Below are positions 1 through 64,000 of a stretch of DNA of 64,000 bases, piece by piece. Source of the stretch: Streptomyces sp. NBC_01571 (GTDB lineage: Bacteria; Actinomycetota; Actinomycetes; Streptomycetales; Streptomycetaceae). The first letter of the stretch is position 1; every line of letters starts with the position of its first letter. A program made the position numbers and the translations under genes. The stretch lies in NCBI RefSeq assembly GCF_026339875.1, contig NZ_JAPEPZ010000001.1, positions 868,001 to 932,000 on the forward strand, given 5' to 3'. The notes beneath the pieces were generated by a model. That model did no database searches, was not told where the DNA came from, and saw only the letters and a list, made by a program, of their open reading frames with translations.

Positions 1-291
1 CTCGGGCATCAGGTGGGCGACGCCGTCGTGCCACCGGCCCCTGACCCGGATCCGCACCCGTGGATCCGCCTTGATGTTCCGCACGTACTGCGACCGCTCG
101 CCGTACTCGCTGACGAACCAGAACTCCCGACCCGTCAGGCGCCCGCCGACCGGTGTCCGGCGCGGCAGCCCCGAGGTGCGCCCCGTGGTCTCCAGCAGGG
201 TCTGGAACGGCAGCCGTCGCAGCAGCGGATTGCCGATCCACCGCTGGAACGTGGTGACCGTCCGGTACTTCAGCTCGGGATTGCGGGACAT
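1..291 (-). CDS. Nitroreductase/deazaflavin-dependent oxidoreductase family protein (3' part cut by window edge)
   Basis: The reverse strand reads from an ATG at 289-291 for 97 codons and runs off the left edge. The N-terminus (MSRNPELKYRTVTTFQRW) leads into TGRTSGLPRRTPVG and GREFWFVSEYGERSQYV. This pattern (TGRxSG, then a hydrophobic strand, then an E-x-G step before a conserved W or Q) is typical of the Ddn/F420H2-dependent quinone reductase-like family. Family members use F420 or FMN; which cofactor applies here cannot be seen. No operon partner is visible. The C-terminal third is missing, so the call rests on the N-terminal half. Confidence 0.75.
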   Translation of the reverse strand, partial: MSRNPELKYRTVTTFQRWIGNPLLRRLPFQTLLETTGRTSGLPRRTPVGGRLTGREFWFVSEYGERSQYVRNIKADPRVRIRVRGRWHDGVAHLMPE

Positions 292-569
292 GTGTGGCCT
301 CTCCTGTGCGGTGCCGGTCACGGTTCCGGGTGGTCCGGCAACCGTCTCACGACCGCCGTGCGCATTCCGTGCCGACCAGGCCGTTGAGGTGGCGGCGCCT
401 CGAACTCGCCGTTCGTCAGGCCTCGTTCGGCACGTCCGCGGACCTGACGGTGCCCCCTCGTGTCGCCCCGGGCGAAGACCCGGACCGGGTGTACTCCGGT
501 ACGGGACGGGAAGAAAGCGCTCGCCCTGTATCCGGCCACTGGGGAGGACCACCGCCGATGGCGTCGTCC

Positions 570-708
570 GAGAAGCCGCTCCACGATCCGGGGTGCCGAC
601 CGCATCGTGGTGATGGACGACGGTCTCGTCCGGGAGGTCGGCTCGCACGAGGAACTGCTGCGCCGGGAGGGCGCGTACACGGCCCTGCACAGCGGTCGGC
701 CCGCCTGA
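570..708 (+). pseudogene. C-terminal relic of an ABC-exporter ATPase
   Basis: The frame ending in TGA at 706-708 carries STIRGADRIVVMDDG followed by VREVGSHEELLRREGAY. This is the end of an exporter-type ABC ATPase: the 'LSTIR-AD-I-V-DDG-G-HEEL' segment after the H-loop. The histidine normally just before it, the Walker motifs, the signature motif and the membrane domain are absent, and no other frame upstream between 292 and 569 shows ABC sequence. About 40 codons remain of a gene of roughly 600. I read it as a deletion remnant. The upstream 278 bp after the nitroreductase-like start contain nothing else I can assign. Confidence 0.6.
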
Positions 709-747
709 TCCCCGGGAGAGGAGCGGACCGCCCGCCGCACTCGTGGG

Positions 748-1230
748 CTACTCCCCCGCGTACGCCTTCTCCAGGGCGGCGATGTCCAGTTTGGACATCC
801 GCAGCATCGCCTGGGTCGTGCGGGCGGCCTTCTCCTGGTCCGGGTCGCCCATCAGGTCGATGAGCCGGGAGGGGACGACCTGCCAGGACAGGCCGTACTT
901 GTCCTTGACCCAGCCGCAGGGTCCGGCCTCGCCGCCGTCGTCGATGAACCTGTTCCAGTAGTGGTCCACCTCTTCCTGGTCGTCGCAGTGGATCTGGAAC
1001 GAGATCGCCTCGTCGAACGTGAACTGCGGGCCCCCGTTCAGTGCGACGAACCGCTGGCCGTTGGCCACGAACTCGGCCACCAGCACGGAGCCGGCCGGCC
1101 CCGGGCCGGCCTCCGTGTAGCGGCCGATCCTGCCGAGCCGGGAGTTCTTGAAGATCGATACGTAGTAGTGGGCGGCCTCTTCGGCCTGGCCGTCGAACCA
1201 CAGACACGTGGTGAAACCCTCGGCGGACAT
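748..1230 (-). CDS. VOC-fold (PhnB/glyoxalase-like) protein
   Basis: This 160-residue protein begins MSAEGFTTCLWFDGQAEEAA, with SIFKNSRLG and LNGGPQFTFDEAISFQI, and ends near WVKDKYGLSWQVVP. These are hallmarks of PhnB/'3-demethylubiquinone 3-methyltransferase' VOC proteins (DUF1338-unrelated, vicinal oxygen chelate fold). The ATG at 1228-1230 was chosen because GAGGAGGT lies 4-5 bases upstream; a longer reading to 1287 has no such site. The metal ligands of true glyoxalases cannot be assigned with certainty, and the molecular function of this subgroup is generally unknown. It stands alone between the ABC relic and the divergent epoxide hydrolase. Confidence 0.8.
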   Translation of the reverse strand: MSAEGFTTCLWFDGQAEEAAHYYVSIFKNSRLGRIGRYTEAGPGPAGSVLVAEFVANGQRFVALNGGPQFTFDEAISFQIHCDDQEEVDHYWNRFIDDGGEAGPCGWVKDKYGLSWQVVPSRLIDLMGDPDQEKAARTTQAMLRMSKLDIAALEKAYAGE

Positions 1231-1457
1231 CCGTACCTCCTCGAACGGGGAACATCGGTCATCTGTCCAGACCGATCGTCGCCGCAAAACTCATCGGCGG
1301 CACGCACCGAACGGCCTCCGTACGGAGAACCCGTCGGGCACGCGCCGACGCGTCCCCCGTACGGCGGTGGCACGGCCGTCTGCGGCCCCGGGAGCTGCGG
1401 CGCGCCGGGCGAAATCCAACGGCGCGCGCGGGCGGCCCGGCGTTAGCATGCGCGGAC

Positions 1458-2684
1458 ATGACCTCTTCGGACGCCCCCCGCATCGAACCGTTCACCGTCG
1501 ACTTCCCGCAGAGCGACCTCGACGACCTGCATCAGCGCCTCGACCGCATCCGCTGGCCCGACGAACTGCCCGGGGTCGGCTGGGCCTACGGCGTGCCCCG
1601 GGACTACCTGCGAGAGCTCGTACGGTACTGGCGGCACAGCTACGACTGGTGGGAGGCGCAGAACCGGCTGAACGCGTGGCCGCAGTTCACGACGGAGATC
1701 GACGGCGCGCGGGTCCACTTCGCGCACATCCGCTCGCCGGAACCGTCGGCGACCCCCCTGATCATGACGCACGGCTGGCCCGGCTCGATCGTCGAGTTCA
1801 CCGACGTCGTCGGCCCGTTGACCGATCCGCGCGCGCACGGCGGCGATCCGGCCGACGCGTTCCATCTGGTCGTGCCGAGCATTCCCGGATTCGGACTCTC
1901 GGGGCCGACCCGGGAGACCGGCTGGGAGTTCCAGCGGGTGGCCGCCGCGTTCGCGGAGCTGATGACGCGGCTCGGCTACCCGCGGTTCGGCGCCCAGGGC
2001 GGCGACTGGGGCGGCGCCATCTCCCGTGAGCTGGGCCGGGCCTTCCCCGAGCGGCTCACCGGCGTCCACCTGAATCTGCTGCCCGGCTCGTCCGCGCACA
2101 CCGAACCGACCGACGGGGAACTGGCAGCGCTGAGTCCCGAGGAGCGCGAGCGCACCCTGACCTCGTGGCGGCGGACCCAGGAATGGCGCCGGGACGAAGT
2201 CGGGTACGCCGAGATCCAGTCGACCCGCCCGCAGACGCTCGGCTACGCGCTCACCGACTCCCCGGTGGGCCAACTCGCCTGGATCGTCGAGAAGTTCAGG
2301 CAGTGGACGGATGCCGAGGACCGCCCGGAGGAAGCCGTGGACCGGGACCTGATGCTGACGAACGTGATGCTGTACTGGCTCACCGGCACGGCCGGATCCT
2401 CGGCCCGCATCTACTACGAGCGGGCGCACGCGGACTACCAGGGCACCCAGCCCGGCACCTCGACCGTGCCGACCGCGCTGGCGGTCTTCCCGCACGAGTC
2501 CTTCGTACCGCTGCGGCACATCGCGGACCGCACGAACAACATCGTGCGGTGGACGGAGTTCGACCGCGGCGGCCATTTCGCCGCGGCCGAGGAACCGGAG
2601 CTCCTGGTCGACGACGTCCGGGCCTTCTTCAGGTCGCTGCGCACCTCTGCCCACAGCGAATCTGCCGGGGGCCGAGAAAGCTGA
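1458..2684 (+). CDS. Epoxide hydrolase (EHN domain, alpha/beta hydrolase)
   Basis: This 408-residue enzyme of the microsomal-type epoxide hydrolase family opens epoxides to diols in the cytoplasm. Residues 1-95 form the EHN domain (IEPFTVDFPQSDLDDLHQRL, then W-x6-YDWW). HGWPGS at 105-110 is the oxyanion loop. The nucleophile is Asp183 in QGGDWGG, and the catalytic His is about residue 373 in RGGHFAAAEEPE. Tyrosines that could polarise the epoxide are present in the cap. Length is normal. The 3' end overlaps the proposed PopR box of clpP3, so read-through or shared control of the clp operon is possible but unproven. The natural substrate is unknown. Confidence 0.88.
   Translation: MTSSDAPRIEPFTVDFPQSDLDDLHQRLDRIRWPDELPGVGWAYGVPRDYLRELVRYWRHSYDWWEAQNRLNAWPQFTTEIDGARVHFAHIRSPEPSATPLIMTHGWPGSIVEFTDVVGPLTDPRAHGGDPADAFHLVVPSIPGFGLSGPTRETGWEFQRVAAAFAELMTRLGYPRFGAQGGDWGGAISRELGRAFPERLTGVHLNLLPGSSAHTEPTDGELAALSPEERERTLTSWRRTQEWRRDEVGYAEIQSTRPQTLGYALTDSPVGQLAWIVEKFRQWTDAEDRPEEAVDRDLMLTNVMLYWLTGTAGSSARIYYERAHADYQGTQPGTSTVPTALAVFPHESFVPLRHIADRTNNIVRWTEFDRGGHFAAAEEPELLVDDVRAFFRSLRTSAHSESAGGRES
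2660..2676 (+). promoter_or_regulatory. Candidate PopR box upstream of clpP3-clpP4
   Basis: The sequence ATCTGCCGGGGGCCGAG matches the palindrome described for PopR control of clpP3 operons in Streptomyces (TTCTGCC-N3-GGCAGAA) at 11 of 14 fixed positions. It sits 78 bp before the clpP3 ATG and overlaps the last codons of the epoxide hydrolase gene. A popR homologue lies next to the operon. Confidence 0.5.
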
Positions 2685-2753
2685 CCCGGGCGGGATCTCG
2701 GTCCGATGGTGGAGAGCGCGGCAGCACCCGCCGCACCACCACGAGGAGGACCG

Positions 2754-3407
2754 ATGACCGCATTCGTCAACGGCTGGAACCCGTCGCGCGCGCCGCGCGC
2801 CGAGGAGGGCGACACCCCGCCGACACGCTTCGACGACCATCTGTCGGCGCAGCTGCTCGTGCAGCGGATCGTCCTCCTCGGCACCCAGGTCGACGAGGTC
2901 TCCGCGAACCGGGTCTGCGCCCAGCTGCTCATCCTGTCCGCCGAGGACCCGCGCACCGACATCAGCCTGTACATCAACAGCCCGGGCGGATCGGTGACCG
3001 CGGGCCTCGCGATCTACGACACCATGCGGCTGGTCCCGAACGACGTGTCGACGCTCGCCATGGGGTTCGCCGCGAGCATGGGGCAGTTCCTGCTCAGCGT
3101 GGGCACGCACGGCAAGCGCTACGCGCTCCCCAACGCGCGGATCATGATGCACCAGCCGTCGGCGGGCATCGGCGGCACCACCGCCGACATCGAGATCCAG
3201 GCACAGAACCTGGAGTTCACGAAGAGCGCGATCGAGCGGATCACCGCGGAGCACACCGGCCAGAGCGTGGAGACGATCTCCCGGGACGGCGACCGCGACC
3301 GCTGGTTCACGGCCGAACAGGCCAGGGAGTACGGCATGGTGGACCGGGTGGTGGAGTCGCTCGACGACGTCCGCCCGGCCGCGTCGCGACGGCGGATGGG
3401 GCTCTGA
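2754..3407 (+). CDS. clpP3: ATP-dependent Clp protease proteolytic subunit ClpP3
   Basis: This is a serine peptidase subunit of 217 residues in the Clp protease. It degrades unfolded or tagged proteins together with a Clp ATPase. The full triad is visible: Ser108 in GFAASMG, His133 in MMHQPSAG and Asp182 in GDRDRW. The start is ATG 2754 behind GAGGAGGA; an upstream ATG at 2706 lacks a site. The TGA is one base from the clpP4 ATG (TGACATG), so the two are translated as an operon. In Streptomyces clpP3-clpP4 is a backup set switched on by PopR when ClpP1P2 is lost. The adjacent PopR gene and candidate box support that assignment over clpP1. Confidence 0.9.
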
Positions 3408-3408
3408 C

Positions 3409-4011
3409 ATGGGTACGTACACGATTCCGAACGTCGTCGAGCGCACCCCGCAGGGTGAGCGGTCCTACGACGTCTTCAGCCGGCTGCTCTCGGAGCGGAT
3501 CATCTTCCTCGGCACCGAGATCGACGACGGGGTCGCCAATGTCGTCATCGCCCAACTCCTCCATCTGGAGTCGTCGAGCCCGGAGAGCGAGATCGCGCTC
3601 TACATCAACTCGCCCGGTGGTTCGTTCACCTCACTCATGGCGATCTACGACACGATGACGTTCGTCCAGGCGCCCATCTCGACCTTCTGCGTCGGGCAGG
3701 CGGCCTCCACGGCCGCGGTGCTGCTGGCCGCGGGCGATCCGGGGCGGCGGTTCGTGCTGGAGCACGCGCGGGTGCTGCTCGGCCAGCCCGCGAGCGGGGG
3801 CCGCCAGGGCACCGTCTCGGACCTCGCGCTCCAGGCCAGGGAGATGCTCCGGATCCGCTCCCAGGTCGAGGAGGTCCTGTCCCGGCACACGCACCACGAC
3901 GTCGCGGCGCTGCGCGCGGACATGGACCGCGACAAGGTCTTCACGGCACGGGAGGCGGTGGCGTACGGAATGGCCGACGAGGTACTGAGCCGGCGGCTCG
4001 CGGCGGTCTGA
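3409..4011 (+). CDS. clpP4: ClpP4, Clp protease subunit lacking the catalytic histidine
   Basis: This ClpP-family subunit has 200 residues and starts one base after the clpP3 stop. Ser100 (VGQAASTAA) and Asp175 (DMDRDKVF) are present. The position equivalent to the catalytic His is Gly125 ([11 protein letters not shown], compared with [11 protein letters not shown] in ClpP3). The subunit should therefore be poor or inactive as a peptidase by itself and probably acts in a mixed complex with ClpP3, giving structure or shaping substrate access. It overlaps a stem-loop at its stop codon and converges on popR. The ClpP4 identity rests on gene order and the non-canonical active site. Confidence 0.87.
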
Positions 4012-4028
4012 GACGGCCCGCCGCGAGC
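3996..4028. terminator. Stem-loop between clpP4 and popR
   Basis: GCTCGCGGCGG at 3996-4006 pairs perfectly with CCGCCGCGAGC at 4018-4028 across an 11-base loop. It overlaps the clpP4 stop and lies before the convergent popR stop, so it could end transcription from both sides. There is no T-run. Confidence 0.55.
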
Positions 4029-4040
4029 GTCCGTTGCGCG

Positions 4041-4514
4041 TCAGGCGGCCAGGCACATGCCGTCGTGACGCGGGGACGACGGGGTGTGGCGGCGGGCCGG
4101 GCGCACCTGGGCCGGGCGGGTGAGCTCGTCCTGCGCCCGTGAGAGCAGGTCGGTGAGACCGAGGCCGAGGGCGCGGGCGGCGGCCGCGAGGACTTCGGAC
4201 GAGGCCTCCTTGCGGCCCCGCTCCAGCTCGGAGAGGTACGGCATCGAGATCCGGGCCGCGTCGGCCACGTCCTTGAGCGTGCGCTCCTGCGCCAGCCGCT
4301 CCCGGCGCAGGACGTCACCCACGAGGTCGCGCCACAGCGGCTCCCTGCGTCCGGAGGAGGGCGGCGTGGGCCGGGGCGTCAGGGCCGGAAGGGGCCGCCG
4401 CGGCGTGCGGTCCGCGGGGACGCCGGCCCCTGGCGGCCGACGGGTGGCCTGATCCGGCGCGGTGGCCGGGCGCAGCGGGATGACACGGGCTTCGTTCGAG
4501 GCTTGGTTGCTCAC
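4041..4514 (-). CDS. popR: PopR, XRE-family activator of clpP3-clpP4
   Basis: This 157-residue protein has a Pro/Arg-rich N-terminus (1-58) and an XRE helix-turn-helix at about 62-125 (RTLKDVADAARISMPYLSELERG). It ends in ...MCLAA. PopR activates clpP3-clpP4 in Streptomyces and is removed by ClpP1P2, which recognises its two C-terminal alanines. The same Ala-Ala end is present here. The ATG at 4514 begins MSNQASNEARVIPL. The gene converges on clpP4 from 30 bp away. A related activator, ClgR, has a similar fold, but the position and the AA tail favour PopR. Confidence 0.82.
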   Translation of the reverse strand: MSNQASNEARVIPLRPATAPDQATRRPPGAGVPADRTPRRPLPALTPRPTPPSSGRREPLWRDLVGDVLRRERLAQERTLKDVADAARISMPYLSELERGRKEASSEVLAAAARALGLGLTDLLSRAQDELTRPAQVRPARRHTPSSPRHDGMCLAA

Positions 4515-4626
4515 CCTTTCAGCCTAGGAGTCCCAGACGGCACGGGAAGGGATCGGCATTCCGCTCTCGGGGGAATCGGACCCCGTGAGCCAATAGGGTG
4601 GCGGCGGACCGGTGGAGGTGTGGACG

Positions 4627-5406
4627 GTGCTGCGGGACACGTTCGACGAGGCGGCGGAGCTGTACGACCGGGCCCGCCCCCGCTATCCGGCTGCGCTGGT
4701 GGACGAGCTGGCCGGGCGGGTGGGCCTCGGGCCCGGTGTCCGCGTCCTGGAAATCGGGCCGGGCACGGGGCAGCTCACGGTTCCACTGGCGCGGCTGGGA
4801 TGCGACGTGACGGCCGTGGAGCTGGGGCCCGCGCTCGCGGCGGTGGCCCGGCGCAACCTCCGCGACTTCCCCCGGGCGCGGGTGGAGGTGGCGGAGTTCG
4901 AGCGGTGGCCGCTGCCGCGTGATCCCTTCGACCTCGTGGTGTGCGCCACCGCGTTCCACTGGCTCGACCCCGCGGTACGGGTGGCCAGGGCTGGGGACGC
5001 GCTCGGCCCGGACGGGGTCCTCGCGCTGGTCACCACGCACCACGTCGCGGGCGGCAGCACCGACTTCTTCGCCCGGGTCCAGGCGTGCTACGAGCGCTGG
5101 GACCCGGCCACCCCGCCCGGACTGCGGGCATCGGACGAGGCGGACGTCGCCACGGACACGGGTGAGCTGGAGCGGTGGGGCCGGGTCACCTCGTACCGCT
5201 TCGCGCAGGAGATCACCTACTCGACGCGGGAGTACATCGACGTGCTGCTGACCTACTCGGGGCACCGCGCGCTGGACGCGCCCGCGCGCCGCGGTCTGCT
5301 GCGGTGTGTGGAGGACCTGATCGAGACACGCCACGCGGGGTCGATCACCAAGCGCTACCTGCACGAACTCCTGCTGACGCGGCGGAAGTCGGCCGGTGAC
5401 GACTGA
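4627..5406 (+). CDS. Class I SAM-dependent methyltransferase
   Basis: The protein has about 259 residues with the Rossmann motif I VLEIGPGTGQLTVPLA, an acidic motif II (VTAVELGPALA) and FDLVVCATAFHWLDP as the post-II segment of the methyltransferase_11/25 group. The N-terminus DTFDEAAELYDRARPRYP is typical of this subgroup, in which small molecules are usually the acceptors. A GTG at 4627 fits best with GGTGGAGGTG seven bases before it; a GTG at 4612 would overlap that site. It is divergent from popR (97-112 bp apart). No partner genes indicate a substrate. Confidence 0.78.
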   Translation: MLRDTFDEAAELYDRARPRYPAALVDELAGRVGLGPGVRVLEIGPGTGQLTVPLARLGCDVTAVELGPALAAVARRNLRDFPRARVEVAEFERWPLPRDPFDLVVCATAFHWLDPAVRVARAGDALGPDGVLALVTTHHVAGGSTDFFARVQACYERWDPATPPGLRASDEADVATDTGELERWGRVTSYRFAQEITYSTREYIDVLLTYSGHRALDAPARRGLLRCVEDLIETRHAGSITKRYLHELLLTRRKSAGDD

Positions 5407-5415
5407 CCGGGTCGC

Positions 5416-5937
5416 TCACTGGCCGACCTTGCCGTCGATCCGCTCGCGCAGGAAGTCCGCGTGGCCGTTGTGCCGGGCGTACTCCTCGATCGTGTGCACC
5501 AGGACCTCGCGGAGCGAGATCGGTTCGTCGCCGTTCGCCCCGGTGACGTCGAAGTCGCGGGCCTCCCCGACGAACCGTTCGGCGAAGGCCGCCTCGGAGC
5601 GCCAGGTGGCCCAGGCCTCGGCCACCACGTCGGCGTCCGGCACCGCGCCGTCGAAGTCGCCGTTCGGGTCGTCCTTCGACCGGTAGTGCCGGGGCACGTC
5701 CTGACCGGCCATCACCCGCCGGAACCAGGTCTGTTCGACCCCGGCCAGGTGGCGCACGAGGCCGAGAAGGGAGAGGTTCGAGGGCCCGACCGAACGCCGG
5801 GCCATCGCCGCGGCGTCCAGACCGGCGCACTTCATCTCCAACGTCAGCCGCTGGTCGCGGAGAAACCCGACGAGGGTGTCCCGCTCCCCGGCGAATCCCC
5901 CGTCGGTGCGTGGATCGTCGTCGGGGTGAACGGACAT
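5416..5937 (-). CDS. DinB-fold protein (DUF664 group)
   Basis: This is a four-helix DinB/YfiT-like protein of 173 residues with the DUF664 pattern: DTLVGFLRDQRLTLEMKCAGLDA, LGLVRHLAGVEQTWFRRV and HTIEEYARHNGHADFLRE. The two spaced histidines (RHL, and HTI/HNGH) are the likely divalent-metal ligands. Family members include thiol-dependent transferases and hydrolases, but most DUF664 proteins are uncharacterised. Start ATG 5937 gives MSVHPDDDPRT. An upstream ATG at 6003 (MADTASAQ) is also possible; neither has a strong ribosome site. It converges with the methyltransferase gene, 9 bp apart. Confidence 0.75.
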   Translation of the reverse strand: MSVHPDDDPRTDGGFAGERDTLVGFLRDQRLTLEMKCAGLDAAAMARRSVGPSNLSLLGLVRHLAGVEQTWFRRVMAGQDVPRHYRSKDDPNGDFDGAVPDADVVAEAWATWRSEAAFAERFVGEARDFDVTGANGDEPISLREVLVHTIEEYARHNGHADFLRERIDGKVGQ

Positions 5938-6143
5938 GTCCCACCAGCCGAAGTTCCGATCGGGTCGGGTGCTCCCGGACTGCGCAGAGGCGGTATCGGC
6001 CATGCGCAAGGGCATCGCCCCGCCGGCGGGGCATCCGCCACCGGATTTCCGGCCCTCGGACCCGGGTCGACTACGCCCGGAGGGAGGGGGTATCCGACGG
6101 CGGAAACTCACCGACATGTCGGCCCACCCGTCCGGAGGACACC

Positions 6144-6371
6144 GTGCTGATGGCCCACCCCGTGGTTCTGCGCAATCTCGTCGAGCAGTACGTCACCCTG
6201 CGCACGCTCCACGCCGAGAACGGCGGCGCGGAGGTCCGCCGGCGCATGGACGACCTGGCCTACACGCTCTGTGTCTCGACCGGTACGAAGGATGTCGACA
6301 CCGCACTGGTCGCGGCCCGCCACCGGCTGCCGGGAGCCCGGACCGCCGACGACTCCGTACTCACCGGCTGA
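6144..6371 (+). CDS. DUF5133 small protein
   Basis: This is a 75-residue protein beginning MLMAHPVVLRNLVEQYVTL and containing RRMDDLAYTLCVSTGT. It is a Streptomyces family named DUF5133, with no known function and no membrane segment or signal peptide. The GTG at 6144 has GGAGG five bases upstream and yields the usual MLMAHP start; the ATG at 6150 lies six bases further in. It is followed by a strong stem-loop. Family members are small and often multicopy. Nothing nearby explains its role. Confidence 0.78.
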   Translation: MLMAHPVVLRNLVEQYVTLRTLHAENGGAEVRRRMDDLAYTLCVSTGTKDVDTALVAARHRLPGARTADDSVLTG

Positions 6372-6405
6372 GCACGCCTCACCCGTCAACGCGATTGCGA
6401 CAGGA

Positions 6406-6443
6406 AGGAGTTGACGCCCTCCGTCCCGAGGGCGTCAACTCCT
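6406..6443. terminator. Perfect 15-bp stem-loop terminator between converging genes
   Basis: AGGAGTTGACGCCCT (6406-6420) and AGGGCGTCAACTCCT (6429-6443) are exact inverted repeats around an 8-base loop. They lie between the DUF5133 stop and the stop of the opposing lipid-kinase gene, so they probably terminate both transcripts. Confidence 0.85.
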
Positions 6444-6490
6444 CCTCGTCCCGGCCGCTCACGCGAGGAGACGCGTACCCTGAGCACGCC

Positions 6491-8026
6491 TCAGCGCAGC
6501 CACTGGTCCTTCTCCGCGGGCCGGTACAGCGTCACGGCCCGGGTCAGCTTGTCCAGCACCAGCCGGCCGGCCGGAACCCGGGTGACCTCGCCGTCGTACG
6601 AGAACTGCGGGTCGCCGTGCAGTGCTTCGAGGCGCAGGCTGCGTACCTGTGCGGTGGTGAGGACCCGGCTGTTGTGCAGGGTGCCGGTCAGCACCGCCAG
6701 CAGCAGACGTGTCCTGGCCAGCGGGGTGCCGGCGTCGACGGCGCGGACGTCCAGCAGGCCGTCGTCGAGCTGGGTCCGGTAGGTGGGCGCGAACCCGGCC
6801 GGGTGGTAGATGCCGTTGCCCGCGAAGAGCAGCCACAGGCGCTTGGGACGGCCGTTCACGGAGACGTTCACGGGGCTGCCCTTGGCGAGGACACCGGCGA
6901 GGCCGACCACGAGCGCCGGCCACTTCCCGATCCGTTCCTCGAGCTTCGCGCGGGCGCCGACCAGCTCGGAGTAGACACCGAGGCTGAAGGTGTTGAGGAA
7001 CACGTGCTCCGCTCCGCCCGGCGCGCGGGCACGCCCGAGGTCCGCGACCACCGCCTCGCCGGCCTGCACGGCACCCACCACGTCCTCCAGGGACTGGTTG
7101 CCCAGGTCCACGGCGAAGTGGTTGAACGTGCCGCCGGGGAACACCGCGAGGGGCACGCCGAGCCGGGCGGCGACCTCCGTCGCGGCGTTGATCGTCCCGT
7201 CACCGCCGCAGGCGCCGAGCGCGCCGCCCCGCTCCTTCGCGCGGCGGCCGGCCTCCTCCAGTAGTTCCACGAGGTCCTGTCCCTGGAGGGCCACCGTGAT
7301 GTCGGCCTTGGGCAGCGCCGCGCGCAGATACTCGCTCGCGTCGGGGCTGTCGGCGCTCCACGACAGGCCCGAGGCCGAGTTGACCACGATGTGCAGCCCG
7401 GCGCCGCCGGGCAGTGCGGGCGCGGGGCGGCGCGGCGGTGCCGCGGCGGCGGCGGCCTCCGGTTTGACCGGCCACCAGCGGGCGGTCAGCGCGGCGGCAC
7501 CGGCGCCTATCGCGACCCCCACGGCCACGTCGCCCGGGTGACGGACCTCGGCACGCATCCGTGCCGCGGTCAGCGCGGCGGCGCCGGGCACCACGAGGAG
7601 GCCGTACCGGGGTGCTTCGAGGAGCACTCCCGCCGCGAAGGCGGCCGCGGAGGCGATCCGGCCGGCCGCGTCCAGTGGCTGCGTCCTGCGCACCGCGGGG
7701 CGGGCGACGGCGCGGGTCACGGCCGAGGCGATCGCGACGGTGCCGATGCCCCGGAGGGCCGCCCGGCGCGCGGTCCGGTCCCCGGACGCGCCGAGGGCCG
7801 CGGCCGCGCCGCCCCACAGGAGACCGCCCGCCAGGGTCCGCCGCCACCCGGAGGGGCCGGCCCGCAGCAGGGTCTCCACGTTCGGCAGACGGGCCGTCCC
7901 GGCGCCTGTTCGTCGCCCTGTCCTGCGCCTTCTCATGGAAGCCCACCCTCGCGTCTCGGCAACTGATCTGCTGGTCGGCAAGGTTGGTGCCGCCCCTGTC
8001 CCTGTTCCCCGACTTCGCCCGTTCAT
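6491..8026 (-). CDS. PAP2-remnant / diacylglycerol-kinase-family fusion protein
   Basis: The C-terminal half (about 208-511) is a DAGK catalytic domain with GGDGT at 274-278 and FPGGTFNHFA, the signature of lipid kinases that phosphorylate diacylglycerol or related lipids. The N-terminal half aligns with the PAP2 phosphatase part of Streptomyces PAP2-DAGK fusions. Here the segment that should hold the PSGH motif is missing (TQPLDAAGRIASAAAF), and the last motif is reduced to VRHPGD, so the phosphatase is probably dead. It is the last gene of the REC-SpoIIE/HK/RR operon, 22 bp after the response regulator stop. The start is uncertain: ATG 8026, or ATG 7936 (MRRRRTG). Confidence 0.78.
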   Translation of the reverse strand: MNGRSRGTGTGAAPTLPTSRSVAETRGWASMRRRRTGRRTGAGTARLPNVETLLRAGPSGWRRTLAGGLLWGGAAAALGASGDRTARRAALRGIGTVAIASAVTRAVARPAVRRTQPLDAAGRIASAAAFAAGVLLEAPRYGLLVVPGAAALTAARMRAEVRHPGDVAVGVAIGAGAAALTARWWPVKPEAAAAAAPPRRPAPALPGGAGLHIVVNSASGLSWSADSPDASEYLRAALPKADITVALQGQDLVELLEEAGRRAKERGGALGACGGDGTINAATEVAARLGVPLAVFPGGTFNHFAVDLGNQSLEDVVGAVQAGEAVVADLGRARAPGGAEHVFLNTFSLGVYSELVGARAKLEERIGKWPALVVGLAGVLAKGSPVNVSVNGRPKRLWLLFAGNGIYHPAGFAPTYRTQLDDGLLDVRAVDAGTPLARTRLLLAVLTGTLHNSRVLTTAQVRSLRLEALHGDPQFSYDGEVTRVPAGRLVLDKLTRAVTLYRPAEKDQWLR

Positions 8027-8048
8027 GGACGCGCGGGGCCGGCGGTGG

Positions 8049-8492
8049 TCAGGAGCTCTTCGGCAGCTTCACCACGGACACGAAGAAGTCGTCGATCTGC
8101 CGGACGGCGGCGATGAACTGGTCGAGGTCGACCGGCTTGGTGACATAGGCGTTGGCGTGCAACTTGTAGCTGCGCAGGATGTCCTCCTCGGCGGAGGAGG
8201 TGGTGAGGACGACGACGGGGATGTGCGCCAGATCACTGTCCGACTTGATGCGCTCCAGCACCTGACGCCCGTCGTACTTGGGCAGGTTGAGGTCGAGCAG
8301 GATCAGGTCGGGCCGCGGCGCGTCCACGTACTGGTTGACGCGGTACAGGAAGTCGAGGGCCTCCTCGCCGTCCCGTACGACGTGCAGGGCGTTGCGGATC
8401 TTGTTGTCCTCGAACGCCTCACGGGTCATGAGCTCGTCGCCGGGATCGTCCTCGACGAGCAGGACCTGGATGGGTTCGACGCGGGTGGTCAC
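8049..8492 (-). CDS. Rcp1-type single-domain response regulator
   Basis: This 147-residue receiver domain has no output domain. The acidic pair is in [10 protein letters not shown], the phospho-acceptor is Asp67 in LILLDLNLP, the switch residue is in VVVLTTSS and the lysine is in AYVTKP (Lys119). The sequence ([23 protein letters not shown]) matches Rcp1, the partner of phytochrome-type histidine kinases. GTG 8492 overlaps the kinase stop (GTGA), so it is translated with the kinase and is the likely phosphorelay acceptor. With no DNA-binding domain, its output must be by protein contact, perhaps with the REC-SpoIIE phosphatase of the same operon. Confidence 0.88.
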
Positions 8493-10135
8493 GTGCGTAC
8501 TCCTTCGGGTGGGCGCGCTGGTTCGTCGACCCGAGGATCGGGTTCGGGCCGCGCCATGGGCAGGGTGAAGGACACGTCCGTACCCTCGCCCGCGACGCCG
8601 TCCAGGGTGATGGTGCCCCCGTGATGCTCGACGATCTTCCGGCAGACGGCAAGCCCGATCCCCGTGCCGTCGTACTCGTCACGGCCGTGCAGCCGCTGGA
8701 AGATGACGAAGACCTTCTCCTTGAACTGGGAGTCGATGCCTATCCCGTTGTCGCGCACCCCCAGCCGCCACTCCCCGTCCGCCGCGTCGCAGTGGACGAC
8801 GATCTCGGGTACCCGCCCGGGTTCGCGGAACTTCACGGCGTTGCCGATCAGGTTCTGCCAGAGCATCGTCAGGGTGGTCGCGTCGCCCGTCACGGTGGGC
8901 AGCGGTCCCTCGCGCACGACACGGGCGTCGGTCTCGTCCAGGGCCACGCTGAGGTTTCCCAGTGCCCGGTCCAGTACGTCGTCGAGCGCGACCGGCACCA
9001 GCTTCTCGCCCACGCGGCCGACCCGGGAGAAGGTCAGCAGGTCGTTGATGAGGGTCTGCATGCGCTTGGCCCCGTCGACGGCGAAGTCGATGTACTGCTT
9101 GGCGCGGTCGTCCAGTTGGCCGCCGTAGCGCTTCTCCAGGAGCTGACAGAAGGACGCGACCTTGCGCAGGGGTTCCTGCAGGTCGTGGGAGGCGACGTAG
9201 GCGAACTGCTCCAGTTCCGCGTTGGAGCGCTTCAGCTCCAGCGTCTGGGCGTCGAGTTCCGCGGTCCGCTGTTCCAGGAGCGTCTCGCGGGCCATGGAGG
9301 CGGAGAGCTCCTCGACGATGCGGCGGCGCATCTCCTCGACGGCCCGTGCCACCGCCTCCAGGTCCCGTGGCCCGTCGAGCCGGATCCTGCGCTCGAACGC
9401 TCCGCCGCTGACGTCGACCGAGGCCGCTTCCAGGGTCCTCAGCGGCCGTCCGACGATGCGGTGCAGCAGCAGGGTCAGTGCCAGTCCGCTCGCCAGGAAG
9501 GCGGCGAGCGTGCAGCCGAAGAAGAGGTTTCGGGACTGCCGGCTTTCCTCCGCCGACGCGCGGGTCCGGTCGCGCAACTGCCCGAGGTCCGTCTCCATGG
9601 TGGAGAGCAGCTTCCGGGTCACGTCGAACTGGGCCTTGCTGGCCTCCAGTCCGGGCGCGCCGCGACCGCCCGTACGGACCGACTCGATCAGGGGCTTGGC
9701 GTAGTCGCGGCGCCAGGCGTCGCCGGCCCGCTGCACCGCGTGCAGGTCGGCCGCGATCCGGGGCTGGCCGGTGAGCAGCGTGCCCAGACGGGTGCGCAGT
9801 GTCGCCTCGTCGCGCACCCCGGACTCGTACGGCTCCAGGAAGCTGGTGTCCTTGCTCAGCACGTAGCCCCGTACGCCCGTCTCCTGGTCCACCAGCGAGG
9901 TCTCCAGCTGGAAAGCGGTGGAACGGGCGGGCTGGATGAGGTCGGTGAGCAGGTCGGTGCGGTCGTCGGCACGGGCCTGGAGAACTCCGCCGGACACCGC
10001 GAAGACGATCACCAGCAGTACGTTGACGGCCAGTACGACGTGGATCCAGCCCTGCACGGTCAGCCGGGCGACTCTGCTGGACCTGCCCGCCGGGGCGTCG
10101 ACGGTGGGCCCGGGGGTCACTGTGGTACGGGTCAC
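8489..10135 (-). CDS. CHASE3-HAMP sensor histidine kinase
   Basis: This membrane kinase has 548 residues. TM1 is at about 31-50. An extracytoplasmic CHASE3-type helical sensor spans 55-200 ([14 protein letters not shown], the CHASE3 hallmark), and TM2 is at 204-225. HAMP follows (RPLRTLEAA), then a coiled region, then a HisKA domain with His317 in [12 protein letters not shown] and HATPase motifs ([27 protein letters not shown]). The SHDLQEPLR box is the subtype that pairs with Rcp1 regulators. GTG 10135 overlaps the upstream phosphatase stop (GTGA). The stimulus is unknown. Confidence 0.9.
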
Positions 10136-11370
10136 GAGCCGCCGTCCGTCGCCAGGTGCAGGACCGCCACGTCGTCGGCGAGTCCTCCGTGGAACGTGCT
10201 CTGCGCCGCGACGTCCTCGACCACCGCGTCGACGAACGGACGACCGTGCAGGTCCATGTGTTTCCTCGCCACCTCGAGCAGTCCTTCCTCACCCAGCCGC
10301 CGGTCCGGTCCCACGACGCCCTCGAAGAGTCCGTCGGTGAACAGCGTCACCGCGCTGATGTCGTGCGCGGGCAGCTCGGTCTCCGGCCAGTGCGCCCCGC
10401 CCGGGACCAGCCCCAGCGCGGGTCCCACCGGCGGTTCGAACAGTTCGATGCCCTGCGAGGTGCGGACGAGCAGCCCCGGGTGTCCGGCACGGATCACGGT
10501 CAGCCGGCTGTGGTCCCTGGACAGTCGCAGGATGGTGAGGGTGGCGAAGATGTAGTCCTCGGCGCGCTCGGCCTCGAGGATCTCCTCCAGGAGACGGACC
10601 TGGGGCGGCCCGACGCATCCGGAGAGCACGGCGGCCCGCCAGGCCACCCGCAGACAGACACCGAGGGCCGCTTCGGCGGCGCCGTGGCCGGAGACGTCCC
10701 CGATCACCGCGTGCACCGTGCCGTCCTCGCTCTCGACGACGTCGAAGAAGTCGCCGCCGAGCAGCGCGTGGTCGCGTCCCGGGCTGTAGCGGGAGGCGAC
10801 CTGGCACCGATCACCGCGCAGCAGGGGCGTGGGCAGCAGCCCGCGCTCCAGCCGGGCGTTCTCCTGTGCCAGCAGCCTGCTCGCCTGGAGTTCGGCGCTC
10901 GACCGCTCCACCTGCTTGCGCTGGAGGGCGTACCGGACCGCCCGGCTCAGCTCCTCCGGGTTCAGACCGTCCTTGGAGAGGAAGTCCTGGGCCCCTTCGG
11001 CCACCGCGGCGAGACCCGCCTCGTTCTCGGCGAGTCCGGTCAGTACCACCACGGCCGCGTCCGGTGAGGCGTCGCGCACCAGCCGCACCGCGCTCAGTCC
11101 GTGGGTGTCGGGCAGGTGCAGGTCCAGCAGCACGCACACCGCGTGCTTCGAGGCCTGCAGAAACGCCCGCGCCTCGGCCAGGGACTTGCACCAGGTGACG
11201 TCCATCGGCAGACCGCTGTCGGCCAGCACCTCCCGCACCAGGAGGGCGTCACCGGCATCGTCCTCGACGAGGAGCAGCGCCGCGGTGGCATCCAGGCCCC
11301 AGCGGGGGTCGGAACTCACCTGGCGCGGTACCGCGGTACGTTCACCGATCCGCGGCGTGCGCTCCGCCAC
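10132..11370 (-). CDS. Receiver-domain SpoIIE/PP2C phosphatase (RsbU/RssB-like)
   Basis: The protein has about 412 residues. A receiver domain spans about 30-150 (ALLLVEDDAGD, with phospho-acceptor Asp83 in LLDLHLPDTHG). A short coiled linker (QRKQVERSSAELQASRLL) follows. The PP2C/SpoIIE domain from about 190 has metal-binding motifs GGDFFDVV, VIGDVSGHG and LADDVAVLHL. Such enzymes dephosphorylate STAS anti-sigma antagonists and so free sigma factors of the SigB type. GTG 11370 has AAGGGGGA upstream and gives MAERTPRIGE; the reading to 11559 has no support. It is the first gene of the four-gene operon; a STAS protein and two RsbW-like ATPases are encoded elsewhere in the window. Confidence 0.88.
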   Translation of the reverse strand: MAERTPRIGERTAVPRQVSSDPRWGLDATAALLLVEDDAGDALLVREVLADSGLPMDVTWCKSLAEARAFLQASKHAVCVLLDLHLPDTHGLSAVRLVRDASPDAAVVVLTGLAENEAGLAAVAEGAQDFLSKDGLNPEELSRAVRYALQRKQVERSSAELQASRLLAQENARLERGLLPTPLLRGDRCQVASRYSPGRDHALLGGDFFDVVESEDGTVHAVIGDVSGHGAAEAALGVCLRVAWRAAVLSGCVGPPQVRLLEEILEAERAEDYIFATLTILRLSRDHSRLTVIRAGHPGLLVRTSQGIELFEPPVGPALGLVPGGAHWPETELPAHDISAVTLFTDGLFEGVVGPDRRLGEEGLLEVARKHMDLHGRPFVDAVVEDVAAQSTFHGGLADDVAVLHLATDGGS

Positions 11371-11525
11371 GTTCGTCCCCCTTGAGTGACCGACGCCGAC
11401 CATCGACTGTGGCGAGCCTACTGGTATTCCGCCTCGGTCCATGCCCGGGGCGGCCGACTCGACGGCCCTGCCGCCCCCTGCCGTGCCGTCGCCACCGGTC
11501 CGTCCCCGCTGCGCGGGCGGCCGGG

Positions 11526-11978
11526 TCAACGGCGCAGGTCGAGCTGTGCCTTGACGCACTTGCCGACCGGAACGCGCCCGACGGTCACCTCCGTCGCCAG
11601 CGCGTGAACGATCTCCAGTCCGTGCCGCCCGATGCGTTGCGGATCACGCGGATAGCGCCGGGGCAGGGTGGCGCTGCTGTCGTAGACCGTGACCGTCACG
11701 GAGACGTCGGTCCCCTCCAGCTCCAGGATGTAGGGCCCGTGGCTGTGCCGGTCCGCGTTGGTGACCAGCTCGCTCACGACCAGCAGGAGGTCGCCGTCGG
11801 CCCGCGCGTCGATCTCGGCACACCACTCCGACCGGAGCTGTTCGAGGAACAGTTCCGCGAAGGCGCGTGCGTCCGCGATGCACCCCGGCTCGCCGGTGTA
11901 GTGCGCCGCTCGCCGAAGCGGGTCCACGGGCACGTCGAAGCCAGGCGGTATCACTGCTCCGTCCAAGGGCTCGATCAT
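11526..11978 (-). CDS. RsbW-like ATP-binding (anti-sigma kinase-type) protein
   Basis: This is a 150-residue single-domain GHKL ATPase. The N box is LLVVSELVTNADRHS and the G-type loop lies in RIGRHGLEIVHALA. In Streptomyces these HATPase_c_2 proteins act in partner switching, phosphorylating STAS proteins or binding sigma factors. ATG 11978 (MIEPLDGAVIPPGF) was chosen; the longer reading through 12983 is an antisense artefact. It lies 155 bp downstream (in transcription) of the MarR gene's divergent start region and beside the SpoIIE operon, which suggests that it is the kinase matched to those phosphatases. Its target is not proven. Confidence 0.83.
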   Translation of the reverse strand: MIEPLDGAVIPPGFDVPVDPLRRAAHYTGEPGCIADARAFAELFLEQLRSEWCAEIDARADGDLLLVVSELVTNADRHSHGPYILELEGTDVSVTVTVYDSSATLPRRYPRDPQRIGRHGLEIVHALATEVTVGRVPVGKCVKAQLDLRR

Positions 11979-12248
11979 GTGGTTCTCTCTCGGATGCCGA
12001 TACGTCCGCGGACTGCGTGTCCGGACGCCGCTGCACAAGAGCGCATACCCAGTGGCGCCCTCCACATTCACCCCGATGTCCACTCGGGTCGCACCGGGTC
12101 CGGAGCCGGCGCCGCGAGCCGCCCTCACCCCCTTCGGCACACGATCCCCACACGGTACCGGTGTCATCCCGGCTCGGACGGGCAGGGCCACCAGTCGGAG
12201 GGCCTCACGGGTCACCGAATCTCCGGTACGAGCAAAGGGTGCGGACGG

Positions 12249-12965
12249 ATGGATGGACAGACCCCCGAAGGCCGGGACGGCGCGTCGCCCGGGGGACCGC
12301 ACGACGCTCCCCTCGGGGAGACGTACGAGCACGGGGGCTTCCGCCGCGGACCGGACACGGACGGGAACGGGGGCGGGGACTCCGCCGTGGCACGCGAAGG
12401 GGGGACATTCCGGGGACCGGACGAGGGTTTCCTCCCCGGGCCGGACGACCGGCCCCTGCGACTGACGGCAACGGACGCCGCGCCTCCTCGGGTACGGGAC
12501 GACGCGCTGCTCCGCGCGGCCGATCAGCTGGCGGACGTGGCCGAGATCCTGGTCTCCGTGTCGGCCCGTACGGCGGTCGCCGTCGACAGCCGGCTGTCGC
12601 CGCCGCTGCTGCGTGCGCTGACCCTGGTCGGTTCGTCTCCCGGTCTGAGCCTCGCCGCGCTCGCCGACCGGGCACGGATCAGCCGCTCCCGGGCGAGCCG
12701 CGTGTGCGACACCCTGGAGGGGGCGGGACTGCTGACCCGCGCGCCACTCGCCGCGGACCGCAGGGGCGTCGGCCTGAGCCTGACGCGACACGGCCGTGCC
12801 GTGCTCGACCGCGTACGCGCGCACCGCAGCAACTGGATCACGGACGCGCTGCGGCGGATGCCGGATGCCGACCTGGACGGTCTGCTGGCCGCGTTGCGCT
12901 CGCTCGGTCCGTCGCTCGCCCACGGACATCGGGCGCATCGCCCGTCGCCCGACCCGTCCCTGTGA
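12249..12965 (+). CDS. MarR-family regulator with low-complexity N-terminus
   Basis: Of about 238 residues, 1-95 are Gly/Asp-rich and look disordered. Residues 95-225 form a MarR winged helix (LRALTLVGSSPGLSLAALADRARISRSRASRVCDTLEGAGLL, then the wing DRRGVGLSLTRHG). The ATG at 12249 is the first in frame with any purine-rich leader (AAAGGGTG); the true start could be further inside. The stop is 8 bp from the convergent STAS gene. A second MarR gene sits 600 bp away. A likely role is ligand- or redox-controlled repression of the adjacent STAS/ATPase/SpoIIE genes. Confidence 0.75.
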   Translation: MDGQTPEGRDGASPGGPHDAPLGETYEHGGFRRGPDTDGNGGGDSAVAREGGTFRGPDEGFLPGPDDRPLRLTATDAAPPRVRDDALLRAADQLADVAEILVSVSARTAVAVDSRLSPPLLRALTLVGSSPGLSLAALADRARISRSRASRVCDTLEGAGLLTRAPLAADRRGVGLSLTRHGRAVLDRVRAHRSNWITDALRRMPDADLDGLLAALRSLGPSLAHGHRAHRPSPDPSL

Positions 12966-12972
12966 GCCGCTC

Positions 12973-13335
12973 TCAGACCGCATCGTTCTCCAGCGCCTCC
13001 GCCACGGTCCGGAAGACCGGCACGACCTCCGAGACCCCGGTCACGCCCAGCACCCGTTCCACGAACGGGGTGAGCGCGGCGAGTCTGAGCCGGGGACCGA
13101 GGACCCCGTAGGCGCGCAGGACGACGTTGATCGTGGTCGAGTCCGCGAAGGTCAGCTCGGCCAGGTCCAGGACCACCGGCCCCTCGGGGGTCCGCGCCGC
13201 CGCGTCGAGGGCGGCGCCGAGGCTCCCCACGTTGTCGAGATCGGCCTCGCCTGCGACCGCGATCACGGTCGCCGGACCGACCTCGCGCGTGGACAGCGAA
13301 AGGGCCGCCTGACCTGGACTCCGGCCTGAATGCAC
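12973..13335 (-). CDS. STAS-domain anti-sigma factor antagonist
   Basis: This 120-residue STAS protein (RsbV/SpoIIAA type) carries VIAVAGEADLDNV, VVLDLAELTFADSTTINVVLRA and the phosphorylatable Ser/Thr cluster (DSTT). When dephosphorylated it should bind an RsbW-like ATPase and release its sigma factor. GTG 13335 has GAAGGA six bases upstream. The gene is within 2.4 kb of two SpoIIE phosphatases and one RsbW-like ATPase, so a local partner-switching module is plausible. Two palindromes lie 111-141 bp upstream of the start. Confidence 0.87.
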   Translation of the reverse strand: MHSGRSPGQAALSLSTREVGPATVIAVAGEADLDNVGSLGAALDAAARTPEGPVVLDLAELTFADSTTINVVLRAYGVLGPRLRLAALTPFVERVLGVTGVSEVVPVFRTVAEALENDAV

Positions 13336-13445
13336 AGCGATCCTTCGGGATGTCGTCGGAACGTGCGGTATAGAGGAATACGCGCACGGGGCGGTACACC
13401 GCAGCGCCGCAAGGGAGCTGCGCCAGGTCCCACCGTATCCGATCG

Positions 13446-13476
13446 TTGTCATTTGACAACAATTGCTGTCAGGCAA
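13446..13476. promoter_or_regulatory. Twin palindromes upstream of the STAS gene (candidate MarR operators)
   Basis: TTGTCATTTGACAA (13446-13459) is a perfect inverted repeat with a 2-bp centre. TTGCTGTCAGGCAA (13463-13476) is a second TTGC/GCAA palindrome whose centre is 17 bp away. They lie in the AT-richer stretch between the STAS start and the neighbouring marR stop. A half-site TTGTCAT recurs at 14096, between that marR and the second SpoIIE gene. Confidence 0.5.
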
Positions 13477-13552
13477 CAATCTGGTCCCCCTGCGACCCCG
13501 AGTCAGGCGTCCCTGGGGGCTGGTCGTCGCGGTGGAGGGACCTCTAATGGAG

Positions 13553-13584
13553 CTAACCGGTACGCAAAGGAACCTAACCGGTAC
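13553..13584. repeat. Two direct copies of CTAACCGGTAC, 21 bp apart
   Basis: Identical 11-mers at 13553-13563 and 13574-13584 lie exactly two helical turns apart. Each contains the palindrome ACCGGT. The second overlaps the marR stop codon. The function is not known; spacing of this kind suits cooperative protein binding. Confidence 0.6.
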
Positions 13585-14086
13585 CGGTCGCGCGCCCCGG
13601 CTCCCGGCCGGAGCCGCCGCCCCGCTCGTCGAGCTGGTCCAGCGCGGTCGCCCGGAACGCTTCGAGCCCCTCGGTGAGCCGGGCGACGTCCGCCGACGAC
13701 ATCCGCTCCAGGACGGCCCGCACCTCGCGCGCGCGGTGGTCACGGAGTTCGCGCAGCACCTGCTCGCCGAGCGGGCTCAGCGCGACCTCGACCTCGCGCC
13801 GGCTCGTCGTGCTCGGCGCCCTGCGGATCAGCCCGACGGCCTCCATCCGGTCACACAGACGGCTGACCGAGGAGGGACGCGAGGCCAGAGCGTCGCCGAG
13901 CGAGCGAAGATTCATCGAACCGCCCTGCTCGATCACGATCAGGGCCCGTAGCTGTGAGGGCGGCACCGGGCCGGACGGCGCGGCCTCCTGCCCTCGGCCC
14001 CACAGAAGTTCGAGAAGTTCCGCGACGGCGTCCAGCGTTTGCGCGGCATCGTCTCGGGACACGGGTGGACGGATCGAGCGCGGCAC
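13574..14086 (-). CDS. MarR-family transcriptional regulator
   Basis: This 170-residue MarR protein has SQLRALIVIEQGGSMNLRSLGDALASRPSSVSRLCDRMEAVGLI as the DNA-binding helix-turn-helix and wing TTSRREVEVALSPLG. GTG 14086 is preceded by AAGGTGG. In Streptomyces, MarR genes of this type are often found beside SpoIIE phosphatase and STAS genes. Here it is divergent from the SpoIIE gene and codirectional with STAS. Expected targets are its own promoter and those neighbours, possibly through the TTGTCA-type sites at 13446 and 14096. Confidence 0.83.
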   Translation of the reverse strand: MPRSIRPPVSRDDAAQTLDAVAELLELLWGRGQEAAPSGPVPPSQLRALIVIEQGGSMNLRSLGDALASRPSSVSRLCDRMEAVGLIRRAPSTTSRREVEVALSPLGEQVLRELRDHRAREVRAVLERMSSADVARLTEGLEAFRATALDQLDERGGGSGREPGRATGTG

Positions 14087-14214
14087 CGGACCACCTTGTC
14101 ATCTCCTGAGGGGCTTGGCCAGCCATGACGGCCCACCCGGCCGGTCTCCCCGCCCGGCCCTCCGCACCCACCACACCACCCGCACGCGAACCGCACGAGA
14201 AAGCCACCACGACC

Positions 14215-15408
14215 GTGACCTCTGTGAACGACGTCGACCGAGCCCTGCGCGCGACCCCTCCGCACGCGCTGCTCGACACCCTGCGCACTTTCCTGACGGA
14301 CGTCTGGGGAGCGACCGGCGCCGATCTGCGCATGGCGGACTACGGACTGACCGTGCTCCAGCCGGTCGAGGCACCCGGCGACCCCTCGCGCGCCGTCTCC
14401 CTGCACAACAGCGCCGAGGGCCGGGCGTTCGGGAGCCAGGCACCGCACGAGGAACACCCCCGGCACGGGGAGTACCTGCTTCTCCACCTGCCGGTCACCG
14501 CCCGCGGCGAGCGCCTCGGCGTGCTCACGGTGCGGCTGCCGCCGGGGTCCGTGGGCCTCGAGCTGACCGACGAGCTCGCTCAGGTGGCCGAGCTGCTGGG
14601 CCACGAGATCGTCGTGGCCGAACGCGACACCGACGTCTACCGGCAGGCGCGCCGGGTCGGCCGGCTGACCCTGGCCGCCGAGATGCAGTGGGAGCTGCTC
14701 CCCGGCCGGGCCAGCGCCCGCGACGAGTTCTCCATCGGCGCGCAGCTGGAGCCCGCGTACGCGGTGCGCGGGGACAACTTCGACTGGTCCTCGGACGCGG
14801 ACCGGCTCACCCTCTCCATCCTCAACGGCATGGGGGACGGCATCCACGCCTCCTTGCTGACCCAGCTGGCCGTCGGCGCCCTGCGCAACGCCCGCCGTGC
14901 CGACCTCCCGGTCGCCGACCAGGCCAGGCTCGCCGACCAGGCGATCTACGCCCAGCACCACGGCGACCAGCACGTCTCGGCGCTGCTCCTGTCGTTCGAC
15001 CTCGCCACCGGCAGGGTGCTCGCCGTGGATGCCGGCTCGCCGCGGCTGTGGCGCAGACGGGGGACGGCCGTCGAACGGATCGAATTCGAAGCACAGCTGC
15101 CGCTCGGCATGTTCGAGGAGTCCGACTACCTGCCGCAGGAGTTCGCCGTCCTGCCCGGCGACCGGCTCCTGGTGGTCAGTGACGGTGTCTACGACGCCCT
15201 GTCCCCGCTCGGAGAGGCCTTCGGGGAACGGGCGCTGGCCCGGGCGGTGACCGCCACGGCCCTGCTGCCCGCGGCCGACGTACCGCGTGCCGTCCTCGAC
15301 GAGCTGGATGGCTACCGCGTCACCGAGCCGCTGGACGACGCGTTGATCGTCTGCCTCGACTGGTCCGGCAGGAAGCGCCGCGAGGGGAGCGGGCCGCAGA
15401 CCCGCTGA
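14215..15408 (+). CDS. SpoIIE/PP2C-family phosphatase with GAF-like N-terminal region
   Basis: From GTG 14215 (MTSVNDVDRALRATPPHALLDTLR) the protein has 397 residues. A sensor-like region spans about 1-150. The SpoIIE phosphatase domain (about 160-385) has RGDNFDW, GMGDGIHASLLTQL and a late EPLDDALIVCLDW acidic motif. The second metal motif reads SILNGMGDG, with Asn where classic enzymes have Asp; metal binding may differ. An ATG at 14125 is in frame, but the GTG gives the N-terminus usual for this Streptomyces group. A divergent MarR and nearby STAS gene suggest control of a sigma-factor partner switch. Confidence 0.82.
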   Translation: MTSVNDVDRALRATPPHALLDTLRTFLTDVWGATGADLRMADYGLTVLQPVEAPGDPSRAVSLHNSAEGRAFGSQAPHEEHPRHGEYLLLHLPVTARGERLGVLTVRLPPGSVGLELTDELAQVAELLGHEIVVAERDTDVYRQARRVGRLTLAAEMQWELLPGRASARDEFSIGAQLEPAYAVRGDNFDWSSDADRLTLSILNGMGDGIHASLLTQLAVGALRNARRADLPVADQARLADQAIYAQHHGDQHVSALLLSFDLATGRVLAVDAGSPRLWRRRGTAVERIEFEAQLPLGMFEESDYLPQEFAVLPGDRLLVVSDGVYDALSPLGEAFGERALARAVTATALLPAADVPRAVLDELDGYRVTEPLDDALIVCLDWSGRKRREGSGPQTR

Positions 15409-15551
15409 GCGGGGTCGTCCCCCGCGGCCGGCGCCGCGCATGTCGTCCGGGAGGGAATCACCGCACGGGGCATTGTCCCGTCCTGCCGGGGCACCCGGAC
15501 GGAGCCGAATCCGGTCGACGGCGGCCGGGCCTGGAAGTCCGGAGGTGGACG

Positions 15552-15698
15552 ATGGTCTGGTGGATGTGGCCGGTCGTCGTGGTCGCGGCCCTGGCGCTGC
15601 TGGGCGCGACGGTGGCCTGGGTGCAGACGAGCAGGCGGTCGGGGACCGTCATCGCCGTGCAGCGCGGGCGGCGGTTCGGGAAGCGGGACGTGCGATGA
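15552..15698 (+). CDS. 48-residue single-pass membrane protein coupled to PRC-barrel gene
   Basis: This short frame of 48 codons starts MVWWMWPVVVVAALALLGAT, one hydrophobic helix of about 22 residues, followed by a basic tail rich in Arg/Lys (RRSGTVIAVQRGRRFGKRD). ATG 15552 has a strong GGAGGT five bases upstream, and the TGA overlaps the next ATG as ATGA (15695-15698). This is the signature of translational coupling. The positive-inside tail predicts an N-out/C-in membrane anchor. No family is recognised. Its place as first gene of the PRC-barrel operon suggests that it tethers those proteins at the membrane. Confidence 0.7.
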   Translation: MVWWMWPVVVVAALALLGATVAWVQTSRRSGTVIAVQRGRRFGKRDVR

Positions 15699-16273
15699 GC
15701 GAGCTGACCGCCGCGCGCAGCCTGGGCGGACGACCGGTGGTCACCCTGGGGGGTGACGTGGTGGCGCAGCTCAGGGACACCGTTTTCGACGGACCGGCGG
15801 GACGCGTCACCGGATTCACGCTCAGCGGCCGGGGACTGTTCGCGGGACCGCTGAAGGCGAGCCTGCCCTGGAGCGCGGTGCACTCGGTCGGCCACGACGC
15901 CGTCATGATCCGGAGCCGGGAGGTCCTCGCCGAACCGGCCGCGGTGGTCGCGCGCGGCGAGGCCGCGCACGGCCGGGTGGTGGGCGCCAAGGTCCTCACG
16001 GACGCGGGCACCGAGGTCGGCACCGTACTGGACCTGGTCGTGGAGGCGGGTACCAGCGGACGTGTGGTGGGGTTCCGGATCGCCGCCCGCGAGACACCGA
16101 AGTCGGGTTCGGCACGCCGTCGCCGCAAGGTGTTCGTCCCGCGGGGCGAGACCCTCGCCGTGTCCGGGCAGGCGCTCGTCATTCCCGCGGACGCGACCCG
16201 GTTCGTCGCTGACGACCTGGCCGGTTTCGCCGCCCAGGTCGACGCGTTCCACGCGACGGGAGAGACACCGTGA
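15695..16273 (+). CDS. PRC-barrel domain protein (two barrels)
   Basis: This 192-residue protein has two PRC-barrel-like units. The first is about 5-80 (SLGGRPVVTLGGDVVAQLRDTVFD..GRVTGFTL). The second is about 95-185 (GRVVGAKVLTDAGTEVGTVLDLVVE..GRVVGFRI). PRC barrels are small beta domains used in RNA maturation, photosystem assembly and protein binding; no catalytic residues are expected. The start overlaps the upstream small membrane-protein stop by ATGA and its stop overlaps the next gene by GTGA. All three genes therefore form one unit. Confidence 0.83.
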   Translation: MSELTAARSLGGRPVVTLGGDVVAQLRDTVFDGPAGRVTGFTLSGRGLFAGPLKASLPWSAVHSVGHDAVMIRSREVLAEPAAVVARGEAAHGRVVGAKVLTDAGTEVGTVLDLVVEAGTSGRVVGFRIAARETPKSGSARRRRKVFVPRGETLAVSGQALVIPADATRFVADDLAGFAAQVDAFHATGETP

Positions 16274-16698
16274 CGCTGTTCTCCGAGATCAACGGGCTGC
16301 CGGTCGTCACCCTCGGGGAGGCCACCGAGATCGGTGTGGTCAAGTCGCTCACGATCGACGCCGAGGCCGGGCTGGTCAGCCGGCTGCGGATCGCGCGGGC
16401 ACGCGGCCGCAAGGAGACCTCACTGGCCTGGGACGTGTTGCACGCGGTCGGTCCCGACGCCGTCCTGGTGCGTTCGGAGACCGTCCTGGACACCCTGCCG
16501 TCCACGGCTCCGCCGCATCGCGAAGCCCTCGGCGCGCGGGTCCTGACCGAGAGCGGCGACGAACGCGGGACCGTGCGGGACATCGCCTTCGACCCCGCGA
16601 CCGGGCGGATCGAGGGGATCCGCACGACGTCCGGCGAGTTTCCCGGTGAGCTGCTGATCGGGCTCGGGGACTACGCCCTCGTCGTGCGCACGGACTGA
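16270..16698 (+). CDS. PRC-barrel domain protein
   Basis: This 142-residue protein has two short PRC-barrel repeats: INGLPVVTLGEATEIGVVKSLTIDAEAGLVSRLRI near the start and ALGARVLTESGDERGTVRDIAFDPATGRIEGI near the end. GTG 16270 overlaps the preceding stop (GTGA). It is a paralogue of the gene upstream and probably forms a hetero-complex with it. The 236 bp that follow before the next gene hold a 16-bp palindrome (CCGGCGTCGACGCCGG, 16848-16863) and GGTGCCGGTGCTG-type short repeats, but no gene I can support. Confidence 0.8.
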   Translation: MTLFSEINGLPVVTLGEATEIGVVKSLTIDAEAGLVSRLRIARARGRKETSLAWDVLHAVGPDAVLVRSETVLDTLPSTAPPHREALGARVLTESGDERGTVRDIAFDPATGRIEGIRTTSGEFPGELLIGLGDYALVVRTD

Positions 16699-16934
16699 GG
16701 CGTCTCCCCTCTGCGAACACCGGAGATCCGGCGGAGGCCGCGGGCGACTCCGTGACGCCGGATCCGCCACGCACGCCGAATGGCGCTCTGGGAACCCGTC
16801 GGTGAGGGGTCCCGGTCGTCGCGCGGGGAGCGGTCGATCCGGAGCGGCCGGCGTCGACGCCGGTACCGGTGCTGTTGCCGGTGCCGGTGCTGGTCCTCGG
16901 TGCGGCGCGGGCGGCGAACCGGCCGCCGGCGCGG

Positions 16935-17345
16935 TCAGGCGGCGGAGGTGCCGAGTACGGCGGCGGTCCGCTGCATGCGCAGCGCGTCCACGGATTCGGC
17001 GAGCAGTTCGTACTCGGTGGTGTCGTCGCTCGTGGCGATGCGGACGAGCTTCCCGGCGGCCAGCTCCTCGGCGACAAGCTCCTGTTGACCGCTGTCCCCG
17101 CACCAGGCGCGCAGCATGCTGGGCACGTCCGGGACGGTGTCCGACACCGGGGCGATCGAGTTCGGCGGGAAGGTGGGGTCCTCGGGCTGCGGGTCGAGCC
17201 GTTCGGCCATCCACGAGGCACGGTCCCGCATCCACCACAGGGCAAGCGCCAGGGTGGGCGCGCGGTATGTTCCCAGGGGGACGCCGACGCGTCTCCCCCC
17301 GCACACTCCGTATGCGGTGACGTGGCACAGGAATTCGTCGTGCAC
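16935..17345 (-). CDS. Conserved hypothetical protein of Streptomyces type
   Basis: This is a 136-residue soluble protein beginning MHDEFLCHVTAYGVCGGRRVGVPLG and containing LALALWWMRDRASWMAERLDPQPE. It ends with a DDTTEYELLAESVDALRMQ segment. It has two N-terminal cysteines and many tryptophans, and no signal peptide or membrane helix. I know of no assigned function. Codon use is normal for the window, so it is likely real. It is transcribed away from the SnoaL-like gene and shares a 383-bp intergenic region with it. Confidence 0.65.
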   Translation of the reverse strand: MHDEFLCHVTAYGVCGGRRVGVPLGTYRAPTLALALWWMRDRASWMAERLDPQPEDPTFPPNSIAPVSDTVPDVPSMLRAWCGDSGQQELVAEELAAGKLVRIATSDDTTEYELLAESVDALRMQRTAAVLGTSAA

Positions 17346-17728
17346 GATCGCTCCCCCATTGCAACGCTCGCTGCCGGGCCGTCCTCACTTTCCCTGCGGC
17401 TCGTTCACTGCACGCGGCTCGTCCGTGGTCGACGGTCGTACCGGGCATCCGTGGTACACAGTGGTGCTGCACTCGGGCGTGGCCGAATCGCCCTCCTCAT
17501 CGAGTATCGCCACTCCTGACACTCTGTCACCATGCCATTCCAGCCAGTCTCTTGGCATATTCACCTACCCCTTTGGCCGAAACGCGACCCGGCGCCCTTA
17601 CCCGGGAGGTAATCGACGCTCTCAGGGGCCGCCGGGCATGGTTCCGGTACCGGATGACGGCGTGCCACCGCGCCTCCGCATCCGGCCCTCGACCAGTCCG
17701 TATCCCCTTCGCCGGAGGCCGATCAGCC
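17346..17728. other. Intergenic region with AT-richer segment
   Basis: No gene is supported here. The stretch 17511-17580 is clearly richer in A/T than its surroundings and has an ATGCC/GGCAT inverted pair (about 17531-17561), so it probably carries the divergent promoters of the two flanking genes. A 42-codon minus-strand frame near 17410-17535 has no recognisable features and was not annotated. Confidence 0.4.
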
Positions 17729-18106
17729 ATGTCCGAGAACACCGACCGTTACGAATCCGCCGTCGCCCGCTACCTGGAGGCCTGGAACGCGGCCGAGCCG
17801 GACGCGCTCACCAAGGCGGTCGCCGCCGCCTGGAGCGCCGACGGCCGCTACACCGACCCGCTGGCCGACGTGCGCGGGCACGCGGGGATCGCCGCCGTGA
17901 TCTCGGCGGCGCACGAACAGTTCCCGGGATTCTCCTTCCGGCTCGCGGGGACGGTCGACGGGCACCACGACATCGCCCGCTTCGGCTGGGAACTGGTCGA
18001 CGAGACGGACGGCTCGGCTCCCGTCGCCGGATTCGACGTGATCACCCTGGACGACGACGGCCGGATCCGCGGCGTGCACGGATTCCTGGACCGCGTGCCG
18101 GCGTAG
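17729..18106 (+). CDS. SnoaL/NTF2-like protein
   Basis: This 125-residue cone-shaped NTF2-fold protein has RYLEAWNAAEPDALTKAVAAAWSADGRYTDPLADVRGHAGIAAVI and RFGWELVDETDG. The pattern (aromatic-rich helix, then Y-x-DP, then G-x-I) is that of SnoaL-like ketosteroid-isomerase-type polyketide cyclases and related proteins of unknown reaction. ATG 17729 follows a GCCGGAGGCC site about 11 bases away. No pathway genes are next to it. Confidence 0.78.
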   Translation: MSENTDRYESAVARYLEAWNAAEPDALTKAVAAAWSADGRYTDPLADVRGHAGIAAVISAAHEQFPGFSFRLAGTVDGHHDIARFGWELVDETDGSAPVAGFDVITLDDDGRIRGVHGFLDRVPA

Positions 18107-18183
18107 GCCGACGGTTCCGTCTTCGGCCCAAGGTGGTCCGTGTCCCTTCGGACGGCACGGCCGCGATGAGTTCCGCCGCTTCC

Positions 18184-18210
18184 GGTGGTCTCCTTAACAG
18201 GAGACTCACC
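18184..18210. promoter_or_regulatory. Inverted repeat 17 bp upstream of the DUF1905 gene
   Basis: GTCTCCT-TAAC-AGGAGAC (18188-18205) is a perfect 7-bp inverted repeat, extended by GGTG/CACC on the outside with one bulge. It sits immediately before the DUF1905 start and could be an operator or a 5' UTR hairpin. Confidence 0.45.
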
Positions 18211-18226
18211 AGAAGCGGAGGATCAC

Positions 18227-18523
18227 ATGGGCACGGTCGGCGGGGCGGGCAGGCTGAACCGGCACTTCACCGAGGTGCTGCGCAGGAGCCCCGGCAAGGG
18301 CGGCTGGACCTACGTGGTCTGGCCCGAGTCGGTGGCCTTCTTCGGTACCCGCGGACTCGTCAAGGTCCGCGGCACGATCGACGGCCACCCCTTCCACGGT
18401 TCCTTCATGGCCCTGGGCGACGGCACGCACAAACTGCCCGTGAACGCCGGGATCCGCAGGGCGATCGGCAAGGAGGAGGGCGACACCGTCACGGTCCGCC
18501 TGGAGGAGCGGCTCAGCCCGTGA
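18227..18523 (+). CDS. DUF1905 domain protein
   Basis: This 98-residue protein matches DUF1905: [57 protein letters not shown], then [12 protein letters not shown]. It is a small beta-barrel-like domain found widely in actinobacteria, with no known activity. ATG 18227 has GCGGAG upstream. It overlaps the convergent AraC gene by 11 bp. Confidence 0.82.
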
Positions 18524-19442
18524 GAGCCGCCCGCGCGACATCCCGGTAGCGCCTGGGCGCGACGCCGGTCGTCCGCTTGAAGGCGTTGCTGAACGCACTC
18601 TCGGAGGTGTAGCCCACCTTCTGCGCGAGGGCCGACACGGACGTCTCACCGTCCCGCAGCGCCCGCCTGGCCAGGCTCATGCGCCAGTCCAGCAGATAGG
18701 TCAGGGGCGGGACGCCGGCCACCGTCCGGAACCGCTGGGCGAAGCTGGTGCGGGACATGGCCGCCGCTCTGGCCAGTTCCTCCAGCTGCCAGGGGCGGGC
18801 CGGGTCGGCGTGCATGAGGCGCAGCGCCGGGGAGATGCGCTCGTCGGCGAGGGCCCGCAGCCTGCCGGCGGGCAGGGCGTCGGCGTCCGCGAGATAGGCG
18901 CGCAGCACCTGGACGAACATCAGCTGGGCGAGCTGGTCGGCCGCGAAGTCGGCACCCGCCCGGCCGGCCGTGAGTTCACGCAGCAATTGGTCGAGCAGCC
19001 AGCGCAGCACGGGGGCCTCCTCCGCGGCGGCCCGCACATGCAGCAGCGGCGGCAGGGCGTGCAGCAGCAACTCCTCGCCTGCCCGGCCCAGTTCGACATG
19101 GCCGCCGACGAAGACGACGTCCTCGCCACCGCCGTAGCGGATCATCGGCCCGGGGGTGTCGGCGAAGAGCCTCGTCGCGTCCACCGGGTCCGGCGTGGGA
19201 TCGCTCGCGACCACGAACGCCCGGCTGCCGTCGAACACGGCGACGTCGCCGCGCTCCAGCCGGACGGCGTCCGGCATGCCCTCGACGGCCACCCACATGC
19301 TCCCCTTCACCACCGCGGTGATCTTGAGCCGGTCGGGCCGGGGGAAGCGCAGCGCCCAGTCACCGCCGGCGGTGAAGCCGCCGGAGACGATGCAGCGGGC
19401 GTCCATCAGGCCGAGGGTGTCGGAGAGCGGGTCGACAGGCAT
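18513..19442 (-). CDS. AraC-family regulator with cupin sensor domain
   Basis: This protein of about 309 residues has an N-terminal AraC-binding-like cupin (AraC_binding_2; [26 protein letters not shown]) and a C-terminal double helix-turn-helix ([36 protein letters not shown], then [32 protein letters not shown]). ATG 19442 gives [13 protein letters not shown]; an in-frame start at 19481 is possible. It is divergent from the SDR gene (100 bp), which it most likely controls, as in many AraC/SDR pairs. Confidence 0.85.
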
Positions 19443-19542
19443 ATCCGTACTATCGCGCAAGTTATGCGGACTCTCAAGCATTCATCGTACGGGCGGCCGG
19501 TCCTACGGTGGTCGGGAAGGCACAGACAAGGAGACCCGAGCC

Positions 19543-20532
19543 ATGACCACCGTCCAAGTACCCCTGCACTCCGGCTTCGACGCCGCCTCCACCGCCGAGG
19601 ACGTCATCAAGGGAATCGACCTGACCGGAAAGGTCGCCGTCGTCACCGGAGGCTATTCCGGCATCGGCCTGGAGACCGCGCGCGTCCTGCGTGCCGCGGG
19701 CGCCGAGGTCGTCGTCCCGGCGCGGGACACCGAGAGGGCCGAGGCCGCGCTGAAGGGCATCGACGGCGTCGAGATCGAGACCATGGATTTGCTGGATCCC
19801 GCCTCGATCGACGCCTTCGCCGAGCGTTTCCTCGCCTCCGGGCGCCCCCTGCACATCCTCGTGAACAGCGCGGGCGTCATGGCGACCCCGCTGACCCGGG
19901 ACGCCCGAGGCTACGAGGTGCAGTTCGCCACGAACCACCTCGGCCACTTCCAGCTGGTGGCACGCCTGCGGCCCGCGCTGCGCCGGGCGCACGGGGCCCG
20001 GGTCGTGTCGGTGTCCTCCTGGGGCCACCGTTTCTCGCCCGTCCTCTTCGACGACCCGCACTTCGAGCACCGCGCGTACGACCGCTGGGTCGCCTACGGA
20101 CAGTCGAAGACGGCCAACATCCTCTTCGCGCTCGCGCTCGACGAGCGGGGCAGGGCGGACGGGATCCACGCCTACTCGCTGCACCCGGGCAGCATCGTCG
20201 ACACCAACCTGAAGAAGTACCTCGCCGAGGAGGACCTGAAGGCGGCCGGTGTCCTCGACGCGGACGGCCGGACGGTCCTGGACCCGGAGCGGCAGCTCAA
20301 GACCGTCGAGCAGGGGGCGGCCACCAGCGTGTGGTGCGCGACCAGCCCCCTGCTGGAGGGGAGGGGCGGTGTCTACTGCGAGAACAGTGACATCGCGCCC
20401 CCGATGTCGGTGGAGGAGGGCCGCGAGTGGACGCTCAGGAACAGGACACCGAAGCCCGGCGTCGTGCCCTACGCCGTCGACCCGGTCGCGGCCGACCGCC
20501 TCTGGGAACTCAGCGAGCGCCTCACGGCCTGA
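19543..20532 (+). CDS. Short-chain dehydrogenase/reductase (retinol-dehydrogenase-like)
   Basis: This 329-residue oxidoreductase has the NAD(P)-binding motif TGGYSGIGLETARVL (about 37-50), NSAGVM, and the catalytic Ser (VSVSSWGHR) with Tyr-x3-Lys as YGQSKTANILFA. Length and sequence fit the RDH/WWOX-like branch. Arginine just after the second strand (PARDTER) suggests NADP(H). AAGGAGA precedes ATG 19543. It is divergent from an AraC regulator. The substrate is unknown. Confidence 0.88.
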   Translation: MTTVQVPLHSGFDAASTAEDVIKGIDLTGKVAVVTGGYSGIGLETARVLRAAGAEVVVPARDTERAEAALKGIDGVEIETMDLLDPASIDAFAERFLASGRPLHILVNSAGVMATPLTRDARGYEVQFATNHLGHFQLVARLRPALRRAHGARVVSVSSWGHRFSPVLFDDPHFEHRAYDRWVAYGQSKTANILFALALDERGRADGIHAYSLHPGSIVDTNLKKYLAEEDLKAAGVLDADGRTVLDPERQLKTVEQGAATSVWCATSPLLEGRGGVYCENSDIAPPMSVEEGREWTLRNRTPKPGVVPYAVDPVAADRLWELSERLTA

Positions 20533-20557
20533 CCGGCCGGACCCGGGGCCCGGCCGG
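20533..20557. terminator. Stem-loop between converging SDR and AKR genes
   Basis: CCGGCCGG at 20533-20540 and again at 20550-20557 (self-complementary arms) flank a 9-base loop in the 33-bp gap between the two stops. It is likely bidirectional and has no T-run. Confidence 0.5.
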
Positions 20558-20565
20558 CGCGCGCG

Positions 20566-21555
20566 TCACGCCTTGATGATCGCGTCGATCCGGGCCAGTT
20601 CCTCGTCGTCGAAGTCCAGGGCGCGGGTGGCCGTCACGCTGTCCTCCAGCTGCTGGGTGCTGCTCGCGCCGATGAGGGCGGAGGTCACCCGACCGCCGCG
20701 CAGCACCCAGGCCAGGGCCATCTGCGCCAGGGACTGACCGCGGGCCTCGGCGATCTCGGCGAGCGCGCGCAGCTGCCCCACGAGGTCCTCGGTGACCGTG
20801 TCGGCGCTCAGGAAGGGGCTGTCGCTCGCGGCGCGCGACCCCTCCGGGATGCCGTCGAGGTAACGGCTGGTGAGCAGGCCCTGCTCCAGCGGGGAGTAGG
20901 CGATGGAACCGACCTGGAGCTCGTCCAGCGTGTCCAGGAGTCCGTCCTCGGGACGGCGGTCGAGCATCGAGTAGCGCGGCTGGTGGATGAGGAGCGGGGT
21001 GCCCAGCTCACCGAGGATGCGGGCGGCCTCCCGGGTCTCCTCCGGCGAGTAGTTGGACACGCCGACGTAGAGGGCCTTGCCCTGCTGGACCGCCGAGTGC
21101 AGGGCCCCCATCGTCTCCTCGAAGGGGGTCTGCGGGTCGGGACGGTGCGAGTAGAAGATGTCCACGTAGTCCAGGCCCATCCGGGCGAGGCTCTGGTCGA
21201 GCGAGGACAGGAGGTACTTGCGCGAGCCCCATTCGCCGTACGGGCCGGGCCACATCAGGTATCCGGCCTTCGTGGAGATGACCAGTTCGTCGCGGTAGGG
21301 CGCGAAGTCGGCCTTCAGGGCGTCACCGAGGGCCGACTCGGCGGCGCCGGGCGGCGGGCCGTAGTTGTTGGCCAGGTCGAAGTGGGTGACACCGAGGTCG
21401 AACGCGCGGCGCAGGATCGCACGCTGGGTCTCCACCGGCCGGTCGGGGCCGAAGTTGTGCCACAGACCGAGGGACAGCGCGGGAAGTTTCAGGCCGCTGC
21501 GTCCGGTGCGCCGGTAGGGCATGTCCGCGTAGCGGTCGGGATGTGCGGTGTACAA
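20566..21555 (-). CDS. Aldo/keto reductase, L-glyceraldehyde-3-phosphate reductase (YghZ/GpR) type
   Basis: This 329-residue AKR14-type protein has MPYRRTGRSGLKLPALSLGLWHNFG, FDLANNYGPPPG (Asp and Tyr of the tetrad), STKAGYLMWPGPYG (Lys), and VDIFYSHRPD (His). This matches E. coli YghZ closely along its length. The start proposed is TTG 21555, with AGGAG six bases before it, giving an N-terminus LYTAHPDRYADMPYRR that aligns with the family. The ATG (MPYRR) is internal. It reduces aldehydes with NADPH. A LysR gene is divergent. Confidence 0.87.
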   Translation of the reverse strand: MYTAHPDRYADMPYRRTGRSGLKLPALSLGLWHNFGPDRPVETQRAILRRAFDLGVTHFDLANNYGPPPGAAESALGDALKADFAPYRDELVISTKAGYLMWPGPYGEWGSRKYLLSSLDQSLARMGLDYVDIFYSHRPDPQTPFEETMGALHSAVQQGKALYVGVSNYSPEETREAARILGELGTPLLIHQPRYSMLDRRPEDGLLDTLDELQVGSIAYSPLEQGLLTSRYLDGIPEGSRAASDSPFLSADTVTEDLVGQLRALAEIAEARGQSLAQMALAWVLRGGRVTSALIGASSTQQLEDSVTATRALDFDDEELARIDAIIKA

Positions 21556-21626
21556 CGCGTGCTCCTGGAAGGCCGGGAAAACAGATCCCCACTCTCGCGC
21601 GCGCCCGGCGCAGAGGTCCAACGGGA

Positions 21627-21642
21627 GAATCGGATCGGATTC
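21627..21642. promoter_or_regulatory. GAATC-N6-GATTC palindrome in the AKR/LysR intergenic region
   Basis: GAATCGGATCGGATTC has 5-bp inverted arms and lies 41 bp before the lysR start and 72 bp before the reductase start. A LysR-type operator is the natural guess. Confidence 0.4.
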
Positions 21643-21682
21643 AGCGACAGGGACTCTCAATCGGCCAGTACGCTTGTGCCCC

Positions 21683-22576
21683 ATGGAACTGCGCCATCTC
21701 CAGCACTTCGTCGCCGTCGCGGAGGACCAGCACTTCACCCGGGCGGCCGAGCGTCTGATGGTGTCACAGTCGGGGCTGTCCTCCTCGATCCGTGCCCTGG
21801 AGCGCGAACTCCAGGCCCCGTTGTTCGTACGCACCACCCGGCGGGTCACGCTCACGGAGGCCGGTCGTGCCCTGCTCGGCGAGGCGGAGCGGGTGCTGGC
21901 CCAGGTCCGCGCGGCCCACGACGCCGTGGCGGCCGTCCAGGGCCTGCTGCGCGGCACGCTCTCGCTCGGCACCGAGCAGTGCATCGCCGGAGTGCACGTG
22001 GCCAAGCTCCTCACCGCGTTCCGGCGGCGCCATCCCGATGTCGAGATCCGGTTGCGGCAGGCGGGCTCCGGCGCGCTCGCCGAGGAGGTCGCGGCCGGGC
22101 GGCTCGACCTGGCCTTCGCGGTGAGGACGCAGCCGGACAGCGACCAGCTGCGTTCCGTCCCGCTGACGAGCGAGCCGATGACGGTGCTCTGCCATCCGAC
22201 GCACCACCTCGCGACCTCCGCGGTGGTCACGCCGGAGGAACTGGGCGGCGAGGCCTTCGTCGACTTCCACCCCGACTGGGGACCGCGCCGCATCACCGAC
22301 GCGGCCTTCGCCGCGGCGGGTGTCCAGCGGACCGTGACGCTCGAGGTCAGCGACGTGCACAGTCTCCTGGAGCTCGTCGGCGCGGGCCTCGGTATCGCCG
22401 TCGTGCCACGGCACTTCGGTCTCAAGCGCGAGGCCGGCGGCCTCACCTCGCTCCCGCTGAAGGGCGCGGGCGACGCGCCGTACGAGACCGTCGCCATGCT
22501 TCCGCCGCCGGATGCCACCAGCCCGGCGGCCCGCGCCCTGATGGTCCTGCTCGACTCGACCGAGGCCGAACGCTGA
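21683..22576 (+). CDS. LysR-family transcriptional regulator
   Basis: Of 297 residues, 1-60 form the winged helix (MELRHLQHFVAVAEDQHFTRAAERLMVSQSGLSSSIRALERELQAPLF) and 90-290 the substrate-binding effector domain (GTLSLGTEQCIAG, with two Rossmann-like lobes). ATG 21683 begins the standard MELRHL. It is divergent from the YghZ-type reductase (127 bp), its likely target, with an aldehyde or redox signal as possible effector. Confidence 0.86.
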   Translation: MELRHLQHFVAVAEDQHFTRAAERLMVSQSGLSSSIRALERELQAPLFVRTTRRVTLTEAGRALLGEAERVLAQVRAAHDAVAAVQGLLRGTLSLGTEQCIAGVHVAKLLTAFRRRHPDVEIRLRQAGSGALAEEVAAGRLDLAFAVRTQPDSDQLRSVPLTSEPMTVLCHPTHHLATSAVVTPEELGGEAFVDFHPDWGPRRITDAAFAAAGVQRTVTLEVSDVHSLLELVGAGLGIAVVPRHFGLKREAGGLTSLPLKGAGDAPYETVAMLPPPDATSPAARALMVLLDSTEAER

Positions 22577-22769
22577 CGGAAGCTGACGGACACCGGCGTA
22601 CGCCGGCGGACCGGCGCCTGCGGACGAACGCTGACAGACTGGCGCCGGCCGGGCAGGTGCCGGGCGCGGCTCTGCCAGGCGTCTCGGCACCGGCACTTCG
22701 GCCCCGGTCACGCCAGCGGCGTGCGTGTGGCATCCCGGAGCGGGGGCAACCGGACTCCGGGAGGTCTAC

Positions 22770-23609
22770 ATGAACGCGAGTACGACGACACGGACCGGAC
22801 GGACGGAGGCCCGGCGCGCGGCGCGGGGCCCGGTGACGGAGTACGCCGCCAGGGCCGGTCTGACCGCGCGGGGCGTGATCTATCTGCTGGTCGGAGCACT
22901 GGCGTTGCAGATCGCCTTCGGTGACAGCGGCAAACAGGCGGACCGCGGCGGCGCGCTCGCGGAGATAGCGCAGAAGCCCTTCGGTGCCGTGCTGCTGTGG
23001 GCGCTTGGCATCGGACTGGTGGGCATGGCGCTGTGGCGCCTGTCCGAGGCGGTCTTCGGTTCCGTGGGGCAGGACGGCGGCAAGGCCAAGAAGCGGCTGC
23101 TGGCGGCCGGCCGGTGCGTCTTCTACTCCTTCACCGCCTACTCCGTGCTGTCGTTCGCGGCGGGCTCGCGCGGCAGCGGGAGCGGATCCAGCGACCGGCA
23201 GTCCCAGGACGTGACGGCGAAGGTCCTGGGCCTGCCCGCGGGGCAGTGGATCGTGGGCGCGGCCGGGGCCGGCATCGTGGTGGCGGGCGTGTGGATCGGC
23301 ACCCGGGCCGTCCTGCGGAAGTTCCACAAGAAGCTGAAGCTCGGTGAGATGTCGGCGCGGACCCGACAGCTGGTGGACGTCACCGGAGTGGGCGGCGGCG
23401 GGGCGCGCGGGCTGGTGTTCGCCGTGGCCGGTGGCTTCGCCATCCGCGCGGCGGTCGAGTTCGAACCCGACAAGGCCAAGGGGCTGGACAACACGATCCG
23501 GTCGTTCGCCGACACCCCGGCGGGGCCGTGGCTGCTGGTGTGCGTCGCGGTCGGACTCGTCCTCTTCGGTCTGTTCTCCTTCGCCATGGCCCGCTGGCGC
23601 AGGGTCTGA
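22770..23609 (+). CDS. DUF1206 membrane protein
   Basis: This 279-residue membrane protein has three DUF1206 repeats of two helices each: AARAGLTARGVIYLLVGALALQIAFG, ..AAGRCVFYSFTAYSVLSFAA, and ..ARGLVFAVAGGFAIRAAVEF. The hallmark is the R-G-x-x-Y/F-x-x-x-G at each helix start. About six transmembrane segments are visible. Function is unknown in the family. GGGAGGTCTAC precedes ATG 22770. A strong terminator follows. Confidence 0.86.
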   Translation: MNASTTTRTGRTEARRAARGPVTEYAARAGLTARGVIYLLVGALALQIAFGDSGKQADRGGALAEIAQKPFGAVLLWALGIGLVGMALWRLSEAVFGSVGQDGGKAKKRLLAAGRCVFYSFTAYSVLSFAAGSRGSGSGSSDRQSQDVTAKVLGLPAGQWIVGAAGAGIVVAGVWIGTRAVLRKFHKKLKLGEMSARTRQLVDVTGVGGGGARGLVFAVAGGFAIRAAVEFEPDKAKGLDNTIRSFADTPAGPWLLVCVAVGLVLFGLFSFAMARWRRV

Positions 23610-23629
23610 GAGCGACATCCTGGCGGTAC

Positions 23630-23660
23630 GGGTAGGTGCGCGGGCCTCGCGCACCTACCC
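23630..23660 (+). terminator. Rho-independent terminator after the DUF1206 gene
   Basis: GGGTAGGTGCGCG (23630-23642) and CGCGCACCTACCC (23648-23660) form a perfect 13-bp stem with a 5-base loop, followed by TTTCT. It is one of the best terminators in the window. Confidence 0.88.
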
Positions 23661-23748
23661 TTTCTGCGTCAGGGCCCCGGCTGTCGCGGGATCACACGGG
23701 AACCGGTTTCCGGGCGCAGGGGGCGGGGGGATGCGCCATGGTGGACGC

Positions 23749-24264
23749 ATGCATGCAAAGGACATCCTCGTCGACGCGTTCGGCCGTATCCAGGAAGACG
23801 TCCATGCCGCCGTCGAGGGACTCCCCCCGGAGACCCTCAACGCGCGGCCGGCGCAGGACGCCAACTCCCTGTCTTGGCTGGTATGGCATCTCACCCGGGT
23901 CCAGGACGACCACGTCGCCGATGCCGCCGGGCTCGACCAGGTCTGGCTGACGCAGGGCTGGGAGAAGCGGTTCGGGCTCGATCTGCCCCGCCAGGACACG
24001 GGGTACGGTCACACGCCCCGGAAGGTGGCCGAGGTCCGGGTGGAGTCGGGTGACCTGCTGCTCGGGTACTACGACGCCGTGCACGATCAGACCCTGGCCT
24101 TCCTGCGCGGGCTGACCGCCGCGGATCTCGACCGTGTCGTGGACGAGCGCTGGACCCCGGCGGTCACCCTCGGCGTACGGCTGGTGAGCGTCCTGGCCGA
24201 CGATCTGGAGCATGTCGGCCAGGCCGCCTACGTCCGCGGGCTCCTTCAGAGCGCGGCTTCGTAA
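23749..24264 (+). CDS. DinB-fold (DUF664, mycothiol-transferase-like) protein
   Basis: This 171-residue four-helix protein has [47 protein letters not shown] and [18 protein letters not shown]. Histidines in WHLTR, DDHV and EHVGQ are in positions of the metal site of DinB-like thiol transferases. It is distinct from the other DinB gene at 5.4 kb. It ends with TAA and overlaps the convergent adenosine deaminase gene by 19 bp. Confidence 0.8.
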
Positions 24265-25310
24265 CCGGGCAGGACGACGTCCCGGATGAGCGCCGCACGC
24301 TCGTCGAACGGGATGAACGCGCTCTTGAGGGCGTTCACCGTGACCGTGCGCAGGTCCTCGACGCTCCAGCCCGCCTCCTCGACGAGCAGCGACATCTCGC
24401 GGGTCATCGTCGTGCCCGAGACCAGCCGGTTGTCGGTGTTGAGGGTGACACGGAAGCCGAGGTCCCGCAGCGCGGTGATGGGGTGGTCGGCGATCGAGGT
24501 GGCCGCACCCGTCTGGAGGTTGGAGGTGGGGCACATCTCCAGGGCGATACGGCGGTCGCGGACCCAGCCCGCGAGGCGGCCGAGCTTGCCGTCGACGATG
24601 TCCTCGGTGATGCGCACGCCGTGGCCGATGCGCTGGGCGCCGCAGACCTGGAGGGCCTGGTGGATGCTGGGCAGTCCGTGGGCCTCGCCGGCGTGGATGG
24701 TGAAGGGCACGCTCTCACGGCGCAGATGCTCGAACGCGGCCAGGTGGTCGGCGGGCGGGAAGCCGTCCTCGGCGCCGGCGATGTCGAAGCCGACGACCCC
24801 GCTGTCCCGGAACGCCACCGCGAGGTCGGCGATCTCGCGGGTGCGGTCGAACATGCGCATCCCGCACAGCAGCGTGCCGACCCGGACCGGGGTGCCCGCG
24901 GTGGCGGCCTTGGCCATACCGGCGGCGAGGCCCTCCTGCACGGTCTCGACGACCTCGGGCAGGGTCAGCCCGCCGCTCACCATCAGCTCGGGCGCGTACC
25001 GGACCTCGCCGTAGACAACGCCGTCCTCGGCCAGGTCGAGCACGTACTCCTCGGCGGTGCGCAGCAGGCCCTCGCGGGTCTGCATCACGGCGAGGGTGTG
25101 CTCGAAGGTGGCTATGTAGCGCACCAGGTCACCGGAGTTGGCGGCCTCGTAGTACCAGGCGGCGAGCGCGCGCGGGTCGGTGGTGGGCAGCGTGTGGCCG
25201 ACGGTCGCGGCGAGCTCCACGAGGGTGTCCGGGCGCAGACCGCCGTCGAGGTGGTCGTGCAGCACCGCCTTGGGGAGACGGCGGATGGTGTCGATGCGGG
25301 GCGCGGTCAT
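24246..25310 (-). CDS. add: Adenosine deaminase
   Basis: This 354-residue zinc hydrolase converts (deoxy)adenosine to (deoxy)inosine in purine salvage. Visible site residues are HDHLDGG (Zn ligands, about 18-24), the FTIHAGE motif with catalytic Glu, GHGVRI, and the Zn-binding Asp in [19 protein letters not shown] is present. Length is normal. ATG 25310 begins [24 protein letters not shown]. Streptomyces often carry more than one copy; nothing here marks this one as special. Confidence 0.93.
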
Positions 25311-25386
25311 GCGTGTCTGTTTCCTCGGCAGGTCGGTTCCGGGCGATGGAGCGGTGGGGCGGTACGGCGGTGGGAAGGCCGGGGCA

Positions 25387-25779
25387 CTACTCGGCGGGCT
25401 GGAGAAGGTCCCAGCGGTTTCCGTACAGGTCCTGGAAGACGACGACCGAGCCGTACGGCTCGTGGCGCGGCTCCTCCAGGAAGGTCACTCCGGCGGCACG
25501 CATGCGCGCGTGGTCGCGGGCGAAGTCGTCGGTGTGGAGGAAGAAGCCCACGCGGCCCCCGGTCTGGTCGCCGACCCGGGCGCCCTGTGACGCGTTCTTG
25601 GCCCGGGCCAGGAGCAGTCCGCTGCCGGCGCCCTCCGTGCCCGGCTCGACGACGACCCACCGGGAGCCGTCGGGTCGGGACTCGTCCTCGGCCAACCGGA
25701 ACCCGAGTGCTTCGGTGTAGAAGCGGATCGCCTCGTCGTAGTCGTCGACGACGAGGGTGACCAGGGCGATGCGTCTCAT
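25387..25779 (-). CDS. VOC-family (glyoxalase/bleomycin-resistance-like) protein
   Basis: This 130-residue protein has paired beta-alpha-beta units: [33 protein letters not shown] at the start and [32 protein letters not shown] at the end. ATG 25779 has AGGAGAGG upstream. It could act as a lyase, dioxygenase or binding protein; the ligands are not diagnostic. A palindrome lies directly upstream. Confidence 0.82.
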
Positions 25780-25803
25780 CAAGGCCTCTCCTGGGATGCG
25801 TGC

Positions 25804-25815
25804 GTTATACGTAAC
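25804..25815. promoter_or_regulatory. GTTATACGTAAC palindrome 24 bp before the VOC gene
   Basis: GTTA-TACG-TAAC is an inverted repeat in an AT-richer stretch at the expected promoter position of the minus-strand VOC gene. It is a possible operator. Confidence 0.35.
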
Positions 25816-25939
25816 ACGTAGGGTACGACATCCCGCTCCGCCCTCGTCCCGCACGACCACGTGGACCACCTGCGGCGCGAGTCCCGAAGGGCGCGCCGAC
25901 TCATTCGGCCCCCTCGGGAACGATCCCCGCCACCCTTAC

Positions 25940-25957
25940 GTCTACAGTTATGTAGAC
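25940..25957. promoter_or_regulatory. Perfect GTCTACA-N4-TGTAGAC palindrome upstream of PAP2 gene
   Basis: GTCTACAGTTATGTAGAC has exact 7-bp arms. The TACA..TGTA core resembles operators of BlaI/CopY-type winged-helix repressors. It lies about 150 bp before the PAP2 start and 160 bp from the VOC start on the other side. No such repressor is encoded next to it. Confidence 0.55.
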
Positions 25958-26046
25958 CGTCTTCGGGTTCACAGTCGGCGCGGACAGTCGGCGCGGACGG
26001 CGTCCTCCCGCGTGTCCGCGCCCCGCCAGGGAAGGGACCTCCCACC

Positions 26047-26109
26047 ATGTCCGCAGCGCCGCGCACCGTGCCCGCGTGGGCGGTCGGCGTTCCCGGGGCG
26101 CCCTCGTGA
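26047..26109 (+). CDS. Possible 20-codon upstream ORF coupled to the PAP2 gene
   Basis: ATG 26047 follows AAGGGACCTCCC and reads 20 codons (MSAAPRTVPAWAVGVPGAPS) to a TGA that overlaps the GTG of the PAP2 gene (GTGA). This is the arrangement of a short coupling ORF. Alternatively it is chance, and PAP2 starts at GTG 26076. Confidence 0.35.
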   Translation: MSAAPRTVPAWAVGVPGAPS

Positions 26110-26852
26110 AGCGCGCGGACACGGCCGACCTCGCGGGATCGACCGCGGTGGGGAGCCTGGTCGCCTTCGTGCTGCTCACCCTGGTCGTCACCGGCCGGGA
26201 CGGCGGCACGCTCTTCGGCGACGACGCCCTCGGCACCTGGTCGGCCGGCCACCGCCCGGCCGTCGCCCTGGCCCTGGCCCGCGCGGTCACGTACACCGGG
26301 ACGGGCCTCGTGCCGTACGCCCTGGTCGTGCTGGCCGGCGCCGTCGCGGGGCGCACGGCGCGGGAGCGGATCCTCCGCGCCCTCGCCTGTCTCGGCTGCC
26401 TCGCCACCGCCCAGACCGTGCGGTACGCCGTGATGACCCTGGTCGCCCGCCCCCGTCCCGCCGCCGCGGGGTGGGCCACGCACGCGTCCGGCTGGTCCTT
26501 CCCCTCGGGGCACACCACCACGTCCGCCGTCAGCGGCGGGCTGCTGGTCCTCGCGCTGCTCGCGAGGGCCCCGCGCAGCGGACGGCCCCTCGCCCTGGTC
26601 GTGGGCTGCTGGTCCGTCCTCGTGGGGCTGAGCCGGGTCTATCTGGGCGTCCACTGGTTCTCCGACGTCCTCGGCGGCTGGCTGTTCGCCCTGTGCTGGC
26701 TGAGCCTCACCGTCTACGTCGTCGCCCGCTTCGTCCCGCCCAGGCACTCCTCCATAGCGGCACTCCGTCCCCGCCCCGATGCCCTGACGACGGAAGAGCG
26801 CCGCAATGAGCCCCACCCCCGCCGCAAGATCCCCCCTCGGTCTCCTCCGTAG
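26106..26852 (+). CDS. PAP2-family membrane phosphatase
   Basis: This membrane phosphatase has about 248 residues with the complete PAP2 signature: KxxxxxxRP-like AVMTLVARPRP, SFPSGHTTT, and SRVYLGVHWFSDVLGG. The two histidines and the arginines of the vanadium-chloroperoxidase-like site are all present. About six hydrophobic segments are seen. The likely substrate is a lipid phosphate or diphosphate such as phosphatidate or undecaprenyl diphosphate. GTG 26106 is favoured by the GTGA overlap; GTG 26076 is the alternative. It overlaps the BASS transporter start by 47 bp. Confidence 0.86.
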   Translation: MKRADTADLAGSTAVGSLVAFVLLTLVVTGRDGGTLFGDDALGTWSAGHRPAVALALARAVTYTGTGLVPYALVVLAGAVAGRTARERILRALACLGCLATAQTVRYAVMTLVARPRPAAAGWATHASGWSFPSGHTTTSAVSGGLLVLALLARAPRSGRPLALVVGCWSVLVGLSRVYLGVHWFSDVLGGWLFALCWLSLTVYVVARFVPPRHSSIAALRPRPDALTTEERRNEPHPRRKIPPRSPP

Positions 26853-27858
26853 CCACCTCGGCTGGGCCGTCGGGGCCGCCTACCTCGCCGCCGCGACCGT
26901 GTCGGCGCCGGGTCTGTGGCTGCGCCGCCCGCACACGATCGGCGACGGCGGAATCCTCGAGGTCGCCTTACGGGCACCGCACTGCCTGCTGTCCCTGGTG
27001 CTGTTCACCGCCGGCCTCCAGGTGCCGGTCCACGGACTGCGGGCCCTGCTCACCCGGCCCACCGCGCTGCTGACCGGCCTCGTCCTCCACCTGCTCGCAC
27101 CCCTGCTGATCATCCCGGGCGTGGCCTTCGCGCTGCACCGGACCCCGGACAGCGACGGCGGCAGCGGACTGATCGCGGCGATGATCCTGATCGTCTCGAT
27201 GCCCGTGGCGGCCGGTGCCACCGTGTGGACGAGCAGAGGCGAGGCCGACCAGCCGACCACCGTCGGCCTCGTGCTGGTGTCCACGATCGTCGGCCCGCTC
27301 ACGATCCCGGTCACCATGACGGCCCTGTGTCCCCTGCTGCGCGGCGGCTACGCGGAAGCGCTCGCGGGGGCCGCCCGGACCGCCGGGCACGGCTTCGCGC
27401 TGACCGGGGTCCTGCTCCCGTGCGGTGCCGGAATCCTGTCCCGGCTCGTCCTGCCCGCCCGCCCCCTGCGCCTGCTGCTCGCCGCGGCACCCCCCGCCTC
27501 CCTGCTCGGCTCGCTGCTGCTCACGTACATCAACGCCAGCGGCGTCCTCGGCCCCTTCGTCGCCCGTCCGGAGCCGGTGCTGATGGCGGCCGCGCTGGTC
27601 GTCGCCGCCCTCGTGTGCGGACTGTCGTTCGGCCTCGGCCGGATCACCGCCCGCGTGATGCGCCTGGACACTTCGGCGGGTGCCTCGGTGACGCTGGCCT
27701 GCGGGATGAACAACAGCAGCGCGAGCGCGGTCCTCGTCACCACGGCGCTGCCCGACCGGCCCCACGTCCTGCTGCCGGTGCTGGCCTACAGCCTGCTGCA
27801 GAAGGTGGCCGCGGGCCGCGTCGTGCGGGCCGGGGCCGGGAAGCGCGCCCGCCCATGA
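26806..27858 (+). CDS. Bile acid:sodium symporter (BASS/SBF)-like membrane protein
   Basis: This 350-residue protein has nine to ten hydrophobic segments. ACGMNNSSASAVL near 295-307 is the crossover motif of the BASS superfamily, and an earlier IVSMPVAAGATVWTSRG segment matches the first half. Family members carry bile acids, pantoate, pyruvate or other organic anions with sodium; the substrate here is unknown. ATG 26806 lies inside the PAP2 3' end (47-bp overlap), indicating an operon with the phosphatase. Confidence 0.78.
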   Translation: MSPTPAARSPLGLLRSHLGWAVGAAYLAAATVSAPGLWLRRPHTIGDGGILEVALRAPHCLLSLVLFTAGLQVPVHGLRALLTRPTALLTGLVLHLLAPLLIIPGVAFALHRTPDSDGGSGLIAAMILIVSMPVAAGATVWTSRGEADQPTTVGLVLVSTIVGPLTIPVTMTALCPLLRGGYAEALAGAARTAGHGFALTGVLLPCGAGILSRLVLPARPLRLLLAAAPPASLLGSLLLTYINASGVLGPFVARPEPVLMAAALVVAALVCGLSFGLGRITARVMRLDTSAGASVTLACGMNNSSASAVLVTTALPDRPHVLLPVLAYSLLQKVAAGRVVRAGAGKRARP

Positions 27859-27931
27859 CATCGTTGGCAGTGATCCGGGACCGGTTCCGCCGGCCCCTTG
27901 ACGAGCGCTGTCCTTACAGGAGTTGAGTGCC

Positions 27932-28642
27932 ATGTCCGAGCTGCCGAAGCCGACCGGAGCCCCGGCCCGTCAGAACGTGACCTTCCCCAGCGCCGGAACC
28001 ACCGCCCACGGCTATCTGGCGTTGCCGCCGTCCGGTCAGGGGCCGGGTGTGATCGTCATCCAGGAGTGGTGGGGCCTGACGGATCACATCGCACAGGTCG
28101 CCGACCGGCTGGCCGCGGAGGGCTTCGTCGCCCTCGCACCCGACCTGTACGGCGGCAACGTCGCCCATGACAGCGGGGAGGCCTACCGGATGATGCAGGA
28201 GCTGCCCGTCGCGCGAGGTGTCGAACTGCTCTCCGGCGCTGTCGACCATCTGCTCGGCCTGCCCGAGGTCACCTCGGACACGGTGGGTGCGGTCGGCTTC
28301 TGCATGGGCGGCGGCTTCGTCCTGTACCTGGCCGCGGCGGACCCGCGGGTCAGCGCGGCGGTGCCGTTCTACGGCGTCATCCAGGGCGACATGCCCGACT
28401 TCTCCGGCCTCAAGGCCGAGATCCTCGGCCACTACGGCGAGCTCGACACGAGCATCCCCAAGGAGAACCTGGAGCAGCTGAGCGAGGTGGTCCAGCGGCA
28501 GTCCGGCATCACCCCGGACCTCCGTCTCTACCCCGCCAACCACGCCTTCTTCAACGACGGCCGCCCGGAGACGTACGACGCCGAGTCGGCCGAGCGCGCG
28601 TGGGAGAGCACGCTGTCCTTCCTGCACGCCCGGCTGGGCTGA
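27932..28642 (+). CDS. Dienelactone hydrolase family protein
   Basis: This 236-residue alpha/beta hydrolase has the catalytic triad Cys in GFCMGGGF (about 124), Asp in YGELDTSIP and His in YPANHAFF. It contains IQEWWGL and APDLYGG, the DLH hallmarks. Classic members hydrolyse dienelactone in chloroaromatic breakdown, but many actinobacterial ones act on other esters or lactones. AGGAG precedes ATG 27932. No aromatic pathway genes are adjacent. Confidence 0.88.
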   Translation: MSELPKPTGAPARQNVTFPSAGTTAHGYLALPPSGQGPGVIVIQEWWGLTDHIAQVADRLAAEGFVALAPDLYGGNVAHDSGEAYRMMQELPVARGVELLSGAVDHLLGLPEVTSDTVGAVGFCMGGGFVLYLAAADPRVSAAVPFYGVIQGDMPDFSGLKAEILGHYGELDTSIPKENLEQLSEVVQRQSGITPDLRLYPANHAFFNDGRPETYDAESAERAWESTLSFLHARLG

Positions 28643-28745
28643 GCCCTCCGGCCGCGACCGCACGGGCCGGGGAGACCTGGACGGTGGCCGGCCGGCCTTA
28701 CCGCCTGTGCCGCGAGAGGCTCGGCACGACGGTGGGCCACCGGTC

Positions 28746-29669
28746 TCACTCCCCCGGCCGGTGGACCCCGTCCAGCCGGGCCACCTCGTCGTCGGTGAGC
28801 CGGAGCGCGCCCGCGGCGACGTTCTCGGTGAGGTGGTCCGGGTTGCCGGTGCCGGGGATGGCCAGTACGTGCGGACCCTGCCGCAGCGTCCACGCCAGAC
28901 GCACCTGCGCGGCGGTGGCGCCATGGGCTCGCGCGACGTCGAACACCTCGGCGCCGGTCCCGTCGTGCGAACCGTCCGTGCCGCCGGGGCCCCGCGCACC
29001 GCCCTTGCCGGCGATCGCGAAGAACGGCACGAACGCGACGCCCAGGTCCCCGCAGATCCGCAGCACCTCGTCGGTCCCGGGTTGCGCGGAGCCGAGACCG
29101 TACCGGTTCTGCACGCACACCACGGGCGCGATGGACCGTGCCTCCGCCAGGTGCCGGGGTTCGACGTCGGAGACACCGAGGTGCCGGATCAGGCCCGCGT
29201 CGCGCAGTTCGGCGAGCGCACCGAAGTGCTCGGCGATCGAGTCCTGCCCCATCCGGCGCAGGTTCACCACGTCGAGGTGGTCGCGCCCGAGCTGACGCAG
29301 GTTCTCCTCGACATGGGACCGCAGTTGGTCCGGCCGGGCGGGGGTGCCCCACTCCCCCGCGTAGTCGCGGTACGGGCCCACCTTCGTGACGATCACCAGA
29401 TCGTCGGCGTACGGGGACAACGCACTGTTGATCAGCTCGTTCGCGGAGCGCAGCGACGAGAAGTAGAAGGCGGCGGTGTCGATGTGATTGACACCGAGCT
29501 CGATCGCACGGCGCAACACGGCGATCGAGCGGTCGCGGTCGCTCGGCGTACCCAGATGGAAGGCCGCGCTGCCCGTGAGCCGCATGGCACCGAACCCGAT
29601 GCGGTTGACGTCGAGATCTCCGAGTCTCCAGGCACCCGCGGCCGCCGCGCTGATCATCTCTGAGGTCAT
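28746..29669 (-). CDS. Aldo/keto reductase
   Basis: This 307-residue TIM-barrel oxidoreductase has RIGFGAMRLTG, NHIDTAAFYFSS (Asp, Tyr), VIVTKVG (Lys), and a VVNLRRMG strand where the usual catalytic His is replaced by Asn, as in the AKR subgroup related to YdbC. It contains the late AIPGTGNPDHLTENVAA. NADP(H)-dependent reduction of carbonyls is expected. ATG 29669 was chosen. It converges with the dienelactone hydrolase gene. Confidence 0.85.
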   Translation of the reverse strand: MTSEMISAAAAGAWRLGDLDVNRIGFGAMRLTGSAAFHLGTPSDRDRSIAVLRRAIELGVNHIDTAAFYFSSLRSANELINSALSPYADDLVIVTKVGPYRDYAGEWGTPARPDQLRSHVEENLRQLGRDHLDVVNLRRMGQDSIAEHFGALAELRDAGLIRHLGVSDVEPRHLAEARSIAPVVCVQNRYGLGSAQPGTDEVLRICGDLGVAFVPFFAIAGKGGARGPGGTDGSHDGTGAEVFDVARAHGATAAQVRLAWTLRQGPHVLAIPGTGNPDHLTENVAAGALRLTDDEVARLDGVHRPGE

Positions 29670-29811
29670 CGTGGCAGTTTGGCATACGGACGTACGAGGC
29701 CACGTCGGCGGTCTGTGAGGCGACCGGGCCTCCGAGAACGTCCCGCCGCGGGAACCTGTACCCGTGCTCTGGCGACCGCCAGGTCCGGCCCGACTCCCCA
29801 CGCCACGGCGG

Positions 29812-30210
29812 TCAGGGGTGGTCGTACCAGGCGAAGGCGGAGATGCGCCAACCCGCGGAGGTGCGGACGAACTGGATGGTCTTGACCCCGCCGCCCTCGA
29901 ACGGTTCACCGTCCAGGATCCCGGACTTGCGGTACTCGCCGAACCGTGAGGCGACATCGCCGGCGATGTCGGTCCGTTCGGAGGTCTCCCACTCGGAGAA
30001 CTCGACCAGCCGGCCGTCGCCCAGCAGCGTCCGGCGGGGCGCGATGAACTCCTCCACCGTGTAGACGGTGAAGTCCGGGCCCGTCTTGACGATCACCCCG
30101 CCGGGGATGACGAGTCGACGGATACGTTCCAGGTCGGCTGTCCTGCCGCCCCGGTTGTCGAAGGCGCCGAAGAACTCGGCGGTCACCAAGTCGATCTCGC
30201 TCTGGGACAC
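29812..30210 (-). CDS. NTF2/SnoaL-like (DUF4440-type) protein
   Basis: The protein has about 132 residues with LVTAEFFGAFDNRGGRTADLERIRRLVIPGGVIVKTGP, a hydrophobic core strand (VKTIQFVRTSAGWRISAFAWYDHP), and WETSERTD. This is an NTF2-fold protein whose role is unknown. GTG 30210 (MSQSEIDLV) matches where homology begins; ATG 30252 would add 14 residues. Neither has a clear ribosome site. Confidence 0.68.
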   Translation of the reverse strand: MSQSEIDLVTAEFFGAFDNRGGRTADLERIRRLVIPGGVIVKTGPDFTVYTVEEFIAPRRTLLGDGRLVEFSEWETSERTDIAGDVASRFGEYRKSGILDGEPFEGGGVKTIQFVRTSAGWRISAFAWYDHP

Positions 30211-30335
30211 GGCGCGACGGTAACACGGGCCCGCGTGACTCCGTATGGTCACGCGGGAGCCTCTGCCCAGACGCGGAGTCGGCGCGGCCCGGCCGGAGGC
30301 GCCGGGGCCGCCGATCGGTGTGCACCGTGCTCGCC

Positions 30336-31658
30336 TCAGCTCAGCGGCTTCTCCAGTACCGCCTTGCGGTGGCTGAACGTCTCGATGGAGTAGCGGCCGT
30401 GGTAGCTGCCCATGCCGCTCTCGCCGACACCGCCGAACGGCAGGTCGGAGACGGTGAGATGGGCGAGCGGCAGTCCGAGGCCGAGCCCTCCGGACGAGGT
30501 CTCGGCGGCCAGCCGCTCCCTGGTGGTGTCCGACTCGGTGAAGGCGTACAGGGCCAGCGGCTTGTCGCGGTCGTTGATGAAGTCGACGGCCTCGTCCAGT
30601 CCCGACACCGTCACGATCGGCAGGATCGGACCGAAGATCTCCTCACGCATGACGGGTGCCTTGGGGTCGACGTCCGCCAGAACGGTCGGCGCGAGGTACT
30701 TGGTGGCACGGTCGCCGGTGCCGCCCGTGACGGTGCGGCCGGAGTCGAGCAGGGAGCTGAGCCGGTCGAAGTGGCGCTCGTTGACGATCCGCCCGTACTC
30801 GGTGGACTGCCGCGGTTCGGTGCCGAAGAGTTCCTCGACGGCGCGGACGAGTTCGGGCTCCAGGGCTCGGGCGGTCTCCGGGTCGGTGAGGACGTAGTCG
30901 GGCGCTACGCAGGTCTGACCGGCGTTCAGGAACTTGCCGCGGGCGAGCCGGTCGGCGACGACGGCCAGATCGGTGCCGCGGTCGACGAACGCCGGGGATT
31001 TTCCGCCCAGTTCGAGCGCGACCGGGGTGAGGTGCTCGGCGGCGGCCCGCATCACGATGCGGCCGACGGTGCCGTTGCCGGTGTAGAAGATGTGGTCGAA
31101 ACGCTCGGCCAGCAGCGCGGTGGTCTCCTCGACGGCGCCCTCCACGACCGCGACGGCATCGGTGTCGAGGTACCGGGGCAGCAGCCGTGCGAGGACCGCC
31201 GAAGTGGCGGGGGCGAGCTCGCTGGGCTTGACGACGACCGTGTTGCCCGCGGCCAGCGCGCCGAGCATCGGCGTCAGCAGGAGCTGGACGGGGTAGTTCC
31301 AGGGAGCGATGACCAGGACGACGCCCAGCGGGTCGAAGCGCGTCCACGCGGTCGCGTCCGCGCCGAGGTGCGCCGGGACCGGAGCGGCCTGGGGGCGCAG
31401 CCACTCGTCGAGGTGTTCCAGGGTGTGGTCGATCTCCCGGACGGTGAAGTCGATCTCGGTGCGGTGGGCCTCCGTGGAGCTCTTGCCGAGATCGGCGTGG
31501 AGCGCTTGCGCGAGGTCGTCGCCGTGCGCGGTGAGCATCTCGCGCAGTCCGCGCAGCTGCGCCGTGCGCCACTCGACGGGCTTGGTACGGCCGGAGCGGA
31601 AGGTGGCGCGCAGCCGGGCCACGAGGTCGGCGGGCTGCTCGGGGATGGGGTGGGTCAC
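30336..31658 (-). CDS. Aldehyde dehydrogenase (ALDH3-type)
   Basis: This 440-residue NAD(P)-dependent enzyme oxidises aldehydes to acids. Motifs are WNYPVQLLLTP, NTVVVKPSE, FTYTGN-like IFYTGNGTVGR (cofactor), VALELGGKSP with the general-base Glu, and NAGQTCVAPDY with the nucleophilic Cys (about 243). EEIFGPILPI is near the end. The lack of an N-terminal extension and the CVAPDY box place it with ALDH3/coniferyl-aldehyde-type enzymes. GTG 31658 follows GAGAGAG. A codirectional TetR gene lies 311 bp upstream. Confidence 0.9.
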   Translation of the reverse strand: MTHPIPEQPADLVARLRATFRSGRTKPVEWRTAQLRGLREMLTAHGDDLAQALHADLGKSSTEAHRTEIDFTVREIDHTLEHLDEWLRPQAAPVPAHLGADATAWTRFDPLGVVLVIAPWNYPVQLLLTPMLGALAAGNTVVVKPSELAPATSAVLARLLPRYLDTDAVAVVEGAVEETTALLAERFDHIFYTGNGTVGRIVMRAAAEHLTPVALELGGKSPAFVDRGTDLAVVADRLARGKFLNAGQTCVAPDYVLTDPETARALEPELVRAVEELFGTEPRQSTEYGRIVNERHFDRLSSLLDSGRTVTGGTGDRATKYLAPTVLADVDPKAPVMREEIFGPILPIVTVSGLDEAVDFINDRDKPLALYAFTESDTTRERLAAETSSGGLGLGLPLAHLTVSDLPFGGVGESGMGSYHGRYSIETFSHRKAVLEKPLS

Positions 31659-31969
31659 GGTGCTCTCTCGCTGGTCGGAGCGGACCGGGTGATCCGCGTG
31701 CTGGGGCCGGTCGCACGGTCTCTCGGGCGCGCACCGGCCTTCATCGGGACAACGGGCTCGATGTAATTGCCAACCTTTCAGGTACCCAAGTACATTCCGG
31801 CTACACAGGAGTCGCCTTCCGTCACCGGTCGGCCACACTGGGTGGAAGCGGGGCCCTTCGCAGACACGGCCGACGCGAGGCAGACTCTGGGCGGACGTCC
31901 ACCGGCCCCTAGCCCCGCCTCGTCCACCTCACCAACCCTGCCGGATACCGTCCCACCCCTGCCGCGTCC
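31659..31969. other. Intergenic region with the aldehyde dehydrogenase promoter
   Basis: No gene is supported. On the minus strand, ACTTGGGTACCTGAAAGG (31774-31791 on the plus numbering) contains the palindrome ACCT-GAA-AGGT (31773-31783), a shape seen in many TetR-type operators, in an AT-richer stretch about 115-125 bp before the ALDH start. Confidence 0.4.
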
Positions 31970-32566
31970 CTACCGCGTCGCGCTGTCGCGCAACTGCTGG
32001 ATGCCCAGATCGAGCGCGGCCTCCAGATGGGTCGTCCGCCCGGTGGAGAGCAGCACCACGACACCACCCTGAATGCCTGCCAGCAGCGCGGCCGCCGAAC
32101 GGTCGGCGTCCACGCCCGGACCGATCTCCCCCTGGCGCTGCATCGCCCGGACGCCCTCGGCGATCTCGCCCTCCCACTTTCCCAGCAGCTCGGCGACGAC
32201 CGCCCGGGCACCCGGGGTACTGCGCCCCAGCTGGGACATCAGCATGTTCAGCGGACACTGCTGCCCCTGTCCCCGATAGCGGGCGATCACCGTGTCGCGC
32301 CAGGCCAGCCAGGCGCCCCACGACGTGAGGTCGCCCAGTTCGGGCCGCTGGTCGGCCAGCACCTGGTCGGCCTCGAAGCGGGCCACCGCGAGCAGCAACT
32401 CCTCCTTGCCGCCGGGGAAGTAGTGGAACAGCTGACTCTTGCTGGTGCCGGTCCGTGCCCGCACGTCGTCCAGTGTCGTCACGGCGACGCCCCGCTCCCG
32501 CATCTCGGCGGCCGCTCCCTCGATGATCCGCCCGCGCGTAGCCGCCCCCTTGGCGGTGAGTTTCAC
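31970..32566 (-). CDS. TetR-family regulator
   Basis: Of 198 residues, 5-52 form the TetR helix-turn-helix (GRIIEGAAAEMRERGVAVTTLDDVRARTGTSKSQLFHYFPGGKEELL). The C-terminal part (WLAWRDTVIARYRGQGQQCPLNMLMSQLG) belongs to the TetR_C group common in aldehyde- or quinone-responsive regulators. ATG 32566 begins MKLTAKGAATRG. It is immediately downstream of four repeated operator-like sequences and upstream of the ALDH gene, which suggests autoregulation and control of ALDH. Confidence 0.86.
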   Translation of the reverse strand: MKLTAKGAATRGRIIEGAAAEMRERGVAVTTLDDVRARTGTSKSQLFHYFPGGKEELLLAVARFEADQVLADQRPELGDLTSWGAWLAWRDTVIARYRGQGQQCPLNMLMSQLGRSTPGARAVVAELLGKWEGEIAEGVRAMQRQGEIGPGVDADRSAAALLAGIQGGVVVLLSTGRTTHLEAALDLGIQQLRDSATR

Positions 32567-32582
32567 GATCCCTCCCTCTTCC

Positions 32583-32645
32583 GAACCTGCCCGTTCCGGA
32601 ACCTGCCGGTTTTCTGAACCTGCCGGTTTTCTGAACCTGCCGGTC
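32583..32645. promoter_or_regulatory. Four-copy operator array upstream of tetR
   Basis: GAACCTGCC begins at 32583, 32599, 32616 and 32633 (spacing 16, 17 and 17 bp). The inner copies read GAACCTGCCGGTTTTCT, which contains the palindrome AACC-TGCC-GGTT. The array ends 17 bp upstream of the tetR start, where an autoregulatory operator is expected. Confidence 0.65.
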
Positions 32646-32686
32646 CATTTCCACGGTGCCAGCTTCGCATGCCGTGCGGTCGTCCC

Positions 32687-33883
32687 TCACTCGCTCGTGA
32701 GCGCCGCCCGGCTCCGTTCGAGGTGGGCGCGCTCGGCCGGGCTCGCGGTCAGCGCGATGGCCGCCCCGTACGCCCGTACGGCCTCGGCGGTCCGGCCGAG
32801 GCGGCGCAGCAGATCGGCCCGTACGGCGTGGAAGGCGTGATATCCGTCGAGGTCCAGCACGTCGACCAGGGCGAGGGCCGCCTCGGGGCCTTCGACCTCG
32901 CCGACGGCGACGGCCCGGTTGAGCGCGACCACGGGGCTCGGGGTGAGCTCCGTCAGCTGGTCGTAGAGCCGGAGGATCTGGCCCCAGTCGGTGTCGGCCG
33001 CGGTCCGGGCGTCGCTGTGCACCGCGTTGACGGCGGCCTGGATCTGGTACGGGCCCGGCCGGCCGCGGCGCAGACAGCGGCGCACCAGGTCCTGCCCCTC
33101 GGCGATCAGGTCACGGTCCCACAGGGAGCGGTCCTGGTCCGGGAGCAGGACGAGGGCGCCGTCCGGTGCGGTGCGGGCGGGCCGGCGCGACTCGACGAGG
33201 AGCATCAGCGCGAGCAGCCCGAGGGTCTCGGGCTCGTCCGGCATCAGCTCGGCCAGCAGACGGCCGAGACGGACGGCCTCGGCGCAGAGGTCCTCCCTGC
33301 CGCCGTACCCCTCGTTGAAGATGAGGTAGACGACCGCCAGCACACCCCTGACGCGGTCCGGGAGGTCGGCGTCGCGCGGGATGCGGTACGGGATACGGGC
33401 GTCGCGGATCTTGGCCTTGGCGCGGACGATCCGCTGGGCCATGGTCGGCTCGGGGACGAGGAAGGCACGGGCGATCTGCGGTGTGGTCAGACCGCCGAGG
33501 AGACGCAGGGTGAGGGCGACCTGGGCGTGCACGGCGAGCGCCGGGTGGCAGCAGGTGAAGATCAGACGGAGCCGGTCGTCGCGCACGGGGCCCTCCTCGT
33601 CCGGTTCGTCCCGCGCGTGGAGCCGTTCGGCCTCGGCGTGCCGGGCCTCGCGCGTCGATTCGCGGCGCAGCCGGTCGACCGCGCGGTTGCGGGCGGTGGT
33701 GATGATCCAGCCGGCCGGGCTCGGGGGTATGCCGGACTGCGGCCACTTCCGCAGGGCGGTCGTGAAGGCGTCCTGGACCGCTTCCTCGGCGAGGTCGATG
33801 TCGCCGAGGAAGCGGACGAGGACGGCGACCGCGCGGCCGTATTCGGCGCGGAAGACTCCCTCGACGTCGACGTCCAGGGGCAT
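32687..33883 (-). CDS. ECF42-type RNA polymerase sigma factor with C-terminal TPR-like domain
   Basis: This 398-residue protein has sigma region 2 near the start ([38 protein letters not shown]) and region 4 at about 120-175 ([37 protein letters not shown]). A long C-terminal extension ([11 protein letters not shown], then [21 protein letters not shown]) is the DUF6596/TPR module of ECF42. These sigma factors lack an anti-sigma factor and are paired with YCII/DGPF proteins, as here. ATG 33883 overlaps the stop of the DGPF gene (TGATG). The regulon is probably its own operon. Confidence 0.88.
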
Positions 33884-34230
33884 CAGGCCTCGCCCATGAA
33901 GGGCCGCACCTCGATGGGGAGCGTCGTCGCCAGCGTCGCCCTGCGGCCCCACTCCAGTGCCGCGTCCAGGTCGGGAGCCTTGATCAGGCAGATTCCGCCC
34001 AGGTACTCCTTGCTCTCCGTGTAGGGGCCGTCCGTGACCAGGACGTCTCCAGCCTCGGCCCGCACCACCGTGGCCGTCTCGGGCCCGTGCAGTCCCCCGG
34101 CGAACACCCAGGCCCCGGCCTCCCGCAGATCCGCGTGGAAGACCTCGAGATTGTGCATGATCTCTTCGAGTACCTCGGGCGCGGGCGGCTCTCCCTGCGG
34201 CTGCATCACGCTCAGCAGGTAGTACTTCAT
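33883..34230 (-). CDS. YCII-related (DGPF domain) protein
   Basis: This 115-residue protein begins [16 protein letters not shown] and has the signature [15 protein letters not shown] (DGPF/Y) followed by [15 protein letters not shown]. The YCII fold is ferredoxin-like; members are peroxidase-like or of unknown reaction. AAGGAG lies upstream of ATG 34230, and the stop overlaps the ECF42 start by one base, so the two are coexpressed. ECF42 systems usually control such DGPF genes. Confidence 0.88.
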
Positions 34231-34341
34231 GGTGTGCTCCTTGTTCCTCGGGGGGCTCTCGCTCCTGGGGTCTTCACTGACTACACGAACGGGAGAGCCC
34301 CGGATCGACACACGCCACGACGACCGAGGGAGATTCCTTCG

Positions 34342-35418
34342 ATGACCGCCCCACCGCACCCTCTCGTCTCCCGGGCCCGACGGCTGGCGGCCGAGGTGCT
34401 CGCGCCGCGCGCGGAGCGCGTCGACCAGGAGGGCGTGCCCGCGAGCAGCATCGAGGCGGTCAAGCGGTCGGGGCTGCTCGGGGTGAGCGCGCCGGTCGCG
34501 TACGGCGGATCGGCCGCGCCCGCCGCGGTGGTCCGCGAGACGGCCGAGATCCTGGCCGGGGCCTGCTGCTCGACCTGGTTCGTACAGGCCCAGCACCACA
34601 CGCCGGTCCTGACCCTGGCCCTGGCCGAGGCCGGCCTCCCGGTGCGGGAGCGGCTGCTGGGTCCGCTGGCGCGCGGGGAGCTGCTGTCCGGAGTCGCCTA
34701 CGCCCAGCTGCGCGCGTATCCACGCGTCCCGGTGCGGGTATCACGCGAGCGGGGCGGCCGGCGCTTCGACGGGACGGTGCCCTGGTACACCGGCTGGGGG
34801 CTCAACGACGTGATGCTGCTGGCGGGCGTGACGGACGACGGGGAGGCTCTGTTCGCCTTCACCGCGGCGCGTGAGCAGCCCGGTCTGCGGCCGTCGCCCC
34901 CGCTGCGGCTCGCCGCGCTGACCGCCTCCCGGACGGTCTCTCTGGAGCTCGACGGTCTGTGGCTGCCCGACGACGCGGTGGCCCTGTGTACGCCGTACGA
35001 GACCTGGGCGGCGGCCGACCGGCCGAAGAACACCAACGCTTCTCCCGCGGTGTTCGGGGTCACGGCGGCGGCCCTCGACCTGCTGGACACCGATCCGCCG
35101 GCGAAGGAGACCGCGCGGGTGCTGCGCGCCCGCCTCGACGCGGTGCGGCGGCGGGCGTACGAGCTGGCCGACCATCCCGTGCCGGGCGAGCGGATCGAGG
35201 AGCGGCTGGCGGCCAAGACGCTGGCCTACGACCTGATGCGGGCGGCCACGACCGCGGCGGTCGTGGCCGGCGGCGGCCAGGCGATGGACCTGCGCAGCCC
35301 GGCGCAACGACTGGCCCGGGAGGGGATGTTCCTGCTGATCCAGGGGCAGACCTCGGCGGTGCGCACGGCGCACCTGGGTGCGCTGGGTGCGGCGGGTCCG
35401 GCCGGCGCGACGGGGTGA
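34342..35418 (+). CDS. Acyl-CoA-dehydrogenase-like flavoprotein with collagen-like tail
   Basis: The protein has 358 residues with an ACAD fold: N-terminal helical part (LAAEVLAPRAERVDQEGVPASSIEAVKRSGLLGVSAPVAYGG), a middle beta domain (GGRRFDGTVPWYTGWGLNDVML) and C-terminal helices (ERLAAKTLAYDLMRAATTAAVVAGGGQAMD). The N-terminal pattern also fits flavin monooxygenases of the DszC/SfnB type, which would suit the neighbouring organosulfur genes. The last 13 residues are GALGAAGPAGATG, a Gly-X-Y run, just before TGA. GAGGGAGATT precedes ATG 34342. It is divergent from the DGPF gene. Confidence 0.75.
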   Translation: MTAPPHPLVSRARRLAAEVLAPRAERVDQEGVPASSIEAVKRSGLLGVSAPVAYGGSAAPAAVVRETAEILAGACCSTWFVQAQHHTPVLTLALAEAGLPVRERLLGPLARGELLSGVAYAQLRAYPRVPVRVSRERGGRRFDGTVPWYTGWGLNDVMLLAGVTDDGEALFAFTAAREQPGLRPSPPLRLAALTASRTVSLELDGLWLPDDAVALCTPYETWAAADRPKNTNASPAVFGVTAAALDLLDTDPPAKETARVLRARLDAVRRRAYELADHPVPGERIEERLAAKTLAYDLMRAATTAAVVAGGGQAMDLRSPAQRLAREGMFLLIQGQTSAVRTAHLGALGAAGPAGATG

Positions 35419-35905
35419 CCCGGGGCCCGGGATCAGGCCGGTGCACCGGGCCTGGTGCGAGGGGTCCGGTCAGCTCTACGAGTGCGCCGGGTCCGACCGG
35501 TGCCGCCGGCCCGCTCGGCGCGAGGGGGCCGGTCCGTGCGGGGACCGTCCGTGCGGGGACCGTCCGTGCGGGGGCCCGTCCGTGCGAGGGGGCCGGTCCG
35601 TGCGGGGCCGGTCCGTGCGGGGACCGTCCGTGCGGGGACCGTCCGTGCGGGGACCGTCCGTGCGGAGACCGTCCGTGCGCGGGGGCCGGTCGGCGCGAGG
35701 GGGCCGGTCGGCGCGAGGGGGCCGGTCGGGCGCTGCGGGTGCGCCGGGTCCGGCCGGAGCGTCCGGCGCGACGGGTGCCCAGGGCAACACCCGTCCGCCC
35801 GGCACGACCGATGCCCAGGGCGAGGCCGGAGCGCCCCGCGGCGTCCGCTTCGTCGCGGCGACGGGCACGTCAGGTCCACCAGGTCCGTCCGACCTGTCAC
35901 GCGCC
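35379..35905 (+). pseudogene. Frameshifted collagen-like (Gly-X-Y) sequence after the ACAD gene
   Basis: Collagen-like triplets continue past the ACAD stop but change frame: GPTGAAGPLGARGPV at 35490-35534, then GPVGARGPVGARGPVG at 35683-35730, then GAAGAPGPAGASGATGAQG from 35729. A single extra G near 35727-35730 is enough to separate the last two runs, which would otherwise be one Gly-X-Y series. No start or ribosome site marks a separate gene. It looks like a decayed or mis-assembled collagen-like tail. The rest of 35419-35989 has no other gene. Confidence 0.5.
35531..35735. repeat. Tandem 15- and 18-bp GC-rich repeats
   Basis: Units of the form GGGACCGTCCGTGCG (15 bp, at least six exact or near copies between 35541 and 35677) are followed by 18-bp units GGGGGCCGGTCGGCGCGA (three copies to about 35735). 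The 18-bp unit encodes Gly-Pro-Val-Gly-Ala-Arg in one frame. It is a minisatellite inside the collagen-like segment, prone to slippage. Confidence 0.85.
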
Positions 35906-35989
35906 AGATGCCGGGCCCACCGGGGGTCCGGCGCACCAGAACCGCGATGCCCTCCCGGCGGTCCCGGCCGTCCCGGCCGTCCCGTCCGC

Positions 35990-37132
35990 TCAGCTCGTGA
36001 AGGGCACCTGTGCCGCGGGCACGGGTGCCGTCGCGAACGGGTGCTGCCACAGGCCCCGCGCGGCGAGGCGGGGCAGGACGCCTTCGCCGAACCAGTAGGC
36101 CTCCTCCAGGTGCGGGTAGCCGGAGAGGACGAACTCGTCGATGCCGAGGGCGTGGTACTCGGCGACGCGCTCGGCGACCTCGTCGTGGCTGCCGACCAGG
36201 GCGGTGCCCGCACCGCCGCGGACCAGGCCGATCCCGGCCCACAGGTTGGGGTGGATCTCCAGACTCTCGCGGCTGCCGCCGTGGAGTGCGCGCATGCGCC
36301 GCTGCCCCTCCGACTCGCTGCGGGCGAGGCCGGCCTGCACGGACTTCACGGTCTCCGGGTCGAAGCCGTCGAGGAGCCGGTGGGCCTCGGCCCAGGCCTG
36401 TTCGGAGGTGTCGCGGGTGATGACGTGCAGGCGGATGCCGAACCGGAGAGTGCGTCCTTCGCGCTCCGCGAGCCGCCGTGCCCACGCGATCTTCTCGGCG
36501 ACCTGGGCCGGCGGTTCCCCCCAGGTCAGATACACGTCCGCATGCCGGGCGGCGACCTCGCCCGCGATCGGCGAGGACCCGCCGAAGTAGATCTCGGGCA
36601 CCGGGTCGGGGAGATGGGCCAGCCTGGCCTCCTCGACCCGCAGGTGCTCGCCCGACAGGTCGACGGTCTTGCCGTCCCACAAGTCCCGGACGATCTGGAG
36701 GAATTCGCCGGTACGGCGGTAGCGGGCGTCCTTGTCGAGGAAGTCGCCGTAGGCGCGCTGTTCGTGGCTCTCGCCACCGGTGACCACGTTGAGCAGGAGC
36801 CGGCCGCCGGTCTGCCGCTGGTAGGTGGACGCCATCTGCGCGGCGAGCGTCGGCGAGACGAAGCCGGGCCGGAAGGCGACGAGGAACTTCAGGCGCTCCG
36901 TGTTCTGGCTGACCATCGCGGTGGTCAGCCAGGCGTCCTCGCACCAGGCGCCCGTCGGGGTGAGCGCGCCGACGAAGCCCAGGTCCTCGGCAGCGCGGGC
37001 GATCTGGCTCAGATACCCGACCGTCGGCGGCCGGTCGCGGCCTGAGCTGGTGGCCGGGGTGCCGTGGCCGCCGCCGACGACATGCCGGCTGTCTCCGTTG
37101 GTGGGCAGGAACCAGTGGAAGGTGAGGGACAC
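35990..37132 (-). CDS. ssuD: FMNH2-dependent alkanesulfonate monooxygenase-type (LLM) protein
   Basis: This 380-residue luciferase-like TIM barrel closely resembles SsuD: FHWFLPTNGDSRHVVGGGHG, LTPTGAWCEDAWLTTA, FRPGFVSPTLAAQMASTYQRQTGGRLLLNVVTGG and YFGGSSPIAGEVAA. SsuD cleaves alkanesulfonates to aldehyde and sulfite using FMNH2 from SsuE. GTG 37132 starts MSLTFHWF. It is the last gene of the four-gene sulfur operon, 13 bp after sfnB. No sulfonate ABC transporter is in the window. Confidence 0.87.
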   Translation of the reverse strand: MSLTFHWFLPTNGDSRHVVGGGHGTPATSSGRDRPPTVGYLSQIARAAEDLGFVGALTPTGAWCEDAWLTTAMVSQNTERLKFLVAFRPGFVSPTLAAQMASTYQRQTGGRLLLNVVTGGESHEQRAYGDFLDKDARYRRTGEFLQIVRDLWDGKTVDLSGEHLRVEEARLAHLPDPVPEIYFGGSSPIAGEVAARHADVYLTWGEPPAQVAEKIAWARRLAEREGRTLRFGIRLHVITRDTSEQAWAEAHRLLDGFDPETVKSVQAGLARSESEGQRRMRALHGGSRESLEIHPNLWAGIGLVRGGAGTALVGSHDEVAERVAEYHALGIDEFVLSGYPHLEEAYWFGEGVLPRLAARGLWQHPFATAPVPAAQVPFTS

Positions 37133-37145
37133 GTGGGGTCTCCGT

Positions 37146-38456
37146 TCAGAGCAGGCCGTGGCGGGGAGGGTTGGTGCCGTTGAGCGCGTGGCGGCCGATG
37201 TGCTGGATCTTCCAGCGGGCCGGGTCGTGCAGGGTGTGGGTACGGGCGTCCCTCCAGTGGCGGTGCAGATTCAGGGAGTCGAGTGCCGAGCGGGTTCCGG
37301 CCAGTTCGAAGAGGGCGCCCGCCACCTCCACGGCGGTGGCGGAGGTGTGCACCTTCGCGGCGGCCACGGCGATGGACGCCTCGGCAGCCGAGTCCTCGGT
37401 GAGGTCGTCGCGGGCCGCGTCGACGGCGCGGGCCGCGGCGCCGAGCAACGCCTCGGACGCCCGCACCTGGACGGCGAGTTCACCGAAGCGCTGGATGAGG
37501 AGCGGATCCTCGGCCGCGCTGTCCACACCGCTCTCGAACCACGGCCGGCTCTTGGTACGGACGAACTCGGCGGCCTCGGCGAACGCGCCGGCCGCGATCC
37601 CCGCGTCGATGGCGGCGTGCAGCAACTGGGCCACCGCACCGTGGAGCTGGGGTTCGCGGAAGGTGAGGTGGTGCGGGACGACGCGGTCGGCGGGGACGGG
37701 GACGGCGTCCAGGCGTACGGTGCCGCTCGCCGTCGTACGCTGCCCCATGCCGTCCCAGTCGTCGACGACCGTGACCCCCTCCGCGTCCCGGGGGACGTAG
37801 GCGACGTGCAGGTTGTCGTCCTCGGCCCGGGCCAGGACGGGGATCCAGTCGGCGAAGAGCGCGCCCGTGGAGTAGTGCTTGACTCCGGTGAGGAGGTACG
37901 AGCCGTCGGGCCTCGGATCCAGACGGGTGCGGATGTCCTGGACGTGCCGGGTGCCCGCCTCCGACTGGGCGTTGCCGAAACGCCGTCCCGCCAGGACCTC
38001 GCCGAAGAAGAACGCCCGCTGCTCCGCAGTGCCCTGACGGCGGATCACGTTGACGTACACGAAGTGGTTCTGCGGGATCTGGGCGAGGCTGGCGTCGGCG
38101 GATGCCAGCAGCCGGAAGATCTCGGCGAGGGTCTCCTGCCGGACATCCGCCCCGCCGTACTCCGCGGGCACGGTGACGGCGAGCAGCCCGGAGGCCGAGA
38201 GACGCTCCAACTCGGCGCGTGGCAAACGTCGTTCGGAGTCCCGCTTGGAGGCTCCGGCGCGGAACTCCGTGGCGAGCGCGGCGGCGACGGCCAGGGCCTC
38301 GTCGTCGCCGGCGATCACTTCGGCGGTCGTGCGGCCCGGCGTCCTGTCCTCCTGCCCGTCGAGATCACCCTGCCCATCGCGGGGTGCCGCCCCGCCGGGC
38401 ACGTCGCCGGGCGTCGTCCGGGCGGACACGTTTTCGGGCGTCGTCTGCGCGGTCAC
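37146..38456 (-). CDS. sfnB: SfnB-family sulfur-acquisition flavin oxidoreductase
   Basis: The protein has 436 residues with an acyl-CoA dehydrogenase/DszC fold: LERLSASGLLAVTVPAEYGGADV, LAQIPQNHFVYVNVIRRQGT, FGNAQSEAGTR and HPARWKIQHIGRH-like C-terminus (LHDPARWKIQHIG). The first 45 residues are low-complexity. SfnB works with FMNH2-dependent monooxygenases in dimethyl-sulfone/sulfide use; its exact reaction is unsettled. GTG 38456 lies 3 bp after the reductase stop, so the genes are cotranscribed. Confidence 0.85.
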   Translation of the reverse strand: MTAQTTPENVSARTTPGDVPGGAAPRDGQGDLDGQEDRTPGRTTAEVIAGDDEALAVAAALATEFRAGASKRDSERRLPRAELERLSASGLLAVTVPAEYGGADVRQETLAEIFRLLASADASLAQIPQNHFVYVNVIRRQGTAEQRAFFFGEVLAGRRFGNAQSEAGTRHVQDIRTRLDPRPDGSYLLTGVKHYSTGALFADWIPVLARAEDDNLHVAYVPRDAEGVTVVDDWDGMGQRTTASGTVRLDAVPVPADRVVPHHLTFREPQLHGAVAQLLHAAIDAGIAAGAFAEAAEFVRTKSRPWFESGVDSAAEDPLLIQRFGELAVQVRASEALLGAAARAVDAARDDLTEDSAAEASIAVAAAKVHTSATAVEVAGALFELAGTRSALDSLNLHRHWRDARTHTLHDPARWKIQHIGRHALNGTNPPRHGLL

Positions 38457-38459
38457 GGG

Positions 38460-39014
38460 TCAGCCCGCCGCGGCCAGCAGCGGGGTGCGGCCCAGGGCCG
38501 CCGAGAACTGGTCGACCACCTGGGCCAGGGCCTCGGCCGTGCCCGGTGCCAGGATGACGCCGCCGTCCTCCCCGGTGGTGATGTCCTTGTCCAGGGTGAA
38601 CCAGCCCTGGACGATGTGCGCGGCGCCCATGGAGTTGAGCACCGGCCGCAGGGCGTAGTCGAGGGCGAGGACATGCGCGGTGCTGCCCCCGGTGACGAGC
38701 GGCAGCACGGTCTTGCCGGTGAGCGCGTACTGCGGGAGCAGGTCGAGGAGCGCCTTGAGGACGCCGGAGTAGGCGGCCTTGTAGACGGGGGTGCCGATGA
38801 CCACACCGTCGGCGCGGGCGAAGAGTTCGGTCGCCTCGACGATGGCGGGATGCTTGAAGTCCGCGCCGAGCAGCGCCTCGGCGGGGATCGTACGGACGTC
38901 GAGCGGGATCACCCGGTGCCCCTGCGCGACCAGGCGGCCGTCCAGGTGGCGCAGGAGTTTCGCGGTACGGGACGAGACGGAGGGACTGCCGGAGACGGAC
39001 AGGACGGTGGCCAT
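38460..39014 (-). CDS. NAD(P)H-dependent FMN reductase (SsuE/MsuE type)
   Basis: This 184-residue flavodoxin-fold reductase has the phosphate loop SGSPSVSSRTAKLL (about 8-21) and GTPVYKAAYSGVLKALLDLLP, the SsuE/MsuE signature. It supplies reduced FMN to the LLM monooxygenases encoded on either side. ATG 39014 begins MATVLSVSGSPS. It lies between sfnG and sfnB in one operon. Confidence 0.9.
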   Translation of the reverse strand: MATVLSVSGSPSVSSRTAKLLRHLDGRLVAQGHRVIPLDVRTIPAEALLGADFKHPAIVEATELFARADGVVIGTPVYKAAYSGVLKALLDLLPQYALTGKTVLPLVTGGSTAHVLALDYALRPVLNSMGAAHIVQGWFTLDKDITTGEDGGVILAPGTAEALAQVVDQFSAALGRTPLLAAAG

Positions 39015-39049
39015 GGGCCCTCTTTCGTGAGCGGCGTACGGGATGGGTG

Positions 39050-40175
39050 TCAGGCGTGCGCGGGGACGGACTCGGGCTCGGTGTCCGGCAGCCCTGCCTC
39101 CAACTCGCGTACGAGGGGCAGCACGCGGTGGCCGAAGTACTCGACCTCCTCGTGGTAGTGCAGGAAGCCGAGCAGGAGGAGGTCGACACCGAGGCGCTTG
39201 TAGGCGACGATCCGCTCGGCGATCTGCTCCGGGGTGCCGATCAGCCCCGTACGGAAGCCGTCGTTGTACTGGATCAGGTCCTCGAAACGGGAGTCCTGCC
39301 ACATGCCCTTGCCGTCGGCACTGGACTGTCCGGCCTGCTTCACCGCGGCACCGAAGCCCTCGACGGCCTCGGTGTCGGCCCGCGCGACGATCTCGCGCAG
39401 GGTGTCGCGGGCCTCGGCCTCGGTGTCCCGGGCGATCAGGAATCCGTTGAGGCCGAACCGGGGTGGCCTGCGGCCGGCCTGTTCCGCCGACGCCCGTACG
39501 TCCGCGATCTGTTCGACGACCCCGTCGAAGTCCTTGCCGTTGGAGAAGTACCAGTCGGAGACCCGGCCCGCCATGGCGCGGGCGGCGGTTGAGTTGCCGC
39601 CCTGGAAGATCTCCGGGTGCGGACGCTCGGGAGTGTTGAGGGGCTTGGGCTTCAGCGTGAAGTCACGCAACCGGTAGAAGTCACCGGCGAGTTCGGTGTG
39701 GTCCTCGGTCCAGATCTGGCGCAGGGCGCGGATGAACTCCTCCGAGCGGCGGTAGCGCTCGTCGTGCTCCAGCCATGGTTCACCGAGCGCGGTGAACTCC
39801 CCCTTGAACCAGCCGCTGACCACGTTGACGGCGAAGCGGCCGTTCGACAGGTGGTCGGCGGTGGCGCCGAGTTTGGCCAGGACACCCGGGTGCCACAGGC
39901 CCGGATGGACGGCGGCTATGACCTTGAGCCGCTGGGTGGCCAGCAGCAGGGCGAGGCTGAAGCTGGTCGACTCGTGCTGGAACTCGGCGCCGTAACTGGC
40001 CATGTAGCGGACCTGGCTGAGCGCGTAGTCGAAGCCGTTGTTCTCGGCGAGGACGGCCAGTTCGCGGTTGTAGTCGTAGCCCCAGTCGGTGCGCTGCTCG
40101 ATCGTGCTGGTGACCAGGCCGCCGCTGACGTTGGGGACCCAGTAGGCGAAGCGGACGGGTTCGGTTGCGGACACG
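39050..40175 (-). CDS. sfnG: Dimethyl-sulfone monooxygenase-type LLM protein
   Basis: This 374-residue luciferase-like monooxygenase has FAYWVPNVSGGLVTSTIEQRTDWGYDYN, AAVHPGLWHPGVLAK, VNVVSGWFKGEF, EIFQGGNSTAARAMA and WYFSNG, all features of SfnG. SfnG converts dimethyl sulfone to methanesulfinate with FMNH2, feeding the downstream sulfonate enzymes. GTG 40175 was chosen (MSATEPVRFAYW); the longer reading to 40255 has no support. It is the first structural gene of the operon and follows a Cys-codon leader peptide by 175 bp. Confidence 0.87.
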
Positions 40176-40350
40176 GAGGACTCCCGGTGTGCGGAGAGAG
40201 GGCATGACGAATGGAGGCCCGGCGTGTCACGGGGACCGCGGGCGGACAACGGCATGCGGCAGGGAGCGGAGAAGGCGGCGGAGTGCCCCGCGGGGAGAGT
40301 TCACCTGCGGGCGGGCGGCCTGTGCGAAGGGGACCCTACCGTCGGGATCG

Positions 40351-40434
40351 TCAGGCTTCGCGACAACAGAAGGCGCTGGAGACACGCGCGAGGTCGACGT
40401 GGCGTCGTCGCGTGAGGTCCGGCTGCTTCTTCAT
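40351..40434 (-). CDS. 27-residue Cys-codon leader peptide of the sulfur operon
   Basis: ATG 40434 to TGA 40351 encodes 27 residues: a basic start (MKKQPDLTRRRHVDL), then ARVSSAFCC and REA. RRRHVDLxRVSSAxCC is the recurrent actinobacterial leader-peptide pattern found upstream of sulfur genes. The two adjacent Cys codons (TGT TGT, complement of 40363-40368) would stall ribosomes when cysteine is scarce, the basis of cysteine-responsive attenuation described in mycobacteria. It is on the same strand as sfnG and 175 bp before it. Confidence 0.82.
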   Translation of the reverse strand: MKKQPDLTRRRHVDLARVSSAFCCREA

Positions 40435-40571
40435 GTGGCCGATCGTGGCAGCCGCCGGTCCGGACCGTCAAGGAACGGCGGGCCGGTCTCGCATCCCGGA
40501 CCGGCGAATTTCACGAAGGCGTGACAGGGCATCCCTTGAACCGCCCGCGGCGGCGGCTGCATTCTGCTGGG

Positions 40572-41498
40572 ATGCGCACGGAGCAGCTGGAATACATCGC
40601 GGCGGTCACCCGGCTCGGTTCGTTGCGCCGGGCCGCCGAGGAACTCCACCTCTCGCAGCCCGCGCTGAGCGAGACGGTACGGAATCTTGAGCGGGAACTC
40701 GGTGTCGACCTGCTGGAGCGCAAGCGGTCCGGCGCCCGGATGAGCGCCGAGGGGCGCGAACTGCTGCCGCACATCATCAACGTGCTCGACGCGGTCGACC
40801 GGCTGCGCGGCGCGGCGGGCGAGCAGCACCGCATCAGCAGAATGGTCCGGGTCGGCACCGTGAACGCGGCGACGGTGCCGCTGCTCATCCCGGTCGTCCG
40901 GGGGTTTCGCGCGACGCACCCGCAGACACAGGTCGAAGTGGTCGGCGCCCAGCAGTCGGACATCCACCGGGGCCTCTCGGAGGGTGGTTTCGACCTGGGG
41001 CTGGTGAACCACCTGGACGGCGACGACATGCCCGCCGACTTCGAGACCACCGAACTGCTGCGCGGACGGCCGGTGGTGTGCGTACGCCCGGACAGTCCGC
41101 TGGCCGCGTCGACCGCCGTGTCGCCGGCCGACCTCCTCGACGGGGGCGAGCCCCTGATCGCGATGCGCTCCGGCTATGTCATGCATCGCTACCTGCACCG
41201 GTTCCTGGAGGGCCGGGGGCCGTCCCCGTCGTACTCGACCGACGGCGCCGAGATGGGAAAGCTCATGGTCGCCGAGGGCCTGGGCGCCACCGTGCTGCCC
41301 GACTTCAGTGTCATCGGCGATCCCCTGGAGCGGTGCGGCGCCCTCACGTACCGGCCGCTCACCGACGGCACGACACGGGTCCTGCTGATGCTCCGGCGCC
41401 GCAGGACGGACTCCGTCCCACGCGCCGCGGGCGACCTGCACGACGCGTTCGTGCGCAGGTCCGCGGAGCTCGGCGGCGGTGCGGCACCACCGGACTGA
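40572..41498 (+). CDS. LysR-family regulator divergent from the sulfur operon
   Basis: Of 308 residues, 1-60 form the winged helix (MRTEQLEYIAAVTRLGSLRRAAEELHLSQPALSETVRNLERELGVDLL), followed by an effector domain (MVRVGTVNAATVPLLIPVVRGFRATHP). ATG 40572 was chosen; ATG 40521 lacks a site. It is divergent from the leader/sfnG operon with 137 bp between, so it is the likely activator or repressor, comparable in position to CysB/Cbl/SsuR regulators. The ligand is unknown. Confidence 0.86.
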   Translation: MRTEQLEYIAAVTRLGSLRRAAEELHLSQPALSETVRNLERELGVDLLERKRSGARMSAEGRELLPHIINVLDAVDRLRGAAGEQHRISRMVRVGTVNAATVPLLIPVVRGFRATHPQTQVEVVGAQQSDIHRGLSEGGFDLGLVNHLDGDDMPADFETTELLRGRPVVCVRPDSPLAASTAVSPADLLDGGEPLIAMRSGYVMHRYLHRFLEGRGPSPSYSTDGAEMGKLMVAEGLGATVLPDFSVIGDPLERCGALTYRPLTDGTTRVLLMLRRRRTDSVPRAAGDLHDAFVRRSAELGGGAAPPD

Positions 41499-41650
41499 GC
41501 CGACCGCTCCCGCCCGGGACGGCCCAGGAGCGGGGAGCGCCCGGGAGCCCCAGGGAGCGCTCGGGGCGCAGTGCTGTGACCATCCGACGAGTCCCTCGTT
41601 TGACGGATCGGCGTGACAGGACGCCGGCTCCTTCGGAAGGCATTCGTTCC

Positions 41651-43633
41651 ATGCCCCTCCCTCCGTTCGCCCGTAGCGTCCGCCACGGCAGGACCGGACT
41701 CGACCGGGCCGAGGCAGCCCTGGTCGAGGAGTACAGCGACCTGGTGCGGCTGGCGTATCTGACGCTGCCGTCGTCGCTGAGCAGGCACCGTCGCATTCTC
41801 GTGGCGCACTCCCTGGTGCAGCGGTCGCTGCCGGGCACCCGGAGCGGACGGCCGGGCCCCCTGGTGCCGGCCCCGCGGGGGACGGCGCGGCGGCCCGTCG
41901 CGGAGAAGGACCGCCTGCGCGGTCAGGTCGTGCGCTCCGCCCTGGCGCACGGCCGGTCACCGCGCGGCTGGCCCCGCGGGCTGCCGCCGCCCCGTACGGT
42001 CCTGCCCACGCTGCCCGTCGTCTGGGGACTGCGGCTCTTCCCGCGCGCGGGCGGGGCCGAGGAGATCGCCCTGAGCCAGGCCCTGGCGGGTACGACGTCC
42101 GCGGGGCGCGCGGCGTTCGTGCTGCGCCGGGCGGACGGGCTCGCCGACCCGGCGGTCGAGGCGTTGCTGCGCGCGGCGGGCGTCCCCGATCCCGAGGGCG
42201 CCCTGCGGTCGGCGAACCGTCTCGACGAATCGGCGGGCGCGGCGGCGCGGACCCTGCTCACGTCGAGGGAGTTCGACGCCTGCTCGGTGCGGACCCGGCC
42301 CACCGATCTGCTGCGCCGCAGACGCCGTGTGCGGTTCCTGTGGGCCGCGCTGACCGCCGCCGCGATCACCGGGTTGATGCTCTCGGTCGCCCGCCAGGAG
42401 GCCGCGCCGCCCCGGCCGGCCACCGGCTCCCGTACCGGCGTGGGACTTCCCGGACCCGAGGACCTGGTACGCACCGCCGGGGACGTCTGGGCCGACACCT
42501 CCCGGGTCGACCTCACCGCGTGGCCCGCGCGGGGCGCCCGCGCGAACGACCGGGCGCTGCTGGCCAGGGCGCTGTCCACGTGGAGCCGGCCCGCACCCGC
42601 GCTGCGGGTCACCACGACGCCGGGCACCCCGACGGACCCTCCGCCGCGCTCGCCCCAGCTGCTCTACGCCGGGAACGTCGACGGCGACGCCGTGGTGCTC
42701 CTGTACGACGGCCGGCGGGTGGTGCGCTACAGCGAGCCGCTCGGTGCACCCGGGCGCGGTGCTCTCGCCCTGGCGCGGGCCGACGACGCGGATGTGACGA
42801 CCGCCGCCGCCCTGGTCGTCCACCGCGGCGCCCGAGGCGCGCGGTATCTCCTCGCTCCCTGGATCGCGGAGGCGCGCAGCCGCGACCTGTTGCGCCCCGA
42901 TTCCCCCGCGCGGCCGGTCGGCGTCGCCCGGGACGGCGTCACCGTGCCCGTCCCCGCTCCCACCAGGAGAGCGGCATGCGACACCCGGCCCGTGCTGCAA
43001 CTGCGTTCCTCCGCCCGCGTCGTGGAGAAGCACACGTTCCTGCTGACCGACCTCGGCGAACTGTCGCCGGTGCACCTCACGTACACCCCGCTGCCGGGAC
43101 ACGGGAGCCCTCCGGCACGCCTGCCTCGCGAGGCGACCGGCGGTCCGGCCCTGCTCGCCTGGGCCCACCTGGCGTGCGGACTCGAGGAGTTGCGGGGCAC
43201 GGGCGTCCGGGCGGTCAACGTCTGGGACTTCGCCGAGCAGGAACTGCCCGAGCGGGGCGGACACGCGGTGTGGGCCTGCACGCGGGCCTCGACCTGGCGC
43301 GGGCCCGGTGACGTGGAGCTGGTGCTGCGTGCCCCGGCCTCCTCACCGTCCGCTCCCGCCGAGGTGGTCGGCCGGGCCCGGTCCACCGCGGCCTGCGGCA
43401 GATTCGGCCGGCACGTGGTGGCCGACGTCCACTGGCGTGCGCGCTCCGGTCACTGGTATCTGCTGGCGGCCGGCAGCCGGGCGGTCACCCGTATCGACGT
43501 GACCGGCGAGGTGACGGCCCGGCAGCAAGGCCGGACGCTCGCCGTCCGCGCGCCGAGGGACTCCCGTGTCCGGGTGTCGGCCCGTCTGCGCGACGGCACC
43601 TCACTGGAACCGGTCGGTGGCCCAGGCCGGTGA
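41651..43633 (+). CDS. Large single-pass membrane protein, sigma-factor-like N-terminus
   Basis: This protein has 660 residues. The first 200 recall a degenerate ECF sigma factor or its relatives (EEYSDLVRLAYLTLPSSLSRHRRILVAHSLVQ, then IALSQALAGTTSAGRAAFVLRRADGLADPAVEALL). One hydrophobic helix follows an RRRRRVR stretch (FLWAALTAAAITGLMLSVA, about 223-241), so the N-terminus is inside. The remaining 420 residues are extracytoplasmic, with four or five Cys and beta-rich segments. I do not recognise the family. A membrane-bound regulator with an outer sensor domain is a guess from this layout. ATG 41651 has GGAAGG 11 bases upstream. Confidence 0.6.
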   Translation: MPLPPFARSVRHGRTGLDRAEAALVEEYSDLVRLAYLTLPSSLSRHRRILVAHSLVQRSLPGTRSGRPGPLVPAPRGTARRPVAEKDRLRGQVVRSALAHGRSPRGWPRGLPPPRTVLPTLPVVWGLRLFPRAGGAEEIALSQALAGTTSAGRAAFVLRRADGLADPAVEALLRAAGVPDPEGALRSANRLDESAGAAARTLLTSREFDACSVRTRPTDLLRRRRRVRFLWAALTAAAITGLMLSVARQEAAPPRPATGSRTGVGLPGPEDLVRTAGDVWADTSRVDLTAWPARGARANDRALLARALSTWSRPAPALRVTTTPGTPTDPPPRSPQLLYAGNVDGDAVVLLYDGRRVVRYSEPLGAPGRGALALARADDADVTTAAALVVHRGARGARYLLAPWIAEARSRDLLRPDSPARPVGVARDGVTVPVPAPTRRAACDTRPVLQLRSSARVVEKHTFLLTDLGELSPVHLTYTPLPGHGSPPARLPREATGGPALLAWAHLACGLEELRGTGVRAVNVWDFAEQELPERGGHAVWACTRASTWRGPGDVELVLRAPASSPSAPAEVVGRARSTAACGRFGRHVVADVHWRARSGHWYLLAAGSRAVTRIDVTGEVTARQQGRTLAVRAPRDSRVRVSARLRDGTSLEPVGGPGR

Positions 43634-43685
43634 GGGGCGACATCGTGAACGCGACGCGGGCCGCCGACCGGGCGTGCCGGGTCGC

Positions 43686-43853
43686 TCAGTCCTCGTCCCC
43701 GGTCGGCACGACCACGAGGAACGCATCCGACTTCAGGTCCATCACCACGGTGGCCGGCTGACCCTCGGTACGGCGTCGGGCGGCGTATTCCTCCGCCGTC
43801 CAGGAGCCACGCGGGGACCCTGCGGGAAATCGTTCCAGCACCTTCGCGCCCAT
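43686..43853 (-). CDS. Small hypothetical protein
   Basis: This is a 55-residue protein, MGAKVLERFPAGSPRGSWTAEEYAARRRTEGQ followed by a hydrophobic strand (ATVVMDLKSDAFLVVVP). It is soluble and of unknown function. ATG 43853 has GGAGG eleven bases upstream. A longer reading from GTG 43913 is possible. It converges with the large membrane-protein gene. Confidence 0.55.
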   Translation of the reverse strand: MGAKVLERFPAGSPRGSWTAEEYAARRRTEGQPATVVMDLKSDAFLVVVPTGDED

Positions 43854-43958
43854 AACGGCGGACACCTCCAGCTCCGGCTTTCGACTCGGACCGCCGAGTC
43901 GCCTGGAATTCACTTGCCCGTGATTTCCGTGGACATGCCCAGGAGGCCCGGGGCGACT

Positions 43959-44162
43959 TCAGGGGTGCGGGCGGGCCGGTAGCAGGCGGCCCGCCTCGCG
44001 CGCTGACGCGCTCCTCGACCGGGGCAGCGGAGCGGGCCCGCGGCCGAGCCGTCCCGGCCACCGGGCGCGCCGCCCGATGTCGTGGAGGGGCGCGGGTACC
44101 AGCAGCGAGCGAACCACCAGCGTGTCGAGCAGGACGCCGAAGGCGATGGTGAAGGAGAACGG
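43959..44162 (-). pseudogene. C-terminal fragment of an MMPL-family transporter
   Basis: The minus-strand frame from 44162 to TGA 43959 reads FSFTIAFGVLLDTLVVRSLL, then VPAPLHDIGRRARWPGRLGR. This is the last transmembrane helix and the conserved end of MMPL/RND lipid exporters. There is no start codon, and the other 650 or so residues are missing. It lies directly downstream of a broken marR, the usual partner of such exporters. Confidence 0.75.
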
Positions 44163-44213
44163 GACTCGTCATCCGGCCGGACCGCTCGAACCCGGCGGCC
44201 GCCGGCCCGGTCT

Positions 44214-44715
44214 CAGCGGCCGGGTGGCCGCACGGTGGAGAGTTCTTCGTTCAGCTCGGTGAGGAAGCGGAGCACCACGGACAGCTCGTCCCCGCCGCAA
44301 CGGTCGCGCACCCGTGCGGTGACCTCGGCGAGCGGCCGGACATGGACGCCCGCCGCCGTCCTGGCCTCGGCGACGTCGTGGAGGTGGACCACCCCGCGGC
44401 CGGGGCCCCCTGGCTCGTCGGATGCGGCCCGCGCGTCCGAGTCGGTCGAGACGGGCCGTGACCGCGCCCGAGGTGAGTCCGAGACGGTCGCGCAGACCGC
44501 CGGCGGTAAGGGTTGCGGCGCGTCGAGGATCGCGGCCAGGCGCCTGCACGTCGGTCGCGTGCAGACCGTGTTCGCCGGCGAAGGCGTGGACCAGACGGTT
44601 GATCTCCCCGTTCACGCGGCGCGGCCGCACCGCGAAGGCCTGAAGATCCGTCGCCCCGTCGCGCTCCCGCCCCGGACCGCCCCCTCGGGGACAGGGTCAC
44701 CCGCTCGGTCGTCAC
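44214..44715 (-). pseudogene. MarR-family regulator broken by several frameshifts
   Basis: Segments of one MarR protein lie in different frames: VNGEINRLVHAFAGEHGLHATDVQA, then LAAILDAPQP one frame over, then LTAGGLRDRLGLTSGAVTARLDRLGRAG back in the first frame, then VVHLHDVAEARTAAGVHV..VVLRFLTELNEELS in another, to TGA at 44214. At least three single-base indels are needed. Start perhaps GTG 44715 (MTTERVTL). It is clearly non-functional as written. Confidence 0.75.
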
Positions 44716-44796
44716 CGCCGTCTCGTCCGGCCACGCGATCAGCCTAGAGAAGTCCGCCGTCCGCCCCCTCGGGGATCCCCGGTCGCCGGAAAGACC

Positions 44797-44833
44797 CCTT
44801 CCACGCATCCGACGTCACCGCCCGCGTGGAAGG
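44797..44833 (+). promoter_or_regulatory. Inverted repeat and weak SigK-type promoter before the SDR/photolyase operon
   Basis: CCTTCCACGC (44797-44806) and GCGTGGAAGG (44824-44833) are perfect 10-bp inverted arms, 17 bp apart. Within this span GCATCC (44805-44810), N16, TGGAAG (44827-44832) resembles the CAATCC-N16-CGGAAT pattern of the sigma and lipid operons, though less well. It ends 53 bp before the SDR start. Confidence 0.45.
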
Positions 44834-44886
44834 CATGACAAGGGGAGTACGGAATGGGGGCGACGCGGCGAACGACGGAGGGACCC

Positions 44887-46422
44887 ATGAGCGAGGACGA
44901 CGCCGGCCTGAGATGTCTGGTGACCGGTGCCACGGGCTACATCGGTGGACGGCTGGTACCCGAGCTGCTGGCGGAGGGACACCGGGTGCGCTGTCTCGCC
45001 CGCTCCCCCGCCAAGCTGCGCGACTACCCGTGGGCCGGCGAGGCGGACGTCGTACGGGGCGATGTCCTGGACGCCGACTCGGTGGCCGAGGCGATGCGTG
45101 ACACGGATGTCGCCTACTACCTCGTCCACGCCCTCGGCGCGGGCCACGACTTCGAGGCGACCGACCGCGAGGCGGCACGGATCTTCGGTGAACAGGCCCG
45201 CGCGGCCGGCGTCCGGCGGATCGTCTACCTGGGCGGGCTCACACCGCCGGGCGTACCGGAGACGGAACTGTCGCCGCACCTCAGGTCCCGCACCGAGGTC
45301 GGCCGCATCCTGCTGCACTCCGGCGTGCCGACCACCGTGCTGCGGGCCGCGGTGATCATCGGCTCCGGCTCGGCGTCCTTCGAGATGCTGCGCTATCTCA
45401 CGGAGCGGCTGCCGGTGATGGTGACGCCGAGCTGGGTGCACACCCGCATCCAGCCGATGGGGGTACGGGACGTGCTGCGCACCCTCGTCGGCAGCGCCCG
45501 GATGCCCGCGGACGTCAACCGGACCTTCGACATCGGCGGTCCCGAGATCCTGACGTATCTGGAGATGATGCGGCGGTACGCGACCATCGCCGGCCTGCCC
45601 CGCAGGCTCATCTTCCCCGTGCCGGTGCTCACCCCACGACTGTCCAGTCACTGGGTCGGTCTGGTCACTCCGGTGCCCGCGTCCATCGCGCGCCCGCTCA
45701 CCGAGTCGCTGCGGCACGAGGTCGTGTGCCACGAGCACGACATCGTCCGGTACGTGCCCGATCCGCCGGGGCGTCCGATCGGCTTCGACGAGGCGGTGTC
45801 GCTGGCCCTGCAACGGGTGCGGGACGCGCAGGTCACCACGAGGTGGTCGTCGGCCTCGGTGCCCGGCGCGCCCAGCGATCCGCTCCCCACCGACCCCGAC
45901 TGGGCGGGCGGCAGCCTCTACACCGACTGTCGTGAGCTGGTCGTGGACGCGCCGCGCGAGGCGTTGTGGCGGGTGGTCGAGGGCATCGGCGGCGACAACG
46001 GCTGGTACTCCTTCCCGCTCGCCTGGGCCGTCCGCGGCTGGCTGGACCGCCTGGTGGGCGGTGTCGGTCTGCGGCGCGGGCGGCGCGACGCGACCCGGCT
46101 GCGGGCGGGCGACTCGCTCGACTTCTGGCGGGTCGAGGAGATCGAGCCCGGTCACCTGCTGCGGCTGCGCGCGGAGATGCGGCTGCCGGGGCTCGCCTGG
46201 CTGGAGATGTACGCCGAGACGGGCGACAACGGCGGGTCCCGCTACCGGCAGCGGGCCATGTTCCATCCGCACGGGCTGCTGGGGCACGCCTACTGGTGGA
46301 GCGTGTCGCCGTTCCACGCCGCCGTGTTCGGCGGCATGGCCCGCAACATCGCGAAGGCCGCCGTCAAGCGGGCGGCCGAGAGCACCCCGACGACGAAACC
46401 GGAGTCCGCCTCCACTCCCTGA
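44887..46422 (+). CDS. NAD-binding epimerase/SDR with C-terminal DUF2867 domain
   Basis: Of 511 residues, 8-300 form an atypical SDR/NmrA-like domain with the TGATGYIGGRLVPELL dinucleotide loop at 13-28, AYYLVHALGAG and YLGGLTPPG. Residues 340-495 are DUF2867 (YTDCRELVVDAPREALWRVVEGIGGDNGWY, then LRAEMRLPGLAWLEM). This two-domain form is common near light- and sigma-factor-controlled photolyase genes. The reaction is unknown. GGAGGGA precedes ATG 44887. The photolyase gene follows in the same direction after 214 bp. Confidence 0.85.
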   Translation: MSEDDAGLRCLVTGATGYIGGRLVPELLAEGHRVRCLARSPAKLRDYPWAGEADVVRGDVLDADSVAEAMRDTDVAYYLVHALGAGHDFEATDREAARIFGEQARAAGVRRIVYLGGLTPPGVPETELSPHLRSRTEVGRILLHSGVPTTVLRAAVIIGSGSASFEMLRYLTERLPVMVTPSWVHTRIQPMGVRDVLRTLVGSARMPADVNRTFDIGGPEILTYLEMMRRYATIAGLPRRLIFPVPVLTPRLSSHWVGLVTPVPASIARPLTESLRHEVVCHEHDIVRYVPDPPGRPIGFDEAVSLALQRVRDAQVTTRWSSASVPGAPSDPLPTDPDWAGGSLYTDCRELVVDAPREALWRVVEGIGGDNGWYSFPLAWAVRGWLDRLVGGVGLRRGRRDATRLRAGDSLDFWRVEEIEPGHLLRLRAEMRLPGLAWLEMYAETGDNGGSRYRQRAMFHPHGLLGHAYWWSVSPFHAAVFGGMARNIAKAAVKRAAESTPTTKPESASTP

Positions 46423-46466
46423 CCGCCGACCCCGCTTCCGCTCCCCGCCCCCTGATCCCTCGTCCG

Positions 46467-46493
46467 CCCCCCGACCCCCGACCCCCGACCCCC
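46467..46493 (-). other. G-quadruplex-forming sequence
   Basis: The plus strand has runs C6, C5, C5 and C5 separated by GA. The minus strand is therefore four runs of five or more G with 2-base loops, a canonical stable G4. It lies in the pyrimidine-rich gap between the SDR and photolyase genes, on the template strand of both. Confidence 0.8.
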
Positions 46494-46636
46494 GATCCCG
46501 CCGCGTCCGGTTCCCGTCGCTCCGCGCTCCGCGCATCCGTAGGGGCCCCTCGCGCCGAAGCGGGAATCGCCGTAGCCCTCGCGGCGGTGGTCCTCGTGCC
46601 CGCACCGCCGGTCCAGCCGAATCCCGGAGCCCCGCC

Positions 46637-48010
46637 ATGAACGTCTCGGTCGTCCTGTTCACCTCGGACCTGCGTCTGCACGATCACCCGGCGCTGCGGG
46701 CGGCCCACGACGGTTCGGCCGCGCTGGTCCCCCTCTTCGTGCGCGACGACGCCGTCGCCGCGGCAGGGTTCACGGCGCCCAACCGGATGGCGTTCCTCGC
46801 GGACTGCCTGGCCGACCTCGACGCCGGACTGCGCGAGCGGGGCGGACGGCTGGTGGTGCGTTCCGGCGACGTGACCGCCGAGGTGTGCAAGGTGGTCGCC
46901 GAGGCGGAGGCCGACGAGGTGCACATGGCCGCGGGCGTCAGTGCCTTCGCGCGCCGCCGCGAGGACCGGCTGCGCACCGCACTCGAGGCCGAGGGGTGCC
47001 GGCTGCACGTCCACGACACGGTGATCACCGCACTCGCGCCGGGTGCCGTCACCCCGGCCTCCTCGGACCACTTCGCCGTCTTCACCCCGTACTTCCGGCA
47101 CTGGTCGCGGCAGTCGCTGCGCGGCGCGGTCTCCGCGCCGCGGGCGATCCGGGTGCCGGACGGTGTCGTCTCGGAGCCGGTGCCCTCCCGCACCGGCCTG
47201 TCCGGGGTGTCCGAGGGACTGGCGCGGGGCGGCGAGACGGAGGCCCGGAGGAGACTCGTCTCCTGGCTGCGGAGCGGGATCGCGTCGTACGAGGACCGGC
47301 ACGACGACCTGGCCGGCGACGCCACCTCCCGGTTCTCGCCGTACCTGCACTTCGGCTCGCTCTCCCCGGTCGAGCTGGTGCACCGGGCCCGTGGCGCGGG
47401 CGGGGCGGGCGCCGAGGCCTTCGTACGGCAGCTCGCCTGGCGGGACTTCCACCACCAGGTGCTCGCCGCGCGGCCGGACGCGGCCGTGGCCGACTACCGG
47501 ACCCGCCACGACCGCTGGCGCCCGGAGACCGAGGCGCGGGAGGACATCGTCGCGTGGAAGGACGGGCGCACCGGCTATCCGGTGATCGACGCGGCGATGC
47601 GCCAACTGCGCCACGAGGGCTGGATGCACAACCGGGGACGCCTGCTGACGGCGAGCTTCCTCACCAAGACGCTGTACGTGGACTGGCGGGTCGGGGCCCG
47701 GCACTTCCTGGACCTGCTGGTGGACGGCGATGTCGCCAACAACCAGCTCAACTGGCAGTGGATGGCAGGGACGGGCACGGACACCCGGCCCAACCGGGTC
47801 CTCAACCCGGTGCTCCAGGCCAGGCGTTACGACCCGGACGGGGTGTACGTCCGGCGGTGGGTGCCCGAACTGGAGGGGATCGCGGGCGCCGCCGTGCACG
47901 AGCCGTGGAGGCTGCGGGGCCTGGACCGCGCCGCCTACGATTACCCTGACCCCCTGGTCGAACTTCCGGACGCGCTGGCCCGCTTCAGGAACGCCCGGGG
48001 CCGTGGCTGA
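46637..48010 (+). CDS. phr: Deoxyribodipyrimidine photolyase
   Basis: This 457-residue FAD enzyme uses blue light to repair UV-induced cyclobutane pyrimidine dimers. The N-terminal antenna domain is 1-130 (VVLFTSDLRLHDHPALRAAH). The FAD domain has SRFSPYLHFGSLSP, FVRQLAWRDFHHQVL, TGYPVIDAAMRQLRHEGWMHNR and NNQLNWQWMAGTGTDTRPNRVLNP. Trp residues for the electron-transfer chain are present. ATG 46637 was chosen. It is downstream of the SDR/DUF2867 gene and near the LitR/SigK genes, consistent with light induction. Confidence 0.94.
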   Translation: MNVSVVLFTSDLRLHDHPALRAAHDGSAALVPLFVRDDAVAAAGFTAPNRMAFLADCLADLDAGLRERGGRLVVRSGDVTAEVCKVVAEAEADEVHMAAGVSAFARRREDRLRTALEAEGCRLHVHDTVITALAPGAVTPASSDHFAVFTPYFRHWSRQSLRGAVSAPRAIRVPDGVVSEPVPSRTGLSGVSEGLARGGETEARRRLVSWLRSGIASYEDRHDDLAGDATSRFSPYLHFGSLSPVELVHRARGAGGAGAEAFVRQLAWRDFHHQVLAARPDAAVADYRTRHDRWRPETEAREDIVAWKDGRTGYPVIDAAMRQLRHEGWMHNRGRLLTASFLTKTLYVDWRVGARHFLDLLVDGDVANNQLNWQWMAGTGTDTRPNRVLNPVLQARRYDPDGVYVRRWVPELEGIAGAAVHEPWRLRGLDRAAYDYPDPLVELPDALARFRNARGRG

Positions 48011-48170
48011 AGGAAGTCACCAGGGATTTTACTGTTCGTAGAGATTTTTTCGTCGAACGCGTGCGTACTGGTGGGCGTCAGAATCACTCGTCACCGGATC
48101 CACTCGCACCGGATTCACATGCGGCACGACGGGGCTCCGGCTCCGCGCTGCCGCCCCGCCAGGAGGCTCG

Positions 48171-48893
48171 ATGCGCATTGCACGGAACGCAGGAACGCTC
48201 TTCGTGGCAGGTGCGTTGACCATGACACTCGCCGCGCTCGCGTACCCTGCCGTGATCGGTGTGCAGACCACGTCCAGCGCCCCGAACCGCGTGATCGCCA
48301 ACACTCCGACGGGCCCGTTGACCGAGGCCGACCGTGACTTCGTCGTCAAGGTGCGAGCGGCGGGACTCTGGGAGTACCCGGTCGGACAGCTGGCGCTGCA
48401 GAAGGGCACCATCCCGGCGGTCAGAACCGCCGGCGACCACCTGATCAAGGGCCACGCCGCGCTGGACGACACCGACCGCAAGGTCGCCGCCACGCTCGGC
48501 ATCACCATCCCCAACAAGCCGTCCCCGCAGCAGCAGGGTTTCGTCTCGACCCTGAGCGCGGACAGCGGCAAGCAGTTCGACACGGACTTCGCCAACATCC
48601 TGCGGCTGACCCACGGAACGATCTTCCTCACCGTCGCGAAGATCAGGTCCACCACCGAGAACTCGTTGGTGCGCCAGCTGGCCGACCAGGCCAACGACAC
48701 GGTGCTGGACCACATCACGGTGATGGAGAAGACCGGACTGGTCAACTTCGACCAGGTGTTGTTCCAGGAGACCACCCCGCCGAAGCTGCCCGCCGGAAAC
48801 GTCACGCCGCCCGCACCCGCGCCGGGCGAGCCGACCGTCGTCCTCACCCCGCCCGCGGGAAGTTCCGCGTCCCCCTCACCGACGGTGCGGTGA
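48171..48893 (+). CDS. DUF4142 secreted/periplasmic-type protein
   Basis: The protein has 240 residues with an N-terminal signal-like helix (about 8-28, TLFVAGALTMTLAALAYPAVIG) and a ferritin-like DUF4142 helical domain (TEADRDFVVKVRAAGLWEYPVGQLALQKG, VRTAGDHLIKGHAALDD). The tail is Pro-rich (from about 205). It is likely exported. Family roles are unknown; the helical bundle could bind metal or lipid. CAGGAGG precedes ATG 48171. The 160-bp upstream region has an AT-rich stretch with a GTTCG/CGAAC pair (48034-48058). Confidence 0.83.
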   Translation: MRIARNAGTLFVAGALTMTLAALAYPAVIGVQTTSSAPNRVIANTPTGPLTEADRDFVVKVRAAGLWEYPVGQLALQKGTIPAVRTAGDHLIKGHAALDDTDRKVAATLGITIPNKPSPQQQGFVSTLSADSGKQFDTDFANILRLTHGTIFLTVAKIRSTTENSLVRQLADQANDTVLDHITVMEKTGLVNFDQVLFQETTPPKLPAGNVTPPAPAPGEPTVVLTPPAGSSASPSPTVR

Positions 48894-48899
48894 ACCGGG

Positions 48900-48948
48900 A
48901 ACGTCGCCCCGGCCCGGGACCTCAGCTTCCCGGGGCCGGGGCGACGTT
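48900..48948. terminator. 16-bp stem-loop shared by the DUF4142 and litR 3' ends
   Basis: AACGTCGCCCCGGCCC (48900-48915) and GGGCCGGGGCGACGTT (48933-48948) are perfect inverted repeats with a 17-base loop. The right arm lies in the last codons of the convergent litR-like gene. It is a likely bidirectional terminator. Confidence 0.8.
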
Positions 48949-49941
48949 GTCGTAGAGGCCCATGAGGGACCCGAGGGCGTCCCGCAGTCCCGGCGGGCGG
49001 AGCATCCCGCGCAGCGGACGCCCGGCCCAGCCGGGGCCGCCCAGCACGACGGCGGGATGGTTGCGGGCTCCCTTGACACCCCATTGGGTGCCGGCCACGT
49101 GCCGGGCGAGTGGGACGTCGGCCGTCGAACGGGTCTGGGCCCACAGCACGACGGCCGTCGGGCCGAGCCGCCGTACCGCCGCGGTCAGCGCCTCGGTGGG
49201 CACGGCCGCACCGAACATCCTTGTGGGCAGGCCGAGTTCGGCGAGTCCGGCGTGCAGCGCCTGCAACGGCAGGCTGTGCTCCTCGCCGGGGACGCACGCC
49301 AGCACCACGGGCCCCGGGCCGGTGGCCGGAGCGTCGGGCCGGGCCGGCTCGGTGGCCCGGTGGAGCGTCCGGGAGATATGCCAGGACAGCAGGTGCTCCA
49401 CCTCCACGTAACGGTCACCGGAGGACTCCCACTTGCGTCCCACCGCGTGCAGGGTGGGCACCATCACCTCGTCCCAGGCGACGACCAGGCCGTGCCGTGC
49501 CACGAGCGAGGCCAGCTGGTCGTCCATCGCGGGCGCGTCGAGGCGCACGGCGGCGCGCGCGAGGCCCCTGCACTCCTGGCGGACGTCACCGAGCGGCAGC
49601 GCGCCGGCCGCCTGTGAACGCCGCCGGCCGGCCTCCGCGGACGGGTCGGGGCCGGAAGGGATCCGCTCGACGCCCTTCCGCGCGGTCCTGGCCGCCTCGG
49701 CGGGCGGCACCCCCGCGGAGGTCAGACGGCACATCTCCTCGAGCATCGCCACGTCCTGCGGCGTCCAGCGGCGGTGCCGCCCGTCGGAGCGGACCGCGGG
49801 ACCCACTCCGTACCGGCGGTCCCAGGAACGCAGGGTGGTGGGCGACACTCCCAGCCGGCGGGCCAGCGCACCCGTGGTGACGCCCGTCTCGGCGGGCCGT
49901 GCGGCCACTTCTGACGGCCCTGTCGGTCGGTCCTCGCCCAT
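48922..49941 (-). CDS. MerR-family photoreceptor-type regulator with B12-binding domain (LitR/CarH-like)
   Basis: This 339-residue protein has a MerR helix-turn-helix at about 20-75 (TGALARRLGVSPTTLRSWDRRYG). A helical B12-binding-2 cap follows (LASLVARHGLVVAWDEVMVPTLHAVGRKWESSGDRYVEVEHLLS, with the Trp and Glu-His that line adenosylcobalamin). Then comes a cobalamin-binding Rossmann domain with GEEHSLPLQALHAGLAELG, whose His is the expected Co ligand. In LitR/CarH, light breaks the Co-C bond and releases the repressor. ATG 49941 was chosen. It is next to the sigma, photolyase and lipid genes, its probable targets. Confidence 0.85.
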   Translation of the reverse strand: MGEDRPTGPSEVAARPAETGVTTGALARRLGVSPTTLRSWDRRYGVGPAVRSDGRHRRWTPQDVAMLEEMCRLTSAGVPPAEAARTARKGVERIPSGPDPSAEAGRRRSQAAGALPLGDVRQECRGLARAAVRLDAPAMDDQLASLVARHGLVVAWDEVMVPTLHAVGRKWESSGDRYVEVEHLLSWHISRTLHRATEPARPDAPATGPGPVVLACVPGEEHSLPLQALHAGLAELGLPTRMFGAAVPTEALTAAVRRLGPTAVVLWAQTRSTADVPLARHVAGTQWGVKGARNHPAVVLGGPGWAGRPLRGMLRPPGLRDALGSLMGLYDNVAPAPGS

Positions 49942-50069
49942 GCGGCGACTATACGACGCAGAAACGATGCAAGTTGTCCCGGATGTCCCGCGGTTCACAC
50001 GATGGAGCCTCGCGGCGCGCCGTACGGAAGGCGCCCCGTGACCCCCGTCCGAACCGAGGAGCCGTGGTC

Positions 50070-50399
50070 ATGACCGCAGATCCGATCACCACGGGGCGTG
50101 CGCCGGCCGTACACACCCGCCGCACCGAGCCGGTCGCGGCCCCCGGATCCCCGCCGGGTCCCACCGGCGACACGCGCGGCCGTCCCGAGGCCGCCGCGCC
50201 CGATCGCGTCTCCGTCCGGCACGAGCTCACCGGACCACCCGCACCGCAGCGTCGGGTGCCGCGTCTCGCGTCGTACGAGGACTCCACCCGGACACAGCTC
50301 GCGCGGCGCACCGGCCGGCCGCCGGGGACCGCCGGCGGCCACTGCCGACGCTGCCTGCCCCGACGGCGACGCCGGCTGCCCACGCGGGCCGACGGGTGA
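50070..50399 (+). CDS. Possible small Arg/Pro-rich protein
   Basis: ATG 50070, with GAGGAGCC upstream, opens a 109-codon frame ending at 50399. It is rich in Arg, Pro and Thr, with CRRCLP near the end and no recognisable domain. It lies in the same direction as the sigma operon. It could be real or chance in high-GC DNA; the ribosome-site spacing is its main support. Confidence 0.35.
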   Translation: MTADPITTGRAPAVHTRRTEPVAAPGSPPGPTGDTRGRPEAAAPDRVSVRHELTGPPAPQRRVPRLASYEDSTRTQLARRTGRPPGTAGGHCRRCLPRRRRRLPTRADG

Positions 50400-50491
50400 G
50401 GACCGGCGGAGCCCGCCCGGCACCGGGCCCGGCCGGCCCGCGTCCCGCGCACGCGCCCGGCCACCGCACCCGGGATTCTCCCGCCGTGGGC

Positions 50492-50519
50492 CAATCCGCG
50501 GCCGGACCTGCTCCGGATC
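50492..50519 (+). promoter_or_regulatory. SigK-type promoter of the sigma/anti-sigma operon
   Basis: CAATCC (50492-50497), 16 bp, CGGATC (50514-50519). The spacing and both elements match the site upstream of the lipid operon and resemble the mycobacterial SigK consensus CCATCC-N16/17-CCGAAT. It lies 38 bp before the sigma start, fitting autoregulation. Confidence 0.62.
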
Positions 50520-50556
50520 AGTCCCGTACCGTTCGCCCTGCTTGGAGGACCACCCT

Positions 50557-51141
50557 GTGAAGGAAGCCGTGGAAATCGGGAGAGACCCGGCGGCGGGACC
50601 CGGTCTGCCGGACCTGATGGCCGACGTCGCCCGGGGCGACCAGGAGGCTTTCGCCGCGGTCTACGACGTCGTGGCGGGGCCGGTGCTCGGCATCGTCCGC
50701 AGGGTGCTGCGCGACCTGGCCCAGTCGGAGGAGGTGGCGCAGGAGGTACTGGTCGAGGTGTGGCGGACCGCCGCCCGCTACCGGCCCGAGCGGGGGTCGG
50801 TGATGAACTGGGTGCTCACCCTCGCCCACCAGCGGGCCGTCGACCGGGTGCGCTCGGCCGAGGCCTCGGCGGCGCGCGAGCACAAGGCGGCCCTCCTCGA
50901 CCGGACGCCCGAGTTCGACGAGGTGACCGAGCAGGTCGAGGCGCGGCTGGAACGGGAGCAGGTGCGGCGCTGTCTGCGGACGCTGACGGAACTCCAGCGC
51001 CAGTCCGTGACCCTCGCCTACTACCGGGGCCTGACCTACCGGGAGGTGGCGGAGCTGCTGACGCTTCCGCTCGGCACGGTCAAGACCCGGCTGCGCGACG
51101 GTCTCATCCGTCTCCGCGACTGCCTGGGGGTCACCGCATGA
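50557..51141 (+). CDS. sigK: ECF sigma factor of SigK type
   Basis: Of 194 residues, region 2 (ARGDQEAFAAVYDVVAGPVLGIVRRVLRDLAQSEEVAQEVLVEVWRTAARYRPERGS) and region 4 (LQRQSVTLAYYRGLTYREVAELLTLPLGTVKTRLRDGL) are complete. This is the ECF19 (SigK) pattern. GTG 50557 has GGAGG eight bases upstream. The next gene overlaps it by ATGA and encodes an RskA-type anti-sigma factor. In M. tuberculosis sigK-rskA sits with the same four lipid genes seen here. A LitS-like role beside LitR is also likely. Confidence 0.85.
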   Translation: MKEAVEIGRDPAAGPGLPDLMADVARGDQEAFAAVYDVVAGPVLGIVRRVLRDLAQSEEVAQEVLVEVWRTAARYRPERGSVMNWVLTLAHQRAVDRVRSAEASAAREHKAALLDRTPEFDEVTEQVEARLEREQVRRCLRTLTELQRQSVTLAYYRGLTYREVAELLTLPLGTVKTRLRDGLIRLRDCLGVTA

Positions 51142-51899
51142 CCACGTCCGACCTGCACACCCTGACGGGCGCGTACGCGCTGTACGCCCTCGACGCGGAC
51201 GAGCGCGGCCGGTTCGAGCGGCACGCCGCCGACTGCGAGGCCTGCGTCCAGGAGGTTCGTGAGCTGACCGCCACGGCCGCGCGGCTGGGCCTCGCCGAGA
51301 GCGCCGTCGCGGCCCCCGAGCTCAAGAACCGGGTCATGCGGCAGATCACCACGGTCCGGCAGGAAGCGCCCCTGCCGACGCCTTCCCCGCCCCCAGCACC
51401 AGATCTCCGCCGCGTACGCCGTACCCGCGGCCTGTCGCGCTGGGCCCTGGCCGCCTGTGTGGCCGCCGCGGCGGCGTTCGGCGGCACGGCGGTGTGGCAG
51501 CACGAACGGGCGCGGGACGCACAGCATCAGGCGCGGGACGCCGAGCGCCGGACCGCCGACCTGACCGCGGTGCTGGCCGCCCCGGACGCGAAGAGCCGTA
51601 CCGCGAGACTGGCGGGCGGGGCCGGCGGCACGGTGGTCGTCTCCGCGAGCCGTGACAAGGCCGTCTTCATCTCCTCGGAGATGGCGAAGCCGCCGAGCGG
51701 CAAGGTCTACCAGCTGTGGTTCGACGACGCGGGCACCATGCGCTCCGCCGGTCTGATGGACCCGCATCGGACCAGCGAGGCGGTGCTGCTGGACGGGAAC
51801 GTGGCCAAGGCCTCGGGCATGGGCATCACCGTGGAACCGGCCGGCGGCTCGGCCCGGCCGACCTCGGCGCCTCTCGCGCTGCTGGACCTCCCCGCCTGA
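51138..51899 (+). CDS. rskA: RskA-type anti-sigma factor
   Basis: The protein has 253 residues. A cytoplasmic zinc-anti-sigma domain (HAADCEACVQE, H-x3-C-x2-C) spans about 5-60. One transmembrane helix (LAACVAAAAAFGGTAVW) is at about 102-120. The extracytoplasmic RskA domain carries KVYQLWFDDAGTMRSAGLM and TVEPAGGSARPTSAPL. It holds SigK inactive until regulated proteolysis. ATG 51138 overlaps the sigma stop by 4 bp. The 198 bp that follow are rich in palindromic GGCC blocks (such as 51901-51918), probably terminators for this operon and the opposing one. Confidence 0.88.
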   Translation: MTTSDLHTLTGAYALYALDADERGRFERHAADCEACVQEVRELTATAARLGLAESAVAAPELKNRVMRQITTVRQEAPLPTPSPPPAPDLRRVRRTRGLSRWALAACVAAAAAFGGTAVWQHERARDAQHQARDAERRTADLTAVLAAPDAKSRTARLAGGAGGTVVVSASRDKAVFISSEMAKPPSGKVYQLWFDDAGTMRSAGLMDPHRTSEAVLLDGNVAKASGMGITVEPAGGSARPTSAPLALLDLPA

Positions 51900-52097
51900 C
51901 CGCGGCCGGCCGGCCGCGCCGTGCCCCCTCGTCGGGACCGGGCCGGCCGGTCCTCTTCCGCGCCAGGCCGGGCGGGAGCGGCCGATCCTCTCCTTCCGGA
52001 CCGGAGCGGACCGGCCCGTCCCTCTCCCGGGACGAGCCGGTCCTCCCGGCGTCGTCACCGGTCCTCCCCCGGCGGGCGACGCCCGCACGCGGCCCCG

Positions 52098-52904
52098 TCA
52101 GCCGCGCGACTTCGGCGGCAACGGAAAGAAGCCGCTGGTCCTCGCGGAGTACTCGGCGAACCCCGCTCGCCCCGCCAAGTGCTTCTCCAGCAGCGCCTTC
52201 CCGCTGCCGTTGATCAGCAGCCAGCTCATCAGCAGCGGTGAGAGCACCGACACCGCGGCCGCCGCGCCCGAGTCGCAGGCGAGCAGGAACAGGCCCCACC
52301 ACACGCAGAAGTCGCCGAAGTAGTTGGGGTGCCGGGTCCAGCTCCACAGGCCCCGGTCCATGACCCGGCCGCGGTTGGCGGGATCGGCCTTGAACCGGGC
52401 CAGTTGGGCGTCGCCCACCGCCTCGAAGAACAGTCCGACCGCCCACAGCGCGGCGCCGGCGAGGGTGAGTCCCGTCAGGCCCGCGGAGACGTACTGCGCG
52501 GCCTGGACGGGCAGCGACACCAGCCAGACCAGGGCTCCCTGCAGGAGGTAGATCATGCGCAGGGCGTACAGGTGGCGACGGCCGGGCGCCTTGGCGAGCA
52601 TCGCCTCGTATCTCGGATCCTCGCCGTGGCCACGGCCCCGCCGGGCGATGTGCAGGGCCAGCCGCAGCCCCCACACCGAGGTCAGTACGGTCACCAGGAT
52701 CCGTCGCCCCTCGTCGCCCTCGCCGGCGGAGGCCAGGAAGGACACCACGGCCACGGCGGTGAACCCGATCCCCCAGGCGACGTCCACGATCCGGTGGACG
52801 CCCTTGCGTACGGCGACAGCGAAGGTGACGAGCATGACGGCGAACGCCGCGGCCGCCGCGAGACCGAGGTTCTGGGCGAAGCCTGCCCAGGGGAAGCCGC
52901 TCAT
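52098..52904 (-). CDS. DUF1295 membrane protein
   Basis: This 268-residue membrane protein has about seven hydrophobic segments and the steroid-5-alpha-reductase-like C-terminus (GLWSWTRHPNYFGDFCVWWGLFLLA, then FAEYSARTSGFFP) of DUF1295. It may reduce or modify lipid double bonds; this is unproven in the group. ATG 52904 overlaps the preceding gene stop by ATGA. It is the last gene of the lipid operon, as Rv0446c is in the mycobacterial sigK locus. Confidence 0.87.
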   Translation of the reverse strand: MSGFPWAGFAQNLGLAAAAAFAVMLVTFAVAVRKGVHRIVDVAWGIGFTAVAVVSFLASAGEGDEGRRILVTVLTSVWGLRLALHIARRGRGHGEDPRYEAMLAKAPGRRHLYALRMIYLLQGALVWLVSLPVQAAQYVSAGLTGLTLAGAALWAVGLFFEAVGDAQLARFKADPANRGRVMDRGLWSWTRHPNYFGDFCVWWGLFLLACDSGAAAAVSVLSPLLMSWLLINGSGKALLEKHLAGRAGFAEYSARTSGFFPLPPKSRG

Positions 52905-54211
52905 CGCTCGTCCGCCCCCGCGTACCAGTCCCCCGGCACGGCGGGCATGCCGCTGCTGCCTCCGGGAGCGGGCCGCACGCTCAGGATCTGGTCGACGCCC
53001 ATGCGCCGTTCCTGGAAGGCGAGCGCCCCGCCGACCAGGTACAGCCGCCACACCCTGGCCGTCTCCGCCCCCACGAGCCGGACGAAGTCGTCCCAGCGCT
53101 CCTCCAGCGTGCGGTGCCAGGCCGCGACCGTACGGACGTAGTGCTCCCGCAGCGACTCCACGGACCGCACCTCCAGCCCCGCGGCCTCCAGCAGGCCGAC
53201 GGTGTCACCCAGCGGTCTCATGTGCATGTCCGGTGCGATGTACGCCTCGATGAACGCGCCGCCGCCCGGTGCCACCGAGCCCCGCGACATCTGCTGGACG
53301 AGGACGCGCCCCCGTGGGCGGACGAAGCGGTGGAGGGCGGCGGCGAACGCCGGGTACTCGGTGTCCCCCACGTGTTCGCCCATCTCGATCGCGGTGACGG
53401 CCTCGTACGCGCCGCCGGCGATGTCCCGGTAGTCCTGGCAGACCACGTCGACCTGGTGTTCGAGGCCGCGCTCGCGCACCTGATCCCGTACGTACGCGGC
53501 CTGTTCCCGGGCCAGGGTGACCGCGGTGACCTGGGCCTTGTACCGCTCCGCCGCGTACAGCGTGAGGGAGCCCCAGCCGCAGCCGATGTCCAGCAGCCGG
53601 GCACCCGGGACGAGGCCGAGCTTGCGGCAGATCAGCTCCAGCTTGGCACGCTGGGCGTCGGCGGGACCGAAGTCCGGTTCCTCGCCGGTCCAGTAGCCGC
53701 ACGAGTAGGCCATGGTCTCGTCGAGGAGCAGGCGGTAGAACGCGTTCGACAGGTCGTAGTGGTGGCTGATGGCGGCGCGGTCCCTGGATCTGCTGTGCAG
53801 GCCGCCGCGGAGTCGTGCCTGCGAGGCGGGGGTCGGGGGCCGCGGACCCACGGCCCCGAGGCGCAACGCGGTGGCGGCGGCGCGGGCCCGGTCGGCGGGG
53901 GTGAGCCGGGGTGCGTGCAGACTGCGCTCCCGAACCGCACTCCACATGGCGCTCAGGCCCGCCGCCAAGTCGCCCTCGACATCGATCTCCCCGGTGACGT
54001 AGGCCTGGGCCAGGCCCAGTTCGCCGGGCTGCCAGAGCAGCCGTCGCAGGGCGCGGCGCGTGCGGACGACGACCACGGGGGCGTCCCGGGGGCCGGTCTC
54101 GCTGCCGTCCCACGCGCGCAACCGCAGCGGCAGGGGGCCGCCGAGGGCGTCCTCGGCCAGTGCGGCGAGCCGGTGGGCGGCACCGGGGCGGGCGGTGGTC
54201 ACGGTGATCAC
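52901..54211 (-). CDS. Cyclopropane-fatty-acyl-phospholipid synthase family methyltransferase (second copy)
   Basis: This 436-residue SAM methyltransferase acts on membrane lipid acyl chains. It has AISHHYDLSNAFYRLLLDETMAYSCGYW, LDIGCGWGSLTLYAAERY (SAM loop), AIEMGEHVGDTEYPAF and FIEAYIAPDMHMRPLGD. The conserved EMGEHVG holds the Glu that supports methyl transfer. GTG 54211 overlaps the previous stop (GTGA). A paralogue is encoded just upstream; the two differ at the active-site loop (EMGEHVG here, EMVEAVG there), so they probably do different steps or chains. Confidence 0.88.
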   Translation of the reverse strand: MITVTTARPGAAHRLAALAEDALGGPLPLRLRAWDGSETGPRDAPVVVVRTRRALRRLLWQPGELGLAQAYVTGEIDVEGDLAAGLSAMWSAVRERSLHAPRLTPADRARAAATALRLGAVGPRPPTPASQARLRGGLHSRSRDRAAISHHYDLSNAFYRLLLDETMAYSCGYWTGEEPDFGPADAQRAKLELICRKLGLVPGARLLDIGCGWGSLTLYAAERYKAQVTAVTLAREQAAYVRDQVRERGLEHQVDVVCQDYRDIAGGAYEAVTAIEMGEHVGDTEYPAFAAALHRFVRPRGRVLVQQMSRGSVAPGGGAFIEAYIAPDMHMRPLGDTVGLLEAAGLEVRSVESLREHYVRTVAAWHRTLEERWDDFVRLVGAETARVWRLYLVGGALAFQERRMGVDQILSVRPAPGGSSGMPAVPGDWYAGADER

Positions 54212-55476
54212 GGGGTGGGGTCCTCCTTCGTGAACAGGTACTGCTGGACGTCGAGGTACCCGGCGCGGAATCCCGCTTCGGAGTAGGCCAGGTAGAAGGT
54301 CCACATCCGGCGGAAGGTCGCGTCGAAACCGAGCCCTTCGACCTCGTCGGCGCGCTCGGTGAAGCGCTCGCGCCACAGCCGCAGGGTCTCCGCGTAGTGC
54401 GCGCCGAAGGGGTCCCTGCGGGTGGTCCGCAACCGGGTGTGCTCACGGGTCACCTGTTCCACGGCCTCCACCGAGGGCAGCAGGCCGCCGGGGAAGACGT
54501 ACTTCTGGATCCAGGTGAAGGTGTCGCGGCTCGCCAGCATCCGGTCGTGCGGCATGGTGATCGCCTGCAGCGCGGCGCGACCGCCGGGGGCGAGCCGCGC
54601 GTCGAGCGTCGCGAAGTAGACCGGCCAGAACTCCGCCCCCACCGCCTCCACCATCTCGACGCTCACCACGGCGTCGTACGTGCCCTCGGCCTCCCGGTAG
54701 TCGCACAGCCGGACGGAGACCCGGTCGGCCACCCCCGCCTCGCGCACCCGCCGGCGGGCCAGGTCCCGCTGCTCGCGGGAGAGGGTGAGCGAGGTGACTC
54801 GGGCACCGCGGGCAGCGGCGCGTATCGCCAACTCGCCCCATCCGGTACCGATTTCGAGCAGCCGGGTGCCGGGCCCGACCTCGGCGAGGTCCAGCAGCCG
54901 GTCGATCTTGCGGTGTTGGGCGGCGGCCAGCAGGGGCCACGAGGCGGGAAAGCCGCGGAAGAGGGCCGCCGAGTAGCTGAGGGTCTCGTCGAGGAAGAGG
55001 GCGAACAGGTCGTTGGAGAGGTCGTAGTGCCGGCTGATGTTGTCGCGGGCGCCGGTGAGTGTGTTGCGCTGCGCTTCCGGGCGGCGGGGCGCCCACAGGC
55101 CGCGCAGCCGCTGGAGCGGTTCCGGGATCAGCCGCGCCGCGTTGTCGGCGAGCACGGTGAGCGCGGCGACCAGGTCCGGCGCGTCCCATTCGCCCGCCAT
55201 GTAGGACTCGCCGAAGCCGACCAGTCCGTGGGTGCCGATACGGCGGTGGAAGGCCTCCGGGTCGTGGATCTCGATCACCGGGCCGCCGGTACCGAGACGG
55301 CTTCCGTCGGCGAACCGTGCCTGCAGGGGCAGCCGTCGCAGTGCCCTGCTCAGCACGGCGCGGGTGACGGCGGTCCGGGTGCGCGAGGCCTCCGGCGGCG
55401 TCACCACGTCCGGCCAGCGGGCGGGATCCCCGTCCCGGCGCTGCGCGGTGGCGGAGCGGGGCTCGGCTGTCCTCAT
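54208..55476 (-). CDS. Cyclopropane-fatty-acid-synthase family methyltransferase (UfaA1/UfaM-like)
   Basis: This 422-residue protein has NISRHYDLSNDLFALFLDETLSYSAALF, RLLEIGTGWGELAIRAAARG (SAM loop), VSVEMVEAVGAEFWP and YVFPGGLLPS. The EMVEAVG loop and GGLLPS are typical of enzymes linked to DUF1365 genes, such as mycobacterial UfaA1 and the methyltransferase of furan-fatty-acid synthesis. They methylate unsaturated acyl chains. ATG 55476 overlaps the DUF1365 stop (ATGA). The first 35 residues are unstructured. Confidence 0.88.
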   Translation of the reverse strand: MRTAEPRSATAQRRDGDPARWPDVVTPPEASRTRTAVTRAVLSRALRRLPLQARFADGSRLGTGGPVIEIHDPEAFHRRIGTHGLVGFGESYMAGEWDAPDLVAALTVLADNAARLIPEPLQRLRGLWAPRRPEAQRNTLTGARDNISRHYDLSNDLFALFLDETLSYSAALFRGFPASWPLLAAAQHRKIDRLLDLAEVGPGTRLLEIGTGWGELAIRAAARGARVTSLTLSREQRDLARRRVREAGVADRVSVRLCDYREAEGTYDAVVSVEMVEAVGAEFWPVYFATLDARLAPGGRAALQAITMPHDRMLASRDTFTWIQKYVFPGGLLPSVEAVEQVTREHTRLRTTRRDPFGAHYAETLRLWRERFTERADEVEGLGFDATFRRMWTFYLAYSEAGFRAGYLDVQQYLFTKEDPTP

Positions 55477-56357
55477 GTGTCACTCTCCTGGCTTCGGTGG
55501 TGTGAACGGGGCTGGACGGGCAGTCCCCGCAGGTAGAGGCGGATGCCGTGGACGCGGATGGCCACCGAGACGGCGGCGGTGGACCACGGGTGGCGCAGCG
55601 CGGCACGCAGCAGCGTCGCGACGGTCGCCGCACGGCGGGTCCCGCGCACGGTCGCGGTGAAGGGCCGGGTGCCCGCGCGCTCCAGGCGCACCATGAGGTC
55701 GAGACGGTCGTCCGGGAGGGGAAGCCGCATGCGGTACTCGCCGTCCACGGGGAAGAAGGGCGAGACGTAGAACCGCTTCTCCGTGCGGTAGAGCCGCCTC
55801 CCGAACCGGTGGGTCTCCCGCTCGGGCCGTCGGTCCTCCCGCTCGGGCGACTCCGCCCGGCGGCTCGCCGGCTCCGACGACCGGGCGGGCTCCGAAGGCT
55901 CGTCGGCCGCGACGGCGCGGTGGTCGTCCCGCTGCTCCCGCGTCGTCCCGGCGCCGTCCGGGAGCAGCAGATAGCAGTGCCGTTCGCCGTACGTGTTGTG
56001 CACCTCCGCGACCACGCAGCGCGGTGCGCCGCCGGGGTCGTGGCACCAGTAGAGGGTGAGCGGGTTGAAGACGTGACCGAGGACCCGCGCGTGGGTGAGC
56101 ATCGTGACCGGGCCGCCGCGCAGATCGATGCCGTGCCCGGCGAGGAAGCGGTCGAGCCCGGCGCGGATGGTCGGCTGGTCCCCGTCGAAGTGGTCACGGG
56201 GGTCGAAGCCGGCCAACGGGCGCAGCGGAAGGGGCAGTCGGGGCGGGTGGTCGGGGTCCGTCAGCCACATGTACGTGCGGTGGCGCAGCACGTACCGGGT
56301 CGGCGCGGTCCGTACGTGCGAGACCGTGCAGGGGTAGAGCGCGGGGGTACCGGTCAC
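55473..56357 (-). CDS. DUF1365 protein with low-complexity insertion
   Basis: This 294-residue DUF1365 protein has ALYPCTVSHVRTAPTRYVLRHRTYMWL, FNPLTLYWCHDPGG, VVAEVHNTYGERHCYLL and KRFYVSPFFPVDGEYRMRLP. The family always sits with CFA-type methyltransferases and a flavin oxidoreductase, but its activity is unknown. About 45 charged, Ser/Glu/Arg-rich residues (from AGTTREQRDD to PERETHRF) interrupt the core and look recently inserted. GTG 56357 overlaps the FAD gene stop (GTGA). Confidence 0.87.
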   Translation of the reverse strand: MTGTPALYPCTVSHVRTAPTRYVLRHRTYMWLTDPDHPPRLPLPLRPLAGFDPRDHFDGDQPTIRAGLDRFLAGHGIDLRGGPVTMLTHARVLGHVFNPLTLYWCHDPGGAPRCVVAEVHNTYGERHCYLLLPDGAGTTREQRDDHRAVAADEPSEPARSSEPASRRAESPEREDRRPERETHRFGRRLYRTEKRFYVSPFFPVDGEYRMRLPLPDDRLDLMVRLERAGTRPFTATVRGTRRAATVATLLRAALRHPWSTAAVSVAIRVHGIRLYLRGLPVQPRSHHRSQESDT

Positions 56358-57739
56358 CACGTCACCCCGAGGGCCGCGGCGGCCGCCGCGCCGGAGCGGC
56401 AGCCGTCCTCGTGGAATCCCCAGCCGTGGTAGGCGCCGGCGTACGCGGTCACGGGGCTGTTCAGTTCCGGGAGCCGGGTCTGCGCGGCGACGGACTCCCG
56501 CGTGTAGACGGGGTGTTCGTACACCATGCGGGCCAGGACACGGTCCGGGTCGACGCGGTCCTCGCCGCCGAGGGTGACCACGTAGTGATCGGGTGCGTCG
56601 AGGCGCTGGAGCCGGTTCATGTCGTAGCTGACGCGGACCCGGTCCGCGCCGGCGTCGCACGACGGCATCAGGTAGTTCCAGGAGGCCCTCGCCGCCCGGG
56701 CGCGCGGCAACAGCGCGGTGTCGGTGTGCAGGAGGGTGGTGTTGCGGGAGTAGCGGAAAGCGCCGAGCACCTCTCGCTCCCGCTCGGTGGGGTCGGCCAG
56801 CAGCCTCAGGGCCTGGTCGGGATGGACCGCGATCACCACCGAGTCGTACGACGCGGTGGTGCCGTCCGCCGTGGTGACGTCCACGGCGTCTGGATGCCGT
56901 CGCACGGCGCGGACGGGGGCGGAGGTGTGCACGGCGTCGAGGCGTTTGGCGACACGGTCGACGTAGGAGCGGGAGCCGCCGCTCACCGTGCGCCAGACCG
57001 GGGAGTCGCTCACCGAGAGCATGCCGTGGTGCTCCAGGAAGCGGAACAGGTGGGCGGCCGGGTAGCGGCCGGCCGTGACGGCGTCGCAGGACCAGACCGC
57101 CGATACCAGCGGGGTCGCGAAGTGCTGCACGAAGTACGGCGAGAAGCGTTCCCGGGTCAGGAACTCGCCCAGCGTCAGGCTCTCTTCGCCGTCCGCGGCC
57201 AGCAGTCGCCGGGCCGCGCGGTGGAAGGCCGGCACTTCGGTGAGCATCCGGAGGTAGGAGCCGCGCAGGGCGCTTCGCGGGCGGGCGAACAGGCCTGCCG
57301 GACCGCGCGCGCCCGCGTACTCGAGGCCGCAGCCCTCGCAGCGCACCGACATGCTCATCTCCGACTCCTGGGTGGCGACGCCGAGTTCGTCGAACAGCCT
57401 CAGGAGGTTCGGGTAGGTACGGCGGTTGTGCACGATGAAGCCGGAGTCGACGCGGTGCAGTCTGCCGTCGGAGGCGGCGAGGTCATGGGTGTGCGCGTGG
57501 CCGCCGAGCCGGTCGTCCGCCTCGTACAGGGCCACCGGTCGTGCGCGGCCCAGCACGTGGGCGGCGGTGAGTCCCGCCACGCCCCCGCCGATGACGGCCG
57601 TCCGCCGCGCCGGCCCGTGCCGTCCGCGCTGTCCGGGCTGTCCGCGCTGTCCGGGCTGTCCGCGCTGTCCGCGCTGTCCGCGGTCGGCGATCTCCTGCTG
57701 GTCCGCACGCGAGGCGTCCTCTGACGCTTGCCGCACCAT
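56354..57739 (-). CDS. FAD-dependent (amine-oxidase-type) oxidoreductase, first gene of lipid operon
   Basis: The protein has 461 residues. The dinucleotide loop AVIGGGVAGLTAAHVLG is at 48-64, YEADDRLGGHAHTH follows, then VDSGFIVHNRRTYPN and a C-terminal FAD-contact segment (YAGAYHGWGFHEDGCRSGAAAA). The fold is that of NAD(P)/FAD amine oxidases found with DUF1365 (Rv0449c-like, or the oxygenation enzyme of furan-fatty-acid synthesis). The first 45 residues hold a Gly-Gln-Arg/Pro triplet repeat. ATG 57739 has GGGAGGAGAC upstream. A SigK-type promoter lies 50 bp before it. Confidence 0.88.
   Translation of the reverse strand: MVRQASEDASRADQQEIADRGQRGQRGQPGQRGQPGQRGRHGPARRTAVIGGGVAGLTAAHVLGRARPVALYEADDRLGGHAHTHDLAASDGRLHRVDSGFIVHNRRTYPNLLRLFDELGVATQESEMSMSVRCEGCGLEYAGARGPAGLFARPRSALRGSYLRMLTEVPAFHRAARRLLAADGEESLTLGEFLTRERFSPYFVQHFATPLVSAVWSCDAVTAGRYPAAHLFRFLEHHGMLSVSDSPVWRTVSGGSRSYVDRVAKRLDAVHTSAPVRAVRRHPDAVDVTTADGTTASYDSVVIAVHPDQALRLLADPTEREREVLGAFRYSRNTTLLHTDTALLPRARAARASWNYLMPSCDAGADRVRVSYDMNRLQRLDAPDHYVVTLGGEDRVDPDRVLARMVYEHPVYTRESVAAQTRLPELNSPVTAYAGAYHGWGFHEDGCRSGAAAAAALGVTW
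57622..57684. repeat. Seven tandem 9-bp repeats in the FAD gene N-terminus
   Basis: GTCCGCGCT and GTCCGGGCT alternate through seven units, encoding Gly-Gln-Arg or Gly-Gln-Pro triplets at residues 21-39 on the minus strand. It is a short collagen-like, slippage-prone tract. Confidence 0.88.
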
Positions 57740-57788
57740 GTCTCCTCCCACCCGGCTCGCCGGTTTCGGCTTCAGAGCTCTCGGCCCT

Positions 57789-57816
57789 ATTCCGAAGCTG
57801 CGGCCGTGATGGATTG
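57789..57816 (-). promoter_or_regulatory. SigK-type promoter of the lipid operon
   Basis: On the minus strand CAATCC (57816-57811), 16 bp, CGGAAT (57794-57789). It is the same motif and spacing as upstream of the sigma gene, and close to the mycobacterial SigK consensus. It predicts a leader of about 40 nt before ATG 57739. Confidence 0.65.
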
Positions 57817-58182
57817 GCCGGAAGGCGCCCTTCCTCCGATCGGGTGAGAGGCCGGTGCCGACACGGGCGATATGCCTGGTCGGTGAGAAGGGGGCGAGCA
57901 CGGAACGGCCGTACGGAGCGCGCCCGTGCGGCTACCGTGGGCCATGGCCGTGCGGACTCGTCGTCGGGACTCTCCCGGCGCGGCACGGAGATCTTGCGGG
58001 GCGGCGAGGCGGAACCGGCCCGTGGATCAGCGAGGCGGGCCCGGACCGCGGACCGGCGGAGCGGAACCGGACCGCGGCAGCGGCAGCGGCGGAGCGGAAC
58101 CGGATGGCGGGAGCGGCGGGGCGGGACCGGGACGCGGGAGCCGCGGGACGGAACCGGGACGCGGGGGTCCGGGTTCGGTCCG
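57817..58182. other. Low-complexity GC-rich intergenic region
   Basis: There is no supported gene. From about 58025 to 58175 the DNA is made of imperfect repeats such as GGCGGAGCGGAACCGG, GGCGGGACCGGGACGCGG and GGAACCGGGACGCGG. Several long frames on both strands here are repeat artefacts. Confidence 0.5.
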
Positions 58183-58653
58183 TCATCCGGCCCCGGGACG
58201 CGGCCGCTTGAAGCCGAGCAGCGTGCGGTAGCGCTCGCGCGTCGCGAACTCCCGCAGAGGCCAGATCACCGGCCGTCCCACCTCGGCGCAGAGATGAAGG
58301 ACCCGGCCCTCGCCCACGACGACCCCGACATGGGCACCCCACGCCTCGTCGCCGTGGTTGAAGAGGGCGAGGTCCTGCGGCCGGGACTCCCGTACCCGTT
58401 CGGTGAGTACGGTGTCGGCCCACAGCTCGCTCGAACGCCAGGGGGGCAGACGCGGGCCGAGGTGGCGCAGCACTTCGTAGGCGAAGAACTGACAGTTGGC
58501 GCCGTCGGCGAGGCCCGGCCTCTCGGCGACGGACCGCGAGCCGGGAAAGCGCCGGCCCACGTACGGAGTGGACCAGATCAGCTCGGGCAGCCGCGCTGTC
58601 AGCTCACTCTCACTCGGTTCCCGCACCCGCGACTCCGTCCGTGTACCGGGCAA
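58183..58653 (-). CDS. Small NlpC/P60-like hydrolase
   Basis: This 156-residue protein has DGANCQFFAYEVLRHLGP (a Cys followed by a helix, as in the cysteine nucleophile of NlpC/P60 and CHAP folds) and DEAWGAHVGVVVGEGRVLHLCAEVGRPVIWPL (His-x-G-V strand and a following His). It probably is a small amidase or hydrolase; the substrate is unknown. There is no signal peptide. The start is taken as TTG 58653, with GAGGGAA just before it; a later start is possible. Confidence 0.65.
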   Translation of the reverse strand: MPGTRTESRVREPSESELTARLPELIWSTPYVGRRFPGSRSVAERPGLADGANCQFFAYEVLRHLGPRLPPWRSSELWADTVLTERVRESRPQDLALFNHGDEAWGAHVGVVVGEGRVLHLCAEVGRPVIWPLREFATRERYRTLLGFKRPRPGAG

Positions 58654-58732
58654 TTCCCTCGGCCTCGCGTGGTTGCCGAGCCGCTGCGGCCTGTCCCCTC
58701 AGCGAAAGCCACCTCTACACATAAAGAAGAAA

Positions 58733-58762
58733 TAAGCGCACAATAGGTGCAAGCGGCGCTTA
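58733..58762. promoter_or_regulatory. TAAGCGC/GCGCTTA inverted repeat before the SPW gene
   Basis: Perfect 7-bp arms (58733-58739, 58756-58762) flank 16 bp in the most AT-rich stretch of this part, 53-83 bp before the SPW start. It is a candidate operator or promoter element. Confidence 0.4.
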
Positions 58763-58815
58763 CCGCACACCGCACCAGAAGCGGTCAGGCCTGCCGAGAT
58801 CGAAGGAGTCGACTC

Positions 58816-59256
58816 ATGGCCAACGTCTCGCACCCCAGAAACGACATCACGAACCACCCGGACGTGTCCGAAATGCGGGACCGGTATGCCCGCGTGACGG
58901 GTGGCCGCGACGTGGCGCTCGTCGACGGACCCGTGTTCCTGCTCGGTCTGTACTGCGCCGTGTCCCCGTGGATACTCCACTACACGACGAGTCAGCCCGA
59001 CCTGATGACCCACAACCTCGTCCTGGGCATCGCGATTGCCGTGCTGGCCCTCGGATTCACCGTGACACCGGAGAGGATGTACGGCCTGAGCTGGGCCCTC
59101 TGCGCGATGGGTGTGTGGATGATCATCTCGCCGTGGGTGGTCGGCACCAGCCCGGACACCGGCGTGGTGCTCAACAACATCATCATCGGCGCGCTGGCCG
59201 TGGTCCTGGGGGCGGTGTGCGCGTTCACGGCGACGAAGAGCACTTCCCGGGCGTAG
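58816..59256 (+). CDS. SPW-repeat membrane protein
   Basis: This 146-residue membrane protein has two SPW motifs: GLYCAVSPWIL and GVWMIISPWVV, each beginning a helical pair. Four transmembrane helices are seen, with a 45-residue hydrophilic N-terminus. Function is unknown. AAGGAG precedes ATG 58816. A terminator follows at 59317. Confidence 0.88.
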   Translation: MANVSHPRNDITNHPDVSEMRDRYARVTGGRDVALVDGPVFLLGLYCAVSPWILHYTTSQPDLMTHNLVLGIAIAVLALGFTVTPERMYGLSWALCAMGVWMIISPWVVGTSPDTGVVLNNIIIGALAVVLGAVCAFTATKSTSRA

Positions 59257-59316
59257 GCCCGATCGTCGCTCCGGGGTGCCGACCCGTTCGCGGGAAAGGA
59301 AGTGGACGACAGCCAC

Positions 59317-59344
59317 AGGCCGGCCCGCCCGTGCGGGCCGGCCT
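59317..59344 (+). terminator. Stem-loop after the SPW gene
   Basis: AGGCCGGCCCGC (59317-59328), 4-base loop, GCGGGCCGGCCT (59333-59344): a perfect 12-bp stem between the SPW stop and the opposing hypothetical gene. Confidence 0.78.
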
Positions 59345-59388
59345 CGACGCGCCACCGCAACCACCCGCGACCACACCCCGGGTCGAGG

Positions 59389-59862
59389 TCAGATCGCCGT
59401 GCCGAGCGACCACCTCGGGGCGCTTCCCGCGAGACGGCAGGTGAGGAAGTACAGCGGAATCGGTGGTGTGTACGGCGACTCGCCCTCGGGGCGGTGGATC
59501 AGACGCGGCCGGTCGGAGCGCGGGCGCCGCAGGGCCCGCGTCCAGGACGGGTCGGCGAGCCTGGCGCCGATCGCGTAGCGCGTGGACGACGGCCAGGTGA
59601 CACCTATGTGCGATCCGGACGGGACGATCCACCACCACCGCTCGTCGTCGGCGAAGACGCAGCCGACGCGGGGCAGACAGTCCATGATCCGTTCACCGTG
59701 TTCCCGGGAGGTGCCCACGGCGTCGTACCCCAGACTCGGGGATAGTTCGGCGGGTATCACGAGGGTGGCGCCGGACTCGCGTGGGTCGAGGGCTGTGCCG
59801 TGGTCGCGGGGGTCGCGGGCCGAGGTGTGTTCACACAGGTCGGGAGTGTGCTGTCGTTCCAT
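59389..59862 (-). CDS. Hypothetical protein paired with an RsbW-like ATPase
   Basis: This 157-residue protein has LGYDAVGTSREHGERIMDCLPRVGCVFADDERWWWIVPSGSHIGVTWP, a Trp-rich core seen in Streptomyces proteins next to anti-sigma-type ATPases and XRE/DUF397 genes. Its function is unknown. ATG 59862 lies inside the 3' end of the ATPase gene (32-bp overlap), so translation is coupled. Confidence 0.68.
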   Translation of the reverse strand: MERQHTPDLCEHTSARDPRDHGTALDPRESGATLVIPAELSPSLGYDAVGTSREHGERIMDCLPRVGCVFADDERWWWIVPSGSHIGVTWPSSTRYAIGARLADPSWTRALRRPRSDRPRLIHRPEGESPYTPPIPLYFLTCRLAGSAPRWSLGTAI

Positions 59863-60391
59863 CAGACGGAGATCCTTCGGCCGAGTGGGGGATGGGCCGG
59901 GCGGTTTTCATGGTGGGCGGACGGCTGATCGAGGCAGGGCTGCCGCTCCGCGCCGGCAGGACGGCCCAGACGATGCGGCCGGACCCGTCTGCGGTGTCCC
60001 CGACGCCCCAGTCGCTGCTCAGCGCGCCGACCAGCAGGAGCCCGCGGCCGCACTGGTCCTCGGGTCCCGGCTGACGCTGTGCCGGGAGGGTCCAGCCACG
60101 ATGCTGGTCCTCGACCTCGATGTGGAGCGGGCCCCGGGCGATGTGGAGTCTGCACACGATCCACTCGCTCGCCGTGTGCGTCAGAGCGTTGGTGACGAGT
60201 TCGGAGATGAGCAGGACAGCGTTGTCACGCGTCTCACGGTCCGTGCCCCACTCACTCAGGAGGTCGCGCACATGTCTTCGGGCCACACCTACTGAAGCGG
60301 GGGCCGCGCGCAGGGCGAACACTCCGGCCCGGTGGGGATATTCGTCCCCCGGCAGTCGGTCCAAAGGCTGGGGGAGGGAGGGCGGGGTCAT
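59831..60391 (-). CDS. RsbW-like ATP-binding regulatory protein
   Basis: This 186-residue GHKL ATPase has ISELVTNALTHTASEWIV (N box) and DQCGRGLLLVGALSSDWGV (G2-type loop). In Streptomyces such proteins are encoded beside XRE-DUF397 pairs and may act as anti-sigma factors or partner-switch kinases. ATG 60391 gives MTPPSLPQPLDRLPG. It is divergent from the XRE gene. Confidence 0.84.
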   Translation of the reverse strand: MTPPSLPQPLDRLPGDEYPHRAGVFALRAAPASVGVARRHVRDLLSEWGTDRETRDNAVLLISELVTNALTHTASEWIVCRLHIARGPLHIEVEDQHRGWTLPAQRQPGPEDQCGRGLLLVGALSSDWGVGDTADGSGRIVWAVLPARSGSPASISRPPTMKTARPIPHSAEGSPSDGTTAHSRPV

Positions 60392-60694
60392 CGCCGTTCG
60401 CCTTTCGTCTGCCTGCACCACAGGCGGTGCCAGTGCCGTCCCGGCGGTCCGGTATCGCCACGAGATGCGTCCATCTCGTCGCGCAAGCCGTCGCGCCACA
60501 GCTTCGTCTCCCCCAACTGGGCTGTGCGGCCTGCCTCTTAACCGTTCCAGGGACGATAGGACCACTGTGGCAGCTGCCAACAGCACCTCGCAACCGACAA
60601 GTTGAAATTTGCAGAGTGCCAGGTGCATGCTTCCCTGGTCGGCGGATGATCGTGACAGACTGCGACCTCGAAACCCGCTCCGAGGGGGTACGGC
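60392..60694. other. Divergent promoter region of ATPase and XRE genes
   Basis: No gene is supported. An AT-rich segment near 60590-60625 includes TTGAAA (60602-60607), a possible -35 element for the XRE gene, but I see no convincing -10. Confidence 0.4.
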
Positions 60695-61570
60695 GTGTCC
60701 ACGGATTCCGACTGGGGTGGGGCGCCTTCGGTCCTGCGCATGATCCTCGGCAGACAGCTGGAGGAGCTCCGTACCGCCGCCGGTCTGACGTACGAGCAGG
60801 CCGGGGAGGCGATCGGTGTCAGCCACTCCACCATCCGCCGGATGGAAGCGGCCAAGGTGGCCCGGCTGCGGCTCGCGGACGCCGAAAAGCTCCTCCAGAT
60901 CTACGGTGTGACCGACCAGCAGGAGATCGACACCTTCCTGAAGTCGGTCCGCGAGGCCAACAAGCGTGGCTGGTGGCACACGTACCGCGACGTGCTGCCG
61001 GACTGGTTCGCCGCGTATCTGAGCCTGGAGCAGGCCGCGCTCCAGATCCGCGCGTACGAGGCGGAGTTCGTGCACGGACTCCTGCAGACGGAGGCCTACG
61101 CGCGCGCTCTGCTCGGCGCGGGCAATCCGCACGCCCCGGCCGACGCGACCGAGCGGCGGGTCGCGCTGCGCATGCGGCGCCAGGAACTGCTGACCCGGCC
61201 GGGGCCGCCACGCGTCTGGGTCGTGATGGACGAGACCGTGCTGCGGTGGCCGGTCGGCGGCCCCGAGGTGATGCGCGCCCAGATCGACCATCTCATCGCG
61301 GTGAACACGCTCCCCCATGTCACCCTGCAGATCATGCCGTTCAGGAACGGCCCGCATCCGGCCATGCGCGCCGGTGCGTTCCACCTCTTCCGGTTCAGGG
61401 CAAGCGAGTTGCCGGACATCGTGTATTCGAGTGGTCTGGTGGGCGCCGTCTATCTCGACAAGGTGGACGACGTCCTGGTCTACCGCGAGGCACTGGACCG
61501 GCTGGGCGCCCAGTCCACGCCCGCCACCAAGACCGAGGCCCTTCTCGGCTCGATTCGCAAGGAGCTATGA
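60695..61570 (+). CDS. XRE-family regulator with DUF5753 domain
   Basis: Of 291 residues, 18-75 form an XRE helix-turn-helix (LEELRTAAGLTYEQAGEAIGVSHSTIRRMEAAK) and 100-285 a DUF5753 domain (WFAAYLSLEQAALQIRAYEAEFVHGLLQT, then LPHVTLQIMPF). These are WhiJ/BldB-context regulators that control development or antibiotic genes, usually with a DUF397 partner. GTG 60695 was chosen. The DUF397 gene begins directly after the stop. Confidence 0.87.
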   Translation: MSTDSDWGGAPSVLRMILGRQLEELRTAAGLTYEQAGEAIGVSHSTIRRMEAAKVARLRLADAEKLLQIYGVTDQQEIDTFLKSVREANKRGWWHTYRDVLPDWFAAYLSLEQAALQIRAYEAEFVHGLLQTEAYARALLGAGNPHAPADATERRVALRMRRQELLTRPGPPRVWVVMDETVLRWPVGGPEVMRAQIDHLIAVNTLPHVTLQIMPFRNGPHPAMRAGAFHLFRFRASELPDIVYSSGLVGAVYLDKVDDVLVYREALDRLGAQSTPATKTEALLGSIRKEL

Positions 61571-61852
61571 GTGCACCACCACAGGAACAAGCCCCCGATG
61601 AGGCAGCACCACCGGGGAGACCCCTCCATACGCAATGGCATGCCCTCTCGGGAACTCGGCGCGCAGGGCTGGTCCAAGCCGTGGAGCGACGACGCGGGCG
61701 GTGCCTGCGTCGAGGCGAAGAGGCTGGCCGACGGGCGGATCGCGCTGCGTCAGTCCACCGATCCCGACGGGCCCGCGCTGGTCTTCACCCCCCATGAGAT
61801 GACGAGCTTCCTGGCGGGCGTCAAGGCGGGGGCGGCCGACTTCCTTCTCTGA
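61571..61852 (+). CDS. DUF397 protein
   Basis: This 93-residue protein has the DUF397 core GWSKPWSDDAGGACVEAKRL, then DGRIALRQSTDPDGPALVFTPHEMTSFLAGVK. DUF397 proteins act with XRE/DUF5753 regulators as an antagonist-type partner. GTG 61571 has AAGGAG six bases upstream and starts directly after the XRE TGA. ATG 61640 (MPSREL) would give a shorter form, closer to the usual length, but lacks a site. Confidence 0.83.
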   Translation: MHHHRNKPPMRQHHRGDPSIRNGMPSRELGAQGWSKPWSDDAGGACVEAKRLADGRIALRQSTDPDGPALVFTPHEMTSFLAGVKAGAADFLL

Positions 61853-61944
61853 CAACCTTGTCCTCTTGCTATGCCCTGTGTGTCCTGCTCACTCACCGCA
61901 CTCAACACCCGCTGTGAACCGACGACTTGATGGGAGGGGCGGCG

Positions 61945-62760
61945 TTGCCCGACAACGGATGGCCGGCCGACCGTATCGACACCGAGAGCGCACACTCCGC
62001 GCGCATCTACGACTACATCCTGGGCGGTAAGGACTTCTACCCCGCCGACCAGGAGGCGGGCGACGCCATGGCGCGGGAGTGGCCCGCGCTGCCGATCCAC
62101 ATGAAGGCCAACCGCGACTGGATGAACCGCGCGGTGGCCTATCTCGCCAAGGAGGCGGGGGTACGCCAGTTCCTGGACGTCGGCACCGGCATCCCCACCT
62201 CGCCCAACCTCCACGAGATCGCCCAGTCGGTGGCCCCCGACTCCCGGGTCGTCTACGTGGACAACGATCCCATCGTCCTGACCCTCTCGCAGGGCCTACT
62301 GTCCAGCACCCCCGAGGGCAGGACGGCGTACGTCGAGGCCGACATGCTGGATCCGGCGACGATCCTGAACGCACCGGAACTGCGTGACACCCTCGACCTC
62401 GGCGAACCCGTCGCGCTCACCGTGATCGCGATCGTCCACTTCGTGCTCGACGAGGCCGACGCGGTCGGCATCGTCCGGCGTCTGCTGGAGCCGCTTCCCT
62501 CGGGCAGCTATCTGGCGATGTCCATAGGCACCGCCGAGTTCGCCCCGCAGGAGGTGGCCCGCGTCGCCCGCGAGTACGCGGCGCGCAACATGCCGATGCG
62601 CCTGCGGACCCACGCGGAGGCGAAGGAGTTCTTCGAGGGCCTCGAACTCGTCGAACCCGGCATCGTCCAGGTCCACAAGTGGCACCCGGACGGCACGGAG
62701 ACCGAGCCGATCCGCGACGAGGACATCGCCATGTACGGGGCGGTGGCCCGCAAGCCGTAG
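61945..62760 (+). CDS. DUF574-family SAM-dependent methyltransferase
   Basis: The protein has about 271 residues with DTESAHSARIYDYILGGKDFYPADQEAGDAM, FLDVGTGIPTSPNLHEIAQ (SAM loop), VVYVDNDPIVL and TVIAIVHFVLDEADA. DUF574 proteins are very numerous in Streptomyces and their acceptors are unknown. TTG 61945 is supported by GGGAGGGG five bases upstream; ATG 61930 is in frame but has no site. Confidence 0.85.
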   Translation: MPDNGWPADRIDTESAHSARIYDYILGGKDFYPADQEAGDAMAREWPALPIHMKANRDWMNRAVAYLAKEAGVRQFLDVGTGIPTSPNLHEIAQSVAPDSRVVYVDNDPIVLTLSQGLLSSTPEGRTAYVEADMLDPATILNAPELRDTLDLGEPVALTVIAIVHFVLDEADAVGIVRRLLEPLPSGSYLAMSIGTAEFAPQEVARVAREYAARNMPMRLRTHAEAKEFFEGLELVEPGIVQVHKWHPDGTETEPIRDEDIAMYGAVARKP

Positions 62761-62841
62761 GACGACGGCACAGGTTCACGGTCCCCGCCCGCCGGTCCCA
62801 CGTCCGTGGCTCCCGCCGGGCGGGGACCGCGGCGGCGGACC

Positions 62842-64000
62842 TCACGCGTCGGCGGTGGAGTCCAGCAGGGTCGCGCACTCGGCCGCGAGGGCCACCATCC
62901 CGTAGGCCTGTGCCACGCGCAGCGCTTCCCGCAGGAGCCGGGAGGCGTGGGCGGCGGTGCCGGGGCGGCCCGTCCTGCGCAGCGCGCGGGCGCGGGCCAG
63001 TCGCAGGCGGGCCAGTTGGGGCTGGGAGGAGCGGACCGGCTCGGCCGCCAGGTGGAAGTCGGCGAGCGCGGTGTCCGGCTCCCCCGCGGCCAGCGCGAGC
63101 AGGCCACGGGCTCGAGCGGTCGGGCCGACCAGCACGGAGGGCCAGCCCGCGAGGGCGATCTCGTCTCCGTCGTGGGCGGCCAGGCGGTCGCGCAGTCCCG
63201 GCACGACCTCGCGCAGTTCGCTCTCGAATCCGCCCCGCGCGTCGAGTGCGGCGCTCACCTCGGCGAGCAGGACCAGCGTGGGCACCGCCCACCCGGAGGG
63301 CGGGAACCGGGTGAAGTCGGCCGTGTCGTGTGCGAAGCCCACGAGCCGGTCCGCCCCTTCTGCGTACTGGCCGGTCTCGCACAGGGCGAGCGCCAGACCG
63401 GCCCGCCAGACCGGGAAGTAGCCGTGCCGCTCGACGGTGTCGGCCAGACCGGAGGTGAACAGGTCGGCCATCCGGCCCTGTTCCCGCAGCAGCCAGTAGG
63501 CCTGCCCGAGGCGGGTCTGCTGGAGGTTGTCGGCGGGAGCGGCCAGATCGGCGGATAATCGCTCGACGAACGTCAGCGACTCGCCGAAGATCCAGCCCGC
63601 CGCCTGGTCGAACCGGCCGTGCCACAGGTCGAGCAGGGCGTCCAGGGTCCGCTGCTGCCAGACGGCGAGGGTGCTGCGGGTGTCGGCGGCGTGCTTGCGG
63701 TACTGGTTCGCCGTGGCCAGCGCGCTGTAGACCTTGCCGACGCGTAACTGGTCGATGGCGAGGGCCATCAGCGCCTCACCGCGGAAGTACGCGGAGTCGT
63801 GCCCCGCCGCCGCGTCGCGCAGCCGTTCGGACAGCGCCAGGGATTCGGCGGTGGAGACGAAGTCGTACAGGCCCCACCGGCATTCGGTGAGCACCTCGCA
63901 GCGCACCTCGTCGTCCTTGCCGTCCACGGCGAGCCGGCGCAGCGTGCCGCGAGCGAGCCGCGCTCCCTGTTCAGGACCCGCCCGGCTCACCGCGGTGTCC
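62842..64000 (-). CDS. TPR-rich regulatory protein, 5' part beyond window edge
   Basis: The reverse strand is open from the right edge to TGA 62842 (about 386 codons). It has a series of helix pairs (ALMALAIDQLRVGKVYSALATANQYRKHAADT, WRAGLALALCETGQYAEGADRLV, ARGLLALAAGEPDTALADFHLA, RLARARALRRTGR) like the C-terminal TPR array of AfsR/MalT- or cyclase-AAA-type regulators. It ends without a LuxR helix-turn-helix. The N-terminal ATPase or DNA-binding domain, if any, is outside the window. Confidence 0.7.
   Translation of the reverse strand, partial: DTAVSRAGPEQGARLARGTLRRLAVDGKDDEVRCEVLTECRWGLYDFVSTAESLALSERLRDAAAGHDSAYFRGEALMALAIDQLRVGKVYSALATANQYRKHAADTRSTLAVWQQRTLDALLDLWHGRFDQAAGWIFGESLTFVERLSADLAAPADNLQQTRLGQAYWLLREQGRMADLFTSGLADTVERHGYFPVWRAGLALALCETGQYAEGADRLVGFAHDTADFTRFPPSGWAVPTLVLLAEVSAALDARGGFESELREVVPGLRDRLAAHDGDEIALAGWPSVLVGPTARARGLLALAAGEPDTALADFHLAAEPVRSSQPQLARLRLARARALRRTGRPGTAAHASRLLREALRVAQAYGMVALAAECATLLDSTADA

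What the first reader, a model, noticed from the sequence alone, without database searches (positions are those of the whole stretch)
50492..57816. Shared CAATCC-N16-CGGA promoter links a SigK/RskA pair with a five-gene lipid operon
The same two elements with the same 16-bp spacing lie 38 bp before the sigma gene (50492-50519) and 50 bp before the FAD gene that heads the DUF1365/two-CFA/DUF1295 operon (57816-57789, minus strand). They resemble the mycobacterial SigK consensus CCATCC-N16/17-CCGAAT, and the gene set (FAD oxidase, DUF1365, CFA-type methyltransferase, DUF1295, sigK, rskA) matches the M. tuberculosis sigK neighbourhood. This predicts that the sigma factor controls itself and the lipid genes.
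Basis: partly seen in the sequence, partly recalled or inferred. Interest (0 to 1): 0.8.

Follow-up and report, generated by a model that had tools for sequence, protein, structure and literature searches.

The report
SigK switch for membrane-lipid genes
A stress-responsive sigma factor in a Streptomyces chromosome very probably switches on both its own gene and a neighbouring set of lipid genes that looks like the pathway for protective furan fatty acids, through a promoter whose key -10 base differs from that of its mycobacterial relatives and of a sister sigma factor in the same cell.

Summary
CAATCC-N16-CGGA lies before sigK and before the FAD gene and nowhere else in the window. The same kind of element stands before sigK in 63 of 80 and before the FAD gene in 39 of 45 Streptomyces loci; shuffle means are 0.17 and 0.11. 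Beyond it: (1) The -10 is not mycobacterial. Outside the genus 24 of 25 sites near sigK read CGAA; in one Streptomyces clade they read CGGA at sigK, FAD and further targets together. A paralogue, SigK3, keeps CGAA sites; it was found in 30 of 38 genomes with CGGA-type SigK and 0 of 37 with CGAA-type. This fits insulation, but is one evolutionary event. (2) FAD, DUF1365 and CFA genes match furan-fatty-acid enzymes by domain and order. (3) Photolyase follows sigK-rskA in 12 of 80 loci and a LitR-type regulator lies beside it here, pointing to photo-oxidative stress. Signal and product are inferred.

The parts
50492..50518 (+). SigK-type promoter of sigK-rskA: CAATCC-N16-CGGAT
   Evidence: same kind of element within 250 nt of sigK in 63 of 80 relatives
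57790..57816 (-). SigK-type promoter of the lipid operon: CAATCC-N16-CGGAA
   Evidence: same kind of element within 250 nt of the FAD gene in 39 of 45 relatives
50557..51141 (+). sigK (SigK1), ECF sigma factor, 194 aa; Cys139 and Cys189 align with two cysteines of M. tuberculosis SigK (4nqw)
51138..51899 (+). rskA, anti-sigma factor, 253 aa, most hydrophobic stretch at residues 102-120
56354..57739 (-). FAD-dependent oxidoreductase, UfaD-like by domain and place
55473..56357 (-). DUF1365 protein, UfaO-like; GTG start at 56357, overlapping the FAD stop codon region
54208..55476 (-). CFA-type methyltransferase 1, UfaM-like by place; 43.6% identical over 342 residues to the Burkholderia plasmid CFA behind DUF1365
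52901..54238 (-). CFA-type methyltransferase 2 (start codon not settled)
52098..52907 (-). DUF1295 membrane protein (start codon not settled)
48922..49998 (-). LitR/CarH-like MerR regulator with B12-binding domains; possible start ATG 49941
50070..50399 (+). degenerate remnant of a LitS-like ECF sigma gene, region 2 missing, no Pfam match left; frame open in 7 of 7 relatives examined
46652..48010 (+). DNA photolyase; no exact CAATCC-N16-CGGA match before it
48171..48893 (+). DUF4142 protein, kept beside litR in 5 of the 7 relatives that have litR there

Best explanation
SigK, held by the membrane anti-sigma factor RskA, is released under stress and starts transcription at CAATCC-N16-CGGAW: at 50492 it raises sigK-rskA (positive feedback), at 57816 the FAD-DUF1365-CFA-CFA-DUF1295 operon. 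Shown by sequence and conservation: the two sites, their conservation across Streptomyces, and a joint -10 class (CGAA or CGGA) at the target promoters of one locus. Also inferred: that the CGGA variant keeps this regulon apart from the co-resident SigK3 with CGAA sites (about 0.5).
For: Sites and rarity. Conservation 63 of 80 and 39 of 45, shuffle means 0.17 and 0.11; opposite strand before sigK 0 of 80. -10 class agreement: sigK/FAD 35 of 36 loci with both found, sigK/molybdoenzyme 31 of 33, sigK/fasciclin 7 of 7, FAD/molybdoenzyme 20 of 20. Tree: 41 of 42 CGGA rows lie in one 44-row clade, SH-aLRT 95. Outside the genus 24 of 25 sites within 1500 nt upstream of sigK are CGAA. SigK3 loci: 26 sites, all CGAA, in 17 of 20 loci, 19 of these loci from CGGA-type genomes and one (L195) from a genome without a class. 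SigK3 at 77% identity or more: 30 of 38 CGGA-type and 0 of 37 CGAA-type genomes. Photolyase 31-136 nt behind rskA in 12 of 80. Literature: FAD, DUF1365 and CFA-like enzymes make furan fatty acid (PMC7380195, passages); these genes are core targets of the singlet-oxygen sigma factor (PMC6852236, passages), which also activates photolyase phrA (PMC7074977, passages); a SigK-RskA-like pair in R. capsulatus is induced by singlet oxygen (PMC7074977); light induces mpk83/mpk70 in M. kansasii (PMC9861118, section 2.6); UV-B lowers RskA in Nesterenkonia (PMC8965627, passages).
Against: No expression or transcription-start data. The CGAA/CGGA change is essentially one event: one independent pair for sigK/FAD, and for sigK/molybdoenzyme two independent pairs in which the molybdoenzyme site does not differ. 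Exceptions: L056 and L073 disagree between sigK and molybdoenzyme sites; L073 and L087 are CGAA inside the CGGA clade; a site beside SigK2 in this genome reads CGAAT. 17 of 80 sigK and 6 of 45 FAD upstream regions show no site; 22 of 45 loci outside the genus show none. 8 of 38 CGGA-type genomes lack a clear SigK3. Photolyase and LitR lie near sigK in only 3 and 2 of the 60 phylum-sample loci, all same genus, and L123 appears to be the genome of L019. In M. kansasii dipZ, which also has a putative SigK site, was not light-induced, the mpk83/mpk70 effect was small, and the sigK locus is not named among the 14 induced genes. R. capsulatus has no homologue of RSP_1090/1091. SigK2 also has a CGGA-type site, so SigK1 and SigK2 may share targets.
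Confidence: 0.85

Rival explanations
1. The lipid operon is read mainly by another sigma factor of the same type, above all SigK2 (C1:5558441, 78% identical), or by both.
For: SigK2 lies beside a fasciclin gene with a CGGAT-type site, N17; both belong to the CGGA clade.
Against: The operon lies beside sigK1 here, and the FAD gene lies within 10 kb of sigK in 45 of 80 relatives; SigK2 has its own cluster.
Confidence: 0.25
2. The operon makes cyclopropane or 10-methyl fatty acids (tuberculostearic type) and not furan fatty acids; the FAD enzyme reduces a methylene intermediate.
For: Two CMAS-type methyltransferases and a flavoenzyme; UfaA1 (Rv0447c) is reported to act in tuberculostearic acid synthesis (recalled, not read here).
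Against: DUF1365 has no known place in that route (recalled) but is the domain of UfaO, which inserts O2 in the furan route, and the order FAD-DUF1365-CFA matches RPA2571-2570-2569 (PMC7380195). The window proteins were not compared directly with the R. sphaeroides or R. palustris enzymes.
Confidence: 0.3
3. The CGAA-to-CGGA change is neutral drift in one lineage; its link with SigK3 is shared ancestry and not selection for insulation.
For: Essentially one clade and one event; SigK3 is missing in 8 of 38 CGGA-type genomes.
Against: Promoters of several separate genes share the new class, and CGAA-type SigK and SigK3 were found together in none of 37 genomes.
Confidence: 0.45
4. The two motif copies are chance matches.
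For: Genome-wide, CAATCC-N15-17-CGGAW occurs as often as chance gives: 16 against 15.7.
Against: Conservation at the same two places.
Confidence: 0.02

Closest known systems
SigK-RskA regulon of Mycobacterium tuberculosis and other Actinobacteria
   Same: Sigma factor over the NCBIfam SigK cut-off, RskA partner, both cysteines, FAD-DUF1365-CFA-DUF1295 genes (M. tuberculosis set partly recalled; the same set beside sigK in L121 and L127), fasciclin (MPT83-type) genes as further targets, -35 CAATCC/CCATCC. Conserved SigK sites in Actinobacteria are already in print (PMC7509140, passages, citing a 2008 paper not held).
   Different: -10 CGGA instead of CGAA; sigK has its own SigK-type promoter, whereas M. 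tuberculosis sigK is autoregulated through the Rv0449c promoter; molybdoenzyme target; LitR, LitS-like and photolyase genes nearby; three SigK-type genes in this genome
Singlet-oxygen regulon of RpoE-ChrR (ECF11) in Rhodobacter sphaeroides
   Same: Furan-fatty-acid genes (UfaM, UfaD, UfaO types) and photolyase under an ECF sigma factor with an anti-sigma factor
   Different: The anti-sigma factor here is RskA-type, not zinc/cupin ChrR; another sigma subfamily and another promoter
SigK-RskA-like rpoE-chrR pair of Rhodobacter capsulatus
   Same: By its authors nearer to M. tuberculosis SigK (34%) and RskA (25%) than to R. sphaeroides RpoE-ChrR; induced by singlet oxygen together with a photolyase gene (PMC7074977, section 4 part 1 and passages)
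   Different: No homologue of RSP_1090/1091, so no linked furan genes there; sequence not compared here
LitR-LitS light switch of Streptomyces coelicolor
   Same: LitR-type B12 regulator next to an ECF sigma gene (PMC12705666, passages)
   Different: Here the LitS-like gene is broken, and SigK-RskA with the lipid operon is the neighbour
Light-inducible LitR (PplR/PmlR) gene set of Pseudomonas
   Same: LitR-type regulator with photolyase, FAD oxidoreductase and UfaM genes (PMC9758184, passages)
   Different: No SigK-RskA pair is described in the passages seen

Membership tests
SigK (ECF19) sigma factor | Score over the curated SigK model | tested here: met
   287.8 bits, cut-off 226
SigK (ECF19) sigma factor | RskA-type anti-sigma gene directly behind | tested here: met
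   RskA_C 108 bits, cut-off 29.4; start of rskA overlaps the end of sigK
SigK (ECF19) sigma factor | The two cysteines of M. tuberculosis SigK that form a disulphide (numbers 133 and 183 recalled) | tested here: met
   aligned with 4nqw; both kept in 98 of 98 sequences grouped (L032, L048, L056, L073, L087 were not in the groups)
SigK (ECF19) sigma factor | Mycobacterial -10 element CGAAT at target promoters | tested here: not met
   CGGAT and CGGAA here; the -10 varies within the family, so I treat it as a subgroup trait and not as a defining one
Furan-fatty-acid (Ufa) operon | UfaD-like flavoenzyme, UfaO (DUF1365) and UfaM-like methyltransferase together, in that order | tested here: met
   domains and order; numbering of the R. 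palustris genes from PMC7380195
Furan-fatty-acid (Ufa) operon | Production of methyl-furan fatty acid | not testable with these tools
   needs lipid analysis
Furan-fatty-acid (Ufa) operon | Orthology to the tested R. sphaeroides or R. palustris enzymes by sequence | not tested
   those sequences were not at hand; the FAD protein is 41.8-45.5% identical to the proteobacterial plasmid homologues among the 50 rows listed of 139 records
LitR/CarH B12 photoreceptor | MerR plus B12-binding domains, W...EH and the lower-ligand His | tested here: met
   that these residues are the ones that matter in TtCarH is recalled
LitR/CarH B12 photoreceptor | Score over the NCBIfam CarH equivalog cut-off | tested here: not met
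   57 bits, cut-off 400: LitR-like, not CarH
RpoE-ChrR (ECF11) | ChrR-type (cupin) anti-sigma factor | tested here: not met
   RskA_C and a weak RskA_N match only

The most novel reading that the evidence does not exclude
SigK-RskA is the actinobacterial photo-oxidative stress switch: light or singlet oxygen frees SigK, which builds furan fatty acids (a membrane scavenger that may also feed back on RskA) and, in many Streptomyces, photolyase. In one Streptomyces clade the sigma factor and its promoters moved together by one base of the -10, from CGAA to CGGA, which separated this regulon from a co-resident SigK paralogue still reading CGAA. The unknown SigK signal of mycobacteria would then be of the same kind.
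Probability: 0.35. Interest if true: 0.8.

Novelty: new variant of a known kind. Interest (0 to 1): 0.6.

Why it matters
The signal of SigK is described as still unknown (PMC7509140, passages). Here the gene set names a concrete candidate, photo-oxidative stress, and a concrete product, furan fatty acid, both testable in harmless Streptomyces. The CGAA/CGGA pair is a natural case of sigma paralogues in one cell whose sites differ in one -10 base, with candidate residues in region 2 to test (for example Arg76 in 40 of 41 CGGA-type against 13 of 36 CGAA-type and 0 of 21 SigK3; Asn84 in 41 of 41, 16 of 36 and 0 of 21). With one switch these residues are leads, not determinants.

Tried and rejected
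Genome-wide motif search as a way to list the regulon: rejected, hits are at chance level. Of its 16 hits, L003-L009 and L011-L015 were looked at only through the first reading frames behind them and showed no gene of the kinds seen at SigK sites elsewhere; L016 (C2:337693) precedes a hypothetical gene, unresolved. A consensus promoter and terminator scan of 49800-58200 found nothing. First extraction of the FAD upstream regions (exact in 2 of 46) was wrong because the window's repeat-rich N-terminal extension shifted the start; repeated from the aligned start. Covariation as statistical proof: not claimed, one independent pair. Photolyase linkage across the phylum: not found, 3 of 60 loci, all same genus. 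In print, within the held open-licence library only: no paper with two of Rv0449c, Rv0447c and furan; none with photolyase, SigK, singlet oxygen and Streptomyces together; four papers with three of SigK, furan fatty acid, anti-sigma, photo-oxidative and DUF4331, of which PMC7074977 links a SigK-RskA-like pair with singlet oxygen and PMC4367926 was seen in the listing only. Veyrier 2008, Dufour 2008 and Nam 2013 are not held and were not read. In Streptomyces coelicolor the name SigK is also used for another sigma factor (recalled; compare).

Rows dropped or set by hand before counts: searched 78 of 80 genomes (L049 and L076 not held); L032 and L048 have no class and L056 has conflicting classes, leaving 75. 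L020 was set to CGGA by hand. L083 (fragment, residues 1-113), L090 (74%) and L025 (71%) were counted as lacking SigK3; L071 (81% over residues 17-174) as having it. L073 (sites disagree) was counted among the 37 CGAA-type. The 20 SigK3 loci are 19 of the 30 CGGA-type genomes with SigK3, plus L032's genome. The 60 phylum loci are 58 of the 61 matches over the cut-off (the 3 of this genome left out) plus 2 below it. The molybdoenzyme and fasciclin promoters were recognised by short peptide patterns; one example of each was confirmed by Pfam.
Full report
Observation. CAATCC-N16-CGGA occurs twice in the window, at 50492-50517 (+) and 57816-57791 (-), and in no other place; shuffles give 0.06 on average and never two. 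The first stands before sigK (GTG 50557), the second before the FAD gene (ATG 57739) that heads a five-gene minus-strand operon: FAD protein, DUF1365, two CMAS proteins and DUF1295. The sigma protein passes the curated SigK cut-off (287.8 against 226 bits), has RskA directly behind it, and keeps two cysteines of M. tuberculosis SigK.

Is it more than chance? The case rests on conservation. In 80 Streptomyces SigK loci (the best 80 of 523 relatives found) CAATCC-N16/17-CG[GA]A lies within 250 nt of sigK in 63 of 80 and of the FAD gene in 39 of the 45 loci in which one was found; shuffled sequences give 0.17 and 0.11 on average. The opposite strand gives 0 of 80 before sigK but 24 of 45 before the FAD gene, probably because a divergent gene there has its own site.

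A larger regulon. Scanning the 80 loci (1.51 Mb) with CCAATCC-N15-17-CG[GA]A[ATC] gave 156 hits: 57 before sigK, 35 before the FAD gene, 1 before cfa1, 63 elsewhere. Many of the 63 precede an Oxidored_molyb protein, often with its GTG about ten bases behind the -10, or a fasciclin lipoprotein (one example of each confirmed by Pfam). In the window's own genome the fasciclin gene stands before a second sigK (SigK2, 78% identical), while the molybdoenzyme-like frame behind that site is down to 93 codons.

The -10 differs from mycobacteria. The -35 fits; the -10 does not. In the phylum sample (60 regions from 296 genomes searched) 45 regions lie outside the genus: 23 have a site within 1500 nt upstream of sigK, 22 have none, and 24 of the 25 sites read CGAA; the one CGGA site, in L135, lies 1.4 kb away in a locus that also has CGAAT at -193. 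The 15 regions of the same genus split 4 CGGA, 4 CGAA, 7 none. Within the 80 Streptomyces loci the class agrees between sigK and FAD promoters in 35 of 36 loci with both found (L020, the miss, reads CGGA at the standard place), between sigK and molybdoenzyme in 31 of 33, and between sigK and fasciclin in 7 of 7. On the SigK tree 41 of 42 CGGA rows lie in one 44-row clade (SH-aLRT 95), with two CGAA rows and one without a class inside it; the labels need 3 changes. So this is essentially one switch in which several separate promoters moved with the sigma factor. It is good evidence that one sigma lineage reads them all, but the independent-pairs test has no power: 1 pair for FAD, and 2 pairs for the molybdoenzyme in which its site does not change.

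A paralogue with the old -10. The genome holds a third SigK (SigK3, C1:2766166, 66%) divergent from a DUF4331 gene with CCAATCC-N16-CGAAT before it. SigK3-type proteins (77% or more) were found in 30 of 38 CGGA-type genomes and in 0 of 37 CGAA-type genomes (Fisher p 8e-14, which ignores shared ancestry). In 20 SigK3 loci, 19 from CGGA-type genomes and one from a genome without a class, all 26 sites found were CGAA; 3 loci gave none. SigK types with different -10s thus share one cell. The simplest adaptive reading is insulation; drift with shared ancestry is not excluded. One site beside SigK2 in this genome reads CGAAT and breaks the rule. Positions at which the CGGA clade tends to differ from both CGAA groups include 46, 54, 75, 76, 84, 101 and 102, with overlap at most of them; with one switch these are leads only.

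What the operon makes. In R. sphaeroides and R. palustris UfaM (a methylase), UfaD (a flavin desaturase) and UfaO (DUF1365) make methyl-furan fatty acid, and the R. palustris genes are RPA2571-2570-2569 for UfaD-UfaO-UfaM (PMC7380195, passages). The window has FAD-DUF1365-CFA in that order. A Burkholderia plasmid carries FAD, DUF1365, CFA, another methyltransferase and DUF1295 beside an ECF sigma gene and an RskA_C anti-sigma gene; its CFA behind DUF1365 is 43.6% identical to CFA1. There GCATCC-N16-CGTAT occurs three times in 17 kb: before the sigma gene, before DUF1295 and before the FAD gene. So the third base of the -10 is again the one that differs; chance was not computed for this. I read the operon as a furan-fatty-acid operon, about 0.6 likely; there are no lipid data here.

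Which signal. Photolyase lies 31-136 nt behind rskA, same strand, in 12 of 80 loci and elsewhere within the fetched stretch in 10 more, 7 of these with LitR. In the window, LitR-like and photolyase genes lie on the other side of sigK. LitR keeps the W, the EH pair and the His that align with TtCarH. Between litR and sigK a second ECF sigma gene, LitS-like, has an open frame in 7 of 7 relatives examined; in the window it is a 109-codon remnant without region 2 and without a Pfam match. In S. coelicolor light-activated LitR turns on the litS promoter (PMC12705666, passages). Furan-fatty-acid genes are core targets of the singlet-oxygen sigma factor (PMC6852236, passages), which also activates photolyase phrA; in R. 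capsulatus a pair nearer to SigK-RskA than to R. sphaeroides RpoE-ChrR is induced by singlet oxygen (log2 3.7 and 3.4) with phrB, but has no RSP_1090/1091 homologue (PMC7074977, section 4 part 1 and passages). Light induces mpk83 and mpk70 in M. kansasii, weakly, but not dipZ, which also has a putative SigK site (PMC9861118, section 2.6). UV-B lowers RskA in Nesterenkonia, and its authors suggest a SigK role (PMC8965627, passages). Against this, the photolyase and LitR links were seen only in the same genus. I put photo-oxidative stress at about 0.55; a link of a SigK-like pair with singlet oxygen is thus already in print, the link with furan genes in Actinobacteria I did not find in the searches named.

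Verdict. SigK sites conserved across Actinobacteria are known (PMC7509140, passages). The Streptomyces form is a variant with an altered -10, a probable furan-fatty-acid output and a light-linked neighbourhood.

Noticed in passing
window 50070-50399: Remnant of a LitS-like ECF sigma gene between litR and sigK, open in 7 of 7 relatives examined; a 69% identical LitS-like gene and a second LitR-like gene lie on contig C2 of this genome (L109).
   Followed up: partly
L107:7184-8159: In this genome's SigK2 cluster the molybdoenzyme-like frame is down to 93 codons and its SigK-type promoter now stands before the fasciclin gene.
   Followed up: partly
L041:13642, L050:19395, L078:12535: A divergent SigK-type site precedes a frame that looks like another ECF sigma gene (by eye), which would be a sigma cascade.
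   Followed up: no
L180:3660-9263 (Burkholderia anthina plasmid): The furan-type gene set with an RskA_C anti-sigma gene lies on a plasmid typed as conjugative, with GCATCC-N16-CGTAT before the sigma gene, DUF1295 and FAD.
   Followed up: partly
L056:10001-11981: Photolyase follows sigK directly and no rskA match was found: a SigK without its usual anti-sigma gene.
   Followed up: no
L107:7146: A CGAAT-type site next to the SigK2 cluster, an exception to the class rule.
   Followed up: no
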